Shown here: positions 1 through 64,000 of the stretch, in pieces | How positions within the stretch are numbered: the first letter of the stretch is position 1 | How the letters are laid out: each line of letters starts with the position of its first letter | DNA from: Nakamurella multipartita DSM 44233 | GTDB lineage: Bacteria > Actinomycetota > Actinomycetes > Mycobacteriales > Nakamurellaceae | Assembly (NCBI RefSeq): GCF_000024365.1 | Contig: NC_013235.1 | Coordinates: 1 to 64,000, forward strand | Direction: 5' to 3' | Length of the DNA: 64,000 bases | Notes under the pieces: model-generated | The model's input: the letters and a program-made list of their open reading frames with translations, nothing else | Databases searched by the model: none | What the model was told of the DNA's origin: nothing | Made by a program: the position numbers and the translations under genes

Positions 1-111
1 AAAGTTGTTAGCGTCCCTGCCGCAACGGCTCGGAACCACCGAGTCCCCCGGATGCAGACCTATCCCCGCGACGGTCGGTCGTGTGGGCCGTTTACCGTTC
101 TCCCGGGTTGC

Positions 112-140
112 CCACATCTGTGGACAATCGCTGTGGATGG
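112..140. promoter_or_regulatory. DnaA-box pair upstream of dnaA
   Basis: TGTGGACAA at 119-127 is the reverse complement of the actinobacterial DnaA box TTGTCCACA, and TGTGGATGG at 132-140 is a weaker second copy 13 bp on. The first box sits in a small inverted repeat (CCACA-TC-TGTGG). Position just before dnaA suggests DnaA autoregulation of its own promoter; this is inference from position. The rest of 1-175 holds no gene I can support. Confidence 0.6.
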
Positions 141-175
141 CGTACGGGGGCGGCATAGGTGCAAGGGGTTAGCGA

Positions 176-1849
176 GTGAGTCATGAGGAAACCGACAACC
201 AGCTTCTGCCGGTCTGGCGGTCGGTCGTGGCGGACCTGGAGCCCACCCTCTCGCAGCAGCAACGCGCCTGGCTCTCGTTGACCCAGCCGGTCGGGCTGCT
301 CGGCTCGACCGCGCTGCTGGCCGCACCGTCGGAATTCGCCAAGGAAGCCATCGAGCGCAGCCTGCGGGATGCGATCGCCACCGCCCTGTCCCGCCATCTG
401 GGTCAGCCGATCAAGCTGGCGGTCACCGTCTCCGAGGAGATGGAGCCCGTCGTCGAACCGGCCGATCGACGCTATCCCCGGGACCGGCCCCCGGCCGCGC
501 CGACCGATTCCTTCCCCGGGCCGGTGAACGGATCGATCCATGGGGGCGGACCCGGGACGCCGAACGGCTCGGGCCTGAACGGGTCGACCGGCGGCGTCGG
601 GATCAACGGGCGTCCGGGCGGATTCCGCGACCAGGGCGGCTTCGGCGGCCCGCATCGCGTCGGCTTCGACGGCAACGGCGCGACCGACACCGGTTTCGAC
701 GGCCCCGACGAGGACGAGGACGACGATCTGGACGCCGGCGACGCCGTCGCCACGGTCACCGAGATCTGGCCGACCTACTCCACCCGCCGAGACCAGGCCC
801 CGCCGAACGCGGCCCAGAGCCGGCTGAACGAGAAGTACAGCTTCGAGACCTTCGTCATCGGCGCCTCCAACCGCTTCGCGCACGCGGCCGCGGTGGCCGT
901 CGCCGAGGCCCCGGCGGTGGCCTACAACCCGCTGTTCATCTGGGGAGACTCCGGTCTGGGCAAGACCCACCTGCTGCACGGCATCGGGCACTACGCGCAA
1001 CGGCTCTTCCCCGGGATGCGGGTCCGGTACGTCTCCAGCGAAGAGTTCACCAACGACTTCATCAACTCGCTGCGTGACGACCGCAAGGTCGCCTTCCAGC
1101 GCCGCTACCGCGACGTCGACGTGCTGCTGGTCGACGACATCCAGTTCTTGGAGGGCAAGGAAGGCACCCAGGAGGAGTTCTTCCACACCTTCAACACCCT
1201 CTACAACGCCAACAAGCAGATCGTCATCTCCTCGGACCGGCCGCCCAAGCGGCTGGAGACCTTGGAGGACCGGATGCGCACCCGGTTCGAGTGGGGGCTG
1301 ATCACCGACATCCAGCCGCCCGAGCTGGAGACCCGGATCGCCATCCTGCGCAAGAAGGCCGCGTTGGACCGGATGAACGCCCCGGACGACGTGCTGGAGT
1401 TCATCGCCAGCCGGATCGAGCGCAACATCCGCGAGCTGGAGGGTGCGCTGATCCGCGTGACCGCGTTCGCCTCGCTCAACAAACAGGCCGTCGACCTCGC
1501 CCTGGCCCAGATCGTGCTGCGCGACCTGGTCCGCGACGCCGTGTCCAACGACATCGACGCGGCCACGATCATGGCGGTGACGGCGGAGTACTTCAACGTC
1601 ACCCTGGACGAGCTGTGCGGGCCGGTGAAGACCAAACAGATCGCCATGGCCCGGCAGATCGCGATGTACCTGTGCCGCGAGCTCACCGACCTGACGCTGC
1701 CCAAGATCGGCGCGACGTTCGGCGGCCGCGACCACACCACCGTCATGCACGCGACCAAGAAGATCCGCACCGAGTTGGCCGAGCGTCGCCAGACCTACGA
1801 CCACGTGCAGGAGCTGACCGCGCGCATCCGTGACCGCGCCCGTCGGTGA
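176..1849 (+). CDS. dnaA: Chromosomal replication initiator protein DnaA
   Basis: DnaA binds origin boxes, melts the origin and loads the replicative helicase. The 557-residue product has the family layout: an N-terminal helicase/DnaA-interaction domain (about 1-90), a long acidic Gly/Asn/Asp-rich linker (about 95-205, typical of actinobacteria), an AAA+ domain with Walker [10 protein letters not shown] (about 256-264) and Walker [10 protein letters not shown] (about 316), and a C-terminal DNA-binding domain with the signature [11 protein letters not shown] (about 514-524). The start is GTG at 176; the next residues [13 protein letters not shown] look like normal DnaA N-termini. It is flanked by DnaA boxes on both sides and followed by dnaN. 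Confidence 0.98.
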
Positions 1850-2435
1850 CCTTTCCCTGCCGCTCTGTCCGATTCATCACCGCCGGCCGTCGCGCCGCCG
1901 CGGGTCCTGTGGGCACCCCGGATAACCATGCACAATCTGTGGACAACTCTGTGGACAGCTCGGCTCGCCACGGGGACAACATCCGGACCCGCTCCGGGCT
2001 CCACAATGCCGACCAGCTGTGCCCCCTGGTGTCCCCGGGCTGTCCACGCCGGCGACACGCCAGCCCGCCTGCGGCGACAGGCTCCCGTCCACACCATCCA
2101 CACCGCCTACTACTGGTACTGGATTTATCTCTAGAAGAGATCCTTCAAACAACAGGGTTGGGGATGAACCGGAACGTGTGGTTCGGGACCGGCTCGGGCA
2201 TCGGCCACCGCGGCGGTCCCTGGACCGCCGCCCGCGGTGCCGACCGGCCGGCAGCGCCCGGACCCGGTGACGGGAGCTCGGATCGGTGGTCGTACGGTGG
2301 ACGCCCCTGCCTGCGCCGGTGCGCGGACACGGCGATCCGACCCCCGATCGCCTGCCCGACCGCCGACCGGCAGGTTCCGCCCCGCCAGCTCGCGCCCTCA
2401 CCCCGGCGTCTGGGACTCGACCCATGGAGGTCCCG
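1850..2435. other. Replication origin (oriC) between dnaA and dnaN
   Basis: This 586-bp non-coding region carries a consensus DnaA box in reverse orientation (TGTGGACAA, 1938-1946), a one-mismatch copy 12 bp on (TGTGGACAG, 1950-1958), and weaker forward boxes at 2040-2048, 2085-2093 and 2094-2102. The only clearly AT-richer stretch, about 2105-2160, contains a 6-bp hairpin (ATCTCT-AGA-AGAGAT, 2127-2141) and could be the unwinding element. Location between dnaA and dnaN is the classic actinobacterial oriC position. I see no credible gene here; dnaN promoter signals must lie in 2160-2425. Confidence 0.85.
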
Positions 2436-3662
2436 ATGAAGTTCCGCGTCGCCCGCGACGATCTCGCCGACGCCGTCGCCTGGGTCGCCAAGTCGTTGCC
2501 GGCTCGTCCGCCGGTTCCGGTGCTCGGCGGGATCCTGCTCGAGGTCAGCGGCTCGACCCTGACCGTGGCCGGCTTCGACTACGAGGTCTCCACCCGGGCC
2601 ACCCTCACCGTGGACACCCTGGACGAACTAGAACCGGACGCCCCCGGCGGCCCGGCCGGCACCGACCGGGTGCTGGTCTCCGGCCGGCTGCTCGCCGAGA
2701 TCACCCGCTCCCTGCCGGCCAAGCCGGTCGACCTGGCCGTGCTCGGCCCCAAGGTCAGCATCGTGGCCGGGTCCGCCCGGTTCACCCTGCCGACCATGCC
2801 GGTCGAGGACTACCCGCCGTTGCCGCAGATGCCGGCCGCCTCCGGCACCGTGGACAGCGCCGAATTCGCCGAGGCCGTCGCCCAGACCGCGATCGCCGCC
2901 GGTCGCGACGACACCCTGCCGATGCTGACCGGGATCCGGGTCGAGATCGACGGCGACCGGTTGACCCTGGCCGCCACCGACCGGTTCCGGCTGGCCGTGC
3001 GTGAGCTGGGCTGGCACCCGGACCAGGAGAACCTCTCGACCGCCGTGCTGGTACCGGCCCGCACCCTGGCCGACGCGGCCAAGACGCTGGGCGGAGCCAA
3101 GCAGGTGACGGTCGCGCTCGGCGAGGGGCTGCTCGGCCTGGACGCCGGCGATCGGCGTACCACCGTGCGCCTGCTGGACGTCGAGTTCGTCAAGTACCGC
3201 TCGCTGCTGCCGACCTCGCACACCACCACCGTCGAGGTGCCGGTCGCGGCCCTCGGCGAGTCGATCAAGCGGGTCGCCCTGGTCACCGACCGCGGTCATC
3301 ACCTACGGCTGCAGGTCGGCGAAGGGGCGCTGACGCTGACCGCCGGCGGCGACGACGAGGGTCGCGCCGAGGAAGACCTGCCGGCCGAGGTGGACGGCGA
3401 GGAACTGCTCATCGCGTTCAACCCGTCGTACCTGCTGGACGGCCTGGGCGTGGTGCACGCCGACACGGTCCGGCTCTCGTTCACCACCCCGGCCCGCCCG
3501 GCGCTGCTGGTGCCGATCGTCAAATCGGACGAGCCGGCCGAATCAGCCGAGGCCGCGGCCGAGGCCGCGGCGACGCCGGACATCGACGCCGATGGGGTCG
3601 GCTCCGACGAGGACACTCCGGCCTATCGCTACCTGGTGATGCCCGCCCGCCTGCCCGGCTGA
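2436..3662 (+). CDS. dnaN: DNA polymerase III beta sliding clamp
   Basis: The sliding clamp tethers DNA polymerase III to DNA. The product is 408 residues starting MKFRVARDDLADAVAWVAKSLP, typical of the first clamp domain, and contains the usual triplicated clamp fold, ending with the YRYLVMPARLPG C-terminus where clamps bind their partners. Start ATG 2436 is chosen because GGAGG lies at 2426-2430, five bases upstream; an in-frame ATG at 2424 would overlap that ribosome site. An acidic, Ala-rich insertion (about 360-390) near the C-terminus is longer than in most clamps. It lies directly downstream of oriC and upstream of gnd and recF. Confidence 0.97.
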   Translation: MKFRVARDDLADAVAWVAKSLPARPPVPVLGGILLEVSGSTLTVAGFDYEVSTRATLTVDTLDELEPDAPGGPAGTDRVLVSGRLLAEITRSLPAKPVDLAVLGPKVSIVAGSARFTLPTMPVEDYPPLPQMPAASGTVDSAEFAEAVAQTAIAAGRDDTLPMLTGIRVEIDGDRLTLAATDRFRLAVRELGWHPDQENLSTAVLVPARTLADAAKTLGGAKQVTVALGEGLLGLDAGDRRTTVRLLDVEFVKYRSLLPTSHTTTVEVPVAALGESIKRVALVTDRGHHLRLQVGEGALTLTAGGDDEGRAEEDLPAEVDGEELLIAFNPSYLLDGLGVVHADTVRLSFTTPARPALLVPIVKSDEPAESAEAAAEAAATPDIDADGVGSDEDTPAYRYLVMPARLPG

Positions 3663-3746
3663 CCCTGCGCCGGACCTGGTTCGGCCCGACACTGTTCGTC
3701 ACACACGATCCAGCCGTTGCTCTCGTCCTCTGGGGAAGGAACTCAC

Positions 3747-4652
3747 ATGCAGCTCGGTCTCATCGGTCTTGGCAAGATGGGCGCCAACATGGCCGAACGG
3801 CTTCGCCGGGATGGTCATCAGGTGGTCGGATTCGATCGCAGCCCGCAGGCCCCGCGGGACGTCGACTCGCTCGAGGGCCTGGTCGCGGCGCTGACCACGA
3901 CCCCGCGGGTGGTGTGGGTGATGGTGCCCTCCGGTGAGCCGACCCGGGCCACCGTCGCCGCCCTCGGTGAGCTGCTCTCGCCGGGGGACATCATCATCGA
4001 CGGCGGCAACTCCGAGTACGTCGACGACAAGGCCCATGCCGCCGCGCTCGCGCCCAAGGGAATCCGGTACCTGGACTGCGGCGTCTCCGGCGGGGTCTGG
4101 GGCATCACCGAGGGCTACGCCCTGATGGTCGGCGGCGACGCCGACGCGGTGGCCGTCGCGCAGCCCATCTTCGACTCGCTCAAGCCGCCGACCGGGGGCT
4201 TCGTGCATGCCGGACCGGTCGGGTCCGGGCACTTCGTCAAGATGATCCACAACGGGATCGAGTACGGGATCATGCAGGCCTACGGCGAGGGCTACGAGCT
4301 GATGAAGGCGGTCGACTGGGTGACCAACCCGGACGAGGTGATGGCCTCCTGGCAGAACGGCACGGTCATCCGGTCCTGGCTGCTGGACCTGCTGGTCCGG
4401 GCCTTGGACGCGGACCCGGGGCTGAGCCAGATCCGCGGCTACGCCCAGGACTCCGGCGAGGGCCGGTGGACCATCGAGGCGGCGATCGAGAACGCGGTGC
4501 CGATGCCGGTGATCACCGCCGCGCTGTTCGCCCGCTTCGCCTCGCGGCAGACGGACTCGCCGACGATGAAGGTGGTCGCCGCGCTGCGCAACCAGTTCGG
4601 TGGGCATCCGGTCGGCACCGAGGGTTCCGACGCCTCGGTCCCGATCGCCTGA
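3747..4652 (+). CDS. gnd: 6-phosphogluconate dehydrogenase, decarboxylating (short GntZ/YqeC type)
   Basis: This enzyme oxidises and decarboxylates 6-phosphogluconate to ribulose 5-phosphate in the pentose phosphate pathway. The 301-residue length matches the short bacterial class. Visible are the N-terminal dinucleotide motif GLGKMGANMA, the GGNSEYVDD segment, the substrate motif DCGVSGGVWG and the catalytic-lysine segment GSGHFVKMIHNGIEYG. Start ATG 3747 has GGAAGGA at 3734-3740; an upstream in-frame start at 3717 lacks a site. A gnd gene between dnaN and recF is a recurrent actinobacterial arrangement. Its last codons fall in a short tandem duplication described separately. Confidence 0.93.
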   Translation: MQLGLIGLGKMGANMAERLRRDGHQVVGFDRSPQAPRDVDSLEGLVAALTTTPRVVWVMVPSGEPTRATVAALGELLSPGDIIIDGGNSEYVDDKAHAAALAPKGIRYLDCGVSGGVWGITEGYALMVGGDADAVAVAQPIFDSLKPPTGGFVHAGPVGSGHFVKMIHNGIEYGIMQAYGEGYELMKAVDWVTNPDEVMASWQNGTVIRSWLLDLLVRALDADPGLSQIRGYAQDSGEGRWTIEAAIENAVPMPVITAALFARFASRQTDSPTMKVVAALRNQFGGHPVGTEGSDASVPIA

Positions 4653-4698
4653 GCGCCGGATCCGGCGCGCCCGTTCGCCTGAGCGCCGGATCCGGCGC
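4645..4698. repeat. Tandem 24-bp direct repeat with perfect 16-bp palindromes, gnd-recF junction
   Basis: Two identical 24-bp copies (4645-4668 and 4675-4698) are spaced 30 bp apart. Each contains the perfect palindrome GCGCCGGATCCGGCGC (4653-4668 and 4683-4698). The first copy includes the gnd stop codon, so the second looks like a duplication of the gene end. The palindromes could form short hairpins or serve as protein-binding sites between gnd and recF. Confidence 0.8.
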
Positions 4699-4727
4699 AT
4701 TGGCGCCGCTCCGGAAAGGGTGACGCG

Positions 4728-5870
4728 ATGTATGTGCGCCACCTGGCGCTGACCGACTTCCGGTCCTGGCCCGCAGTCGACGTTCCCCTGCAACCCGGGG
4801 TCAACGTGCTGGTCGGTCGCAACGGGACCGGCAAGACGAACCTGATGGAGGCGTTGGGGTACCTGGCCACCCTCGGTTCGCACCGGGTGGCCACCGACGC
4901 CCCGCTGGTCCGGTCCGGCTGCACCCGGTCGATCCTGCGGGCGGCGGTGGTCTCCGGCGATCGTGAGCTGCTGCTGGAGATGGAGATCGCCCGGGACCGG
5001 CGCAACACCGCACGGATCAACCGGGCGCCGCTCACCCGGCCGCGGGACCTGCTCGGCGTGCTGCGCACGGTGCTGTTCGCGCCGGAGGACCTGGCCCTGG
5101 TCCGGGGCGATCCGACCGAGCGGCGCCGGTTCCTGGACGAGGTGCTGATGATGCGGGCGCCCCGGCTGGCCGGGGTCAAGGCCGACTACGACCGGGTTCT
5201 CAAACAGCGCAACGCCCTGCTCAAGACCGCCGGCGCGGCCCGCCGGACGGGCGATCTGTCCACCCTGGACGCGTGGGACGAACACCTGGTCGCCGCCGGC
5301 GCCGAATTGATCCACGCCCGGCTGGCCCTGGTCGCGCAGCTGCGGCCGCCGGTGACCGCGGCCTACGCCGACGTCGCCGGCGCCGATCAGGTGGTGGACC
5401 TGGTCTACCGCTCGACGGTTCCGCTGGGTCCGGACCCGGCGTCGGCGGCCGGCACGATCGCGGTGCCCGACCGGGCCGCGCTGGCCGAGGCGATGCTGGC
5501 CGAGCTCGGCCGGATGCGGAGCAAGGAACTGGAACGCGGCATCTGCCTGGTCGGTCCGCACCGCGACGACCTGGAGCTGCTGCTGGGCACCGACCCGGCC
5601 AAGGGATACGCCTCGCACGGGGAGTCGTGGTCGTTCGCGTTGGCGCTGCGCCTGGCGTCGTTCTCGTTGCTGCGTTCGGACGGGGTCGATCCGGTGCTGA
5701 TCCTGGACGACGTGTTCGCCGAGCTCGATGCCGGCCGCCGCGGCCGGCTGGCCGAGCTGGTCGCCGGCGCCGAGCAGGTGCTGATCACCGCGGCGGTGGG
5801 CGCCGACGTGCCCGGCGCGCTGGGCGGGGTGCGGCTGGCCATCGGCGACGGGACCGTCGGGCCCGGCTGA
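4728..5870 (+). CDS. recF: DNA replication and repair protein RecF
   Basis: RecF is an SMC-like ATPase that loads RecA at gapped DNA with RecO and RecR. The 380-residue product begins [14 protein letters not shown], has Walker [10 protein letters not shown] (about 30-38), the ABC-type signature region [13 protein letters not shown] (about 280) and Walker [14 protein letters not shown] (about 322-334), in the right order and spacing. The ATG at 4728 follows GGAAAGGG at 4712-4719. Its place after dnaN and gnd and before a DUF721 gene and gyrB is the standard actinobacterial origin cluster. Confidence 0.97.
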
Positions 5871-5890
5871 ACCCGACCGGCTCGTCGGGT
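5871..5890. terminator. Short hairpin after recF (weak terminator candidate)
   Basis: ACCCGAC (5871-5877) and GTCGGGT (5884-5890) form a perfect 7-bp stem with a 6-nt loop, starting right after the recF stop. There is no T-run, so it may be an attenuator or chance pairing in GC-rich DNA rather than an intrinsic terminator. Confidence 0.25.
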
Positions 5891-5926
5891 ACCGGCGCGT
5901 CGGCACGGCCGGGGGACAATGGTCCG

Positions 5927-6493
5927 ATGCCCGAGGACCCCGCACCGCGCGTCCCCTCCGGTTCGGGACCGTCCGGTTCGGCCGGGCGCGGCTCGGACCT
6001 GGCCCGCGAGGCGCTGGCCGCGGCCCGGGCCAGCAACGCGGCCCGGCGCAAGGCGGCCGGCCGGACCCCGCGGACCGGATCCGGGTCGGCCGGCAATCTG
6101 CGCCGCCGCCGCTGGTCGGGCTCCGGCCCGGACGCCGCCCGCGATCCGCAGCCGCTCGGCCTGACCATGCGGTCCTGGGTGAAGGCGGCGGGCACCGGTG
6201 CCGATCTGACCAAGGCCACGCTCTTCGGCCGCTGGGAGAAGATCGTCGGTGACGAGGTCGCCCAACGATGCTCGCCGACCTCGCTGGTCGACGGCGAGCT
6301 GGTGGTGCAGGCCGAGTCCACCGCCTGGGCCACCCAGATCCGGATGCTCGCGCCCCAGTTGCTGGTCAAGATCAACGCCGAGCTGGGTCCCCGGACCGTG
6401 ATCCGGATCCGGGCCAAGGGCCCGGCCGGCCCGTCCTGGCGGTTCGGCGAGCGGCACGTGCGCGGCCGTGGCCCTCGCGACACCTACGGCTGA
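5927..6493 (+). CDS. DUF721 protein, DciA-like helicase-loading factor
   Basis: The 188-residue product has a basic, low-complexity N-terminal tail (about 1-75) and a C-terminal DUF721 domain with the recognisable stretch LFGRWEKIVGDEVAQRCSPT and VQAESTAWATQIRML. DUF721 proteins include DciA, the loader of the DnaB helicase in bacteria without DnaC. The gene sits between recF and gyrB, as in mycobacteria and streptomycetes. Start ATG 5927 has no good ribosome site, but GACAAT (5915-5920) lies exactly 6 nt upstream, the spacing of a leaderless -10 box, suggesting its own promoter besides read-through from recF. Confidence 0.88.
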   Translation: MPEDPAPRVPSGSGPSGSAGRGSDLAREALAAARASNAARRKAAGRTPRTGSGSAGNLRRRRWSGSGPDAARDPQPLGLTMRSWVKAAGTGADLTKATLFGRWEKIVGDEVAQRCSPTSLVDGELVVQAESTAWATQIRMLAPQLLVKINAELGPRTVIRIRAKGPAGPSWRFGERHVRGRGPRDTYG

Positions 6494-6559
6494 GCGCTCG
6501 CGGTGCTGGTCGCCGGTCGCCGGCCGGCGGCGCGACGCCGCGGCGCGGTCACCGTGTGG

Positions 6560-7174
6560 TCATAGAGCGGGGCCGGTGCCCCCGCCGAACCACATCAGGT
6601 AGGCGCGGCGGTTGTACCCGCCGCTGAGCACGTTGCGCAGCACCCAGCGCACAGACCCGCGGTACCGGCCGACCACCGTCGCTGCGGCCGCCGGCGGCAG
6701 CTCGTCCAGCAGCCAGAAGTAGCGGTAGGCCAGCGCCGTCGGGTGCTGCGTGGGCAGATCACGCAGGGCGATCGGTGGCGCCGGGTCTGGTCGGCCGGTC
6801 GGCGGCGGGACGTCCGACCGGGCGGCGATGGCCGGGCCCAGGGCGGCCGCCGCCTGGCGCACGGTGCCCAGCAACGCCTCCCGGCGGCCCGGCTCTCGCG
6901 ACCAGCAGCGCGATTCGTGACGCAGCCGGGACAGCGGGCCGGCCTGCCGTTCAGCGAGATCGGGGTCGGCCACCCGGATCTGGTCGACCAGGAAGCCGAT
7001 GTGCGCGACCAGCGCGGCCCGGCGCACCGCGGTGACCGGCTCGGCCAGCACCCGGCTGAGCCGGTCCAGATCCCGTCCCACTGCGGCCAGCCCGACCGCT
7101 CGCAGCGCCGGGGCGCTCGGCGCGGATGGCGGGACGGACGGCGAGGCGGACGAAACGGTCAGGTCCAGGCTCAC
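6560..7174 (-). CDS. Hypothetical protein divergent from gyrB
   Basis: I do not recognise this 204-residue product. It is read opposite to the surrounding replication genes. It has a Ser/Pro/Ala-rich N-terminus, a helical middle (LAAVGRDLDRLSRVLAEP, AALVAHIGFLVDQIR) and an aromatic C-terminus (ALAYRYFWLLDELP, YNRRAYLMWFGGGTGPAL). There is no signal peptide or membrane segment. The GTG at 7174 is chosen because GGAAGGA lies 11 nt upstream and upstream sequence is clearly non-coding. The very long minus-strand frame that continues through gyrB is a shadow. Confidence 0.65.
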   Translation of the reverse strand: MSLDLTVSSASPSVPPSAPSAPALRAVGLAAVGRDLDRLSRVLAEPVTAVRRAALVAHIGFLVDQIRVADPDLAERQAGPLSRLRHESRCWSREPGRREALLGTVRQAAAALGPAIAARSDVPPPTGRPDPAPPIALRDLPTQHPTALAYRYFWLLDELPPAAAATVVGRYRGSVRWVLRNVLSGGYNRRAYLMWFGGGTGPAL

Positions 7175-7309
7175 GTCGGGTGCGGTCCTTCCACGGATCC
7201 GGCGACGCCGGAGGGATGCTTGCTGGCGATGTAACTGGGTGCGGCTGTTCGAGCCGGGGAGGCGCACCGCTGATACGCCGAAGTTGGCCGCCGGGGCGAT
7301 CCCACCATC

Positions 7310-9844
<2,535 letters not shown>

Positions 9845-9952
9845 GTCGGCGAAGGCGGCGCGGTATCGATTGTGTGAACGAGATGCGATCCCGGTCACAG
9901 CAGATGAGTCCCGCCGCCTCCCATTCGGGTTATTCGAAGCTATGCACAGTAA

Positions 9953-9970
9953 TCATCCACATGTGGATAT
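9953..9970. promoter_or_regulatory. Face-to-face DnaA-box-like pair between gyrB and gyrA
   Basis: TCATCCACA (9953-9961) abuts TGTGGATAT (9962-9970), which is ATATCCACA on the other strand. Each is one mismatch from the DnaA box TTATCCACA, and together they contain the perfect palindrome ATCCACATGTGGAT (9955-9968). It lies 45 bp before the gyrA start, so DnaA or a similar dimer could act on the gyrA promoter. The link to DnaA is inference. Confidence 0.45.
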
Positions 9971-10014
9971 GTCCCCCGTCAGCGTGACGGTTTCGTGATA
10001 TTCGGAGGTCGCAC

Positions 10015-12506
<2,492 letters not shown>

Positions 12507-12510
<4 letters not shown>

Positions 12511-13046
12511 CCGCGCCGTCCGGTTCCGGTTCGGCACCGGCGGGCTCACCCGCCGGTACGGCGCCCGGCCCCAGCAGTTCGGGGCCGGCCGCGGGGGCGC
12601 GCTCCGGCTCGCCCACGCCGCCCCCGCGCCGGGCCGGCTCCGAGGCGGCCCGCCGGGCGAAGGCCCCGCGCCGTCCCCCGCGCCTGGCGTCGCTGCAGCT
12701 CAAGCGGGTCGACCCGTGGACAGTGCTCAAGATCAGCCTGATCGTGGCCATCGTGATGTTCTTCGTCTGGATGATCGCCGTCGGCATCCTGTACCTGACG
12801 ATGGGCGGGATGGGGGTCTGGTCGCGGATCAACGACACCTTCTCCACCCTGACCTCGTCCCCGGATGTGCAGGCCGCGGGCAAGACGGACCTGATCACCG
12901 CAGGCCGGGTGTTCGGGGTGACCGCCATCGTCGGTGCCATCAACATCGTGCTGTTCACCGCGCTGGCCACCGTCGCGGCGTTCATCTACAACGCCGCGGC
13001 CGCCATGTCCGGCGGTGTCGAGCTGACCCTGGGCGAACGCGACTGA
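12507..13046 (+). CDS. DUF3566 membrane protein
   Basis: This 179-residue protein starts with a Ser/Pro/Gly/Ala-rich cytoplasmic tail (about 1-60), followed by [15 protein letters not shown] and two membrane segments (about 75-98 and 132-160), ending [11 protein letters not shown]. This is the DUF3566 family found directly after gyrA in actinobacteria, for example the mycobacterial gene next to gyrA. Function is not established. The GTG start overlaps the gyrA stop (GTGA, 12507-12510), implying translational coupling with gyrase. Confidence 0.9.
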
Positions 13047-13124
13047 CGTGAGACCGGTGCGAGTTCACGCCTAGTCTGTTGGCAGTTGCGAACTTCGACC
13101 GTTTCATAAGGCAGACTCTCGGGC

Positions 13125-14000
13125 ATGGGTTCGATCTTCACCACGATCGCTCTGCCGGTCGCCCTGGCCATCGTCATGTTCGGACTTGGCCTGGGGCTGA
13201 CCCGGCAGGACTTCGGGCTCATCCTCAAACACCCCAAGGTCACGCTGGTCGCCCTGGCCTGTCAGGTGATCGTGATGCCGGTGGTCTGTTTCGGTCTGGT
13301 GCTGGCGTTCGGCCTGCCGCCGGAACTGGCCGTCGGCATGATGCTGCTGGCCGCAGCGCCGGGCGGGACCTCGGCCAACCTGGTCAGCCACGTCTTCCGC
13401 GGTGACGTCGCCCTCAACATCAGCCTGACCGCGGTCAATTCGGTGCTGGCCCTGGTCACCCTGCCCGTCATGGTCAACCTGTCCGCGCAGTACTTCGACG
13501 TGCAGAGCGTGCAGATGGGTTCGCCGTTCCAGGTGGTCCGGGACGTCTTCGTGATCGTCCTGCTGCCGGTGATCCTGGGCATGCTCACCCGGGCCTGGCG
13601 TCCGGGCTGGGCGCAACGGATGGACCGTCCGGTGCGGCTGGTCTCGGCCGTCATCCTGGTGCTCGTGCTGCTCGGCGCCATCGCCGCGAACTGGGACCTG
13701 CTCCGGGTCGAGTTCGGCCGGCTCGCCATGATCACCGTGTTGTTCTGCCTGATCAGCTTGAGCGTGGGGCTGCTGGTCCCGCGCTGGTTCGGCGCCACCC
13801 GCCGGCAGTCGATAGCCACCTCGTTCGAGATCGGCATCCATAACGCCACCCTGGCGATCGTCGTCGCGCAGACGGTCCTGAACTCGGTCGAGCTCTCCCT
13901 GCCGGCCGCCGTCTACGGCGTGCTGATGGTGCCGTTGGCCCTGGGTTTCGGTGCCCTGCTGCGCACCCGCGTGCGGCTGCGCCCCGATCCCGTCGTCTGA
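13125..14000 (+). CDS. Bile acid:sodium symporter (BASS) family transporter
   Basis: The 291-residue product is almost entirely hydrophobic with about nine or ten membrane segments, beginning MGSIFTTIALPVALAIVMFGLGLGLTRQDF. The motif MLLAAAPGGTSANLVSHVFRGDVALNISLTAV is the characteristic core of BASS proteins, which move organic anions with sodium. The substrate cannot be read from sequence; relatives carry bile acids, pyruvate or pantothenate-like acids. Start ATG 13125 lacks a strong ribosome site. It is likely a single-gene unit, 78 bp after the DUF3566 gene and upstream of the tRNA genes. Confidence 0.88.
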   Translation: MGSIFTTIALPVALAIVMFGLGLGLTRQDFGLILKHPKVTLVALACQVIVMPVVCFGLVLAFGLPPELAVGMMLLAAAPGGTSANLVSHVFRGDVALNISLTAVNSVLALVTLPVMVNLSAQYFDVQSVQMGSPFQVVRDVFVIVLLPVILGMLTRAWRPGWAQRMDRPVRLVSAVILVLVLLGAIAANWDLLRVEFGRLAMITVLFCLISLSVGLLVPRWFGATRRQSIATSFEIGIHNATLAIVVAQTVLNSVELSLPAAVYGVLMVPLALGFGALLRTRVRLRPDPVV

Positions 14001-14172
14001 CTCGGGGTGGGCCCGCGGATGACGCCGTCGCGTTGATCAAAGTGTCGTTTCCCTGGTCATTTTGTCCGGTTTCTTGAGCCTTCGATCAGCGCGGCCGCGG
14101 CGTGGCCAAGGTACGGGCAAGGTGCCGTCCCAGCCCGGCCCAGGGGTCGGGCGACCTCTGACCGGAAGCGAT

Positions 14173-14201
14173 TTGGGACGTTCCCGCCGGTGCGGTAAGT
14201 T
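14173..14201 (+). promoter_or_regulatory. Promoter candidate for tRNA-Ile
   Basis: TTGGGA (14173-14178) and TAAGTT (14196-14201) are separated by exactly 17 bp and lie about 70 bp before the tRNA-Ile 5' end, a suitable distance for a processed precursor. No other candidate of this quality is seen in the 271-bp gap 14001-14271. Confidence 0.45.
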
Positions 14202-14271
14202 GTAAGGCCGCGGTGCCGGTCGGATTTTGACGCGAACCTGGTGCCGCGATTGTGTGTCACAGCAGTGCAGC

Positions 14272-14345
14272 GGGCCTATAGCTCAGACGGTTAGAGCGCT
14301 TCCCTGATAAGGAAGAGGTCGGAGGTTCAAGTCCTCCTAGGCCCA
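14272..14345 (+). tRNA. tRNA-Ile (anticodon GAT)
   Basis: The 74-nt sequence folds as a full cloverleaf: acceptor GGGCCTA (14272-14278) with TAGGCCC (14338-14344), anticodon arm CTTCC-CTGATAA-GGAAG giving anticodon GAT, and a T-arm with GTTCAAG. The discriminator is A14345; the next bases are CCC, so the CCA end is not encoded and must be added. It sits after gyrA near tRNA-Ala, as in mycobacteria. Confidence 0.97.
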
Positions 14346-14469
14346 CCCTGGCACCCCCCGCCGGCGGCTGTCCCGCCTGGTCACTTGTCCGGTGCGCTAC
14401 GGTCGACACCGGCGCCCGGTGATGTCGGGTCCGGCGTTTCCGTGTCGAGCCCCGTGATGGATGGTGGAT

Positions 14470-14616
14470 ATGAAGAAGATCCTGCTGCTGCTGGCGGTTC
14501 TCGGCGGCATCGCGTTCCTCGTCCAGCGGCGCCGGCAGGCGGCCGCGGCGGAGGCGGCGCTGTGGGACGAGGCGACCAAGCCCACCAGCACCGGCTACCC
14601 CGGTCCGGCCAGCTAA
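14470..14616 (+). CDS. DLW-39 family mini-protein
   Basis: This 48-residue protein begins MKKILLLLAVLGGIAFLVQ, one membrane segment, then RRRQAAAAEAALWDEATKP, which contains the family's conserved L-W-D/E-A motif. DLW-39 proteins are tiny actinobacterial membrane proteins of unknown role usually encoded beside the tRNA genes downstream of gyrA, exactly as here between tRNA-Ile and tRNA-Ala. An in-frame ATG at 14461 would add three residues; the 14470 start matches the usual MKK opening. Confidence 0.85.
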   Translation: MKKILLLLAVLGGIAFLVQRRRQAAAAEAALWDEATKPTSTGYPGPAS

Positions 14617-14659
14617 ACTTCCGACTCGCCGGGTCGGTCCGGATGGACCCGGCAAGCCC

Positions 14660-14732
14660 GGGGACGTAGCTCAATTGGCAGAGCACCGCCTTTGCAAGGC
14701 GGGGGTTGAGAGTTCGATTCTCTTCGTCTCCA
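14660..14732 (+). tRNA. tRNA-Ala (anticodon TGC)
   Basis: The 73-nt cloverleaf has acceptor GGGGACG (14660-14666) pairing with CGTCTCC (14725-14731, one G-T pair), D-loop TAGCTCAATTGGCAGAGC, anticodon arm CCGCC-TTTGCAA-GGCGG giving TGC, and T-loop GTTCGATTC. Discriminator is A14732; CCA is not encoded. Confidence 0.97.
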
Positions 14733-14766
14733 CCACGCGATCACCGGCTCGGCGAGCCGGCCGCTC

Positions 14767-15525
14767 TCAGCGTTCGACTTCGTCCAGCACGGCCCGCACG
14801 GCCTGTGGATCGTGCGCGAACCGGCCCAGGAACATCCCGTCGACCGCGTCGACGATGGTGGGCAACAGACCGGGTCCGGCGCTGCCGCCGTAGATCACCG
14901 CGGCGTCCGGGAACAGCGGGTCGGCCCGCAGATGCTCGCGCAGCGCGCCGCAGACCGCCCGAACGTGCTCCGGCGGGGCCGGGGTCGGCGCGCCGATGGC
15001 CCAGACCGGCTCGTAGGCCACGATCAGCCGGCCGCCGGTGCCGGCCGCCCGCGCCGGGGCCAGGGCCCGTTCCAGCTGATCCAGGCACACCTGGACGGCG
15101 AGCTCGGCCGGCCCCTGGTCGGGCTCGCCGACGCATTCCACCGGCGCCAGCCCGTGCCGCAGCGCCGCATGGGTCTTGCCGGCCACCATCTCGTCGGTCT
15201 CACCGAACAGCGACCGGCGTTCGGCGTGCCCCACCTCGGCCAGCGTGCAGCCGAGCTCGGCCAGCTCGGCCGCGCTGACCTCGCCGGTGAACGGTCCGGA
15301 GTCGGCCCAGTGCAGATCCTGGGCCCCGACCGCGATCCCGGCCGGCCGGGCGATCTCGACCACGGCCGGGATGCTGGGGAACGTCGGGATGACGAAGAAC
15401 TCGACGGCCCCGCTCACGGTCGCGGGATGCTCGGTGCAGATCGCCGCGACGGCCCGGACCCAGTCCAGGGTTTGCCGGTGCCCGAAGTACATCTTCAGGC
15501 TGGAGCCGATGAGCAGCCGCGCCAT
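14767..15525 (-). CDS. Triose-phosphate-isomerase family protein, possibly L-erythrulose-1-phosphate isomerase
   Basis: The 252-residue product is a TIM homologue: lysine segment SSLKMYFGH, electrophile motif GHAERRSLFGETD (His95 equivalent), catalytic glutamate in YEPVWAIG and the phosphate loop GGSAGPG. It departs from housekeeping TIM in the N-terminal motif (SLKMY instead of NWKMN) and near the C-terminus (FLGR instead of VGG). It is downstream of, and co-directional with, a RuBisCO-like gene, 36 bp apart. TIM homologues LerI/TpiA2/EryH isomerise erythrulose phosphates in erythritol and apiose pathways, and OiaX-type RuBisCO-like enzymes make L-erythrulose 1-phosphate; I infer that role here. 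The ordinary glycolytic TIM is the alternative. Confidence 0.8.
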   Translation of the reverse strand: MARLLIGSSLKMYFGHRQTLDWVRAVAAICTEHPATVSGAVEFFVIPTFPSIPAVVEIARPAGIAVGAQDLHWADSGPFTGEVSAAELAELGCTLAEVGHAERRSLFGETDEMVAGKTHAALRHGLAPVECVGEPDQGPAELAVQVCLDQLERALAPARAAGTGGRLIVAYEPVWAIGAPTPAPPEHVRAVCGALREHLRADPLFPDAAVIYGGSAGPGLLPTIVDAVDGMFLGRFAHDPQAVRAVLDEVER

Positions 15526-15561
15526 GAGCGTTTCCCTTCCTCGGATCGGACGGTGACCGGG

Positions 15562-16848
15562 TCAGACGGTGGTGCCGAACCGGTCCAGGGCGCGACCCAG
15601 CGCCGGGTGTTCCTGCCCGGCCTCCACGACCGATCGTCCGGCCATCACCGCGTCGATCGCCTGGCGCATGGCGTCGGCCCCGGCCGCCGCGCCATCCGGA
15701 TGCCCCTGGATCGCCCCGCCGGCACCCAGGATGATGTCCGGGCCCAACTCGTCGACGTAGGTCTGCACGGTCCCCGGGTGCACGCCACCGCCGACCACCG
15801 GGAAGGCCGGCGCGATGTGCGGTCGGCTCAGCTGCAGCTGCTGGACCATCTTCAGGTACTGCAACCGGCGCAGCGGGTAGCCGCCGTAGGGGGTGATGGT
15901 CAGCACCATGTCGCCGCCGGCCAGCCGCGGCAGCATGCCCAGGGCGATCGGCGCGGACAGGCCGGTGCCCGGGCCCTCGAAATACGGGGTCACCCCGGCG
16001 TAGTGGGCCAGGATGGGCACCCCGATCGACTCGGCCAAGCTCTGCAGGGAGCCGAAACCCGCACTCGCGTAGGCGATCATCACGGCCCGGGCGCCGGCAT
16101 CGACGGCCCGCCGGGCGGTGTCGAGCATCCGGTCGGGCCGATCGGTGACGTTGGGGATGTAGACCACGTCGCGGCCGGTGACGTCGCGGGCCCGGTCGGC
16201 GGCGGCCAGGTAGGCCTTGACCCGGTCGACCACCGGCGAGAACGGCGGGTTGCCCAGCAGCTCGTCGTCCTTGATCAGGTCGACCCCGCCCAGGGCGGTG
16301 TCGTAGAAGATCGCCGCGCCCTGCTCGGGGGTCAACCCGGTACAGGGCTTGATCATGTTCAGCACCAGCGGTCGGTCCCGCACCCCGACGAGCTCGCGGA
16401 CGCCCTCGATGCCGAACCGCGGGCCGACCAGCTCCTGGGCCAGCGAGTCCGGGATCTCGATGTCGACCAGCTTGGCCTGGACCGAGGTGGAGATGTCGTT
16501 GCCGATGCAGGTGGCCAGCATCATCGGGATGGACGCGCCGAAATTGACCGTCGGCAGGGCGATCTGGATGAAGTAGCCGCTGGTAGCCTCGGCCTGGGTG
16601 GACAGGTCGACCGGTGGGGCCTCGAGCACCTTGACCACCCGGCCGCGGTGCCGGTCGCGCATCTCGTCGGTCACCCCGGGCACCTCGATCCAGGTGCCGA
16701 TCGTCTGGCCGACCGCGTACCCGGCCGCCTTGCCCAGCACGTCCGCCTCGGCCGGCATGGACAGGTAGTAGGTGGCCAGCAGGTAGTCCGCCCCGCGGAT
16801 GGTCTCGCTGAGGCTGAACATGTCCCCGAACTTGCTGCGCGCAGGCAC
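15562..16848 (-). CDS. RuBisCO-like protein (form IV), possible 3-oxo-isoapionate-4-phosphate decarboxylase
   Basis: The 428-residue product has the RuBisCO N-terminal motif ADYLLATYYL and the active-site segments NMIKPCTGLTPE (Lys175 equivalent) and GGVDLIKDDELLGNPPFSP (carbamylated Lys201, Asp203, Glu204). The loop-6 lysine of true carboxylases is absent: GGDMVLTITPYGGY replaces the GTVVGKLEG region, and the phosphate-binding SGG is GGG. So it keeps metal-enolate chemistry but should not fix CO2. The following TIM-like gene points to the OiaX group of the apiose pathway; other RuBisCO-like activities are possible. GTG 16848 is preferred (GAAGGG 12-18 nt upstream) over ATG 16899, whose codons overlap a palindromic operator. 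Confidence 0.85.
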   Translation of the reverse strand: MPARSKFGDMFSLSETIRGADYLLATYYLSMPAEADVLGKAAGYAVGQTIGTWIEVPGVTDEMRDRHRGRVVKVLEAPPVDLSTQAEATSGYFIQIALPTVNFGASIPMMLATCIGNDISTSVQAKLVDIEIPDSLAQELVGPRFGIEGVRELVGVRDRPLVLNMIKPCTGLTPEQGAAIFYDTALGGVDLIKDDELLGNPPFSPVVDRVKAYLAAADRARDVTGRDVVYIPNVTDRPDRMLDTARRAVDAGARAVMIAYASAGFGSLQSLAESIGVPILAHYAGVTPYFEGPGTGLSAPIALGMLPRLAGGDMVLTITPYGGYPLRRLQYLKMVQQLQLSRPHIAPAFPVVGGGVHPGTVQTYVDELGPDIILGAGGAIQGHPDGAAAGADAMRQAIDAVMAGRSVVEAGQEHPALGRALDRFGTTV

Positions 16849-16888
16849 GACGGTGCAGTTCCCTTCGTTGATTCCCGTTGGCCAGACA

Positions 16889-16908
16889 TGTCTAGCCATG
16901 TCTAGACA
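16889..16908. promoter_or_regulatory. Palindromic operator in RLP/amidotransferase divergent region
   Basis: TGTCTAGACA (16899-16908) is a perfect 10-bp palindrome, preceded by the near copy TGTCTAGCCA (16889-16898), 10 bp or one helical turn apart. It resembles sites of GntR/HutC-type repressors (the DasR site core is TGGTCTAGACCA). It lies between the divergent RuBisCO-like gene and the amidotransferase at 16936, so one regulator could control both. No GntR gene is in this window. Confidence 0.55.
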
Positions 16909-16935
16909 GATAGCCTATCGATATCTTCGTCTCTC

Positions 16936-17670
16936 GTGAAGCCCTTCCTGCTCCTGGCCATCCGCGCCGAGCACGTCGCCGCCGACGACGAGTATGCGGC
17001 GATGCTGCGCCGGACCGGCCTGCCCGAGCACGAGCTGGTCCGGATCCGGCTGGAACGTCAGCCGTTGGGCGGGATCGACCTGGACGACTGGTCCGGCGTG
17101 ATTCTGGGCGGCGGGCCCTACCAGGCCAGCGATCCGCCGGAGACGAAATCGGCCACCCAGCACCGGGTGGAGGCCGAGCTCAGTGCCCTGCTGGACGAGG
17201 TCGTCGCGCGCGACTTCCCTTTCCTGGGTTGCTGTTACGGGATCGGCACGCTGGGCCGGCACCAGGGGGCCGTGGTCGACCGGACCTTCGGCGAACCCAT
17301 CGGCGGGATCCGGGTGCGCGTCAACGACGCGGGCCGCAGCGATCCGCTGCTGGCCGGCGCCGGTCCCGAATTCGGCGCCTACGTCGGGCACAAGGAGGCC
17401 ATCCGCGAGTTGCCAACGCACGCGGTGCCGCTCGCGTCCTCGGCTGATTGCCCGGTGCAGGCGTTCCGGGTCGGCACCCGCGTCTACGCCACCCAGTTCC
17501 ACCCCGAGCTGGACCTGGACGGACTGGCCACCCGGATCGAGGCGTATCGCTATGCCGGCTACTTCCCGCCCGAGGAGGCGGACGCGGTGCTGGCCGCCGC
17601 TCGGGCCAGCGGCATCACCCAGACCCCCAACCTGCTGGGCCGATTCGTCGAACTCTTCGCCCGGGACTGA
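16936..17670 (+). CDS. Class I glutamine amidotransferase domain protein
   Basis: The 244-residue product has the class I glutaminase fold: oxyanion motif VILGGGPYQASDP, nucleophile Cys in FLGCCYGIGTLG, and the catalytic His-Glu in ATQFHPELDLDG. It is a stand-alone GuaA-like glutaminase domain without synthetase part, so the amine acceptor or gamma-glutamyl substrate is unknown; such proteins often hydrolyse gamma-glutamyl compounds. The GTG start at 16936 leaves a short divergent promoter region shared with the RuBisCO-like gene. The next ORF starts 3 bp after its stop. Confidence 0.85.
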   Translation: MKPFLLLAIRAEHVAADDEYAAMLRRTGLPEHELVRIRLERQPLGGIDLDDWSGVILGGGPYQASDPPETKSATQHRVEAELSALLDEVVARDFPFLGCCYGIGTLGRHQGAVVDRTFGEPIGGIRVRVNDAGRSDPLLAGAGPEFGAYVGHKEAIRELPTHAVPLASSADCPVQAFRVGTRVYATQFHPELDLDGLATRIEAYRYAGYFPPEEADAVLAAARASGITQTPNLLGRFVELFARD

Positions 17671-17673
17671 CCG

Positions 17674-18018
17674 ATGGACCTGGCCGAACGGGTGGACCGG
17701 GCGGTGCGCCGGATGCCGCCGGGCGTGCGCGCGCTGACCGCCAGCCAGGGCGATCGCACCGTTGCCCACCACTGGTCGCCGCCGGAACCGACCGATCTGC
17801 GTTCGCTGACCAATGGGTATGGAATCTGGAGTTGCGGGGACGGACGGTACTTCGGTGACGGAACCGGCGGCCAGTACCTGGTCGTCGATCCGGAGCGGGA
17901 GCTCGCGGTCACCGTGCTGTCCGGCGATTCGCACATGGACGCCATCCAGGACGCTCTCGCCCCGCTGGTGCGGCGGGCGGCGCCGGCCGTCTCCCGCCCG
18001 CCCGGCGACGGTGGTTGA
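17674..18018 (+). pseudogene. Serine-hydrolase (beta-lactamase family) remnant with internal deletion
   Basis: This 114-residue ORF joins the two ends of a class C beta-lactamase/esterase-like serine hydrolase. Residues about 1-45 (MPPGVRALTASQGDRTVAHHW...DLRSLT) look like the segment leading to the SxxK nucleophile, and from about 47 (GYGIWSCGDGRYFGDGTGGQYLVVDPE) the sequence is the usual C-terminal strand region. The Lys of SxxK and the whole catalytic middle, roughly 200 residues in the family, are missing, with the join at SLT-N. The reading frame is intact, so a short protein may still be made, but not a hydrolase. It follows the amidotransferase by 3 bp. Confidence 0.6.
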
Positions 18019-18067
18019 CTGGCCGGGCAGCTGACCCAGCAAGGCCACCGACGTCCGAGGACGAGTC

Positions 18068-19756
18068 ATGTCTGACCCCATGAGCACCACCGATCCCAGC
18101 CGCCTGAACCGGGCTCAACGCCGGCGCAGCCTGGACCGGGCCACCGGCGACCAGTACGACGTGCTGGTCATCGGGGCGGGGGTGACCGGTGCCGGGTGCG
18201 CCCTGGACGCCGCGACCCGCGGCCTGCGGGTGGTGCTGGTCGAGGCCGGGGACATCGCCATCGGCACCTCGTCGCGGTCCGGCAAGATCTTCCACGGCGG
18301 GCTGCGCTATCTCGAGCAGTACAACTTCGGCCTGGTCGCGCACGCCATCGTCGAGCGGGACCTGCAGGTCAAGACCCTGAGCCCGCACCTGACCCGGCCC
18401 GAGCCGTTCCTGTATCCGCTGAGCAAGCACTGGGAGCGCCCGTACGCCGGGGCCGGGATCCTGCTGTACGACATCTTCGGCCTGCGCGGCCGCGGCGTGC
18501 CGCGGCACCGGCACCTGACCCGCGGCGGGGTGATCCGGCACGCCCCGTCGATGGATCCGGACGTGATCACCGGCGGCATCCAGTACTACGACGTGCGGAT
18601 GGACGACGCCCGGCACACCCTGACCGTCGTGCGCACCGCGGCCGCCTTCGGCGCCGAGGTCATCACCGACGCACCGGTCGTCGAGCTGCTCACCGCCGGC
18701 GACCAGGTCGTCGGCGCGGTGATCACCGACGGGCCGGGCGGGGCCCGGCACGAGATCCGGGCGAAGGTCGTCGTCAACGCCGCCGGCTCGTGGGCCGCCG
18801 ACCTGCAACAGCTGGCCGGGCGGCACACGTTCGACGTGCAGCCGTCCAAGGGCGTGCACCTGCTGCTGCGGGGCGACGCCATCGACGCCGCCACCGGGAT
18901 CCTGGCCCGGGCCAGCGATTCGGTGATCATCGCCCGCCGCTGGTGGGACTACTGGCTGGTCGGCACCACCGACACGCCCTGGGACGGTGATCGGGGCTCG
19001 CCCCGTCCCGAGGTCGACGACGTCGAGTACCTGCTGCGCGAGCTCAACCACTTCCTGCGCCGCAAGGTGCAGCCGGACGATGTGCTCGGGGTCTACGCCG
19101 GGGTCCGGCCGCTGCTCCGGCCGGTGGCGACGGGCGCCGACACCGACACGACGTCGGCGCTGTCCCGGGACCACTCGGTGATGCCCGGCCCGGACGGCCT
19201 GATCACCATCGTCGGCGGCAAGTACACGACCTACCGGTTGATGGCCCAGGACACCATCGACGCGGCGGTGGCCACCGGCCGGCTCGGTGACGTCCCGGCC
19301 GGCATCACCACGACGACCCCGCTGCTCGGCGCGGCCGGCTGGGCCGGGTTGCGCAACCGGGTCGGCGCCCTGGCCGCCGAGCACGGCCTGAGCGCCGCGC
19401 AGATCGAGCGGCTGCTGAGCCGGTACGGCAATCAGATCCACGACGTGCTGGCCGCGGGCGCCGACGACCCCGCGCTGATCGTCCCGCGGCCGGACTGGGC
19501 CGGGTACCTGCCGGCCGAGCTGCGGTATGCGGTGACCGCCGAGGGCGCGCTGACCCTGACCGACGTGATGATGCGGCGGACGCACCTGGCCATCGAACTG
19601 CCCGACGGCGGCCACGACGCCGCACCGGCGGTGGCCGAACTGCTGCGGCCGGTGGCCGGCTGGGACGGGCCCGCGGCGGACCGCCAGGTGGCCGCCTACC
19701 GGGCGGCGGTCGCGGCCGACCGAGAGGCGCTGCACACCGTGCAGGCCGGCCGCTGA
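18068..19756 (+). CDS. glpD: FAD-dependent glycerol-3-phosphate dehydrogenase (GlpD family)
   Basis: GlpD oxidises glycerol 3-phosphate to dihydroxyacetone phosphate at the membrane, passing electrons to quinone. The 562-residue product has the FAD-binding motif VLVIGAGVTGAGCALDAATRG (about 32-52), the substrate segment SSRSGKIFHGGLRYLE, and VGGKYTTYRLMAQDTID near the end of the FAD domain, plus the C-terminal helical domain. Length and order are normal. The start ATG 18068 follows CGAGGACGAG. Because a TIM-like and RuBisCO-like pair lies upstream, an erythritol-phosphate dehydrogenase (EryB, a GlpD homologue) is a minor alternative. Confidence 0.9.
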   Translation: MSDPMSTTDPSRLNRAQRRRSLDRATGDQYDVLVIGAGVTGAGCALDAATRGLRVVLVEAGDIAIGTSSRSGKIFHGGLRYLEQYNFGLVAHAIVERDLQVKTLSPHLTRPEPFLYPLSKHWERPYAGAGILLYDIFGLRGRGVPRHRHLTRGGVIRHAPSMDPDVITGGIQYYDVRMDDARHTLTVVRTAAAFGAEVITDAPVVELLTAGDQVVGAVITDGPGGARHEIRAKVVVNAAGSWAADLQQLAGRHTFDVQPSKGVHLLLRGDAIDAATGILARASDSVIIARRWWDYWLVGTTDTPWDGDRGSPRPEVDDVEYLLRELNHFLRRKVQPDDVLGVYAGVRPLLRPVATGADTDTTSALSRDHSVMPGPDGLITIVGGKYTTYRLMAQDTIDAAVATGRLGDVPAGITTTTPLLGAAGWAGLRNRVGALAAEHGLSAAQIERLLSRYGNQIHDVLAAGADDPALIVPRPDWAGYLPAELRYAVTAEGALTLTDVMMRRTHLAIELPDGGHDAAPAVAELLRPVAGWDGPAADRQVAAYRAAVAADREALHTVQAGR

Positions 19757-19760
19757 CCGG

Positions 19761-19784
19761 ACCTGAATCGGGAACCTGAATCGG
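19761..19784. repeat. Tandem 11-bp repeat between convergent glpD and amidase
   Basis: ACCTGAATCGG occurs at 19761-19771 and 19774-19784. The pair is bracketed by GACCGG (19755-19760) and CCGGTC (19792-19797), which could form a weak shared terminator hairpin for the two convergent genes. No T-run is present. Confidence 0.4.
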
Positions 19785-19820
19785 AGTCCGACCGGTCACC
19801 GATGGGTCCGGCGCCGCCGG

Positions 19821-21164
19821 TCAGGCGGGCCGCCAGGCTCGTTCCAGGGCCGCGGCGACGTCCAGCACGCCGCGCTCGGCCACCCGAACGCCGACGACCT
19901 GCACGCCGATCGGCAGCCCGTCCACCGGCGCCGGGACCGACACCGCCGGCCAGCCGGTCAGGTTGAACGGGGAATTGAGGGCGAGCAGGGCCGGCCGGAC
20001 CGGCACGTCGGTCCCGTCGATCCGGGTGGTCGGGGCGCCGATCGGGGTGGCCCGGATGCGGGTGGTCGGGAGCACCAGCACGTCGACCCCACCCCCACCG
20101 GCCCCCCCGCCGGCGCCGTCGAGCGCGGCCCGCAGCGCAGCCACCAGCCGGTGGCGCGTGCGCTGCGCCCCGATGTACTCCCGGGCCGGCCGGTCGGCGA
20201 AGCCGAGCAGCCGTTCGCGGATGAGCGGCTGGTAGTCCTGTCCTCGCTCGGCCAACCATCCGGCGTGCGTGGTGTAGGCCTCGTTGCCGACGATCACCGG
20301 GTAGGCCGCGACCAGCTCCTCGATCATCGGGGTGCGCACCGCCACCGGTTCGGCGCCGGCCGCGGCCAGCACCTCGACCGCGGCCGTGGCCCACGGGTCG
20401 ATGGCCGGATCGGCCGCCCGCCAGTAGTCGTCGACGAGCACGCCGACCCGCAGTCCGGCGATCCGGGCCCCGGCGTCCGCGGTTCCGCCCAGCACCGACC
20501 AGGCCAGCTGCGCCGCGGCGACGTCGGTGGTCAGGAACCCGACGTGGTCCAGGGACTCGGCCAGCGGGAACACCCCGTGGGTGCTCAACCGGCCGTACGT
20601 CGGCTTGAGCCCGACCACGCCGCACAGCGCGGCCGGCGTCCGGACGCTGCAGCCGGTGTCGGTGCCCAGCGCCAGCGGCAGGTAACCGGCGGCCACCGCG
20701 GCCGCCGATCCGGACGACGAGCCCCCGGTGATCCGGGTCGGATCGTGCGGGTTGTGCGCGGGCCCGGTGGCGGCCGCGTCGCCGGTGGGACCGTGCGCGA
20801 ACTCCTGGGTGTGCATCTTGGCGACGACGATCGCACCCGCCGCCCGCAGCGCCGCGACCACCGGGGCGTCGGCGTCGGCCGGCGGTGCGTCGTCGAGCAC
20901 GTGCGACCCGCAGCGCGTCGGCAGGCCCTGCACGTCAATGAGATCCTTGACCCCGACGGCGATTCCGTGCAGCGGGCCACGCCAGTGCCCCTGGGCCGCC
21001 TCATCGGCCAGCCGGCTCGCCTGGGCCCGGGCCCGGTCGGCGTTCAGGGTGATCACCGTGTTCAACCGGTCCCCGGACAGGCGAGCGAGCACGTCGTCGA
21101 CGTGCTCGGTCGGTGACAGCTCACCGGAGCGGAAGGCGGCCCCGAGGCCGACGAGGTCGTTCAT
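19821..21164 (-). CDS. Amidase signature family protein
   Basis: Amidase-signature enzymes hydrolyse amides with a Ser-cisSer-Lys triad. The 447-residue product has the Lys motif GVKDLIDVQGLPT (about 75), the Gly/Ser-rich core GGSSSGSAAAVAAG and the nucleophile segment GTDTGCSVRTPAALCG. In nearly all members the last motif reads GTDTGGS; here the residue before the catalytic Ser is Cys, an unusual change that may affect activity. Start ATG 21164 is chosen because GTGGGGG lies just upstream and the longer frame adds non-family sequence. The substrate is unknown; GatA is unlikely because GatB/GatC are absent. Confidence 0.85.
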   Translation of the reverse strand: MNDLVGLGAAFRSGELSPTEHVDDVLARLSGDRLNTVITLNADRARAQASRLADEAAQGHWRGPLHGIAVGVKDLIDVQGLPTRCGSHVLDDAPPADADAPVVAALRAAGAIVVAKMHTQEFAHGPTGDAAATGPAHNPHDPTRITGGSSSGSAAAVAAGYLPLALGTDTGCSVRTPAALCGVVGLKPTYGRLSTHGVFPLAESLDHVGFLTTDVAAAQLAWSVLGGTADAGARIAGLRVGVLVDDYWRAADPAIDPWATAAVEVLAAAGAEPVAVRTPMIEELVAAYPVIVGNEAYTTHAGWLAERGQDYQPLIRERLLGFADRPAREYIGAQRTRHRLVAALRAALDGAGGGAGGGGVDVLVLPTTRIRATPIGAPTTRIDGTDVPVRPALLALNSPFNLTGWPAVSVPAPVDGLPIGVQVVGVRVAERGVLDVAAALERAWRPA

Positions 21165-21230
21165 GGCCCCCACTGTGCCCGATGGTCCCCGGGCTGGTCC
21201 CGCGTGGGCCCGATCGCTGGGCGCCGTGTT

Positions 21231-21250
21231 CATCGTGAAACATCGTGAAA
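21231..21250. repeat. Perfect tandem decamer CATCGTGAAA x2
   Basis: CATCGTGAAA is repeated head-to-tail at 21231-21240 and 21241-21250, between the divergently read amidase and the hypothetical gene at 21457. The surrounding gap (21165-21456, 292 bp) becomes noticeably AT-richer from about 21370. A direct-repeat operator is possible. Confidence 0.45.
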
Positions 21251-21456
21251 CGGTTCGCCCCGGACTGGTTCGCCCGGCCGGCGCCCGCCCGGGCGGGGGC
21301 CCTCCGTCGCCGCACATCCGCACCGCCGACCCGGCCACAGGTTGCTGTGACGAGGGCAACAGGCGGTTCACCCAGGAGAAACATTCCCGTATTCGTCCGA
21401 AAGCGATTCTCGTTCACTCTGAATCGGAAGACGAGATGTCACGAAAGGGGCAACCC

Positions 21457-21855
21457 GTGAACGTGCCGGAGAATTCGAACGAGCAAGGTCTTCCGTCGAT
21501 GGTCGCCGAGCCGATCGGTGAGGCAAAAAGCAGTGGGCTCAGCGCCTTTGGTCGTTCCGTCCCCGGTTCGACGAGCCCGGTCCCGGCCGCGGAATCCGCG
21601 ACCGGACGGCCGGCCGACCGGCCGCGCCAGTTACGCATCGGGGACCGGGTTCGGTCATTCGTCGACGATGTCTGCGTGAGTGTCGGGCTGACCGGATTGG
21701 TGGTCAATGTGGCCCCCCCGCGTTATGGCGCGCCGGCCCGGGCCCGAATCCTGTGGGACAACGAGACCGTCTCCATGGCCGATGCCCACACCTTCGAGGT
21801 CCTCGTCGAGGGCGAGGCGACCGCGGCCCAGGACGACGACTCCCGCGTCGCCTGA
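21457..21855 (+). CDS. Hypothetical small protein with SH3-like C-terminal segment
   Basis: I do not recognise this 132-residue product. Residues 1-60 are disordered and Ser/Pro/Ala-rich; from about 62 (LRIGDRVRSFVDDVCVSVGLTGLVVNV...ARILWDNETVSMADAHTFEVL) it looks like a small beta-barrel of SH3/KOW type that reads as a binding domain. GTG 21457 has AAAGGGG at 21444-21450; an in-frame ATG at 21436 with GGAAG is an alternative. The 5' third is less GC-rich than neighbouring genes, hinting at recent origin or transfer. Confidence 0.55.
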   Translation: MNVPENSNEQGLPSMVAEPIGEAKSSGLSAFGRSVPGSTSPVPAAESATGRPADRPRQLRIGDRVRSFVDDVCVSVGLTGLVVNVAPPRYGAPARARILWDNETVSMADAHTFEVLVEGEATAAQDDDSRVA

Positions 21856-21876
21856 CCCCACAGGTAGCGTCGGGCG

Positions 21877-23046
21877 GTGGCCCTGACCCACCGCCAGCTC
21901 AACCGCGCCACCCTGGCCCGGCAACTGCTGCTCGGCCGGGAGCGGTGCGGCGTCGCCGACGCGGTCGGCCGGGTCGTGGCGTTGCAGGCGCAGGACGCCG
22001 CCTCGCCCTACCTGGCTCTGTGGAACCGGATCGAGGCTTTCGACCCCGACGATCTGACGGCTGCGTATGCCGACCATCGGGTGCTCAAGGCCCCGCTGAT
22101 GCGGATCACCCTGCACGCCGTGCGGGCCGAGGACTATCCGGCGTTCCGGCGGGCCATGATCAGCTCCCTGCGCGCCTCCCGCGTCGGCGACCGGCGCTTT
22201 CGCGGGCTCGGCATCGCCGTGGAGCAGGCCGACGCGCTGGTGCCCGACTTGCTGACCTTTTTGCGCGAACCGCGCACCAACGCCGAGATCGACGGTTGGG
22301 TGCGGCAGCGGTGCGGCGAGCTGCCGGCGCCCGGGGTGTGGTGGGCGCTGCGGACCTACGGACCGTTCGTGCATGCCCCGACCGGCGGCCCGTGGTCGTT
22401 CGGGCCGCGCCCGGCGTACCGCGCGGCCCCGGCCGTCCCTCTCGGCCGTCATCTCGGCGGAACCGATCAGGCCGGCGATCGCACCGGTGAACAAGCCGCG
22501 ATCCGGTCGCTGATCGGCCGTTATCTGGACGGTTTCGGACCGGCCGCGATCGCCGACATCGCCCAGTTCACGCTGCTGCGGCGCAGCGTCATCCGGGACG
22601 CGGCGGCCACCATGGACGACCTGGTGGCGATGACCGGGCCCGAGGGCGGTGCGCTGCTGGACCGGCCGCCGGGCCCGCTCCCGGATCCCGACACCGTGGC
22701 CCCGCCGCGCCTGCTGGGCATGTGGGACAACGTGTTGTTGGCCTACGCCGACCGCAGCCGCCTGATCCCGCCGGCCTACCGGCGCCACGTGATCAAACAG
22801 AACGGTGATGTGTTGCCTACCGTGCTGATCGACGGTCAGGTCGCCGGGACCTGGCGGCCGGTCGACGGCCGGATCGAGATCGGAGCCTTCCACCCGCTGA
22901 CCGAACCGGACTGGGCCGCCCTGGAGGTCGAGGCCGCCGCCCTGCACGCGATGCTGGCCGACCGCGAACCGCCGATCTACCGGCGCTTCGCGCACTGGTG
23001 GGTCAAGGGTCTGCCGATCGAGCAGACCCGCCGATTGGCCGGATGA
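21877..23046 (+). CDS. AlkZ/YcaQ-family winged-helix DNA glycosylase-like protein
   Basis: The 389-residue product opens with the HTH_42 family pattern LTHRQLNRATLARQLL, then VVALQAQDAASPYLALWNRI. The Q-A-Q triplet (about 37-39) matches the QxQ catalytic motif of AlkZ-type interstrand-crosslink glycosylases; the YcaQ branch has QxD. A C-terminal VLIDGQVAGTWR strand also fits the family. Such enzymes remove bulky alkyl-purines, often conferring self-resistance to genotoxic metabolites, but paralogues exist without known targets and no biosynthetic cluster is adjacent. TAGCGT (21865-21870) sits 6 nt before the GTG start, so the mRNA may be leaderless. Confidence 0.75.
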   Translation: MALTHRQLNRATLARQLLLGRERCGVADAVGRVVALQAQDAASPYLALWNRIEAFDPDDLTAAYADHRVLKAPLMRITLHAVRAEDYPAFRRAMISSLRASRVGDRRFRGLGIAVEQADALVPDLLTFLREPRTNAEIDGWVRQRCGELPAPGVWWALRTYGPFVHAPTGGPWSFGPRPAYRAAPAVPLGRHLGGTDQAGDRTGEQAAIRSLIGRYLDGFGPAAIADIAQFTLLRRSVIRDAAATMDDLVAMTGPEGGALLDRPPGPLPDPDTVAPPRLLGMWDNVLLAYADRSRLIPPAYRRHVIKQNGDVLPTVLIDGQVAGTWRPVDGRIEIGAFHPLTEPDWAALEVEAAALHAMLADREPPIYRRFAHWWVKGLPIEQTRRLAG

Positions 23047-23131
23047 CCCGATTCGAACGGTGCCGACGCGCCGCGGACCCGAGAGGATGCCCGAGCCACC
23101 TCGGGCACCGAGCGTTCGGAACGGGAGCGTC

Positions 23132-25150
23132 ATGGGACTGCAGCAGTGGGCGGCCAAGCTGGCCGGGCCGGGCGATCAGACCGGCCTGCTGGTCGCGGCG
23201 GCCATCGCGCCGGGCACGTTCGAGCCGTCCCTGGTCCCGCGCAGCCTGCCGGACCAGGCGATCGTCACCGGTATCGGCACCACGCTGTCCTACGTCCTGA
23301 CCGTCGCCACCCAGGACAGCATCGAGGCGTTGGCCTCGGGCCTGGCCGGCCGGGTGGGTCGCGGCAGCGCGCCCACCCGGCAGCGGCGGGCCGCGCTGCT
23401 GATCGACCTGGCCGTCATCCCTGTCGGGCTGGCCGCCGCCGGGGCGCTGCGCCGCCGGCCGCAGGAGTCCACCCTGCGCGGGGTGGCCCGGCAGGTCGCC
23501 TGGCGGACCGGCGTCACCGGCCTGGGCGCGAGCCTGTTCACCCTGACCGAACTGGGCCTGACCGCCGCGGACGGCGCGCTGGGCGCCGGCGGCCGGATCG
23601 CCCGGATCCCGCTCGGTGCGCCGGTCGGTCTCGGTGTCGGGCTGGCCCTGGAGGCCTACCGGCGGCGCGGCCTGCCGGCCGAGCCGGTCACCACCGACGC
23701 GCCGGCGACCGAGCCGCTGCGGGCGGCGGTGGCCAGCGTGGGCGTGGTCGGGATCGTCTCGGTCGGCGCGCTGGCCCAACGGCTGCTGGCCGACGGCACC
23801 GCCGCCCTGCTGGCCGGCGTGCTGCCGGGCGGCCGGGTGGTGTGGCGGCCGATGGGACACGTGCTGACCCTGGCCGCGGTGGCCGGGGCGGGCACCGTCC
23901 TGTGGCACCGGGCGATCCGGTCGATCGAGGCCGGCACCAACGTGATCGAGCCGATCATCGACGACGAGGGCGGCCGGCGATGGGTCGGCGAGCACGCCAG
24001 CGGGTCGGCCAACAGCCTCATCCCGTGGGCCACGCTCGGCCGCGAGGGTCGCCGGCACGTGCTGCTCTACCCGCGGCCGCAGCCGGTCCGGGACCTGCCG
24101 GTGAGCCTGCCCGACCTGGCCATCAGCTCGGTGATGGGCGAGCCGGCCGCCGCCGAACCGGCCCTGGTCTACGTCGGGCTGGACAGTGCGCCGACCGCCC
24201 AGGCCCGGGTCGACCTGGCCCTGGCCGAGATGGATCGGGTCGGCGCCTGGGACCGGTCGCTGATCATGCTCTGCTCGCCCACCGGCTCGGGCTACCTGAA
24301 CTACTGCGCGACCGCCGCGGCGTCCTACCTCACCCGCGGCGACCTGGCCATCGTGACGATGCAGTACTCCAAGCGGCCGTCGCCGCTGTCGCTGTTCAAG
24401 GTCAAGGATGCCCGCGAGCAGAACCGGTTGCTCTGGCTGGCGATCAGCGCCCGGCTGCGGGAGCGGTCCGGTCCCCGACCCCGGGCGGTGCTCTTCGGGG
24501 AGAGCCTGGGTGCTCACACCAGCCAGGACGTGCTGCTGCACTGGGGCACCCTGGGACCGCAGGCCCTGGGCATCGATCGGGCGTTGTGGATCGGCACGCC
24601 GTACGGCAGCGGCTGGATGCACCAGGTGACCGGCGAACCCCGACCCGACGTCGACCCGAACCTGGTCGCCATGGTGAACGACTTCGAGCAGCTGCAGGCG
24701 CTGCCCGAGAGCCATCGGGCCACCCTGCGGTATGTGATGGTCAGTCACGACAACGACGGCGTGACCAAGTTCGGCGCCGACCTGCTCACCCGCCGCCCGG
24801 CCTGGCTCACCGACGCGCGGCCGGCGGTGCAGATCGTGCCCGGGGCCAGCCCCCGCGGGATTCCGGCCCGGCTGCGATGGCGGCCGATCACCTCGTTCCT
24901 GCACGGGCTGATGGACATGAAGAACGCCCAGAAGATGCAGGGTTACCGGGCCTGGGCCCACGACTACCGTCCCGACATCGCCCGATTCGTCGCGCAGGTC
25001 TACGACCTGCCGGCCACCCCGGCGCAGCTCGCGCGGATCGAGACCGCGCTGCAGGCCCGCGAGGAGATCCGGGACCGGCTGCTCTCCCAGCATCTGGACG
25101 CGATGACCCCATCCCCCGATCGGTTCGTTCCTCCGGCGCCCGAGCGATGA
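23132..25150 (+). CDS. Membrane-anchored alpha/beta-hydrolase (Abhydrolase_9 family)
   Basis: The 672-residue product has a hydrophobic N-terminal half with several membrane segments (about 30-260), beginning LLVAAAIAPGTFEPSLVPRSLPDQAIVTG, and a C-terminal alpha/beta-hydrolase domain with nucleophile elbow LFGESLGAHTSQ (about 455). This two-part plan is the actinobacterial Abhydrolase_9/Abhydrolase_9_N family, of unknown substrate, probably lipid-related. ATG 23132 is favoured by GGGAGC 5-10 nt upstream over ATG 23060 or 23087. It overlaps nothing and seems to be its own unit. Confidence 0.85.
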   Translation: MGLQQWAAKLAGPGDQTGLLVAAAIAPGTFEPSLVPRSLPDQAIVTGIGTTLSYVLTVATQDSIEALASGLAGRVGRGSAPTRQRRAALLIDLAVIPVGLAAAGALRRRPQESTLRGVARQVAWRTGVTGLGASLFTLTELGLTAADGALGAGGRIARIPLGAPVGLGVGLALEAYRRRGLPAEPVTTDAPATEPLRAAVASVGVVGIVSVGALAQRLLADGTAALLAGVLPGGRVVWRPMGHVLTLAAVAGAGTVLWHRAIRSIEAGTNVIEPIIDDEGGRRWVGEHASGSANSLIPWATLGREGRRHVLLYPRPQPVRDLPVSLPDLAISSVMGEPAAAEPALVYVGLDSAPTAQARVDLALAEMDRVGAWDRSLIMLCSPTGSGYLNYCATAAASYLTRGDLAIVTMQYSKRPSPLSLFKVKDAREQNRLLWLAISARLRERSGPRPRAVLFGESLGAHTSQDVLLHWGTLGPQALGIDRALWIGTPYGSGWMHQVTGEPRPDVDPNLVAMVNDFEQLQALPESHRATLRYVMVSHDNDGVTKFGADLLTRRPAWLTDARPAVQIVPGASPRGIPARLRWRPITSFLHGLMDMKNAQKMQGYRAWAHDYRPDIARFVAQVYDLPATPAQLARIETALQAREEIRDRLLSQHLDAMTPSPDRFVPPAPER

Positions 25151-25255
25151 GAACGAGCTCCCGTCGGGGTCTATGGGAGGGGCCGGCCGACGGCTAGCCT
25201 CGATCGTGGACAACGACGCCTGCCCGGTTCGGCCCGGGCGGTAAAGGAGAGTCCG

Positions 25256-26371
25256 ATGACCGGAGTACGAGTCCTGGTCGGCACCCGCAAGGGCGCCTTC
25301 GTGCTGACCGCCGACGGGTCGCGCCGCGACTGGCAGGTCAGTGGGCCGCATTTCGCCGGCTGGGAGATCTATCACGTGGCCGGGTCGCCGGCCGAACCGA
25401 ACCGGCTCTACGCCTCCCAGTCCAGCGGCTGGTTCGGCCAGGTCGTGCAACGCTCCGACGACGGCGGCCGGACCTGGGCCCCCCAGCCCGGCACCTTCAG
25501 CTACGAGGGCGAAGTGGGCCCGCACCAGTACTACGACGGCACGCCCCGGCCCTGGTCGTTCACCAGGGTCTGGCACTTCGAACCCACCCGGGAGGACCCG
25601 GACACGGTGTACGCCGGCGTCGAGGACGCCGCGCTGTTCCGGACCACCGACGGCGGTGCGAGCTGGCAGGAACTACCCGCCCTCCGGCAACACCGGACCG
25701 GCCCCGACTGGGCCCCCGGCGCCGGCGGGATGTGTTTGCACACGATCATTCTCGACCCGAAGAAGGCGGATCGGATCTACGCGGCGATCTCCGCGGCCGG
25801 GGTCTTCCGCAGCGACGACGCCGGCGCGAGCTGGCGGCCCATCAACCAGGGCCTGCATTCGGAGGGGATCCCGGACCAGCAGGCCGAGGTCGGCCACTGC
25901 GTGCACCATGTCGCCCAGCATCCCGACCGGCCGGACGTGCTGTACATGCAAAAGCACTGGGACGTCATGCGCAGCAATGACTCCGGTGAGTCATGGACCG
26001 AGATCAGCGGAAACCTGCCGACCGACTTCGGCTTTCCGATCGCCGTGCACGCCCACGAGCCGGACACCGTCTACGTGCTGCCGATCACCAGCGATGCCAA
26101 CCACGTCGTGATGGACGGCAAGCTGCGGGTCTACCGCAGCCGCACCGGCGGCCACGAGTGGGAGCCGCTGACCGCCGGGCTGCCCCAGCAGAACTGCTAC
26201 GTCAACGTGCTGCGGGACGCGATGGCCGTCGACACCCTGGACGAGTGCGGGCTGTACTTCGGCACCACCGGCGGGCAGGTCTACGCCTCGGCCGACTCCG
26301 GCGACAGCTGGGCTCCGATCGTCCGCGACCTGCCGGCGGTGCTGTCGGTGGAGGTGCAGACGCTGCCATGA
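25256..26371 (+). CDS. BNR/VPS10-like beta-propeller protein
   Basis: The 371-residue product is built from repeated propeller blades with Asp-box-like turns: [55 protein letters not shown]. Such folds occur in sialidases and sorting receptors, but no sialidase Arg triad can be assigned and there is no signal peptide, so it should be cytoplasmic. The start ATG 25256 follows AAAGGAGA at 25242-25249. Its stop overlaps the start of a ubiquitin-like gene (ATGA, 26368-26371), so the two are translationally coupled; the pair recurs in actinobacteria as far as I recall, but its job is unknown. Confidence 0.8.
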
Positions 26372-26676
26372 CCACCACCGCGATCAGAGTGATCCTGCCC
26401 GCCCATCTGCGGGAGCTGGCCCATGTGCACGGCGAGGTCGAACTCGACGTCGACGGACCGGTCACCCAGCGCAGCGTGCTGGATGCGTTGGAGGCCCAAC
26501 TGCCGGTGCTGGTCGGCCGGGTGCGCGATCACCAGACCCAGCAGCGTCGGGGCTTCGTCCGCTTCTACGCCTGCCAGGAGGATCTGTCCCACGAGCCGCC
26601 GGACGATCCGTTGCCGGCGGCCGTCGCCCAGGGCCAGGAGCCGTTCATGATCGTCGGTGCGATGGCCGGCGGCTGA
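26368..26676 (+). CDS. MoaD/ThiS-like ubiquitin-fold protein with C-terminal diglycine
   Basis: The 102-residue product opens with a beta-strand ([14 protein letters not shown]), has [18 protein letters not shown] as the helix typical of beta-grasp proteins, and ends in GAMAGG. A free C-terminal Gly-Gly is the hallmark of MoaD, ThiS and bacterial ubiquitin-like modifiers, which are adenylated by E1-type enzymes to carry sulfur or to be conjugated. No MoaB/ThiF-type E1, MoaE or ThiG is in the window. It overlaps the BNR-propeller gene by 4 bp, implying a joint function. Confidence 0.8.
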
Positions 26677-26722
26677 GCGCACCGAGCGGCCGGCCATCGC
26701 CGCGCTCACCCGAGACCGGCCG

Positions 26723-27106
26723 TCACAGCAGGCGGGGCTGGCTCTCGGCCGGGTCGGCGGGACGCTCCGCGCCGGCCGCGGTGGCGGCCTCCAGCAGGTG
26801 CCGGGCGCGCCGGCCCAGGTCGCCGAGGTCGACCCGACCGGCCTCGGCGGCCTTGGCCAGGCGTTCGGCCAACTCCAGGGCCTCGTCCAGCAGGTACGAC
26901 TGGGCCGCGCGTTCCTGGCCCATGTCGCCCAGGATCGTGCGCTCGGTCCGGGACGCGATGATCGGGTTGCCCAGGCCGTCGACCCAGACCTGCGTGCGCC
27001 GGCCCTCGCCCCGGTCCTCACCGCGGATCGGTTCGAGCGCGAAGATCTTGTCCGATCGGGCGTACTTGCCGAAGCCGAGAAACACCATGTGCGGGTCGGT
27101 CGCCAT
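26723..27106 (-). CDS. RemA/DUF370-like small protein (tentative)
   Basis: The 127-residue product contains MVFLGFGKYARSDKIFALEP and GRRTQVWVDGLGNPIIAS followed by RTERTIL. By eye this follows the pattern of RemA (FGN...RI.AI..P, GRRTRAV...DS.HVIL.S), a small DNA-binding regulator known in firmicutes. The C-terminal half (about 70-127) is an added helix rich in Ala/Leu/Glu and absent from RemA. The similarity is my reading and could be coincidental. On its own strand a GATACG box lies just before the ATG, suggesting a leaderless mRNA. It is convergent with the MoaD-like gene. Confidence 0.6.
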   Translation of the reverse strand: MATDPHMVFLGFGKYARSDKIFALEPIRGEDRGEGRRTQVWVDGLGNPIIASRTERTILGDMGQERAAQSYLLDEALELAERLAKAAEAGRVDLGDLGRRARHLLEAATAAGAERPADPAESQPRLL

Positions 27107-27215
27107 GACTCAGCGTATCGGCGGGCCGGATCGCCCACCCAGCGGAACTCGGTCGGCGTCCGGGCGGCCTCGTCCACGATGATCGACCGGTGACGGTCGG
27201 GACGGGTCCACGCTA

Positions 27216-28115
27216 ATGGGCGAGACCCTGCTCAAGGTCCTGCCGGTCATGCTCGGCTTCGTCGGGGGCTTCCTGCTGCGCCGATTCCGGGTCGCCGAGC
27301 CGCGCGACGGTGACTTCCTGTTCCGGCTGGTGTTCTACGTCTGCGTGCCGGCGCTGATGTTCGCCTCGCTGTCCACGGTGCAGATCACCGCCGCGCTGGC
27401 CGTGTTCCCGCTGTCGTCGGCCCTGTTCACGCTGGTCGGGTTCGTGCTGGCCCTGCTGACCGCGCGCCGGCTGCACTGGGACCCGACCCGGTCGGCGGTG
27501 CTGATGTGCGGCTGCATGATCGCCAACAGCGGCTTCGAACTGCCGTTCATCCAGGCCCTCTACGGCGCCGAAGGGGTCGTCCGGATCGCCGCCTTCGACG
27601 CGATGAATACGGCCCTGACCTTCAGCTTCGCCTACCTGGTGGCCGTGCGCGGCAACCCGAACCGGCGCCGCGGCGGCGGGGCCATGATCGGCCGGTTGGC
27701 CCGCAGCCCGGCCCTGTGGGCGATCGCGCTGGGCCTGGCGGTCAACCTGATCGCGGTGCCGGTGCCCGCGCCGATCCACGACTCGCTGGCGGTGTTCGGG
27801 GCGGCGACCGGGTTCATCATCCCGTTGGCCGTCGGCATCCTGTTCCAGCCCTCGGGCGGTCAGGTGGGCAAGGCGGCGGTGATGGTCGGCGTCCGGCTGG
27901 CCGCCGGCCTGCTGGTCGCGGTCGGCCTGGTCCTGGCCTTCGACCTGCAGGGGCTGGACCGCACGATCATGCTGCTGCTCGGGATCGCCCCGATCGGGTT
28001 CTCGACCGTCACCTTCGCCTCCCTGGAAAAGCTCGGCGAGAAGCTCGCGGTCACCGCCTTGTCGTTGTCCCTGTCGCTGAGCCTGGTGCTGTCGATGGTC
28101 GTGACGGTGATCTGA
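27216..28115 (+). CDS. AEC (auxin efflux carrier) family transporter
   Basis: This 299-residue integral membrane protein has about ten hydrophobic segments in the 5+5 arrangement of the AEC family, with the first-half motif LVFYVCVPALMFASLSTVQ and the central unwound-helix segment MCGCMIANSGFELPFIQALYG. Family members export or import small organic acids such as malate, or auxin in plants; the substrate here is unknown. ATG 27216 is the only sensible start. Divergent from the RemA-like gene with about 110 bp between. Confidence 0.85.
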   Translation: MGETLLKVLPVMLGFVGGFLLRRFRVAEPRDGDFLFRLVFYVCVPALMFASLSTVQITAALAVFPLSSALFTLVGFVLALLTARRLHWDPTRSAVLMCGCMIANSGFELPFIQALYGAEGVVRIAAFDAMNTALTFSFAYLVAVRGNPNRRRGGGAMIGRLARSPALWAIALGLAVNLIAVPVPAPIHDSLAVFGAATGFIIPLAVGILFQPSGGQVGKAAVMVGVRLAAGLLVAVGLVLAFDLQGLDRTIMLLLGIAPIGFSTVTFASLEKLGEKLAVTALSLSLSLSLVLSMVVTVI

Positions 28116-28232
28116 ACGGCCTCGCGGCCGATCACCACCACTCTTTCGGATGAAGAAGCCACGTTCAGACGCAGCGAACCACTACTGCCCGATCATTCAT
28201 TGCAGCGGTGCGGGTCGATCGGGGGTGCATCG

Positions 28233-29090
28233 GTGGGACGTCCCAGACTGATGGCAACAGTGCTGCCGAGGGGGCTGGCGCTGAGCGTGGTGGCGATCGT
28301 GGGCCTGGCCGGATGCAGCCAGTCGACGACCGGAACCCCCGCGGCCGGTGCACCCGCGACGTCGTCGTCGGCCGGCCCGACGAGCAGCTCGGATCCGACC
28401 ACGAGTGCCGCGGTGGGGGTGGCGGTGGACGCCGGCGTCGTCGAGACCTCCGTCCTGCGGCCGATGCAGGTCGAGTCCGACGACTTCTGGGAGGAGATCC
28501 TCGCTCTGGCCGGCTCGTCGGCCGGCGTCAGTGCGCCGATGTCGTTCCTGGCCGAATCGGAAACGCTCGACTGCGGCGGCGTCGCCCTCAGTGGCACCGA
28601 CCACTTCGGCCCCACGTATTGCGCGGCGCAGGATGAGATCGTCGTCTCGGCGACGTTCATGGCCGATCTCGGTGCTTCCCAGGTCCTGCAGGCCGACGGG
28701 ACGTTCGTCGACCCGGCGGATGACGTCGGGGTCTACTTCCTGCTCGCCCACGAGTGGGGCCACAACATCATCGGCGAGTTGGTCGCCGAGAAGCAGGCCG
28801 ATCTCACCCTGGTTCCGTCCCAGCAGGTCGAGCTGGCCGCGGACTGCCTGGCCGGGCTGATGATCGCGGGGGTGCCGCGGGTGTTCGCGGTGAAGGACAC
28901 CGAGGCCGTGCTCGGGTACGTGCCGGTCGTCGGGGAGCGCTTTGCCGGGATCTCCGGCTCGCCGGCCGCGCGCCAGGCGGCCATCGAGGTCGGGCTGGCG
29001 CCCGACTACGAGGACCGGGCGCAGTTCGTGACCGGTCTGGACCAGTGCCTGTCCAGCCAGGCACCCCAGCTGGCCAAGGCGCTCGGGTAG
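28233..29090 (+). CDS. Secreted lipoprotein, zinc-metallopeptidase-like (HExxH)
   Basis: The product (285 residues) has a lipoprotein signal ending at the lipobox GLAGC, a Ser/Thr/Pro/Ala linker, then a domain with HEWGHNIIGEL (HExxH zinc motif) and downstream VELAADCLAGLMIAG whose Glu/Asp can supply the third ligand. Two conserved cysteines (TLDCGGVAL, TYCAAQDEIV) precede the motif. This is the neutral zinc metallopeptidase/YpfJ-like pattern, probably a lipid-anchored peptidase on the outer face of the membrane. GTG 28233 follows GGGGG; ATG 28251 is an in-frame alternative. Confidence 0.78.
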   Translation: MGRPRLMATVLPRGLALSVVAIVGLAGCSQSTTGTPAAGAPATSSSAGPTSSSDPTTSAAVGVAVDAGVVETSVLRPMQVESDDFWEEILALAGSSAGVSAPMSFLAESETLDCGGVALSGTDHFGPTYCAAQDEIVVSATFMADLGASQVLQADGTFVDPADDVGVYFLLAHEWGHNIIGELVAEKQADLTLVPSQQVELAADCLAGLMIAGVPRVFAVKDTEAVLGYVPVVGERFAGISGSPAARQAAIEVGLAPDYEDRAQFVTGLDQCLSSQAPQLAKALG

Positions 29091-29324
29091 CCCGTCCGCT
29101 CAAACGGTCGCGCCGACCAAAACCGTGGCCCTCGTCACACCGACGAGTGTCCCCACCCACGGGGCGACCTCCGGCGCACCGCGCGGGACCGGCCCGCGAC
29201 CACCCGGTCGGCCGGCCAGTGTCGCCGGTGACGACGACGTGCGCGTGCCGGCGACCCGAATTCGACGCCCGGATCGGGTCGTTGTTACCGCACGCGTCAC
29301 AAACCATGGCTACTATCCGCGCTC

Positions 29325-31796
<2,472 letters not shown>

Positions 31797-31868
31797 CGGA
31801 AGGTTCATTGCGGTTGAGGGATCTCTCAACTCCGGTTCCGGGCCCCCATTCGTGGCTAGCCTGAGGCC

Positions 31869-33005
31869 ATGAGCCGGAGACGAACGCCCCCGACCCTGCC
31901 CGTACGCCTGCCCATCCTGGCCGCCGCGGTCGCCTTGCTGACGCTCACCGCGTGCAGTTCGGGCGGCTCGAGCGGATCCGGCGAGTCGTCGGCGGCGCCG
32001 ACCAGCGCGGCGCCGGTGACGGTGGCCGGCAGTGTGGTCAGCACCGCCGGCTCCTCGAACGAGGCGCAGATCGTGGTGCCCGAGGTGGTGGCCGCCCAGT
32101 GGGCGGCCCTGGGCTCGGGCAACGGCGTCGAGTGGGTCGCGGTGGCCGGTGACGGCACCACCAGCACCACGCCGGTGGCCGTCGCGGACGCGGACGCCAC
32201 CTCGGCGTTCACCGCGCAGCTCAACGCCCTGCAGGCCGCGTCCCCGGGCCGGGATGCCCTGGCCGGCCTGGATGCCGTGGCCTCGCCGGCCGGCTCCCCG
32301 GTCTGGGTCTTCTCGCCGCTGCTGGACACCCAGGGCGCGTTGGACATGAACCTGCTGGCCTTCGACCAGTCGCCGCCCGATGTGGTGAGCGCCGCGACCG
32401 CGTCCGGGGCTCTGCCCGACCTGACCGGCCGTGAGGTCAACTTCGTCGTCACCCCGGTCGCCGGGCAGCAGAACGCGCTCTCCGACGTCCAGGTGGGCTA
32501 CCAGCACGCCATCTGGGAGGGCATCGCGACCGCCGCCGGCGCGTCCACCGTCACCTTCTACGACGGCACCGGGACCGGCGCCGGGACCGGCACCATCCCC
32601 GCGGTCGCCACCCCGGACCCGACCGACAAGATCTCCTCCGAGGGCTCCGGCCCGACCCGGACCTGCACCCTGCCCACCCCGGCGCTGTTCCTGCCCAACC
32701 AGGCCGCGCTCATCGACAAGGCGGCCACCCTGACGGCGCTGAGCGAGTGTGTCGGCACCGTGGACCCGAGCACCAAGATCAGCGTCGAGGGGCGCACCGC
32801 GGCCGTCCCCGGTGGGGATCCCCAGGGCGCGATCGACCTGTCCACCCAGCGGGCCACCGAGGTGGCCGTGCTGCTGCAGGAGGTCGGGGTGCCGGGCGAG
32901 AACATCACCTCGGTGGTCGGCCTGGGCGACTCCTCGCCGCTGGTGCAGCCGGCCAGTGATCCGGAGAACCGCTCCGTGGTGGTCACCTTCACCTCCACCG
33001 GCTGA
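31869..33005 (+). CDS. OmpA-domain lipoprotein
   Basis: This 378-residue lipoprotein has a signal peptide with lipobox LTACSS (about 28-33), a Ser/Gly linker, a middle domain of unknown function, and a C-terminal OmpA-like peptidoglycan-binding domain (about 255-378) with the pattern STQRATEVAVLLQEVGVP and GLGDSSPL. It is probably anchored to the membrane and touching the wall. TAGCCT (31857-31862) is 6 nt before the ATG, so translation may be leaderless. A 6-bp hairpin GTTGAG/CTCAAC (31813-31830) lies between it and glgP. A strong terminator follows the gene. Confidence 0.85.
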   Translation: MSRRRTPPTLPVRLPILAAAVALLTLTACSSGGSSGSGESSAAPTSAAPVTVAGSVVSTAGSSNEAQIVVPEVVAAQWAALGSGNGVEWVAVAGDGTTSTTPVAVADADATSAFTAQLNALQAASPGRDALAGLDAVASPAGSPVWVFSPLLDTQGALDMNLLAFDQSPPDVVSAATASGALPDLTGREVNFVVTPVAGQQNALSDVQVGYQHAIWEGIATAAGASTVTFYDGTGTGAGTGTIPAVATPDPTDKISSEGSGPTRTCTLPTPALFLPNQAALIDKAATLTALSECVGTVDPSTKISVEGRTAAVPGGDPQGAIDLSTQRATEVAVLLQEVGVPGENITSVVGLGDSSPLVQPASDPENRSVVVTFTSTG

Positions 33006-33048
33006 TCGCCGGAAAAACACCGATCAACGGTCCGGCACAATCGCCGGC

Positions 33049-33088
33049 GGGGCGGATGCATTCGCGAGAATGCATCCGCCCCTCTTTT
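33049..33088 (+). terminator. Strong intrinsic terminator
   Basis: A perfect 15-bp stem (33049-33063 with 33068-33082) closed by a GCGA (GNRA) tetraloop is followed by TCTTTT. This is the best rho-independent terminator in the window and ends the OmpA-lipoprotein transcript, 44 bp after its stop. The remaining gap to 33330 contains no gene I can support and forms the leader of the next unit. Confidence 0.9.
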
Positions 33089-33330
33089 CTGTCCCCGACA
33101 GGCGCATCGGCGAACGGGTGGCCACAGCCCATCCGGCGCCAATAATCGGGGATCAATGGGCGATGGCCGATTACTGCGCGTGGTCCGAGCCGAACCCGTC
33201 CGGCCCCAAAGCGTGAAACCGTTCGACGCGACTTCCCGGATGGGCGACCTGGCTGCATTGGATTGCATATCATCACCGCCGGCCCCCGTGGCCGTCGCTG
33301 CACCAGTGCACCACGGTCCCAACGGAGGGA

Positions 33331-33438
33331 ATGAAAGTGCTCAGGATTTCGCCTGCCGGGTGGCAACCCGGGAATTCGAGGTCGATTCGACGTGCGCGGC
33401 CGGCGCGGGCGTCCGGTCGACCGACGCGAACGGCCTGA
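33331..33438 (+). CDS. Possible short upstream ORF coupled to wall-hydrolase gene
   Basis: A 35-codon frame starts at ATG 33331 (or GTG 33337) right after GGAGGGA (33324-33330), the only good ribosome site in this leader, and its TGA (33436-33438) overlaps the ATG of the downstream gene as TGATG. The peptide is Arg/Pro-rich with no recognisable feature. It may serve translation coupling, or indicate that the downstream start needs revision. Confidence 0.3.
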   Translation: MKVLRISPAGWQPGNSRSIRRARPARASGRPTRTA

Positions 33439-34202
33439 TGGGGTACCCGCCCGTCGAGACCGCCCGCCGCGCTGGCGGCGACCGCGGTCCGACGCCCCCG
33501 GCGAGCACCCGATCGCCGGCGAATCCGGCGCCGGCGGCTCGGCCCGCCCGCCCGGGCAACCGGGGCGAGAAACTGCGGCTGACGGTCGCCCTGCTGCTCA
33601 CCGTCGGTGCCGTCGTGCTGCTCGGCACGATGGACGACTCGTCGGACTCCGCGCAGGCCGGTGCGGTCCGGTGCGAATCGAGCGACCCGGTGGCCGACCT
33701 GAGCCCGGTGCAGAGCCGCAACGCGCGGATCGTCACCGGGGTCGCCCGGGAGCGCGGACTGGATCAGCCGGCCGCCGAGATCGCGGTGGCGACCGCCCTG
33801 GCCGAGACCGGCCTGATCAACTTCGCCAACGACGGCACCTCCGAGCTGTACGCCTCGGAGATCAACCGTCCACTCACCGACATCGAGCGGGAGGTGGCGC
33901 GGCGGTCATTGGACTACCCGCACGACGAGGTCGGCAACAACCTGGACTCCATCGGCCTGTTCCAGCAGCGCCCGACCACCGGGTGGGGGGCGCCGGAGAA
34001 GCTGATCGACCCGGCATCGGCGGCCGGCCTGTTCTACGACAAGCTGCTGCGGATCGAGAACTGGCCGTCCGGGGTGCCCTGGCAGGTTGCCCAGAAGGTG
34101 CAGAGCTCGCCGTCGGCCAACGGCGAGATCTACCAGGCCGCCTACGCCCGTGCGGTGACCGTGGTCGGCGCCCTGTGGGCCGAGTCCGGCTGTCCGGCCT
34201 GA
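33438..34202 (+). CDS. Membrane-anchored lysozyme-like (transglycosylase-fold) protein
   Basis: The product (254 residues from ATG 33438) has a Pro/Ala-rich cytoplasmic start, one membrane segment LTVALLLTVGAVVLLG (about 50-65), and an outer domain with ARIVTGVARERGLDQPAAEIAVATALAETGL and DSIGLFQQRPTTGWG. The Glu after ALA and the SxGLFQQRP pattern resemble the goose-lysozyme/transglycosylase fold common in Streptomyces secreted proteins. A role in peptidoglycan turnover is likely but unproved. The frame stays open upstream to 33156 without a supported start; the TGATG overlap with a short ORF suggests coupled initiation. Confidence 0.68.
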   Translation: MGYPPVETARRAGGDRGPTPPASTRSPANPAPAARPARPGNRGEKLRLTVALLLTVGAVVLLGTMDDSSDSAQAGAVRCESSDPVADLSPVQSRNARIVTGVARERGLDQPAAEIAVATALAETGLINFANDGTSELYASEINRPLTDIEREVARRSLDYPHDEVGNNLDSIGLFQQRPTTGWGAPEKLIDPASAAGLFYDKLLRIENWPSGVPWQVAQKVQSSPSANGEIYQAAYARAVTVVGALWAESGCPA

Positions 34203-34239
34203 CCGGGCGGCGCCCCGATGGTTCCGGTGCGCCGCCCGG
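34203..34239. terminator. Bidirectional hairpin between convergent genes
   Basis: CCGGGCGGCGC (34203-34213) and GCGCCGCCCGG (34229-34239) form a perfect 11-bp stem with a 15-nt loop, immediately after the wall-hydrolase stop and 14 bp before the end of the convergent transporter gene. There is no T-run; it could stall transcription from both sides. Confidence 0.55.
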
Positions 34240-34252
34240 GCCCATGGTGCGC

Positions 34253-34924
34253 TCAGCCCACCAGTGACTTGTTGGGCAGGACCGGCCGGCCGAAGGTGGA
34301 GCTGAGCACGCCGGCCAGGCACAGGTACCAGGCCATCGCTCCGGCCAGCAGGCCGGCGAAGCCACCGGCCCGGGTCAGGCCGGTGATGCCGTTGAGCGCG
34401 CCGAATCCGAGCAGGAAGAACGCCACCACGACGACCGCGAACAGGGCGGCCAGCACCGCGGTGGTCCGCAGCGAGCCCAGGAACATCAGCACGGTGAAGA
34501 TGCCCCAGCAGATCAGCAGCCAGCCGGCGGCGACACCGTGCTGCTCGGCCGGGATGCCCCCGGCGTAGAAGGTCAGGTAGGCCCAGAACGAGAGCCAGAA
34601 GGCGCCGTAGGACGTGAACACCGTCGCGCCGAAGACGTTGCCCTTCTTGAATTCCCACATGCCGGCCAGCAGTTGGGCGAGGCCGCCGTAGGCCAGGGCC
34701 ACGCCGAGCACGACCGGTTCGGCGGCCACCGGCATCAGGCCGGAATTGGCCAGGCTCAGCAGGAACGTGGTGAGCGCGAAGGCGGCCAGCCCCAGCGGGG
34801 CGGGGTCGGCGATCAGTTGGACCTGGGCCGAGGCCATCTCCCGGGCCTGGGCGACCCGTCCGGCGGTCGGGTCGGCGAGGTCGGGCATCAGGTCGGCATT
34901 GGGGTGGTCGACGATCGTGGTCAT
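34253..34924 (-). CDS. GPR1/FUN34/YaaH (SatP) family acetate transporter
   Basis: The 223-residue product has a cytoplasmic N-terminus and six membrane segments. It contains the family hallmark just before the first helix (DPAPLGLAAFALTTFLLSLAN; cf. NPAPLGL) and AYGGLAQLLAGMWEFKKGNVFGATVFTSYGAFW. SatP proteins carry acetate and succinate. ATG 34924 is preceded by AGGAG with a 7-nt spacer. Being next to an acyl-CoA synthetase gene in the same orientation fits short-chain acid uptake and activation, although 250 bp and a repeat element separate them. Confidence 0.93.
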   Translation of the reverse strand: MTTIVDHPNADLMPDLADPTAGRVAQAREMASAQVQLIADPAPLGLAAFALTTFLLSLANSGLMPVAAEPVVLGVALAYGGLAQLLAGMWEFKKGNVFGATVFTSYGAFWLSFWAYLTFYAGGIPAEQHGVAAGWLLICWGIFTVLMFLGSLRTTAVLAALFAVVVVAFFLLGFGALNGITGLTRAGGFAGLLAGAMAWYLCLAGVLSSTFGRPVLPNKSLVG

Positions 34925-35003
34925 GAGCTGACTCCTGGGTTGGGGGGAGCTGCGGATGGGGTGCGGCCCGGATCGGGCCGGTCTTGGCGAGCGCTCGAGT
35001 GTC

Positions 35004-35083
35004 GCGCGGATCAACTGCGGCTGCGCGGATGAAACAGCAGTGCTTGTGACGCCTGGGACGGGAGTCGACGACTTGATCCGCGC
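35004..35083 (-). repeat. 80-bp palindromic-ended repeat, copy B
   Basis: This copy has perfect 11-bp terminal inverted repeats, GCGCGGATCAA (35004-35014) and TTGATCCGCGC (35073-35083). Its reverse complement aligns without gaps to the 80-bp copy at 36912-36991 with 62 of 80 positions identical (counted by hand). It sits downstream of the acyl-CoA synthetase gene in the 250-bp gap 34925-35174; no gene is seen there. Confidence 0.8.
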
Positions 35084-35174
35084 AGGGGGTCTGTCGGCGC
35101 CGCCGCCAATGCGGTGGATGGGCCGGATCGGCCGGAGTTCGGCCCGCGGCGCCGCTGGGGCGCCGCGGCAGCGG

Positions 35175-36800
35175 CTACGGGGCGGTGGCGAGCACGCGAG
35201 CGGCCGGGTCGGTCGCCCGCAGCTCGTTCTTGCGGATCTTGCCGGTGGCGGTCCGGGGCAGGACGTCGACGAAGATCACCTCGTCCGGCACCTTGAACTT
35301 GGCGATCAATCCCTTGACGTGGTCCAGGATCGCGGCCGAGCTGACCTCGACGCCCGGCCGCACGACGACGAACGCCCGCGGCCGTTCGCCCCACTTCACG
35401 CTGGGCATGCCGATCACCGCGGCCTCGGCCACGGCCGGATGGGAGAGCACGGCGTTCTCGACCTCAATGGTCGAGATGTTCTCGCCACCGGAGATGATGA
35501 TGTCCTTGGCCCGGTCCTTGAGCTCGATGTACCCGTCGGGGTGCATCACGCCCAGGTCGCCGCTGTGGAACCAGCCACCGCGGAACGCCTGCTCGGTGGC
35601 CGCGTCGTCCTTGAAGTAGCCGGCCATCACATTGTTGCCGCGCAGGACGATCTCGCCGATCGTGATGCCGTCCGCGGGCACGTCGACAAGTTGCTCGTCG
35701 ACCACCCGGGCCGACTCGGCCTGCAGCATGCCCACGCCCTGCCGGGACAGTCGCCGGGCCCGATCGGCCGGCGGCAGGTCGTCCCACTCCCGCTGGTACT
35801 CGCAGATGGTGAACGGCCCGTAGACCTCGGTGAGCCCGTAGACGTGCACCACGGTCACGCCCAACCGGTCGAGCTTCTCGATGACCGTCGGCGACGGCGG
35901 TGCCCCCGCGGTGGTGATCCGCATCGGCCGGTCCAGCGGATGGGCCTGCCCGGCGTCGGCGATGATGCTGCACACCGTCGGAGCGCCACACAGGTGGGTC
36001 ACGCCGAGCCCGTCCAGGGCCGACCAGACGGCGTCCGCCCGGACGGCGCGCAGGCACACGTGAGTGGCGCCGGCGCCGGTGACCGCCCAGGGGGTGCACC
36101 AGCCGTTGCAGTGGAACATCGGCAGCGTCCACAGGTAGACCGAGTCCCCGGTGAACTGGTTGTGCACGATCTCGCCGAACGAGTTCAGGTAGGCGCCGCG
36201 GTGGGTGTACATGACGCCCTTGGGTTTTCCGGTGGTCCCCGAGGTGTAGTTGATCGAGATGACGGTCCGTTCGTCGGCCACCGTCCACGGCAGCGGGGCG
36301 GCGGCCGGGTCGGCCTCGGCCAGGAACGAGGCGTACGACTGCTGGCCGACATCCAGGCCGCTGGCGGCCAGACCGAATTCGGCGTCGGCGATCTCGATCA
36401 CCCCGGTCAGGGCGGGCGCGGCGGCCAGCGAGTTGCCCACCGTGGCGACCAGCTCGGCGTCCACGAACAGCAACTTGGCCTCGGAATGGTTGAGGATGTA
36501 GTCGATCTCGGCCTTGGCCAGCCGGGAGTTCAGGGCCACCAGCACTCCACCGGCCAGCGGCACCGCGAAGTGCGCGATGAGCATCTCGGGCACGTTGGGG
36601 GCCAGGAACACCACCCGGTCGCCCGGCTCGATCCTGGCCCGCAGCGCCTGCGCGAGACGTTGGGCGGCGTCGGCAAATTCGGCGTAGCTGTAGCGGCGGG
36701 CGCCGTAGACGATGGCCGGTTTGGTCGGATACACCTCGGCCGAGCGCTGCAGGAAACGCAAGGGGGTGAGCGGGGAATCGTTGGCGGTGGAGCTGATCAT
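35175..36800 (-). CDS. AMP-dependent acyl-CoA synthetase (FadD-like)
   Basis: The enzyme activates a carboxylic acid through acyl-AMP to acyl-CoA. The 541-residue product contains the AMP-binding P-loop INYTSGTTGKPKGVMYTHRG (about 170-190), YGLTEVYGP (motif A5-like) and the C-terminal hinge/catalytic region GYIELKDRAKDIIISGGENIS with the closing TATGKIRKNELR lysine. This matches medium- or long-chain fatty acid ligases more than acetyl-CoA synthetase, which is longer. ATG 36800 has AAAGGAG seven nt upstream. It lies between two inverted 80-bp repeats and is followed by an acetate transporter; the gene upstream is an acyl-CoA dehydrogenase on the same strand. Confidence 0.92.
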   Translation of the reverse strand: MISSTANDSPLTPLRFLQRSAEVYPTKPAIVYGARRYSYAEFADAAQRLAQALRARIEPGDRVVFLAPNVPEMLIAHFAVPLAGGVLVALNSRLAKAEIDYILNHSEAKLLFVDAELVATVGNSLAAAPALTGVIEIADAEFGLAASGLDVGQQSYASFLAEADPAAAPLPWTVADERTVISINYTSGTTGKPKGVMYTHRGAYLNSFGEIVHNQFTGDSVYLWTLPMFHCNGWCTPWAVTGAGATHVCLRAVRADAVWSALDGLGVTHLCGAPTVCSIIADAGQAHPLDRPMRITTAGAPPSPTVIEKLDRLGVTVVHVYGLTEVYGPFTICEYQREWDDLPPADRARRLSRQGVGMLQAESARVVDEQLVDVPADGITIGEIVLRGNNVMAGYFKDDAATEQAFRGGWFHSGDLGVMHPDGYIELKDRAKDIIISGGENISTIEVENAVLSHPAVAEAAVIGMPSVKWGERPRAFVVVRPGVEVSSAAILDHVKGLIAKFKVPDEVIFVDVLPRTATGKIRKNELRATDPAARVLATAP

Positions 36801-36911
36801 GACGGGACTCCTTTGTCGGGCTGATCGTCGGTCGGGCTGATCGTGTGGTCGGGCCGATCGGTCGGGGGACCGGTCGGGATCGGTCAGGGGATCGGTCGGG
36901 AGATCAGGACT

Positions 36912-36991
36912 GCGCGGATGAAGTCGTTGACTCAAGGCCCATGCGTCACATCCGGGGCCGGATGATCCGCGCGGCGGTAGTTGATCCGCGC
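36912..36991 (+). repeat. 80-bp palindromic-ended repeat, copy A
   Basis: Inverted partner of the copy at 35004-35083, with ends GCGCGGATGAA (36912-36922, one mismatch) and TTGATCCGCGC (36981-36991). Shared blocks are AAGTCGT, GACTC, GCGTCACA and ATCCGCGC. It lies in the 223-bp gap between the acyl-CoA synthetase and the acyl-CoA dehydrogenase; the adjoining 36810-36905 is an irregular series of GATCGGTCGGG-like words. Confidence 0.8.
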
Positions 36992-37036
36992 GGTCAGGCG
37001 AAGGCGGTCGTTGATCCGCGCGGTCAGGCGAAGGCG
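36981..37036. repeat. 26-bp direct repeat duplicating repeat end plus gene end
   Basis: Identical 26-bp segments at 36981-37006 and 37011-37036, period 30 bp. Each contains TTGATCCGCGC, the end of the 80-bp element, followed by the last bases of the acyl-CoA dehydrogenase gene, so the gene's 3' end has been partially duplicated with the repeat end. Confidence 0.85.
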
Positions 37037-38223
37037 CTGATGCCGGTCAGGTCGCGACCGATGAGCAGGGCCTGGATGCTCTCGGTGCCCTCGTAGGTGT
37101 GCAGGGACTCGACGTCGGCCATGTGCCGGATGACGTGGTTCTCCAGCAGGATCCCGTTGCCGCCGAGCATGTCCCGGGCGATCGCGGCCAGCTCGCGGGC
37201 GCCGCGGGTGTTGGTGTACTTGGCCAGCGCGGCCTGGGTGGGGGTGAGGGTGCCGGCCTGGTCCAGGGCGGCCAGGTGCCGGCAGGTCAACTGCATGGTG
37301 GTCAGGGTGGCCAGCATCCGGGTCAGCCGTTCCTGCACCAGCTGGAACGAGGCCAGCGGTTTGCCGAACTGGATGCGGGTCCGGGAGTAGGTCAGCGCCG
37401 CCTCGAACACCGCGGTGGCGTGCCCCAGCGCGGCCCAGGCGACTCCCAGGCGGGTGGCCAGCAGCACCCGGGAGGCGTCCTTGAAGCTGTGCGTGCCGGG
37501 CAGCACCGCGTCCAGCGGCACCCGCACGTCGGTCAGCGTGATGTGGGCCTGATGGATGGCCCGCAGCGAGGCCTTGCCCCGGATCGTCTCGCCCCGGTAC
37601 CCGGGGGTGTCCTGCTCGACCAGGAAGCCGCGGACGTGACCCTGCTCGTCGCGGGCCCAGACCACGGTGACGTCACCGACCGAACCATTGCCGATCCAGC
37701 GCTTGCACCCGTTGATCACCCAGCCGTCACCGTCACGGACCGCGGTCGTCTCCAACGCCACCGAGTCCGAACCGTGAGTCGGTTCGGTGAGGGCGAACGC
37801 GCCCAACTTCTCCCCGCGGGCCAGCGGGACCAGCCACCGCGCCTGCTGCTCGGCGCTACCGAACAACGCGATGGAGCGCAGGGCCAGACCGCCCTGGACG
37901 GCAATGACGGTGCCCATCGACCCGTCTCCGCGGGAGATCTCCATGTTGACCAGGCCGGCGGCCAGCGGCGACATCGGCGTCAGGCCGGGTCCGACCACCC
38001 CGTCGGTGAGCAGGTCCAGCTCGCCCAGCCGGCGGGCCAGGTGAAGCGGGTACTCGCCCTGGTCCCACGCCTGGTTGACCTCGGCCAGGGTGTCCTCGGC
38101 GAAGGTCCGGGCCCGCTTCCAGAACAGCCGATCCGCCTCGGGAACGTCGGCGAAGACCGCGTAGTAGTCGGTGTCCAGGGCGGTCGGGGGGCTGTCGTGG
38201 TCGGGCGCCGTCGGCATGGTCAT
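37024..38223 (-). CDS. Acyl-CoA dehydrogenase, glutaryl-CoA-dehydrogenase-like
   Basis: This flavoenzyme family introduces a double bond in acyl-CoA. The 399-residue product shows the FAD/substrate motifs GAFALTEPTHGSDS and DGWVINGCKRWIGNG, the arginine region YSRTRIQFGKPLASFQLVQERL and the C-terminal catalytic segment YEGTESIQALLIGRDLTGISAFA. That ending strongly resembles the glutaryl-CoA dehydrogenase group (YEGT...I.ALI.GR..TGI.AF), but glutaryl specificity is not provable by eye. ATG 38223 has AGGA eight nt upstream. It is divergent from a MarR gene and upstream of the acyl-CoA synthetase on its strand. Confidence 0.92.
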   Translation of the reverse strand: MTMPTAPDHDSPPTALDTDYYAVFADVPEADRLFWKRARTFAEDTLAEVNQAWDQGEYPLHLARRLGELDLLTDGVVGPGLTPMSPLAAGLVNMEISRGDGSMGTVIAVQGGLALRSIALFGSAEQQARWLVPLARGEKLGAFALTEPTHGSDSVALETTAVRDGDGWVINGCKRWIGNGSVGDVTVVWARDEQGHVRGFLVEQDTPGYRGETIRGKASLRAIHQAHITLTDVRVPLDAVLPGTHSFKDASRVLLATRLGVAWAALGHATAVFEAALTYSRTRIQFGKPLASFQLVQERLTRMLATLTTMQLTCRHLAALDQAGTLTPTQAALAKYTNTRGARELAAIARDMLGGNGILLENHVIRHMADVESLHTYEGTESIQALLIGRDLTGISAFA

Positions 38224-38405
38224 CAGCGGGATCCTCGTCGTCGAGTGGGAGTGAAGCGGGGGAGCGGCTGGACTTCTCTATAGTGACTGAGACTGAGTGC
38301 CAAGACAATGGAATCGCGTCTCATGTGAGCAGACCCACGTGGGTACCGATGAGTGCCGGGGGGTGGCCGAGTCGACTACGGGTGCGGATCAGTGGCCCGA
38401 TCGTG

Positions 38406-38436
38406 ATTGACGTCAATAGTTGCGTGGGTGATACCT
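38406..38436 (+). promoter_or_regulatory. Promoter and palindromic operator for the MarR gene
   Basis: TTGACG (38407-38412) and GATACC (38430-38435) are spaced 17 bp. The -35 box lies inside the perfect 12-bp palindrome ATTGACGTCAAT (38406-38417), a likely binding site for the MarR regulator itself. Transcription would begin about 38442-38445, at the GTG start. The rest of the divergent gap 38224-38405 has no gene. Confidence 0.6.
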
Positions 38437-38444
38437 TCACGTCC

Positions 38445-38987
38445 GTGAAAGCAACCTGTGCCGAGGTGCTGCTGGACGTCCTGGAGGCGTTCGTCGGGCA
38501 TCTGCACTGCGGCGCCCAGAACGGGGGCATCGACGCCCTGCGGACCGCGGACCTGACGTTCTCGCAGATCCGCACGCTGCTCACGCTCACCCAGAACCCG
38601 GAGCCGGTGCCGATCCACGAGATCGCCACCAGCCTGGAGCTGTCCGTGGCCACCGCCGGTCGCAACGTCGATCAGCTGGTGCGGGCCGGCCTGGTCGAAC
38701 GGCACGAGGACGATCTCGATCGCCGGATCAAACGGATCTCGCTGAGCCCCGCGGGGCTCGACCTGATCGCCACCTTCAAAGCCGGGCAGCGCCGCTCGGC
38801 CCTGCGCATCCTGTCCGCCGTCGGCGTCGACGAGACTCGACGGCTGATCGATGCCCTGCGGCCGGTCGTGGAAAAACTCGGTTGCCCGAGCCGGCCCCAC
38901 CCGGAAGCCTCGCTCCCGGAAACGCCGCGGCCGCAGACCCCGCAGCCATCCCCGTTCCCCCCGTTACGGCAGGAGATCCCTGTATGA
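38445..38987 (+). CDS. MarR-family transcriptional regulator
   Basis: The 180-residue product (from GTG 38445) has the MarR winged-helix plan: helix LLDVLEAFVGHLH, recognition region IHEIATSLELSVATAGRNVDQLVRAGLVER and the wing ERHEDDLDRRIKRISLSPAGLDLI with the signature D.R. The last 35 residues are a Pro-rich tail. Upstream in-frame GTG codons exist, but the promoter placement supports 38445 and a leaderless mRNA. Its stop overlaps the start of the efflux gene (ATGA, 38984-38987), so it probably represses the pair by binding the palindrome at its own promoter and is released by a pump substrate. Confidence 0.9.
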   Translation: MKATCAEVLLDVLEAFVGHLHCGAQNGGIDALRTADLTFSQIRTLLTLTQNPEPVPIHEIATSLELSVATAGRNVDQLVRAGLVERHEDDLDRRIKRISLSPAGLDLIATFKAGQRRSALRILSAVGVDETRRLIDALRPVVEKLGCPSRPHPEASLPETPRPQTPQPSPFPPLRQEIPV

Positions 38988-40609
38988 GTCCCAAGCATGC
39001 CGCCCCCGAACCCGGGGCGGTCGACGGGAGCGCCCCGCCCCCCCAGTTGACCAAGAACCAGTTGACCAAGAACCCGGCCCCCACCCCGGTCGCTGCCGAC
39101 GACGACAAGCTGGACGGCACCGTCTGGCGGATCGCCGGCGTCGTGGTCCTGGGCGCGATCATGTCCATCCTGGACGTGACCGTGGTCAGCGTTGCGCTGC
39201 CGACGTTCCAGACCACCTTCGACGCCAGCTACGCCACCGTCGCCTGGACGATGACCGGCTACACGCTGGCCCTGGCCACCGTTATCCCGCTGACCGGCTG
39301 GGCGGCCGACCGGTTCGGCACCAAGCGCCTGTACATGCTGGCGTTGACGTTGTTCCTGCTCGGCTCCATCGCCTGCGGTCTGGCCTGGAGCATCGAGTCG
39401 CTCATCGCCTTCCGGGTCCTGCAGGGCCTGGGCGGCGGCATGTTGATGCCGCTGGGCATGACGATCATGACCCACGCGGCCGGCCCGCACCGGATCGGCC
39501 GGGTGATGGCCGTGCTGGGCGTGCCGATGCTGCTCGGCCCGATCTTCGGCCCGATCCTGGGTGGCTGGCTGATCGAGACCGCCAGCTGGCATTGGATTTT
39601 CTTCATCAACGTGCCGATCGGCATCGTCGCGCTGATCGCCGCCTGGCGGGTGCTGGCCAAGGACGAACCGTCGCCGTCGGAATCGTTCGACTTCGTCGGC
39701 ATGCTGCTGCTCTCGCCCGGTCTGGCGCTGTTCCTGTTCGGCGTCTCGACCATTCCCGAGGAAGGCACCTTCGCCTCGGCCAAGGTGATCATCCCATTGG
39801 TGGTCGGGCTGCTGCTGATGACCGGCTTTGTCTTCCACGCCCTGCGCCGCCAGGATCACCCGTTGATCGACCTGCACCTGTTCAAGCGCAAGCAGATGTC
39901 GGTCTCGGTCATCACCATGTCGCTGTTCGCCATCGCGTTCTTCGGCGCGATGCTGCTGCTGCCCACCTATTTCATCCAGGTCCGGGAGGAGAGCACGCTG
40001 ACCGCGGGGCTCCTGCTGGCTCCGCAGGGCATCGGCGCCATGCTGACCATGCCGATCGCCGGTCGCCTGACCGACAAGATGGGTCCGGGCAAGTTCGTCA
40101 TCACCGGCCTGTTCCTGATCCTGATCGGGATGAGCGTGTTCACCCAGATCAGCTCGACCACGCCGATTCCGCTGCTGCTCGGGGCGCTGTTCATCAACGG
40201 CCTGGGCATGGGCATGACGATGATGCCGATCATGACGGCGGCCCTGGCCACCCTGCGGCACGCCGAGGTGGCCCGGGGCTCGACACTGATGAACATCGTG
40301 CAGCAGTCGGCCGCCTCGGTCGGTACCGCGGTGATGTCGGTCATCCTGACCAACCAGTTCCTGAGCAAGCCGGCGATTCAGGCGGCCAAGGCCGCTCAGG
40401 AGAATCCGGCGGCGATGGCCAACGTGCCGCCGGACGTGCTGGCCCAGGCCAAGGCCCAGGTGCAGGAGCAGATGGCCGAGGCCTTCGGCACCACCTTCTG
40501 GGTGGCGCTGGCCATCCTGGTGGTCACCCTGATCCCGGCGTTCATGCTGCCCCGCAAGGCCCGGGAGACCGTCGGCGAGGAGCCGGCGGCGCCGGTGGTC
40601 CTGCACTGA
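38984..40609 (+). CDS. DHA2-family drug:H+ antiporter (EmrB/QacA type)
   Basis: The 541-residue product has about 14 membrane segments and the MFS motifs: ILDVTVVSVALPTFQ in helix 1, GWAADRFGTKRLYMLALTLF (motif A, loop 2-3) and GPIFGPILGGWLIE (antiporter motif C, helix 5). A Gln/Glu/Ala-rich loop lies before the last helix. These pumps export lipophilic compounds using the proton gradient. ATG 38984 has AGGAG at 38971-38975 and overlaps the MarR stop by 4 bp, the standard regulator-pump arrangement. Confidence 0.93.
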   Translation: MSPKHAAPEPGAVDGSAPPPQLTKNQLTKNPAPTPVAADDDKLDGTVWRIAGVVVLGAIMSILDVTVVSVALPTFQTTFDASYATVAWTMTGYTLALATVIPLTGWAADRFGTKRLYMLALTLFLLGSIACGLAWSIESLIAFRVLQGLGGGMLMPLGMTIMTHAAGPHRIGRVMAVLGVPMLLGPIFGPILGGWLIETASWHWIFFINVPIGIVALIAAWRVLAKDEPSPSESFDFVGMLLLSPGLALFLFGVSTIPEEGTFASAKVIIPLVVGLLLMTGFVFHALRRQDHPLIDLHLFKRKQMSVSVITMSLFAIAFFGAMLLLPTYFIQVREESTLTAGLLLAPQGIGAMLTMPIAGRLTDKMGPGKFVITGLFLILIGMSVFTQISSTTPIPLLLGALFINGLGMGMTMMPIMTAALATLRHAEVARGSTLMNIVQQSAASVGTAVMSVILTNQFLSKPAIQAAKAAQENPAAMANVPPDVLAQAKAQVQEQMAEAFGTTFWVALAILVVTLIPAFMLPRKARETVGEEPAAPVVLH

Positions 40610-40635
40610 CAGTGAGGATGTAGGGGTGGATCGCC

Positions 40636-40800
40636 GTCGAGCTTCGGCTTGACTCGTGCCCTGACTGACCGTGGTGTCCTGAACGGGATGTGTCGGCCGG
40701 GGTTCGGCGGCGATCTCGGCACCTGCCGGACGGGCGTCGTGACCTTATAGGAGCCTGGCCAGAGGCCCCGTCACTGTCTTGTCCGCCCGCCCGACCGGCG
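40636..40800 (+). ncRNA. Candidate bridge RNA of the IS110 element
   Basis: IS110 recombinases are guided by a bridge RNA encoded in the long non-coding end. Here the 5' end carries a 7-bp hairpin with a UUCG tetraloop (GTCGAGC 40636-40642, GCTTGAC 40647-40653), then a GTGAC/GTCAC stem (40739-40743 with 40770-40774) enclosing a GGCC-AGA-GGCC hairpin. The enclosed loop includes ATAGGAGC, identical to the element's right end, as expected of a donor-binding guide. The RNA limits are guesses. Confidence 0.4.
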
Positions 40801-40843
40801 CGTGCCGCCCTTCCCGGTTCAGCGACAGGACGGCAGGTCAACG

Positions 40844-41938
40844 ATGACAGCAGTACAAGCGGAGCGACAAGCAGACTCATCGGCGGTCGAGGTGGTCGGC
40901 GGTGTGGACACCCATAAGGACACCCACACCGCGGCAGCGGTGGACACCGCGGGGCGGGTGTTGGGGTCGGCCCAGTTCCCCACCGACGCCGCCGGCTACC
41001 GGGCGTTGCTACGGTGGCTGCGCGGGTTCGGGACGCTGCTGCTGGTCGGTGTCGAGGGCACCGGTGTCTACGGGGCCGGCCTGGCCCGATTGCTGGCCGC
41101 CCAGGGCGTGGCCATGGTCGAGGTCGACCGGCCCGACCGCAAGGCCCGCCGGTGGCAGGGCAAATCCGATCCCGTCGATGCCGAGGCTCCGGCCCGGGCC
41201 GCGTTGGCCCGGGTGCGCACCGGGCTGCCCAAGCATCGAGACGGTCGTGTCGAGGCGCTGCGGGCATTGCGGGTGGCGCGCCGTTCGGCCGTCGGGCAAC
41301 GCGCTGACGTGCAGCGACAGATCAAGGCGCTGATCGTCACCGCACCGGAATCGCTGCGCGCCCAGCTGCGGGCGTTGCCCGACCGAGAACTGATCAAGGT
41401 CTGCGCCGACCAGCGGCCGGACCGTGCCGGTGCCGGCGATCCGGGCACGGCCACCAAGATCGCGCTGCGCTCTCTTGCTCGGCGCCACCGGGCGCTCAGC
41501 GTCGAGATCGCCGATCTCGACGAGCTGCTCGGTCCGCTCGTGGCCCAGATCAACCCCGGGCTGCTCGCACTCAAAGGCATCGGTCCCGACGTGGCCGGGC
41601 AGATGCTCGTCACGGCCGGCGAGAATGCCGACCGCCTCACCAACGAGGCCGCCTTCGCGATGCTGTGCGGCGTGGCGCCCTTGCCTGCTTCGTCGGGCAG
41701 GACGACCCGGCACCGGCTCAACCGCGGCGGAGACCGAGCCGCCAATAGCGCACTCTGGCGCATCGTCATCACCCGCATGGCCACCGACCAGAGAACCAAG
41801 AACTACATCGCCCGACGCACCGCCCAGGGGCTGACCAAGCCCGAGATCATCCGCTGCCTCAAGCGATATGTCGCCCGAGAAGTCTTCCTCGCGCTTACGT
41901 CCGCGTCCGCAGAAAAACGACCCGCCAAAGCAGCTTGA
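40844..41938 (+). CDS. IS110-family transposase (DEDD/serine recombinase)
   Basis: The 364-residue product has the N-terminal RuvC-like DEDD domain: GGVDTHKDTHTAAAVD (first Asp about 22), LLVGVEGTGVYG (Glu) and KSDPVDAEA (final Asp pair), then the C-terminal Tnp domain with LKGIGPDVAGQML and AMLCGVAPLPASSGRTTRHRLNRGG, where the catalytic Ser of IS110 enzymes lies. ATG 40844 follows GGCAGG. Length is within the family range and no frameshift is seen. Confidence 0.93.
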   Translation: MTAVQAERQADSSAVEVVGGVDTHKDTHTAAAVDTAGRVLGSAQFPTDAAGYRALLRWLRGFGTLLLVGVEGTGVYGAGLARLLAAQGVAMVEVDRPDRKARRWQGKSDPVDAEAPARAALARVRTGLPKHRDGRVEALRALRVARRSAVGQRADVQRQIKALIVTAPESLRAQLRALPDRELIKVCADQRPDRAGAGDPGTATKIALRSLARRHRALSVEIADLDELLGPLVAQINPGLLALKGIGPDVAGQMLVTAGENADRLTNEAAFAMLCGVAPLPASSGRTTRHRLNRGGDRAANSALWRIVITRMATDQRTKNYIARRTAQGLTKPEIIRCLKRYVAREVFLALTSASAEKRPAKAA

Positions 41939-41974
41939 CAACCATAGGAGCATCCCCCGATCCGGATCGCCGGC

Positions 41975-42007
41975 GGCGGGCCCGTTCCCAGTGGGGGCGG
42001 GCCCGCC
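41975..42007 (-). terminator. Hairpin terminator of the membrane-protein gene
   Basis: GGCGGGCCCG (41975-41984) and CGGGCCCGCC (41998-42007) make a perfect 10-bp stem with a 13-nt loop, 15 bp beyond the stop of the minus-strand gene at 42022. It may also protect that gene from the IS transcript. No T-run. Confidence 0.5.
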
Positions 42008-42021
42008 GTCGTCCACCGCTG

Positions 42022-42525
42022 TCAGCGCTTGATCTCCACCAGCAATACCCAGGCGTTGGTCATGCAGGCGAAGGTGCCGGTGACGAACGTGGCGGCCAGC
42101 CAGTACAGGCCACCGCCGGCCTCGACGGCCAGGCTGATCCCGGCCACGATGAGGGTCGCGCACGGGATCAGCATGACGAGCAGCGGCTGCACCCGGTACA
42201 TGAAGGCGTTGAGCTGCGGGTCGGCGTCGTTCCGGGGCCGCAGCGCGGTCGCGCTGAAGATCGTGACCGTGACGCCCATCAGCGCGATCTCGGCTCCGAG
42301 CAGCCACAACGGCTGGCCGGGCACCAGCACGACCATGCCGGCCAGCAGCAGGACGCCCAGCATCACCACGGTCGACGCGGCTCGACCGGGCAACCGGCGC
42401 ATCCGGACGATCTCGTCGACGTTGATCGACAGGGCGACGAAGAACAAGCCGGCCAGTGCGGCCATCGCGCCGACGACGGCGACCATCAGCTCGGTCCAGG
42501 GTTCCACGTCGTAGGCGACTGACAT
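42022..42525 (-). CDS. Hypothetical integral membrane protein
   Basis: The 167-residue product has five hydrophobic helices: about 10-32 (MVAVVGAMAALAGLFFVALS), 50-72, 75-95, 110-130 and 135-160. Between helices 1 and 2 is the conserved-looking INVDEIVRMRRLPGRAAST. I do not know the family's function. ATG 42525 has only a weak ribosome site. It is isolated between the IS element and a divergent small gene. Confidence 0.72.
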   Translation of the reverse strand: MSVAYDVEPWTELMVAVVGAMAALAGLFFVALSINVDEIVRMRRLPGRAASTVVMLGVLLLAGMVVLVPGQPLWLLGAEIALMGVTVTIFSATALRPRNDADPQLNAFMYRVQPLLVMLIPCATLIVAGISLAVEAGGGLYWLAATFVTGTFACMTNAWVLLVEIKR

Positions 42526-42652
42526 CGGCTCATTCTCGACCACCGGCCGGTGCCCGGCCGGACCGGACAGGGCTCCAGCGGCCAGCGGTCTGAGAATCCT
42601 CTGATCCCATCGGTGCCACCATGGTGGGAGCGACCGACGGAGGGTGCAGGAC

Positions 42653-42910
42653 ATGGCAGCAACGGTGACCCGACGGTCCCTGCGTCGGGTCCGCTCCGCC
42701 GGCCGCCACACCTACCGGTCGCTGCGCCGACACCGGATGGTGACCCTGGTCGCCGCGGTCTGCGCGGCCCTGATCCTCACCGCCTTCGCGGCCACCGCCG
42801 TCGGGCCCGGGGGTCCGCCGGGACCCTGGGGTCCGCCGGCCGCGCAAGCTCCCGGGCACGGTCCGATGATGGGCGGCGGGCCCGACGGCATGGGTCCGCA
42901 CCGGCACTGA
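42653..42910 (+). CDS. Small membrane protein with Gly/Pro-rich tail
   Basis: The 85-residue product has an Arg-rich start (RRSLRRVRSAGRHTYRSLRRHR), one membrane helix (MVTLVAAVCAALILTAFAATAV) and a Gly/Pro/Met/His tail ending MGPHRH. Orientation would place the tail outside by the positive-inside rule. ATG 42653 follows GGAGGG at 42639-42644. It is convergent with the histidine-kinase gene, whose sensor region might respond to the same signal, but that is speculation. No known family recognised. Confidence 0.6.
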   Translation: MAATVTRRSLRRVRSAGRHTYRSLRRHRMVTLVAAVCAALILTAFAATAVGPGGPPGPWGPPAAQAPGHGPMMGGGPDGMGPHRH

Positions 42911-42935
42911 CCGCCTCGGTCCGAGCCCGAACGAG

Positions 42936-43958
42936 TCAGGATCGAATCGGCAGGACGAGTTCGGCCCGGGCCCCGCCGGTCGGGGCGGGCCCCAGCGTCA
43001 GAGTTCCGCCGTGCGCGCTGGCGACCTCCTGGACCAGGGCCAGCCCGAGGCCGAAGCGCCGTCCGCCGGGGCCGTCCGCGGCGCGCGGCCCGCGGGCAAA
43101 TCGCCGGGTCAGCTCGGCCGGGTCCAACCCGGCCAGGCCCTCCCCGGAATCGGTGACGGCCAGCACGACATGCTCGCCGCGGACGTCGACCGCGAGCTGC
43201 ACCCAGCCGCCCGGCGGGGTGTGCCCGAGGGCGTTGTCGACCAGGGCGGCCAGCGCCCGGCGCAGCGCGACCCGCGATCCGGTCACCCAGACCCCCGGCG
43301 GCCCGGCCACCGAGATCTGCACCTCACGGGCCTGCGCGAGCACGGCCATGGACCGGGCGATCTCGTCCAGCAGCGCGCGGACCTCGATCGGTTCCCCGCG
43401 ACCGGGATCGGCGGTCAGCACGGCGCTGGCCAGCAACTCGTCGACGATCTCGCCCAGGACCCGGCTGTCGTCGAGCAGTTGGCGCATCGCCGGCAGCGCC
43501 GGATCCTGCGGCTCCATCCGGCGGGCGATCAGCTGAGCGCGGGTGTGCATGACGGTCAGCGGGGTGCGCAGTTCGTGTCCGGCGTCGGCGACGAACCGGC
43601 GTTGCCGGGCCAGTGCCTCACCCAGCGGCGCGACCGCCCGGCGCGCGATCAGGAACCCGGCGACGCCGGCGATCGCCACTCCGATCACTCCCGCGACCAG
43701 CAGGGTGCTGCGCAGGATCTCGTCGTCCCGGTCGGGGCCGCCGCCGTGTTCGGGGCGGCCGCGGCCCAGCAGCGGGCTCAGGGCCAGGGTGGTCAGCCCG
43801 GCGAGCACCACGACCACCGCGCTGGCCGCGGCGATCTGCCACCCCATACGCAGGGTGGCCGACCGCAACAGGGCCTGGTCGGGATCACGAGGTGGGCGCG
43901 ACCGGACCGGCGGGGTCGAGGACGACGACGGGGGTGGGGGTGGGGGTGGGGCGGTCAC
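42936..43958 (-). CDS. Sensor histidine kinase
   Basis: The 340-residue product has a Pro/Ser-rich N-terminus, two membrane segments (about 42-62 and 87-106) with a short outer loop, the H-box FVADAGHELRTPLT with phospho-acceptor His, and a C-terminal HATPase with N-box LVDNALGHTP, DSGEGL (G1) and GLGLALVQEVASAHGG (G2). The GTG start overlaps the response-regulator stop (GTGA, 43955-43958). The small extracellular loop suggests membrane-stress or intramembrane sensing. Confidence 0.93.
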   Translation of the reverse strand: MTAPPPPPPPSSSSTPPVRSRPPRDPDQALLRSATLRMGWQIAAASAVVVVLAGLTTLALSPLLGRGRPEHGGGPDRDDEILRSTLLVAGVIGVAIAGVAGFLIARRAVAPLGEALARQRRFVADAGHELRTPLTVMHTRAQLIARRMEPQDPALPAMRQLLDDSRVLGEIVDELLASAVLTADPGRGEPIEVRALLDEIARSMAVLAQAREVQISVAGPPGVWVTGSRVALRRALAALVDNALGHTPPGGWVQLAVDVRGEHVVLAVTDSGEGLAGLDPAELTRRFARGPRAADGPGGRRFGLGLALVQEVASAHGGTLTLGPAPTGGARAELVLPIRS

Positions 43959-44626
43959 GAGATCGTGCCCAACCGGTAGCCGACGCCGTGCACGGTGGTC
44001 ACGCAGTCGCGTCCGAGCTTGCGCCGCAGGTAGTAGACGTAAGTGTCGACGCTGCCCGGGTCGTCGGCCGGGTCGAACACCGCGGCCAGCAGCTGCGGCC
44101 GGGTGAATACCTGCTGCGGACGGCGGGCCAGCACCTCCAGCAGCGCCGCCTCTCGCCCGGACAGGTCGACCACCTGCCCGCCGCCCACGACCCGGCGGCC
44201 AGTGACGTCGAGCCGGCGCCCGCCCAGGTCAAGTTCGGTGGCCTCGTCGACGGTGCGCCGCAGCAGTGCCCGCAACCGGGCCAGCAGCTCGTCCACCTCG
44301 AACGGCTTGACCAGGTAGTCCTGCGCGCCGGCGTCCAGGCCCTCGACCCGGTCGGCGACCGCGGCCCGGGCGGTCAGGATCAGCACGGGCGCGGCCACCC
44401 CGCGCTGCCGCAGCCGGCGCACCAGATCGACGCCTTCGATGGCCGGCAGGCCCCGGTCGATCACCATCAGCGCGTAGTCCCGGGTCAACCCGGCGTGCAG
44501 CCCGGCCTGTCCGTCCCGGGCCAGATCGACCGTGTAGGCCTCGTCCAGCACCTCCTGCAGCAGCGGGCCGAGTTGACTGTCGTCCTCCACCAGCAGCAGC
44601 CGCGGCTTGTCGCCGGTCGCCGTCAT
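43955..44626 (-). CDS. OmpR/PhoB-family response regulator
   Basis: The 223-residue product has a receiver domain with LLVEDD acidic pocket, phospho-acceptor Asp in MVIDRGLPAIEG, the switch Thr/Ser in LILTAR and the Lys in YLVKPFEVDELLARLRALLRR, followed by a winged-helix domain ending VDTYVYYLRRKLGRDCVTTVHGVGYRLG. It should be phosphorylated by the downstream overlapping kinase and bind direct-repeat DNA. ATG 44626 follows GGTGGCG; a longer frame to 44674 lacks family sequence. Confidence 0.95.
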   Translation of the reverse strand: MTATGDKPRLLLVEDDSQLGPLLQEVLDEAYTVDLARDGQAGLHAGLTRDYALMVIDRGLPAIEGVDLVRRLRQRGVAAPVLILTARAAVADRVEGLDAGAQDYLVKPFEVDELLARLRALLRRTVDEATELDLGGRRLDVTGRRVVGGGQVVDLSGREAALLEVLARRPQQVFTRPQLLAAVFDPADDPGSVDTYVYYLRRKLGRDCVTTVHGVGYRLGTIS

Positions 44627-44733
44627 CGTGCGCGCCACCCTCCGCCGGCCGCCGATCGGCCCCGCCGGGTCCACTGTGCCTCGTCCGAATCAGAAGCATC
44701 TCAGGATCGGACCGGCTCGCACCGGCCAGGAGG

Positions 44734-46053
44734 TCACCGCCAGAGGGGCTCGATGGCGGCGCCCAGCAGCGCGCCGACATCGCCGAGCCGATGCCGGCCG
44801 CCGGTCACCACCGGTTGTCCGTCCACCACCACGGTGTCCACGTCGGCGGCGGTCGCGGCCAGCAGGATCTGCGCGGGGTCGGCGCCGGCAGTGCGGGCGG
44901 TGTCGGTCCGGACGGCGACCAGGTCGGCCCGCCCGCCGACGGCCAGGCTTCCGGCGTCGGTCCAGCCCAGGCTGTCGTGGCGAGTGGCCGCGGTCAGCAA
45001 CTGCTCCGGACTGAACCGGCCGCGATGAAGGGTGGCCAGCCGCTCGTGCATCTCCAGCGCGCGGGCCTCCTCGATCAGGTCGATCACCGCGTGCTGGTCC
45101 GACCCGAGACTGAGCGGTGCGCCGGCATCGAGCAGGGCGCGGGCCGGGCCGATCCCGTCGGCCAGGTCCCGTTCGGTGGTCGGGCACAGGCAACAGGTGG
45201 TCCCGGTCCGGCCGAGCGCGGCGATGTCGGACGCCGTCAGGTGGGTGGCGTGCACCGCCGAGGTCAGTGGGCCGAGAACCCCGGCCTCGTCGAGCAACTC
45301 GGTCGGTGTGCGGCCGTAGAACGCCAGGGCGGCCTGGTTCTCGGCCGGCTGCTCGGACAGGTGCACGTGCAGCGGCCGTCCGTGTGCGGCCGCGGCCACC
45401 ACCGGCAGCGCCGCCCGCGGCACGGCCCGCACCGAGTGCACCGCCGCGCCGATCCGGACCGACTCGGCGTCGGCCAGCCGGGCCACCCGGGCGGCCCACC
45501 CGTCGGCGTCGCCGTCGGTGAACCGCAGCTGCTCCGGCCCTAGCTCCAGGTGCCCCGGGGGCCCCAGACCGCCGGCCAGGTAACAGGTGTCGAGCAGGGT
45601 CAGCCGGATTCCGGCCTCCGCGGCGGCCTGGATCAACGCCGCGCCCATCGCGTTCGGGTCGGCGTACCGGCGGCCGCCGGGGGCGTGGTGCAGGTAGTGG
45701 AACTCGCCCACGGTGGTGATCCCGGCCAGGGCCATCTCGGCGTAGGTGGCCTGGGCCAGGGCCAGGTAGGAATCGGGATCCAGGGCCGCGGCGACCCGGT
45801 ACATACCCTCCCGCCACGTCCAGAACGTGCCGCCGCCGCGGTGGGTGCGACCGCGGAGCGCCCGGTGGAAGGCGTGGCTGTGCGCGTTGGCCAGGCCGGG
45901 CAGGACCACGCCGGACAGCCGGGTGGCGCCGGCCGGTGGGCGGCTGCCGGTCCGGATCGCGGTGAACCGACCCGCGGCCACCTCGAACGTCACGCCGGCG
46001 GCCGGGCCGTCCGGCAGCAGCGCGTGGCCGGCGAAGTAGGCGGCCGGGCTCAC
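44734..46053 (-). CDS. hutF: Formimidoylglutamate deiminase (HutF)
   Basis: HutF converts N-formimidoyl-L-glutamate to N-formyl-L-glutamate and ammonia in the five-step histidine degradation route. The 439-residue amidohydrolase has the metal motifs NAHSHAFHRAL (HxH), HVHLSEQPAENQ and the Asp in LGSDQHAVID, together with FWTWREGMYRVA and GEFHYLHH typical of HutF. It follows hutU on the same strand with a 52-bp gap. GTG 46053 is the start. hutH, hutI and hutG are not in the window, so the pathway is completed elsewhere. Confidence 0.9.
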   Translation of the reverse strand: MSPAAYFAGHALLPDGPAAGVTFEVAAGRFTAIRTGSRPPAGATRLSGVVLPGLANAHSHAFHRALRGRTHRGGGTFWTWREGMYRVAAALDPDSYLALAQATYAEMALAGITTVGEFHYLHHAPGGRRYADPNAMGAALIQAAAEAGIRLTLLDTCYLAGGLGPPGHLELGPEQLRFTDGDADGWAARVARLADAESVRIGAAVHSVRAVPRAALPVVAAAAHGRPLHVHLSEQPAENQAALAFYGRTPTELLDEAGVLGPLTSAVHATHLTASDIAALGRTGTTCCLCPTTERDLADGIGPARALLDAGAPLSLGSDQHAVIDLIEEARALEMHERLATLHRGRFSPEQLLTAATRHDSLGWTDAGSLAVGGRADLVAVRTDTARTAGADPAQILLAATAADVDTVVVDGQPVVTGGRHRLGDVGALLGAAIEPLWR

Positions 46054-46105
46054 CCGGCCGCCTCGGTCGCCCCGAGGCCGGCGAGCCGGCCTAACCCGCC
46101 CACGG

Positions 46106-47761
46106 TCAGCCCTCCTTCATCGGGATGCGCACGCCCTGGTCGGCGGCGACCTGCTCGGCCAGCTCGTACCCGGCGTCCACGTGCCGGATCACGCCCATGC
46201 CCGGGTCGTTGGTCAGCACCCGGGCCAGCTTCTCGGCGGCCAGCGCCGTGCCGTCGGCCAGCGAGACCTGGCCGGCGTGGATGGACCGGCCGATGCCGAC
46301 GCCGCCGCCGTGATGGATGGACACCCAGGACGCGCCGCTGGCCGTGTTGATCAGCGCGTTGAGCAGCGGCCAGTCGGCGATCGCGTCCGACCCGTCGGCC
46401 ATCGACTCGGTCTCCCGGTAGGGCGAGGCGACCGACCCGCAGTCCAGGTGGTCCCGGCCGATGACGATCGGCGCGGACAGCTCGCCGGACGCGACCATCT
46501 CGTTGAACCGCAGGCCGGCCCGGTCCCGCTCGCCGTAGCCCAGCCAGCAGATCCGCGCCGGCAGACCCTGGAAGCTGATCTTCTCGCGGGCCCCCCGCAT
46601 CCACTTCTGCAGGCGGTCGTTGTCCGGGAACAGATCCATCACCGCCTGGTCGGTGGCGTAGATGTCCTTCGGGTCGCCGGACAGCGCAGCCCACCGGAAC
46701 GGCCCCTTGCCCTGGCAGAACAGCGGCCGGATGTAGGCCGGTACGAAGCCGGGGAAGTCGAAGGCCCGCTCGTAGCCCCCCTGCCGGGCCTCGTCCCGGA
46801 TGCTGTTGCCGTAGTCGAAGACCTCTGCGCCGGCGTCCTGGAAGCCGACCATCGCCTCGACGTGGCGGGCCATCGACTCCCGGGCCCGGTCGGTGAACTC
46901 CTCGGGCTTGCGCTCGGCATAGTCGGGCCAGTCCTCGATCGAGACGCCGGCCGGCAGGTACGACAGCGGGTCGTGCGCGCTGGTCTGGTCGGTGACGATG
47001 TCGATGTCCACCCCGCGCCGCAGCAGCTCGGGAAAGACCTCCGCGCAGTTGCCGACCAGACCCACCGACCAGGCCTTGCGCTGCGCCTTGGCCTGCAGCG
47101 ACTTGGCGATGGCGTCGTCGATGTCGACCGCGATCTCGTCCAGGTAGCGGTGCTCGACCCGGCGCTGCAGTCGGGACTCGTCGACGTCGACGATCAGGCA
47201 GGCGCCGCCGTTGAGGGTGACGGCCAGCGGCTGGGCGCCACCCATGCCGCCGGCTCCGCCGGTCAGCGTGAGGGTGCCGGCCAGCGTGCCGTTGAACCGC
47301 TTCTCGGCGATGGCGGCGAACGTCTCGTAGGTGCCCTGCACGATGCCCTGGGAGCCGATGTAGATCCACGAACCGGCCGTCATCTGGCCGTACATGGTCA
47401 GGCCCAGCTTCTCCAGCCGGCGAAACTCGGGCCAGTTGGCCCAGTCCGGCACCAGGTTGGAGTTGGCCAGGATGACCCGCGGCGCCCACTCGTGGGTGCG
47501 CATGACCCCGACCGGCCGGCCGGACTGGACCAGCATGGTCTCGTCGGCCTCCAGCGTGGTCAGCGTGCGGACCATCGCGTCGAACGAGTTCCAGTCCCGC
47601 GCGGCCTTGCCGGTGCCGCCGTAAACGACCAGATCATCGGGTCGCTCGGCGTTCTCCGGATCGAGGTTGTTCATCAGCATCCGCAGCGGAGCCTCGGTGG
47701 TCCAGGACTTGGCGGTCAGGCTGGTCCCCCGGGGGGCGCGGACCGGACGGGCACCTTCCAT
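46106..47761 (-). CDS. hutU: Urocanate hydratase
   Basis: Urocanase adds water to urocanate giving imidazolone propionate, using tightly bound NAD+. The 551-residue product has [14 protein letters not shown] near the start, [26 protein letters not shown], the NAD-binding [34 protein letters not shown] with the conserved region before the active-site cysteine ([15 protein letters not shown]), and the C-terminal [17 protein letters not shown]. Length is normal. ATG 47761 has AAAGGA eight nt upstream. First gene of the hutU-hutF unit. Confidence 0.97.
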
Positions 47762-47876
47762 CGACGCATTCCTTTCTCTTGCTGATCTCGCTGATGTCAT
47801 CGATCTCGCCGATTTGCTTGTCCCGTTCATGCAAGCAGCCGACGCCGGGGTGCCGACAGGTCGCGCCCGTGGGTTG

Positions 47877-47904
47877 TGTCCGGTATCCCGGACAGGACCG
47901 GACA
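47877..47904. promoter_or_regulatory. Inverted-repeat operator upstream of hutU
   Basis: TGTCCGG (47877-47883) and CCGGACA (47888-47894) form a perfect inverted repeat with a 4-bp spacer, and a third CCGGACA follows at 47898-47904. It lies in the 259-bp region between divergent hutU and the multicopper oxidase gene, so it could regulate either. A 6-bp hairpin TGCTTG/CAAGCA (47815-47837) is closer to hutU. Confidence 0.5.
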
Positions 47905-48020
47905 CCGCAGGGCTGGCCGAGCGACCTGGGCGGCGCCGTGATTAAGCTCCTCCCACTCACCGGACTGTGGTCCCGACCTGGTGATTCCGACCGAGCACAA
48001 GGGTGTGGGGAGAGGCTGCT

Positions 48021-49703
48021 GTGTCCGACATGTGGTCACGCCGTCGTGTTCTCAAGTGGGGGGTGGCCCTGAGCGGGGTGCCCCTGATGATGGCCTGCTC
48101 GCCGTCGTCGCCACCGTCACCGGGCAGCGGGTCGACAGCGTCGGCGAGCACCGGACCGGCACCGTCGTCGGGCCTGTCGGCGGCCGGATCGGTTCGCTCG
48201 ACGGCCATCCGGCGCAGCGAGAACGGGGTGCTGACCACAATGCTGACGCCGTGTCCGGCCGCGGTCGACATCGGTGCGCCGCAGCCGATCACCACCTGGG
48301 CCTACGACGGTCTCATCCCCGGTCCGACCTGGGAGATCAACCCCGGTGACGTGCTCCGGGTGGAGCTGGTCAACGACCTGCCGACCGATCCGGCCGGCAG
48401 CGGCGCGGCGAGCGCGCCCCCGTCCGGGAGCAGCACCGATCCGTCGGCGAGCAGCGCCGACCACAGCGGCCACGACATGGGCGGGGACACCATGCCGATG
48501 GACCGGCCGCACCAGTGGACGACGACCAACCTGCACTACCACGGGATGCACGTCTCCCCGGAGGGCAACGGCGACGACGTGTTCCTGACCGTCGAGCCCG
48601 GCGAGCGCTACCAGTACGAGATCGAGGTGCCGGCCGACCATCCCGGCGGCCTGTTCTGGTACCACCCGCACCGCCACGGCGGCGTCACCCAGCAGATCCG
48701 CGGGGGGATGGCCGGAGCCATCGTCATCCGCGGGTCGATCGACGAGGTTCCCGAGATCGCCGCCGCCGCCGAACAGTTGATGGTCATCCAGGCCATCGAG
48801 GTGGACCAGAACTACGCCGTCGCCGCGCCGATCCCCGACCCCACCTCGAGCGAGGCGTTCTTCCCCCGCAACCAGATCCTGTACCCGATCAACGGCGGGC
48901 TGTCCCCCACGCTGACCATGCGGCCGGGCGAGGTGGTGCGGTGGCGCATCCTCAACGCCGCCGAGGGCAAGTTCATCAACCTGGTCGCCGACGGCCTGGA
49001 GTTCCACGTGATCGCCTGGGACGGGCTGAATCTGGCTGCTCCGGAACAGGTCTCGAACCTGTTCCTGTCGGCCGGCAACCGGGTCGACGTGCTGGTGCGG
49101 GCGGTCGCACCCGGCACCGTCGCGCTGCAGTGCACACCCAGCTCCAGCCAGAAGCCGGGCACCCAAGGAGTTCCCGGTTCCACCGACGGCCTGCCGCCGG
49201 AGCTGGTGACGCGGCCGATCGCCACCGTCGAGGTCGCCGGCGATCCCGTCACCATGGCCCTGCCGACCGAGCTGCCGGCCTGGGACCAGGAGATCCTGCC
49301 GATCGCGCGGACCCGCGAGGTCACCTACTCGGTGGAACGCGACGGCACCGAGTTCGAGGACTTCGGCGTGGACGGCCAACAGTTCACCGCGACCAACCCG
49401 CCCTACCAGGTCAAGCTGGACACCGCCGAGGAGTGGACGGTGATCAACGGGCTGGACGGGAAATACCCGCAGCACGCGCACGTCTTCCACATCCATGTCA
49501 ACCCGTTCAAGATCACCAAGATCAACGGCCAGGTGCTCGACAAGCCGCTGTGGCGAGACACTTTCATCCTCACTGGGACCAACGGCGACTCGTTCACCTT
49601 CCAGACGAACTTCCTGGACTTCACCGGGAAATTCGTCGACCACTGTCACATCGTCAGTCACGAGGACCTGGGAATGATGGAAACGATCGAGGTGGTCCGG
49701 TGA
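48021..49703 (+). CDS. Multicopper oxidase, Tat-exported lipoprotein
   Basis: The 560-residue product has a twin-arginine signal (SRRRVLKWG) ending in a lipobox (LMMACS), so it is exported folded and lipid-anchored. The four copper clusters are clear: LHYHGMHVSP, FWYHPHRHG, HAHVFHIHVNPF and DHCHIVSHEDLGMM, giving T1 and trinuclear sites. A Met/His-rich insert (HSGHDMGGDTMPMD) precedes the first motif, as in CueO-like cuprous oxidases. It oxidises Cu(I), Mn or phenols with O2. GTG 48021 follows AGAGG (48011-48015). Its stop overlaps the next oxidase gene. Confidence 0.92.
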   Translation: MSDMWSRRRVLKWGVALSGVPLMMACSPSSPPSPGSGSTASASTGPAPSSGLSAAGSVRSTAIRRSENGVLTTMLTPCPAAVDIGAPQPITTWAYDGLIPGPTWEINPGDVLRVELVNDLPTDPAGSGAASAPPSGSSTDPSASSADHSGHDMGGDTMPMDRPHQWTTTNLHYHGMHVSPEGNGDDVFLTVEPGERYQYEIEVPADHPGGLFWYHPHRHGGVTQQIRGGMAGAIVIRGSIDEVPEIAAAAEQLMVIQAIEVDQNYAVAAPIPDPTSSEAFFPRNQILYPINGGLSPTLTMRPGEVVRWRILNAAEGKFINLVADGLEFHVIAWDGLNLAAPEQVSNLFLSAGNRVDVLVRAVAPGTVALQCTPSSSQKPGTQGVPGSTDGLPPELVTRPIATVEVAGDPVTMALPTELPAWDQEILPIARTREVTYSVERDGTEFEDFGVDGQQFTATNPPYQVKLDTAEEWTVINGLDGKYPQHAHVFHIHVNPFKITKINGQVLDKPLWRDTFILTGTNGDSFTFQTNFLDFTGKFVDHCHIVSHEDLGMMETIEVVR

Positions 49704-51337
49704 CCGAGCGGGCCAGTGGCGCCATCAACCGCCGGCAGATCCTGCAGCTGGGCGCCACCGGTGCGCTGACCGGTCTGCTCGCCGCCTGCACCTCGACCGA
49801 GACCCCGTCCGGGTCCAGCACCTCGGCCGGTCCGGCCGACGCGACCGGTGGCAGCGCCGTCCCGTCGGCCGACCCGGAGTGGACGACACCGACGACCACG
49901 GCCGCGCCGACCATGGTTCCGCCGGACCCGGTGACCGAGGCTGCGGTCCAGGACCTGCGGAGCCGGCTGACCGGAACCGTGCTGTCGCCCCTCAGCGTGG
50001 ACTACCCGTTCACCGCGCTGTCCACCAACACCCGCTATCTCGACCAGCGCCCGGCCGTCATCGCCCGCTGCCGGGATGAGGCCGACGTCGTCACCGCGGT
50101 GAACTGGGCCCGGGAGCACGGGTTGACGGTCGCCCCCTACGGCGGCGGCCACAGCTACGCCGGCCTGTCCACCACCTCCGGCCTGTTGCTGGACATCGGG
50201 GCGATGAACTCCGTCACGGTCGATCTGTCCGCCGGCACCGCCTCGGTCGGCGCGGCGGCCCTCAACGGCGACGTCCTGGACAAGACGATCAACACCCCGT
50301 TCCTGCTGCCCGGTGGCACCTGCCTCGGGGTGGGCACCGGGGGTCTGGTGCTGGGTGGCGGCATTGGCTACAACACCCACTGGGCCGGCCTGACCTGCGA
50401 TCACCTCACCGCGACCCGGGTGGTGCTGGCCTCCGGCGAGGTCGTGGACGCCGACAGCAGCCAGCACAGCGACCTGTTCTGGGCCTGCCGTGGCGGCACC
50501 GGCGGCAACTTCGGGCTCAACACCTCGTTCCAGTTCGAGCTGGTCCGGGCGCCGGAGACGGTGGTCTACTTCCGCTACGACTATCGCGGCGCCGACGCCG
50601 CCACGGCCATGCTCGCCGCCGTCGACGCCCTGGCCCAGACCGCGCCGGCCGGGCTGAACATGAGTTCCAGTGCGCAGGCCACCCCGGTCGGTGCCGGTGG
50701 GCCCCGGGAGGCCATCGACGCGTTCGTCCGCGGTCAGTACGTGGGCACCGTCGACGAGGCCCAGGACCTGCTGGCCCCGTTCGTGGCGTTGTCCCCGGCC
50801 ACGTCGGCGCTGCAGGAGCGACCGTTCTGGCAGGTGCAGCAGCAGGTCTGGCCGTCGGCCAACCCGGCCCCGCACTCCTGGGGTGACTGGTCCCGCTATA
50901 CCCGGGAGGCGCTGCCCCAGGACCGGGTGGCCAGGATGGTCGACCTGCTCGCCGAGTGTCCGGTGCGCACCGACTCGTCCAACGGAGCCTTGTGGTTCCT
51001 CGGTTGGGTCGGCGGGGACGTCGTCGGCAAGTTCGGTCGGACCGACACCGCTTACGTGCACCGCGGGTCGCCGCTGCTGTTGCGGCCGACCCCGGTCTGG
51101 GAGACCAGCGACCCGGCCTCGGTCGGTCAGGACCTGCTCGACTGGACCGCGGCGCAGATCGACATTGTCGCCGACGTGACCCCGCAGGAGAGCTACCAGA
51201 ACTTCCCCAACCGGCTCATCCCGAACCCGCTGCAGCAGTACTTCGGCGAGAACCTCGACCGGCTGATCGCCGTGAAGAGCACCTATGACCCGACCAGCCT
51301 GTTCACCAACGAGCAGGGCATTCCGGTGCGGGCATAG
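49700..51337 (+). CDS. BBE-type FAD-linked oxidase, Tat-exported lipoprotein
   Basis: The 545-residue product has a twin-arginine-like start INRRQILQLGATGALTGLL with lipobox LLAACT, a PCMH FAD domain and a C-terminal BBE domain (NPLQQYFGENLDRLIAVKSTYDPTSLF). His in APYGGGHSYAGL and Cys in GGTCLGVGTGGL match the two attachment sites of bicovalently bound FAD, as in sugar and berberine-bridge-type oxidases, which reduce O2 to H2O2. GTG 49700 overlaps the multicopper oxidase stop by 4 bp, so both are made together and probably sit side by side outside the membrane. Substrate unknown. Confidence 0.9.
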   Translation: MTERASGAINRRQILQLGATGALTGLLAACTSTETPSGSSTSAGPADATGGSAVPSADPEWTTPTTTAAPTMVPPDPVTEAAVQDLRSRLTGTVLSPLSVDYPFTALSTNTRYLDQRPAVIARCRDEADVVTAVNWAREHGLTVAPYGGGHSYAGLSTTSGLLLDIGAMNSVTVDLSAGTASVGAAALNGDVLDKTINTPFLLPGGTCLGVGTGGLVLGGGIGYNTHWAGLTCDHLTATRVVLASGEVVDADSSQHSDLFWACRGGTGGNFGLNTSFQFELVRAPETVVYFRYDYRGADAATAMLAAVDALAQTAPAGLNMSSSAQATPVGAGGPREAIDAFVRGQYVGTVDEAQDLLAPFVALSPATSALQERPFWQVQQQVWPSANPAPHSWGDWSRYTREALPQDRVARMVDLLAECPVRTDSSNGALWFLGWVGGDVVGKFGRTDTAYVHRGSPLLLRPTPVWETSDPASVGQDLLDWTAAQIDIVADVTPQESYQNFPNRLIPNPLQQYFGENLDRLIAVKSTYDPTSLFTNEQGIPVRA

Positions 51338-51345
51338 TCGTACGA

Positions 51346-51364
51346 CTGTCCGCCAGGCGGTCAG
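51346..51364. promoter_or_regulatory. Inverted-repeat operator upstream of the IclR gene
   Basis: CTGTCCGCC (51346-51354) and GGCGGTCAG (51356-51364) form a 9-bp inverted repeat with one mismatch around a single base. It shares the TGTCCGC half-site with the site at 52327-52342 before the CoA-transferase gene, so both are likely targets of the same IclR regulator. Confidence 0.5.
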
Positions 51365-51409
51365 CGACGTAGAGTGCCCGGGTCACGAGCGTGTCATGAG
51401 GGGAGGGCC

Positions 51410-52216
51410 ATGCCGAGGGAAGGCACCGGACCCGACTTCATCGAGGCCCTTGCCCGCGGGCTCGAGGTGATCGCCGCGTTCGCCCCGGGCCGGCCGGTGA
51501 TGTCGCTGTCCGAGGTGGCGACGGCGACGGGTCTGGCCCGGCCGACGGCCCGGCGGATCCTGCTCACCCTGTCCGAACTGGGCTATGTCCGCGCCGCGGC
51601 CGGTGGCTTCGCGCTGACCCCCCGGGTGCTGGAGCTGGGGATCGCCTACGTGCGCTCGATGGGGCTGTGGGACATCGCCCGGCCGCACCTGGAACGGCTG
51701 GTCGAACGCACCCACGAGTCCTCCTCGATCGCCCAACTGGACGGCTCGGACATCGTCTACGTGGCCCGGGTGTCGGTGCCCAAGATCGTCACTTTGTCGG
51801 TGGAGATCGGCACCCGGTTCCCGGCGCTGCCCACCTCGCTGGGAAAGGTGCTGCTGGCCGACCTTTCCCCCGACGAGGTGGACCGCATCCTGGCCGAACC
51901 GTCCCGGTCGAGCGTGACGCCGCGTTGGCGACCGGACCGGGACGAGCGGGACGCTGTGCTGCGGGAGGTGCGGGCCCGCGGCTGGGCACTGACCGACGAG
52001 AAGCTGGCCCTGGGCATCCGCTCGGTCGCCGCGCCGTTGCGCGACGGATCGGGCCGGGTGATCGCCGCCGTCAACGTCAACGCGCACGCCGCCGAGACCA
52101 GCGTCGAGCAGTTGATCGGCCAGCACCTGCCGCTGCTGCTGGCCACCGCCGGCGAGATCAGCGCCGACTTCGCCCGGCGCGCGGCCGTCCCGCACGTCAC
52201 CCGGCCCGCCTCCTGA
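51410..52216 (+). CDS. IclR-family transcriptional regulator (PcaR/PobR-like)
   Basis: The 268-residue product has an N-terminal winged helix (MSLSEVATATGLARPTARRILLTLSELGYV, about 25-60) and a C-terminal IclR effector domain (RVSVPKIVTLSVEIGTRFPALPTSLGKVLLA; LGIRSVAAPLRDGSGRVIAAVNV). It most resembles the PcaU/PcaR/PobR branch that senses aromatic acids or their products. ATG 51410 lies 2-3 nt after GGGAGGG, a tight but usable spacing. It precedes a catabolic operon and has inverted repeats before both itself and that operon. Confidence 0.93.
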   Translation: MPREGTGPDFIEALARGLEVIAAFAPGRPVMSLSEVATATGLARPTARRILLTLSELGYVRAAAGGFALTPRVLELGIAYVRSMGLWDIARPHLERLVERTHESSSIAQLDGSDIVYVARVSVPKIVTLSVEIGTRFPALPTSLGKVLLADLSPDEVDRILAEPSRSSVTPRWRPDRDERDAVLREVRARGWALTDEKLALGIRSVAAPLRDGSGRVIAAVNVNAHAAETSVEQLIGQHLPLLLATAGEISADFARRAAVPHVTRPAS

Positions 52217-52326
52217 GCCACTGGTCGGTGGGCGATCCCGGCGACCGGGGTTGTCACCCCGAATTCACAGCCGCCCGGGCCACCGGGAGGTCTTGACAGC
52301 ACCCCAACAGTCGGGCACCGTCAGCA

Positions 52327-52342
52327 GCGGACAGTTGTCCGC
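52327..52342. promoter_or_regulatory. Inverted-repeat operator upstream of the CoA-transferase operon
   Basis: GCGGACA (52327-52333) and TGTCCGC (52336-52342) are perfect inverted repeats with a 2-bp spacer, 26 bp before the CoA-transferase start. The half-site matches that before the IclR gene. Confidence 0.55.
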
Positions 52343-52368
52343 ACAGCGGCAGATGGAGTGGTGCCATC

Positions 52369-53544
52369 GTGGATGTGCCGTCGCCGACGGATCGGCCGGG
52401 CCCCCTGGCCGGGATCGTGGTGGCCGACTTCTCCCGGGTGCTGGCCGGCCCGTACGCCACGATGCTGCTGGCCGACCTGGGTGCGGACGTGATCAAGGTC
52501 GAGGGTCCGGGCGGCGACGACACCCGCAGCTGGGTGCCACCCACCCGCGACGACGTCGGCACCTACTACCTGGCCGTCAACCGGAACAAGCGGTCGGTCG
52601 TGCTGGACCTCAAGGACACCGGCGACCGGGCTCTGGCGCACGAGCTGTCCGCCCGGGCCGACGTGTTCATCCAGAACTTCAAGCCTGGCGGCCTGGCTCG
52701 GTTCGGCCTGGACTACGAGTCGGTTCGCGGCCGCAACGAGCGCATCATCTACTGCTCGATCAGCGGGTTCGGGGCGGACAAGGGCGCCAACCTGCCGGGC
52801 TACGACCTGCTGGTGCAGGGCATGTCCGGGCTGATGAGCCTGACCGGTGCGCCCGACGGGCCGCCCTTCCGGTCGGGCATCTCGGTCTTCGACGTGATGA
52901 CCGGTCTGCATTCGGTGATCGGCGTTCTCGCCGCGCTGCACCACCGCGACCTGACCGGGCAGGGCCAGCACATCGAGACGAATCTGCTGTCCAGCGCGCT
53001 GTCGGCGCTGGTGAACCAGAGCTCGGCGTACGTGGCCGGCGGGGTGGTCCCGGCCCGGATGGGCAACGCGCACCTGAGCCTGTTCCCGTACGAGCCGCTG
53101 GCCACCGGTGACGGCGAGCTAATCGTGGTCGCCGGCAACGACGGTCAGTTCCGCCGGCTGGCCGAGACGATCGGCCGGCCGGAGCTGGCCGACGATCCGC
53201 GCTTCGACACGGTCGGCCGGCGCAACGACAACCGCGAACAGCTGCGGCCGTTGCTGCTCGAGGCGTTGTCGGCCCGCACCGCGCAGGAATGGTTCGGCCT
53301 CTTCACGGCCGCGGGCCTGCCGTCGGGGCCGATCAACACCGTGCAGGGTGGCGTCGAACTGGCCGAATCCCTGGGCCTGCAACCGGTGGTTCAGGTCGGC
53401 GAGGCGCAGGTGCCCTCCGTCCGCAACCCGATCCGGCTCTCCGCCACCCCGCCGGACTACCGCTACGCCCCACCGGCGTTGGACGAGCAGGGCGAGGAAC
53501 TGCGGCGCTGGCTGCGGGAACCGCGACGAGGCTCCGATGGCTGA
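52369..53544 (+). CDS. Family III (CaiB/BaiF) CoA-transferase
   Basis: Family III enzymes move CoA between acids through an aspartyl-CoA intermediate. The 391-residue product opens with GIVVADFSRVLAGPYATMLLADLGADVIKVE, and the catalytic Asp is in LPGYDLLVQGMSGLMSLTG (about 145), followed by HIETNLLSSALSAL. It is the first gene of the operon 52369-58327 and overlaps the citryl-CoA-lyase-like gene by 8 bp, so CoA ester formation and cleavage are probably consecutive. The acid substrate is not known. Confidence 0.93.
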   Translation: MDVPSPTDRPGPLAGIVVADFSRVLAGPYATMLLADLGADVIKVEGPGGDDTRSWVPPTRDDVGTYYLAVNRNKRSVVLDLKDTGDRALAHELSARADVFIQNFKPGGLARFGLDYESVRGRNERIIYCSISGFGADKGANLPGYDLLVQGMSGLMSLTGAPDGPPFRSGISVFDVMTGLHSVIGVLAALHHRDLTGQGQHIETNLLSSALSALVNQSSAYVAGGVVPARMGNAHLSLFPYEPLATGDGELIVVAGNDGQFRRLAETIGRPELADDPRFDTVGRRNDNREQLRPLLLEALSARTAQEWFGLFTAAGLPSGPINTVQGGVELAESLGLQPVVQVGEAQVPSVRNPIRLSATPPDYRYAPPALDEQGEELRRWLREPRRGSDG

Positions 53545-54397
53545 GCCGCGGCCCGGCCCGGCCGAACCCCCGGTCTATCCGACGGCCCTGGGTGCCAGCA
53601 GCCTGCACCGGATCACCCTGCTCGGCCAGGATCTGGCCGATGACGTGATGGGCTCGGTTGGATTCGGCGAGCTGGCCTTCTGGCTGGCCACCCAGCGCCG
53701 GCCCACCCCGGGGCAGACCCGGGTGTTCGAAGCGGTTCTCGCCGCGCTGGCCGACCACGGTTTCACGCCGACCGCCATCGCGGCCCGGCTGACCTACCTG
53801 TCCGCGCCCGACTCGGTGCAGGGCGCCCTGGCCGCCGGGCTGCTCGGCGGCGGTTCCCGCTTCCTGGGCGTCACCGAGGACTGCGGCCGGTTCCTGCACG
53901 AGGTGCTCATCGGGGTCGAGGGCCCGCTGCCGGACGACGACGCCGGGTGGGACCAGTTGGCCCTGACCACCGTCACCCGGCAGCGGGAGCGGAAGCAGTT
54001 CGTCCCCGGACTCGGTCACCACGTGCACAAGCAGGGCGACCCTCGCACCCCGCGCCTGTTCGCCATCGCCGCTGAGGAGGAGCTGGTCGGCCCGCACCTG
54101 GCCCTGTTCGCGGCGATCGGCCGGGTGCACCCACAGGTGCTGGGAAAGACGTTGCCACTCAACGGGGCCGGCGTGTGCGGGGCCGCGCTGGCCGACCTGG
54201 GCCTGCCGCTGGAGCTGCTGCGCGCCTTCGCGTTGCTGGCCCGGACGGCCGGATTGATCGGCCAGCTGGCCGAGGAGCTGCGGCACCCGGTGGCCAACCA
54301 GATCTTCCTGTCGGTGGACCTGAACAATGCCTCCGTGCCCCCGGATCCGTACGAACCGCCCGTCCTGACCCACGAATCCGGAGGTGCGAATGGCTGA
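53537..54397 (+). CDS. Citryl-CoA lyase-like protein (citrate synthase superfamily)
   Basis: The 286-residue product is a short citrate-synthase-fold protein: GELAFWLATQRRPTPGQTRVFEAVLAALADHG, LSAPDSVQGALAAGLLGGGSRF (equivalent to the synthase SAP/GPLHGGA region), VPGLGHHVHKQGDPRTPRLF (the GFGHRVYK..DPR motif with catalytic His) and GAALADLGLPLELLRAFALLARTAGLIG near the C-terminus. Length and motifs fit citryl-CoA lyase, which splits a hydroxyacyl-CoA by retro-Claisen reaction, rather than a full synthase. It overlaps the CoA-transferase by 8 bp and the LigB-like gene by 8 bp. Confidence 0.8.
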   Translation: MAEPRPGPAEPPVYPTALGASSLHRITLLGQDLADDVMGSVGFGELAFWLATQRRPTPGQTRVFEAVLAALADHGFTPTAIAARLTYLSAPDSVQGALAAGLLGGGSRFLGVTEDCGRFLHEVLIGVEGPLPDDDAGWDQLALTTVTRQRERKQFVPGLGHHVHKQGDPRTPRLFAIAAEEELVGPHLALFAAIGRVHPQVLGKTLPLNGAGVCGAALADLGLPLELLRAFALLARTAGLIGQLAEELRHPVANQIFLSVDLNNASVPPDPYEPPVLTHESGGANG

Positions 54398-55253
54398 GAT
54401 CGCCGCCGTCATCGCGTCCACCCACCACCCGTTCTACCTGCGCGCCAGCACGTCGACCGGGGCCGACCGGCCGCCGTTCGCGGACGAATGGGTGGCCAAG
54501 GTCGAGCGGTTCCGGGAGACGTTGACCGCGGCCCGACCCGACGTGCTGGTGATGGTCGGCAGCGATCATTTCCACCAGCTGTGGCTGGACAACATGCCGC
54601 AGTTCCTGGTCGGCAAGGCGCCCTGGTTCGACGCCAACTGGTACAACGAGGAACGCGAATTCGGGCTGCCGCGGATGCGCCTGCGCGGGCAGGAGGAACT
54701 GGCCGCGCACATCCTGCGCGACGGTCTGGACCGCGGGTTCGACCTGGCGTTCAGCAACGAGCTGCGCATCGATCACAGCGTCACCTGCCCGATCATCACG
54801 CTCCGGCCGCAGGCCGACCTGCCGATCGTGCCGGTCTACACCAACATCTTCGCCCCGCCACTGCCGCAACCGAAGCGGTTCGTCGCGCTGGGCCAGGCGC
54901 TGCGGGAAATGGTCGAGTCCTGGGACAGCGACCAGCGGGTGGCCATCATCGGCACCGGGCACCTGTCGCTGGAACTGGGTGGACCGCGCCAGTTCGGGGA
55001 GCACGGGCCGGACCCGGAGTTCGACCGCAAGGCGGTCGAGTGGATCGCGACCGGCGACATCGCCGGCTGCCTGGCCGAAGTCACCCTGGACAGCCTGCAT
55101 GAGCCGGGCAACGCCACTCACGGCTTCATGGATTTCATGCTGATGATGGGCGCGGCCGGTGAGGGTCGAGCAGCCGATTACGTCGACTCGCTGGACCTGT
55201 TCCACACGATGGAGGCCTACTTCACCTGGTATCCGAACGGAGTGCCGGCCTGA
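54390..55253 (+). CDS. LigB-superfamily (class III extradiol dioxygenase-like) protein
   Basis: The 287-residue product has LigB-type landmarks: N-terminal IASTHHPFYL with His12/His13, VLVMVGSDHFHQLW (second metal His region about 58-62) and HSVTCPIITL. By hand alignment with LigB, the catalytic base motif (GG.SH) is here GTGHLSLELGG, and the metal-binding Glu region (AGxEGxE) is PGNATHGFMDF, with neither Glu. So either ligands are re-arranged or the chemistry differs. ATG 54390 follows GGAGG (54380-54384) and overlaps the upstream stop. A LigA-like partner follows at once. Confidence 0.82.
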   Translation: MAEIAAVIASTHHPFYLRASTSTGADRPPFADEWVAKVERFRETLTAARPDVLVMVGSDHFHQLWLDNMPQFLVGKAPWFDANWYNEEREFGLPRMRLRGQEELAAHILRDGLDRGFDLAFSNELRIDHSVTCPIITLRPQADLPIVPVYTNIFAPPLPQPKRFVALGQALREMVESWDSDQRVAIIGTGHLSLELGGPRQFGEHGPDPEFDRKAVEWIATGDIAGCLAEVTLDSLHEPGNATHGFMDFMLMMGAAGEGRAADYVDSLDLFHTMEAYFTWYPNGVPA

Positions 55254-55254
55254 G

Positions 55255-55614
55255 ATGAGCAAGTACCTGCTGGACAAGTTCCTGTTCACCGTCGACCGTG
55301 ACCCCGAGCTGGTGGAGCGGTACCGCGAGGACCCGGCCGGCACCGTCGCCTGGTGGGAGGCCGAGCGGGCCAACGTCATCCTCAACTGTCTGGAGGCCGA
55401 ACGGTCGACCTGGCTGGCGTTCTCGGACGAGGAGCGGCGCGCCCTGACCGAGCACGATCACGTCGCCCTGTTCCAGCTGGGCGCGCATCCGTTCCTCACG
55501 CTGACCCTGTTCATCGCCATGTTCGAACGCGACCACGGCCCGCTGGAGTACCAGCTGGCCTACGGCGCGGCGATGAAGCACCTGACCCTGCCCTACCCCG
55601 ACATCACCACCTGA
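55255..55614 (+). CDS. LigA-like small subunit
   Basis: The 119-residue product (MSKYLLDKFLFTVDRDPELVERYREDP...LAFSDEERRALTEHDHVALFQLGAHPFL) is an all-helical protein of the LigA/protocatechuate 4,5-dioxygenase alpha type, in which the small subunit caps the active site of LigB. ATG 55255 lies 1 bp after the LigB-like stop (TGAGATG), implying a fixed stoichiometry of the two. With the LigB-like partner it likely forms the catalytic complex of this operon. Confidence 0.8.
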   Translation: MSKYLLDKFLFTVDRDPELVERYREDPAGTVAWWEAERANVILNCLEAERSTWLAFSDEERRALTEHDHVALFQLGAHPFLTLTLFIAMFERDHGPLEYQLAYGAAMKHLTLPYPDITT

Positions 55615-55626
55615 GCCGCACGAGAA

Positions 55627-57132
55627 ATGTGCCCTTCAATGACGAATCCCCAGACGAATCCCCAGTCCGACCCCGATTCCCTGGTCCTGCGCGGCGGCAC
55701 CGTGCTGACCATGGACAAGACCCACACCGTGCTGGAAGGCGCCGACGTGCTCGTCGTCGGCGACTCGATCGCCGCGATCGGCGTGGGACTGGACGTGCCG
55801 GCCGGGACGATCGAGATCGACGCCGGCGGCGGCATCGTCATGCCCGGCATGATCGACACCCACCGGCACATGTGGCAGACCGCGATGCGCGGGTACGGGG
55901 CCGACTGGACCCTGACCCAGTACTTCGTCTGGTACTACCTCGAGCACGGCCGCAAGTTCCGCCCGCAGGACGTCGCCGCCGGCAACCGCCTGGCCGCCCT
56001 GGAGTCCCTCGAAGCCGGGGTCACCACCGTCGTGGACTGGTCGCACGGGCTGCAGACGGTCGAGCATGCGCAGGCCGCGGCCGACGCCCTGCAGTCGGTG
56101 CCGGGCCGATACGTGCTGGCCTACGGCAACATTCAGGCCGGCCCGTGGGAATGGACGGCCGACCCGGCGGTGCGGGCCTTCCTGGAGCGCTACCGGGACG
56201 GCGCCGGATCGCTTAACGGCGTGCGGCTGGCCTTCGATGTGACCGGCGACCCGGCGTTCCCGGAGCGGCCGGCCTTCGAGGTGGCTCGCGAGCTCGGGCT
56301 GGCCGTCACCACCCACGCCGGAGTCTGGGGGGCGACCGGCGACGACAGCATCCGGCAGATGTACGACGGCGGGTACATGCAGCCCGAGACCGTGTACGTG
56401 CACGCCGCGTCGCTGTCCACCGACTCCTACCACCGGATCGCCGCCACCGGCGGGTCGATCTCGGTCTCCACCGAGTCCGAACAGAGTGCCGGACAGGGCT
56501 ACCCGCCCACCTGGCAGGTGCGCCGGCACGGGATCCCGGTGTCCCTGTCGATGGACACCAGCGTCTGGTGGAGCGGCGACCTGTTCTCGGCGATGCGCAC
56601 CACCCTGGGCGCCGACCGCTCGCGGGAGCACTTCGAGGCGCACCTGAAGGGCGAGACGATCACGCACGCCGGGCTCCGGGCCGAGCACGTCGTCGACTGG
56701 GCCACCCGCGGCGGCGCCCGGGCCCTGGGCCGGGACGACCTCGGCAGCCTGGAGGTCGGCCAGAAGGCCGACGTCGTGCTGCTCAAGAACGACCACTCGA
56801 CCGTGTCCTTCCCGGTGCTGAACCCCTACGGGCACGTGGCGTTCCAGGCGCAGCGGGACGACGTGCACACCGTCGTGGTCAACGGGGCGCTGGTCAAGCG
56901 CGACGGCCGGCTGGTCGACGTCGACCTGGCCGCCGTCCGGCGGGAGATCGAAGCCACCGTGGAATACCTGCGCAGCGAACTCGGGGAGCCGGCCTGGACG
57001 GCCGGCATGTACCCGGACCAGGCGGCGGTCGAACGGCTGGAGAACCCCTACCAGTACACGGATTTCAAGTCGGAGACGACGACCGTGGCCCGCGAGGAGG
57101 CATTCCGCGCGGAACTGGAGGATCGCCGGTGA
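55627..57132 (+). CDS. Amidohydrolase (TrzN/AtzA/SsnA-like deaminase or chlorohydrolase)
   Basis: The 501-residue product has subtype III amidohydrolase metal motifs: IDTHRHMWQTAMRG (HxH), TTHAGVWG (His), VYVHAASLS and the Asp in SLSMDTSVWW, on a TIM barrel flanked by the small beta domain (LVLRGGTVLTMDK). Such enzymes hydrolytically remove amino, guanidino or halogen groups from heterocycles or aromatics, so it may process the substrate before the LigAB step. ATG 55627 is adopted; ATG 55639 (MTNPQTN) is equally possible since neither has a clear ribosome site. Its stop overlaps the next ORF as TGATG. Confidence 0.85.
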   Translation: MCPSMTNPQTNPQSDPDSLVLRGGTVLTMDKTHTVLEGADVLVVGDSIAAIGVGLDVPAGTIEIDAGGGIVMPGMIDTHRHMWQTAMRGYGADWTLTQYFVWYYLEHGRKFRPQDVAAGNRLAALESLEAGVTTVVDWSHGLQTVEHAQAAADALQSVPGRYVLAYGNIQAGPWEWTADPAVRAFLERYRDGAGSLNGVRLAFDVTGDPAFPERPAFEVARELGLAVTTHAGVWGATGDDSIRQMYDGGYMQPETVYVHAASLSTDSYHRIAATGGSISVSTESEQSAGQGYPPTWQVRRHGIPVSLSMDTSVWWSGDLFSAMRTTLGADRSREHFEAHLKGETITHAGLRAEHVVDWATRGGARALGRDDLGSLEVGQKADVVLLKNDHSTVSFPVLNPYGHVAFQAQRDDVHTVVVNGALVKRDGRLVDVDLAAVRREIEATVEYLRSELGEPAWTAGMYPDQAAVERLENPYQYTDFKSETTTVAREEAFRAELEDRR

Positions 57133-57350
57133 TGCCTGTCGATCTCGACGGGTGGGGCACTGCACCGCAACGGTACGGGCGCAGCGCGCACCGGACCCGG
57201 CGGCGCGAGGGGGGACCGTCGGGGGTCCTCCTGGCGCGGCCGGACACCGTCGTCGCCCGGCGCCGCTCCCACCGGCCCGCGGATCCCCGCGGGGCGCTCC
57301 GTGCGGCCCGGACGCAGTTGGCCGGCGGCCCGGTGGGGGTGTCGTGGTGA
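57132..57350 (+). CDS. Possible 72-residue coupled ORF of unknown function
   Basis: The ORF starts in a TGATG overlap with the amidohydrolase stop and ends in another TGATG overlap with the oxidoreductase start (57348-57352). The product is Arg-rich (RRREGGPSGVLLARP) with no recognised motif and looks atypical. The double overlap argues that ribosomes pass through it, either to make a small protein or only to couple translation of the flanking genes. Chance in GC-rich DNA is possible. Confidence 0.35.
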   Translation: MPVDLDGWGTAPQRYGRSAHRTRRREGGPSGVLLARPDTVVARRRSHRPADPRGALRAARTQLAGGPVGVSW

Positions 57351-58327
57351 TGGCACCACCGGAGACGGGGCCGGCCGCGTTGCTGCACGAGCCCGGGGCC
57401 GCGCCCCGCTACGGCGAGCACGCCCGGCCGGCGGCGACGGGCGAGGAGGTGCTCATCCGGGTCTCCGCGGCGCCGATCACGCCGTTGGACCGGCTCTGCG
57501 CGACGGGCCGCTCCTACTTCGGCGCCCCGGCCACCCCGTACGTGCCCGGCGTGCAGGGCGTCGGCGTCGTGGAGGCCGGGCCCGTGCCGGCCGGCACACC
57601 GGTGTGGTTCGCCACCGCGGCCGGGATGCAACCGGGGGACGGCAGCATGCGGGCCTGGGCCTGCGCGCCGCTGCACGACGTGGTCGCACTGCCCGCCGGA
57701 GTCGACCCGGTGCTGGTCGGTGCGCTGGGATTGTCGGCGGTGGCCGCCTGGATGGCGATGACCGGACCCGGGGAGCTTGCGCCCGGGGATCGGGTGACCG
57801 TGCTCGGCGCCGGCGGGGTGGTCGGTCAGGCGGCCATCCAGCTCGCCCGGCAGGCCGGTGCGGCGCGGATCGTCGCCGTCGCCCGATCCGGCGCCGCCCG
57901 CGAGCAGGCGCTGCGGCTGGGTGCCGACGCCGCGGTGGCGATCGAGGCGGACGACGACGTCGATACGCTCGCCGCCCGGTTGACCGCAGCCGCCGACGGG
58001 CCGGTCGACCTGGTGCTCGATCCCCTGTTCGGGATCCCGGCCGCCGCCGCCCTGCGCACGCTGCGGGTCGGTGGCCGGCTGGTCAACCTCGGCAGCAGCG
58101 CCGGCGAGACCGCACCGATCGACTCCTCGACGTTGCGCAGCCGTCAACTGCAGATCCGCGGATACACCAACAACGAGTTGTCCACCGCACAGCGCCGGGA
58201 AGCATTGCTGCACGTCGCCACCCAGGTCGCCGCCGGCCGCCTGGCGGTCGAGCATCAGCCGGTGGCGCTGGCCGACGTCGCCCAGGCGTGGGACCGGCCG
58301 GGTCCGCGGGTCGTCCTGGTGCCCTGA
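57350..58327 (+). CDS. MDR-family quinone oxidoreductase/zinc-independent alcohol dehydrogenase
   Basis: The 325-residue product has the GroES-like N-terminal domain (EEVLIRVSAAPITPLDRL, PYVPGVQGVGVVEAG) and a Rossmann domain with VTVLGAGGVVGQAAIQLARQAGA and the usual DLVLDPLFGIPA strand. The zinc-binding cysteines of classical alcohol dehydrogenases are absent, so it belongs to the NADPH-dependent quinone/enone reductase branch. Last gene of the operon; it may reduce an intermediate or product of the LigAB/CoA steps. ATG 57350 overlaps the upstream stop; GTG 57347 is an alternative. Confidence 0.88.
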   Translation: MAPPETGPAALLHEPGAAPRYGEHARPAATGEEVLIRVSAAPITPLDRLCATGRSYFGAPATPYVPGVQGVGVVEAGPVPAGTPVWFATAAGMQPGDGSMRAWACAPLHDVVALPAGVDPVLVGALGLSAVAAWMAMTGPGELAPGDRVTVLGAGGVVGQAAIQLARQAGAARIVAVARSGAAREQALRLGADAAVAIEADDDVDTLAARLTAAADGPVDLVLDPLFGIPAAAALRTLRVGGRLVNLGSSAGETAPIDSSTLRSRQLQIRGYTNNELSTAQRREALLHVATQVAAGRLAVEHQPVALADVAQAWDRPGPRVVLVP

Positions 58328-58350
58328 CACCTTTCCTCCCCCGGGTCCAG

Positions 58351-58374
58351 TTTTCCTCCCGGTATGGTGGAAAA
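58351..58374 (+). promoter_or_regulatory. VapBC promoter/operator candidate
   Basis: TTTTCC (58351-58356) and GGAAAA (58369-58374) form an inverted repeat with a 12-bp spacer that encloses the -10 box TATGGT (58363-58368). The GTG of vapB follows immediately at 58375. This is the arrangement expected for toxin-antitoxin autorepression with a leaderless mRNA. Confidence 0.45.
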
Positions 58375-58629
58375 GTGGTGTTGAACATCAAGGATCCGGA
58401 AACCGATCGCCTCGCGCGCGAATTGGCCGCCGAAGCTGGTGAATCGCTCACCGTGGCCACCCGCCGGGCGATCGAGGAGCGACTGTCGCGTCTCCGCGCT
58501 CGGAAGCGCGCGAACGACCCCGATCTGGGTCTGGATGAGTTCATCCGACGAGGACGGGAACGTGCGGTGCTCGATGAGCGCTCGCCCGACGACATCATCG
58601 GGTACGACGAGCACGGCCTTCCTCGGTGA
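58375..58629 (+). CDS. vapB: VapB-type antitoxin
   Basis: The 84-residue product starts VVLNIKDPETDRLARELAAEAGESLTVATRRAIEERL, the classic Rv0623-like ribbon-helix-helix antitoxin start (MALNIKDPE in homologues), followed by an acidic toxin-binding tail (IIGYDEHGLPR). It neutralises the adjacent PIN toxin and should repress their joint promoter. GTG 58375 gives the family's start; 58378 is possible. The stop overlaps vapC (GTGA). Confidence 0.92.
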   Translation: MVLNIKDPETDRLARELAAEAGESLTVATRRAIEERLSRLRARKRANDPDLGLDEFIRRGRERAVLDERSPDDIIGYDEHGLPR

Positions 58630-59027
58630 GTCCTGTCGTTCTCGACACCTCGGCCGTCGCCGCCGTGATCTTCGGTGAACCGGACGCCGAAGCCTTTGCC
58701 GCGGCCCTGACGCGCCATGGCGGTGAACTCAGCATCAGCGCCGTCACCCGCGTCGAACTCGAGATCGTCCTCGAGGCGAGGCAGGGATCCGAGGCGGTGT
58801 CCGACGCGGAGGCGATGTTCGACCGGCTGGGCGTCATCACCGAGCCGGTGGACGCCGCCCAGGCCGGCGCGGCCTTCGCGGCGTGGCGGCGGTTCGGGAA
58901 GGGCCGCCATCCCGCCGGTCTGAACCTCGGCGACTGTTTCAGCTATGCGCTCGCCCGAGCGGCGGGGGCGCCGTTGCTGTTCAAGGGCAACGACTTCGCT
59001 CAGACCGATATCGCCAGCGCGCTGTGA
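58626..59027 (+). CDS. vapC: VapC-type PIN-domain ribonuclease toxin
   Basis: The 133-residue product has the PIN acidic residues: VLDTSAVAAVIFGEPDAE (Asp7), the Glu in SAVTRVELEIVLEAR, Asp in LNLGDCFSYALARA and Asp in LLFKGNDFAQTD. VapC toxins cleave specific tRNA or rRNA sites and stop translation when the antitoxin is degraded. GTG 58626 overlaps the vapB stop by 4 bp. Length and motifs are complete, so it should be active. Confidence 0.95.
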   Translation: MSPVVLDTSAVAAVIFGEPDAEAFAAALTRHGGELSISAVTRVELEIVLEARQGSEAVSDAEAMFDRLGVITEPVDAAQAGAAFAAWRRFGKGRHPAGLNLGDCFSYALARAAGAPLLFKGNDFAQTDIASAL

Positions 59028-59424
59028 CCGCGACCCCTGGCCGCAGACCGAACAAGGTCGGAGGCCCACCTTCACCTGGACTCGACTCCGCTCGGGACAC
59101 CTTCACTCCGCCTTGGGGTTGCTTACTCCATGTCGATGTGGAGGAGGGAACACCGACCAGGCGCGGACTTGGCTGATGCGGAGTGGGGTCCGGCCCGGTG
59201 GCCCAGAGGGCGTTGGGCACCCGCGGGACGTCGCCGTGCCTTTCTTACTCAGTGACCTCCGTCGAGCGCCCACGACCCCCGTCGACGACACCACACCGGC
59301 GCCGATCCAGCCGGGCCGCACGAACCCGGCCTGTCGACCGGGCACTGTCGGACCCGGCTCCTACAGTCCCCACCAGGTCGACACCGTGGTGGCGACACGA
59401 GCGGACCGGGAACGGGGGACGAGC
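59028..59424. other. Intergenic region, 397 bp
   Basis: No supported gene. The helicase frame is open upstream to 58945, but this stretch lacks helicase-family sequence and a good start. Around 59100-59150 a slightly AT-richer patch with GGAGGAGGGAA (59142-59152) could hold the helicase promoter and leader. Confidence 0.4.
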
Positions 59425-62400
59425 ATGGTGGGCGAACCGGCCGGGCACGGGCGAGCGCACTGGCGAGGATCCTGGCCGGCGGCCACCGCCACCGATCATG
59501 GCTTGGCCTGGCATGTCGGGGATGTCGTCCTGGGCCGGGCCCGGACCGTGCTGGCTCACGGTGGCGTGCTCACCTGCACCCAGACCCGGCCCGGTGAACT
59601 GCAGGCCACCGTCAACGGCACCCGGCCGTGGCCCTACCAGGTCGGCGTGTCCTTCGTGATGTCCGGCGGGCGGGTGGGCGCTTTCGAAGGGGAGTGTGAT
59701 TGCCCGGTCGAGCTGGACTGCAAGCACGCGGTGGCCGCCCTCCTGCACTACCTGGGCAGCCCGGATGGTCCCGGAGGTCGGGCGCTGTCGGTCATCGACT
59801 CCGGCGTCGACTCCGCCGATCAGAGCCAGGAGATCGACGAGGATGCCGCGCCCGGTTGGGAACAATCGCTGACCCAGCTGCTCGGGGCCTCGCGCAAGCC
59901 GCGGGTCGATCGGGACCGCGTGCACACCCTGCTGGCGCTGCAGGTCAGCGTCGCGCTGCATCCGTCGTCCGGCCCGTTCGGCGGCGCCGGCGTGCGGATC
60001 CGCCCCATCCAGTTCAACGCCCGCAACCGGTGGGTGAGCACCGGGGTGTCCTGGCGCGACCTGCGCTACGGCTACTACACCGCCCAGTACCGGCCCGAGC
60101 AGCTTGAATCCCTGCGCGGGGTCGCCGACCTGGAGCTGCGCCGCAACCCGCAGCAGGCCCTGACCACCTGGATCGGGCTGGACGGGCCCGGTGGTTCGCA
60201 GCTGTGGGATGCGCTGGCCGACGCGCAGCAGGTCGGAATCGATCTGCTGCTCGACGGGGCGCACACCCCGGTCGAACTGTCCGCGGATCCGGCCGAGATC
60301 GCCCTGGACCTGGTGCGGGCCGACACTCTGCGGGTCCGGCCGATCCTGCGGCTGGGCGAGCGGATCCTGGACCCCGACACCACCGCGCTGATCGGTCAGC
60401 CGGCCCACGGCCTGATCCTGGGTCTCGCGGCGGACCGCCCGGCAACCCCACCGATCACGGTGGCGCGGCTGCGTCGGCCCTTGACCGCCGACCTGGCCGG
60501 CATGCTTGACGCGGGCACCATCGAGATCCCGGCGCCGGACGAGAGCCGATTCCTGGCCGAGTATCTGCCCGGATTGCGCCGGCGCATCACCGTGCTTTCC
60601 AGCGACAGCTCGGCCCCCCTGCCCGAACCGTCGCCGCCGCGCGCGGTGCTGACCGTCACCCGTGGACCGGGGCACCGGGTGGCGCTGCACTGGCAATGGC
60701 AGGACGAGTCCGGACGCCGCCGTGACCTGGACGACCGCCGCGGCATCATTGCCTCCGACCGGACGGCGATGCGGCAGACGATCGAGGCGCTGCTGGCTAC
60801 CGAGGTGCTGCCGGACGACGCCATCGGGTCCGGCCCGGACGGGCCGCAACCGCAGACCCGGCACCTGCTGCTGGGCGCAGCCGCCGTCCACTTCATGACC
60901 AGCGCCTGGCCGATCCTGCGGTCGCGGCCCGAGCTGCTGACCGAGCTCGACGGCCCGGATGCGGAGCTGGAGTACCGGCCGGCGTCCGGGCAGCCGGAGC
61001 TCGACCTCGGTGGCCATGACGACGGTGATGATGCGGGCAGTGACGAGGACGGTGACGAAACCGCTGCCGCCCGGGACTGGTTCGGGCTGTCGGTGCGGGT
61101 CAGGGTCGACGGGCAGGACGTGCCGTTTGAGCTGCTGTTCCGGGCCCTGGCCGGCGAGGACTCCCTGCTCATCCTGCCCAGTGGCACCTATCTGGACGTA
61201 GCCGACCTGGACGGCCGGTGGAACCGGCTGCGCGAGTTGATCGAAGAGTCCCGGGCGATGGACGACGCCGGCCCCGACGAACTCCGGATCAGCCGGCACA
61301 CGGCGTCGCGCTGGGCCGAGCTGGAGGACACCGGCCTGCTCGGGCCGAGGGCAGCCGCCTGGCGAGAGCGGATGCGGGCCCTGGCCGTGGGTTCCGGCGA
61401 GCGGTACGCCGCGGGTCCGCTGCCGGCTGGGCTGCAGGCGCACCTGCGCAGCTATCAGCGCGAGGGCTTGGACTGGCTGCGCGAGCGCTTCGACCAAGGA
61501 CTGGGTGGCGTCCTGGCCGACGACATGGGCCTGGGCAAGACCGTGCAGATGCTCGGTCTGATCGCGCACGCCCGGGAGCAGGATCCGGCCGGTCCGCCGC
61601 TGCTGGTCGTGGCGCCGACCAGCGTGATCGGCAACTGGGTGGCCGAGGCCGCCCGGTTCACCCCCGACCTGCGGGTCGTTCCGGTGACCACGGGCGGGGG
61701 TCGCCGCGGCCGTCCGCTGGCCGAGGTGATCGGGGGTGCCGACCTGGTCGTCACCTCCTACCAACTGTTCCGGCTGGGCGCCGACGAATACCGGGAACTG
61801 CCCTGGACGGCGTTGATCCTGGACGAGGCCCAGTTCGTCAAGAACGTGCAGTCCAAGGGTTTTCGGTGCGCCCGTGACTTTCCCGCGGCGGTCACCTTCG
61901 CGGTCACCGGGACCCCTCTGGAGAACAATCTGATGGAGTTCTGGGCGCTGCTGGCCGTCGCGGCGCCCGGGCTGTTCCCCGACTCGCGCCGATTCACCGA
62001 GCACTACCGGCTGCCGATCGAACGCGGTGGCGCGACGGAGCGGCTGGACCAGTTGCGGCGTCGGGCCGCGCCGTTCCTGCTCCGCCGGACCAAGGAGCAG
62101 GTCGCTCCGGAGTTGCCACCGAAGGTCGAGCAGGTCATCGAGGTCGACCTGAGTCCGCGACACCAGCAGGTGTACCAGCGGCATCTGCAGCGCGAGCGGC
62201 AAAAGATCCTCGGGCTGCTGCAGGACAAGCGGTCGCTGGACGACCACCGGTTCCAAATCCTGCGTTCGCTGACCCTGCTGCGGCAGCTGAGCCTGGACCC
62301 CTCACTGGTGGACGAGAGCTACCGGGACATCCCGTCCAGCAAGCTGGAGGTGGCCATCGACCGGATCTGCGAGATCGTGGAGTCCGGTCACCGGGTGCTC

Positions 62401-62850
62401 GTCTTCAGCCAGTTCACCCGGTTCCTGGCCCGGGCCCGGGATCAGTTGCATCACCTGGGCATCGCGCACTGCCTGCTGGACGGCCGGACCAAGGATCGTT
62501 CGGCCGTGGTCGAGGCGTTCCGGACGGGCGTGGCGCCGGTCTTCCTGATCAGCCTCAAGGCCGGCGGGTTCGGCCTGAACCTGACCGAGGCCGACTACTG
62601 CATCCTGCTCGACCCGTGGTGGAACCCGGCCGCCGAGGCCCAGGCCATCGACCGCGCGCACCGGATCGGCCAGACCAAGAACGTGATCGTTTACCGCTAC
62701 GTGGCCCGGGGCACGATCGAGGAGAAGGTGATGGCGCTCAAGGCCGGCAAGGCCAAGCTGTTCGACGACGTGCTCGGCGCCGCCGCCGACGCGGGCCGGT
62801 CGGCCGGGTCACCGCTGAGTGCGGACGAGATCCGCGGCCTGCTGGAGTGA
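59425..62850 (+). CDS. SWIM zinc-finger SNF2-type helicase/ATPase
   Basis: The 1141-residue product has an N-terminal SWIM zinc finger (GECDCPVELDCKHAVAALLHYL, about 91-112), a long middle region with an acidic stretch (about 520-550), and a C-terminal SNF2 ATPase: ADDMGLGKTVQM (motif I), ILDEAQFVKN (DEAQ, motif II), TGTPLENNLMEFWALL (III), and VFLISLKAGGFGLNLTEADYC with WWNPAAEAQAIDRAHRIGQ (V-VI). Such HepA/RapA-like proteins move along double-stranded DNA or remodel stalled RNA polymerase. ATG 59425 follows GGGGGA at a 5-nt spacing. Confidence 0.93.
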   Translation: MVGEPAGHGRAHWRGSWPAATATDHGLAWHVGDVVLGRARTVLAHGGVLTCTQTRPGELQATVNGTRPWPYQVGVSFVMSGGRVGAFEGECDCPVELDCKHAVAALLHYLGSPDGPGGRALSVIDSGVDSADQSQEIDEDAAPGWEQSLTQLLGASRKPRVDRDRVHTLLALQVSVALHPSSGPFGGAGVRIRPIQFNARNRWVSTGVSWRDLRYGYYTAQYRPEQLESLRGVADLELRRNPQQALTTWIGLDGPGGSQLWDALADAQQVGIDLLLDGAHTPVELSADPAEIALDLVRADTLRVRPILRLGERILDPDTTALIGQPAHGLILGLAADRPATPPITVARLRRPLTADLAGMLDAGTIEIPAPDESRFLAEYLPGLRRRITVLSSDSSAPLPEPSPPRAVLTVTRGPGHRVALHWQWQDESGRRRDLDDRRGIIASDRTAMRQTIEALLATEVLPDDAIGSGPDGPQPQTRHLLLGAAAVHFMTSAWPILRSRPELLTELDGPDAELEYRPASGQPELDLGGHDDGDDAGSDEDGDETAAARDWFGLSVRVRVDGQDVPFELLFRALAGEDSLLILPSGTYLDVADLDGRWNRLRELIEESRAMDDAGPDELRISRHTASRWAELEDTGLLGPRAAAWRERMRALAVGSGERYAAGPLPAGLQAHLRSYQREGLDWLRERFDQGLGGVLADDMGLGKTVQMLGLIAHAREQDPAGPPLLVVAPTSVIGNWVAEAARFTPDLRVVPVTTGGGRRGRPLAEVIGGADLVVTSYQLFRLGADEYRELPWTALILDEAQFVKNVQSKGFRCARDFPAAVTFAVTGTPLENNLMEFWALLAVAAPGLFPDSRRFTEHYRLPIERGGATERLDQLRRRAAPFLLRRTKEQVAPELPPKVEQVIEVDLSPRHQQVYQRHLQRERQKILGLLQDKRSLDDHRFQILRSLTLLRQLSLDPSLVDESYRDIPSSKLEVAIDRICEIVESGHRVLVFSQFTRFLARARDQLHHLGIAHCLLDGRTKDRSAVVEAFRTGVAPVFLISLKAGGFGLNLTEADYCILLDPWWNPAAEAQAIDRAHRIGQTKNVIVYRYVARGTIEEKVMALKAGKAKLFDDVLGAAADAGRSAGSPLSADEIRGLLE

Positions 62851-62860
62851 GGCCGCCGGA

Positions 62861-62940
62861 ACGACCCGGACTGACCCGGAAACGATCTGGAACGATCTGG
62901 AACGATCTGGTTAGACCTGGAATGACCTGGAATGACGCAG
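62861..62940. repeat. Degenerate 10-bp tandem repeat array
   Basis: Eight consecutive decamers in register: three perfect AACGATCTGG (62881-62910) flanked by relatives such as CTGACCCGGA, TTAGACCTGG and AATGACCTGG. It starts 10 bp after the helicase stop within the 333-bp gap before mtlA. Repeats with period close to one helical turn place identical groups on one DNA face, which could favour cooperative protein binding. Confidence 0.7.
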
Positions 62941-63001
62941 CCCTCCCAAGATCGCGATGCGGTCTCGGCTGTGTCGCGATTCGACCGGTATTGGCCGCAC
63001 T

Positions 63002-63013
63002 GACCAACTGGTC
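63002..63013. promoter_or_regulatory. Inverted repeat upstream of mtlA
   Basis: GACCA-AC-TGGTC (63002-63013) is a perfect 5-bp inverted repeat with a 2-bp spacer, 170 bp before the PTS gene. It could be an operator for a sugar-specific repressor; short palindromes also arise by chance. Confidence 0.3.
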
Positions 63014-63183
63014 TTGATAACGGTGTCGGCAGTGGTGAATTCCTTCCGCCCGACCCCCTTGCGAATTCGCTGAGCGGGTTTATCGTGAGCCCGTCCGGAG
63101 CCCCGGTCCGTCTCCGGCGAAACAGTGAAGGAGACAGCGTCGACCGATTTTTCGTTGGCCTGCCAAAGAGGGAGAGGCACATC

Positions 63184-64000
63184 GTGACAGCTGACGCGAG
63201 CGCAGCCGGAACCACCAGCAAGACGTCGAGTACCCGAGTAGCGGTCCAGAAGTTCGGCACGTTCCTGTCCGGGATGATCATGCCCAATATCGCGGCGTTC
63301 ATCGCGTGGGGTTTGATCACTGCTCTGTTCATCGAGAAGGGGCCGTTCCCGATCGCGGTGATCGGCGGGTTCGGGGTGGACGACGCGGGGGATCCGAATC
63401 CGGGGTTGGTCGGGCCGATGGTCCGGTACATGTTGCCGATCCTGATCGCGGCGCAGGGCGGCCGGATGATCTACGGGGTGCGGGGCGCGGTGGTCGCGGT
63501 CGTCGCGACGATGGGCGTGATCATGTGCACGCCGCAGCCGATGTTCCTCGGCGCGATGGTGATGGGCCCGTTGGCGGCCTGGTTGATGAAGAAGTTGGAC
63601 TCGGTCTGGGACGGCAAGATCAAGCCCGGTTTCGAGATGCTGGTCAACAACTTCTCCGCGGGTTTCCTGTCCGCCGGTTTGGCCATCGCCAGCTTCTACG
63701 TGTTCGGGCCGATCATCGAGGGTCTGTCCTCGGCGTTGGGTACCGGGGTGGACTGGCTGATCTCGCACAGCTTGTTGCCGCTGGCCAGTTTGATCATCGA
63801 GCCGGCCAAGGTGTTGTTCCTGAACAACGCGATCAACCATGGGGTGTTGACCCCGCTGGGGATCAACCAGTCGGCCGAGACCGGGCAGTCGATCCTGTTC
63901 CTGCTGGAGGCCAACCCCGGTCCGGGTGTCGGTCTGCTGATCGCGTACTCGATCTTCGGGACCGGTCTGGCCAAGAGCACCGCCCCGGCCGCGGCGATCA
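63184..64000 (+). CDS. mtlA: PTS mannitol-type transporter, IIC part (truncated by window end)
   Basis: The 272 residues visible run off the window. After a Thr/Ser/Ala-rich start they show the mannitol/glucitol-type IIC membrane domain: VQKFGTFLSGMIMPNIAAFIAWGLITALF, LPILIAAQGGRMIYGVRGAVVA, FLGAMVMGPLAAWLMKKLDSVWDGKIKPGFEMLVNNFSAGF and AKVLFLNNAINHGVLTPLG, the substrate-site segment. PTS permeases import and phosphorylate hexitols using phosphoenolpyruvate. GTG 63184 has GGAGAGG at 63171-63177. The IIB/IIA domains or mtlD would lie beyond 64000. Confidence 0.93.
   Translation, partial: MTADASAAGTTSKTSSTRVAVQKFGTFLSGMIMPNIAAFIAWGLITALFIEKGPFPIAVIGGFGVDDAGDPNPGLVGPMVRYMLPILIAAQGGRMIYGVRGAVVAVVATMGVIMCTPQPMFLGAMVMGPLAAWLMKKLDSVWDGKIKPGFEMLVNNFSAGFLSAGLAIASFYVFGPIIEGLSSALGTGVDWLISHSLLPLASLIIEPAKVLFLNNAINHGVLTPLGINQSAETGQSILFLLEANPGPGVGLLIAYSIFGTGLAKSTAPAAAI

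Follow-up and report, generated by a model that had tools for sequence, protein, structure and literature searches.

The locus in Nakamurella multipartita

Nakamurella multipartita is a soil actinobacterium, and the genome of strain DSM 44233 consists of one contig of 6,060,298 bases (6.06 Mb). The first 64,000 nucleotides of this contig (the window) contain the following features around a gene for a RuBisCO-like protein (RLP).

15562–16899, minus strand: RLP, 445 aa counted from the first ATG; Pfam RuBisCO_large, E 1.6e-44
14767–15525, minus strand: non-glycolytic TIM homologue, 252 aa; Pfam TIM, E 1.5e-52
16889–16908, no strand: tandem operator-like repeat with a 10-bp period, TGTCTAGCCATGTCTAGACA, in the RLP promoter
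16936–17670, plus strand: class I glutamine amidotransferase of the PRK07567 family, divergent from the RLP
17674–18018, plus strand: short ORF resembling the C-terminus of a serine hydrolase/beta-lactamase, with a match below the Pfam cut-off
18068–19756, plus strand: FAD dehydrogenase of GlpD type, orthologous to the one in the RLP operon of a sister genome

The TIM gene lies 36 bp downstream of the RLP gene on the same strand, which bears out the pairing described in a first-pass annotation of the sequence, and the GlpD-type dehydrogenase which that annotation placed nearby is present. The short ORF between the amidotransferase and GlpD is probably a gene remnant. We consider that the RLP probably starts at ATG 16821, giving a protein of 419 aa, since the first ATG (16899) overlaps the operator-like palindrome and homologues, including the one in the sister Nakamurella genome, begin near M27. 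An open frame of 697 codons (14812–16905, plus strand) runs antisense over both RLP and TIM; it is most likely an artefact, given that the DNA is 71% GC and the coding pattern is on the opposite strand. Scanning the RLP region for sigma-70 promoters and terminators gave no match.

In a search of the whole genome the RLP is the sole RuBisCO homologue, and the window TIM is one of three, the others being at 3,074,121 and 3,645,075. The first-pass annotation stated that its reading would fall if the window TIM were the only glycolytic TIM of the cell; this is ruled out by the TIM at 3,074,121, a separate, canonical tpiA within a gap-pgk-tpiA-secG run.

Active site and phylogenetic position of the RuBisCO-like protein

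Residue positions were assigned by sequence alignment and from known Rubisco roles, with loop 6 aligned without gaps. Rubisco K175, K201, D203 and E204 are represented by K184, K210, D212 and E213, and the loop-6 lysine K334 by G340, as had been read from the sequence at first pass. Also retained are Rubisco T65/W66, N123, H294, G380/G381 and G403/G404, so numbered in Rubisco, with T69/W70, G371/G372 and G394/G395 forming the P1 site of the RLP. The substitutions at the RuBP-carboxylation residues K334, R295 (Y300), H327 (L333), S379 (G370) and K177 (C186) exclude a true RuBisCO of forms I–III. This pattern of kept and replaced residues indicates that the protein has preserved its P1 phosphate site and metal site but has neither the P2 phosphate site nor the lysines that handle CO2. 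By its residues, the protein is a RuBisCO-like protein of the broad form IV, belonging to the RuBisCO family and having the carbamylation lysine and metal ligands without the carboxylase residues.

A scan of a genome collection produced 546 confirmed relatives, neighbouring RLP groups included, and the best 80 of the 546 loci were kept. Trees were made with 143 rows and, more carefully, with 46; the Rhodospirillum rubrum RLP (DeepYkrW) was not among the rows. In both trees the RLP belongs to a clade from Actinobacteria and Bacillota, of which 79 members were analysed, and this clade is separate from MtnW and from OiaX. K334 is replaced in every member (79/79; G in 70, T in 7, R in 1 and S in 1), whereas it is retained throughout OiaX and its relatives (15/15) and throughout a neighbouring clade of FGGY-linked and syntrophomonad RLPs (25/25).

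The first-pass annotation suggested an OiaX-type enzyme, that is, a 3-oxo-isoapionate-4-phosphate decarboxylase of form IV. The two proteins share the RuBisCO fold, Lys175 and the KDDE core, but the identification does not hold. Against the NCBIfam OiaX equivalog the RLP scores 182.9 bits, where the cut-off is 700; OiaX nests among RLPs linked to SBD kinases, and a joint clade of OiaX with the RLP group is rejected (AU test, p-AU 0.006). R295 and K334 are together present in all 15 OiaX and SBD-linked RLPs and lost in all 79 members of the clade, and the column of W70 is Phe in OiaX. OiaX also adjoins aldo-keto reductases and, in Rhizobium, an SBD kinase of the PF07005 type; this SBD/four-carbon-acid kinase family is absent from a whole-genome search of N. 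multipartita.

MtnW (YkrW), the 2,3-diketo-5-methylthiopentyl-1-phosphate enolase of methionine salvage, resembles the RLP in several respects. Among solved structures the best match is to MtnW (2oek, 270 bits), it too has lost K334 and R295, and its active site binds a single phosphate; moreover, the branching order of MtnW, the RLP clade and the neighbouring clade is not settled by the tree, the link between the RLP clade and MtnW reaching only 76/70. That the RLP is MtnW or a related methylthio-sugar enzyme is nevertheless very improbable. MtnW forms a clade of its own (100/100 in the 46-row tree) with the RLP falling outside it, a placement that the first-pass annotation had asked to be checked, and the RLP scores 312.1 and 279.5 bits against the NCBIfam MtnW models, below the cut-offs of 409 and 513.6. 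At the column of Rubisco N123 (N134 in the RLP) the clade has Asn in 79/79 and MtnW has Lys in 4/4 rows. MtnW reference loci carry mtnX/mtnB, and no mtn genes were found near the window RLP or in the sister operon. The tree, N134 and the gene context thus reject the identification with the methionine-salvage enolase.

The clade is therefore neither OiaX nor MtnW; it is widespread and apparently uncharacterised. To our knowledge, reactions are known for few RLP branches. In the neighbouring clade, the RLPs of deep Actinomycetota (L068–L077, L089–L092) keep K334 and adjoin an FGGY kinase, with neither TIM nor RpiB, and are a second RLP group lacking an assigned reaction.

Gene neighbourhoods, the sister operon and a candidate operator

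Neighbours were counted with profiles built from the neighbouring genes, those for TIM and RpiB from loci of the clade; many contigs are short, so the TIM and RpiB counts are lower bounds, and the TIM profile still detects canonical TIM. On this basis TIM occurs at 45 of the 79 clade loci, RpiB at 31 and both at 27, compared with none at the 25 neighbouring-clade loci or at 11 loci on plasmids that are of OiaX, SBD-kinase-linked or MtnW type. The recurrence of these two isomerases beside the RLP supports the C4 sugar-phosphate fate proposed at first pass. Class II aldolase is found at 31/79 loci, including some that have neither TIM nor RpiB. Five settings can be described:

Setting A, Actinobacteria: FGGY kinases, HAD, TIM and GlpD; often FBA, 2-oxo-acid dehydrogenase E1 and a Gro1PDH-like gene
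Setting B, Bacillota: galactitol-type PTS, RpiB and TIM; sometimes GlpA/GlpB
Setting C: amidohydrolase, PEP-hydrolase-like protein (PF09370) and UPF0261 with TIM and RpiB
Setting D: ribose-type ABC transporter, MBL lactonase, UPF0261, class II aldolase and GntR; RpiB/TIM present or not
Setting E, neighbouring-clade loci: PF09370 and UPF0261 only

The module is at its most compact in Lachnospiraceae and Erysipelotrichaceae (L113, L119, L114, L115), where a galactitol-type PTS, RpiB, TIM and RLP occur without dehydrogenase, sugar kinase or lactonase. At L113 and L119 the plausible members are PTS genes, aldolase, a regulator, RpiB, TIM and RLP and nothing else, which leaves no enzyme there to build a branched keto acid; at L106, L107 and L111, the PTS, GlpA/GlpB, RpiB, TIM and RLP occur together. 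UPF0261 (Tm-1-like, ATP-binding) and PF09370 recur beside Bacillota RLPs (L102, L116–L120, L128, L161–L172) and also in the K334-keeping neighbouring clade. A sugar-acid route might use UPF0261 as its kinase; the N. multipartita genome has no UPF0261 gene.

A second genome of the same genus (G066) has a co-directional run of RLP, RpiB, TIM, FGGY kinase and GlpD, in which the RLP is 85% and the TIM 74% identical to those of the window. The window GlpD pairs with the GlpD of this operon (99/97), apart from the other GlpDs of the genus, and the same tree rejects it as an ordinary housekeeping GlpD of glycerol catabolism. This orthology extends the window gene set to RLP, TIM and GlpD, beyond the interval first annotated. 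The compact form described there is incomplete, as GlpD is also part of the system and the sister operon has five genes, kinase and RpiB included; likewise, the remark that there is no kinase is true of the window but not of the sister operon with its FGGY kinase. N. multipartita contains no orthologue of this kinase anywhere in its genome (best 36%), and its RpiB closest to that of the operon (73%) is at 973,298, unlinked to the RLP. The nearest relatives of the operon RpiB, here and in the sister genome (G066:C1:1914500-1917500, L190; G000:C1:973298), have a DeoR regulator adjacent, in the sister genome with a DhaK-type kinase too, and this site is a possible second tetrulose-phosphate locus.

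The separation of kinase and RpiB, and the truncated ORF between RLP and GlpD, might indicate that the N. multipartita genes are a relic of a larger operon whose pathway no longer works. We regard this as improbable, as all three reading frames are intact, the catalytic residues and the operator-like promoter are kept, and the RLP is so similar to its sister.

The gene content of the sister operon recalls the erythritol cluster of Yarrowia and the Brucella genes EryA, EryB, EryC, EryH and EryI, whose roles have been described (PMC10733421, PMC5992420); in Yarrowia, erythritol breakdown ends with two isomerase steps, by a TIM-like and an RpiB-like enzyme (PMC9835291, PMC5992420). In a published E. 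coli delta-tktAB selection strain, where FucA or RhaD supplies D-erythrulose 1-phosphate, growth depends on EryC together with LerI and DerI (PMC10733421). FGGY kinase, GlpD-like dehydrogenase, TIM and RpiB are all present in the sister operon (the window has just GlpD and TIM), corresponding to EryA, EryB, EryH and EryI types. However, a check of its neighbourhood revealed no gene of EryC type, and the RLP stands in its place.

The window TIM retains catalytic K11 and the motifs GHAERR and AYEPVWAIG, but the phosphate loop GGASL is replaced by GRFAH; it is non-glycolytic. LerI/EryH, the L-erythrulose-1-phosphate isomerase of PDB entry 11ef, is of the TIM family and has the motifs GAQxxxW and GR(S/F)A(W/H), the latter again replacing GGASL; the window TIM matches both, with GAQDLHW and GRFAH, and is a probable L-erythrulose-1-phosphate isomerase. 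In the tree, the window and sister TIMs nonetheless join 3s6d, a putative TIM from a fungus (96/92), and not 11ef, whereas RLP-linked TIMs of Firmicutes group with 11ef, which is the nearest PDB match of one of them; setting A TIMs are another clade. The test rejects a single clade or origin that would unite window-type TIMs with the RLP-linked TIMs of Firmicutes (p 1.2e-5). Since RLP-linked TIMs come from several lineages, different non-glycolytic TIMs have apparently been recruited by the RLP more than once.

The repeat in the RLP promoter includes TGTCTAGACA, which has no other site in the genome. Half-sites arranged in tandem at a 10-bp period number 30 in 384 kb of setting A loci and 1 in 319 kb of control loci, with 1.4 expected, an enrichment that is partly circular since the pattern was drawn from the same setting A loci and that gains support from the control loci and from promoter placement. 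These half-sites include the RLP promoter of the sister genome and a cluster at 3.64 Mb in N. multipartita. Tandem TGTNTR repeats lie at 16889–16908 in the window, at 9459–9480 in L057, and at 4158, 7996, 8844, 11608 and 17580 in L059, and are probably an operator of GntR type common to the RLP and a polyol-type cluster. The RLP may thus share a regulator with polyol-type genes, perhaps the GntR of the 3.64 Mb cluster. That cluster (G000:C1:3637000-3673000; L059, L191) encodes FGGY kinases, GlpD, the third TIM, a class II aldolase, a fused 2-oxo-acid dehydrogenase E1, E2, a Gro1PDH-like protein and the GntR. It is of setting A type without an RLP; other actinobacteria house the RLP in such clusters but Nakamurella does not.

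Candidate reactions of the RuBisCO-like protein

We tentatively favour an enolising ketose-1-phosphate isomerase, most likely a tetrulose-1-phosphate 3-epimerase that would feed TIM and RpiB to give erythrose 4-phosphate; substrates, reaction direction and regulation are all predictions here. The RLP would bind one phosphate, at the Rubisco P1 site that it has kept, the P2 site being lost, while the C2 carbonyl and C3 hydroxyl of the substrate would be chelated on an Mg2+ ion whose protein ligands are carbamylated K210, D212 and E213. Abstraction of the C3 proton and reprotonation of the resulting 2,3-enediolate would then most likely convert D-erythrulose 1-phosphate to L-erythrulose 1-phosphate, as Brucella EryC does. 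The adjacent TIM homologue would convert this product to D-erythrulose 4-phosphate, and an RpiB homologue would convert that to D-erythrose 4-phosphate. The preceding steps would be phosphorylation of a tetritol or ketotetrose by an FGGY kinase or PTS and, where needed, oxidation by the GlpD-type enzyme. In N. multipartita, the genes for RLP, TIM and GlpD lie together, and kinase and RpiB would have to come from elsewhere.

This epimerase reading is favoured by the recurrence of TIM and RpiB at clade loci, by the recruitment of TIMs from several lineages, by the match of a Firmicute RLP-linked TIM to 11ef, by the single phosphate site, by the loss of K334 as in the non-decarboxylating MtnW, by the PTS loci without an acid-making enzyme and by the EryC-shaped gap in the sister operon. 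Set against it are some setting C and D loci with lactonase-like genes and without polyol kinase or dehydrogenase, which fit a sugar acid better, and, in N. multipartita, the unlinked kinase and RpiB and the grouping of the window TIM with 3s6d and not 11ef.

The main rival is that the RLP, though not OiaX, acts as an OiaX-like decarboxylase on the phosphate of a branched 3-oxo acid, either 3-oxo-isoapionate 4-phosphate or a compound close to it; we judge this to be a real but minor possibility. The product, L-erythrulose 1-phosphate, and the two isomerases that follow, LerI (TIM) and DerI (RpiB), would be identical, one enediolate would serve both decarboxylation and C3 epimerisation, and setting D loci resemble Rhizobium OiaX loci in having a ribose-type ABC transporter and a lactonase of the same MBL family. 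In the sister operon, a 2-C-hydroxymethyl-tetronate would be the compound from which FGGY kinase and GlpD form the 3-oxo-4-phosphate. The uniform loss of K334 and R295 argues against decarboxylation, as do the score, tree and SBD kinase results that separate the RLP from OiaX, and PTS-type loci include no acid-forming enzyme.

Rather unlikely, in our estimation, is action on another ketose-1-phosphate, of C5 or longer, for instance 3-epimerisation or 1,3-isomerisation upstream of a class II aldolase, with TIM and RpiB serving a side or later C4 step. The aldolase at many clade loci allows for a substrate of other length, and the R. rubrum RLP, a 5-methylthioribulose-1-phosphate isomerase, sets a precedent for isomerisation of a 5-carbon ketose-1-phosphate (PMC6302742). 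The aldolase is, however, absent from the window neighbourhood and from the sister operon, and the joint occurrence of TIM and RpiB points to C4.

The more specific proposal, that this RuBisCO homologue is the missing tetrulose-1-phosphate 3-epimerase, in the EryC role, of a tetritol or ketotetrose pathway common to Actinobacteria and anaerobic Bacillota, is put forward as a possibility held with less assurance than the epimerase reading itself. Within the literature collection searched, no paper was found that joins an RLP to erythritol catabolism. The altered loop 6 and the recurrent TIM/RpiB neighbourhood narrow the substrates worth testing to a few C4 sugar phosphates. If the proposal is true, it would add a new reaction to the RuBisCO family and a new RLP-TIM-RpiB route to erythrose 4-phosphate in these bacteria; the clade would show another use of Rubisco enediolate chemistry and could supply a step missing from tetritol catabolism.
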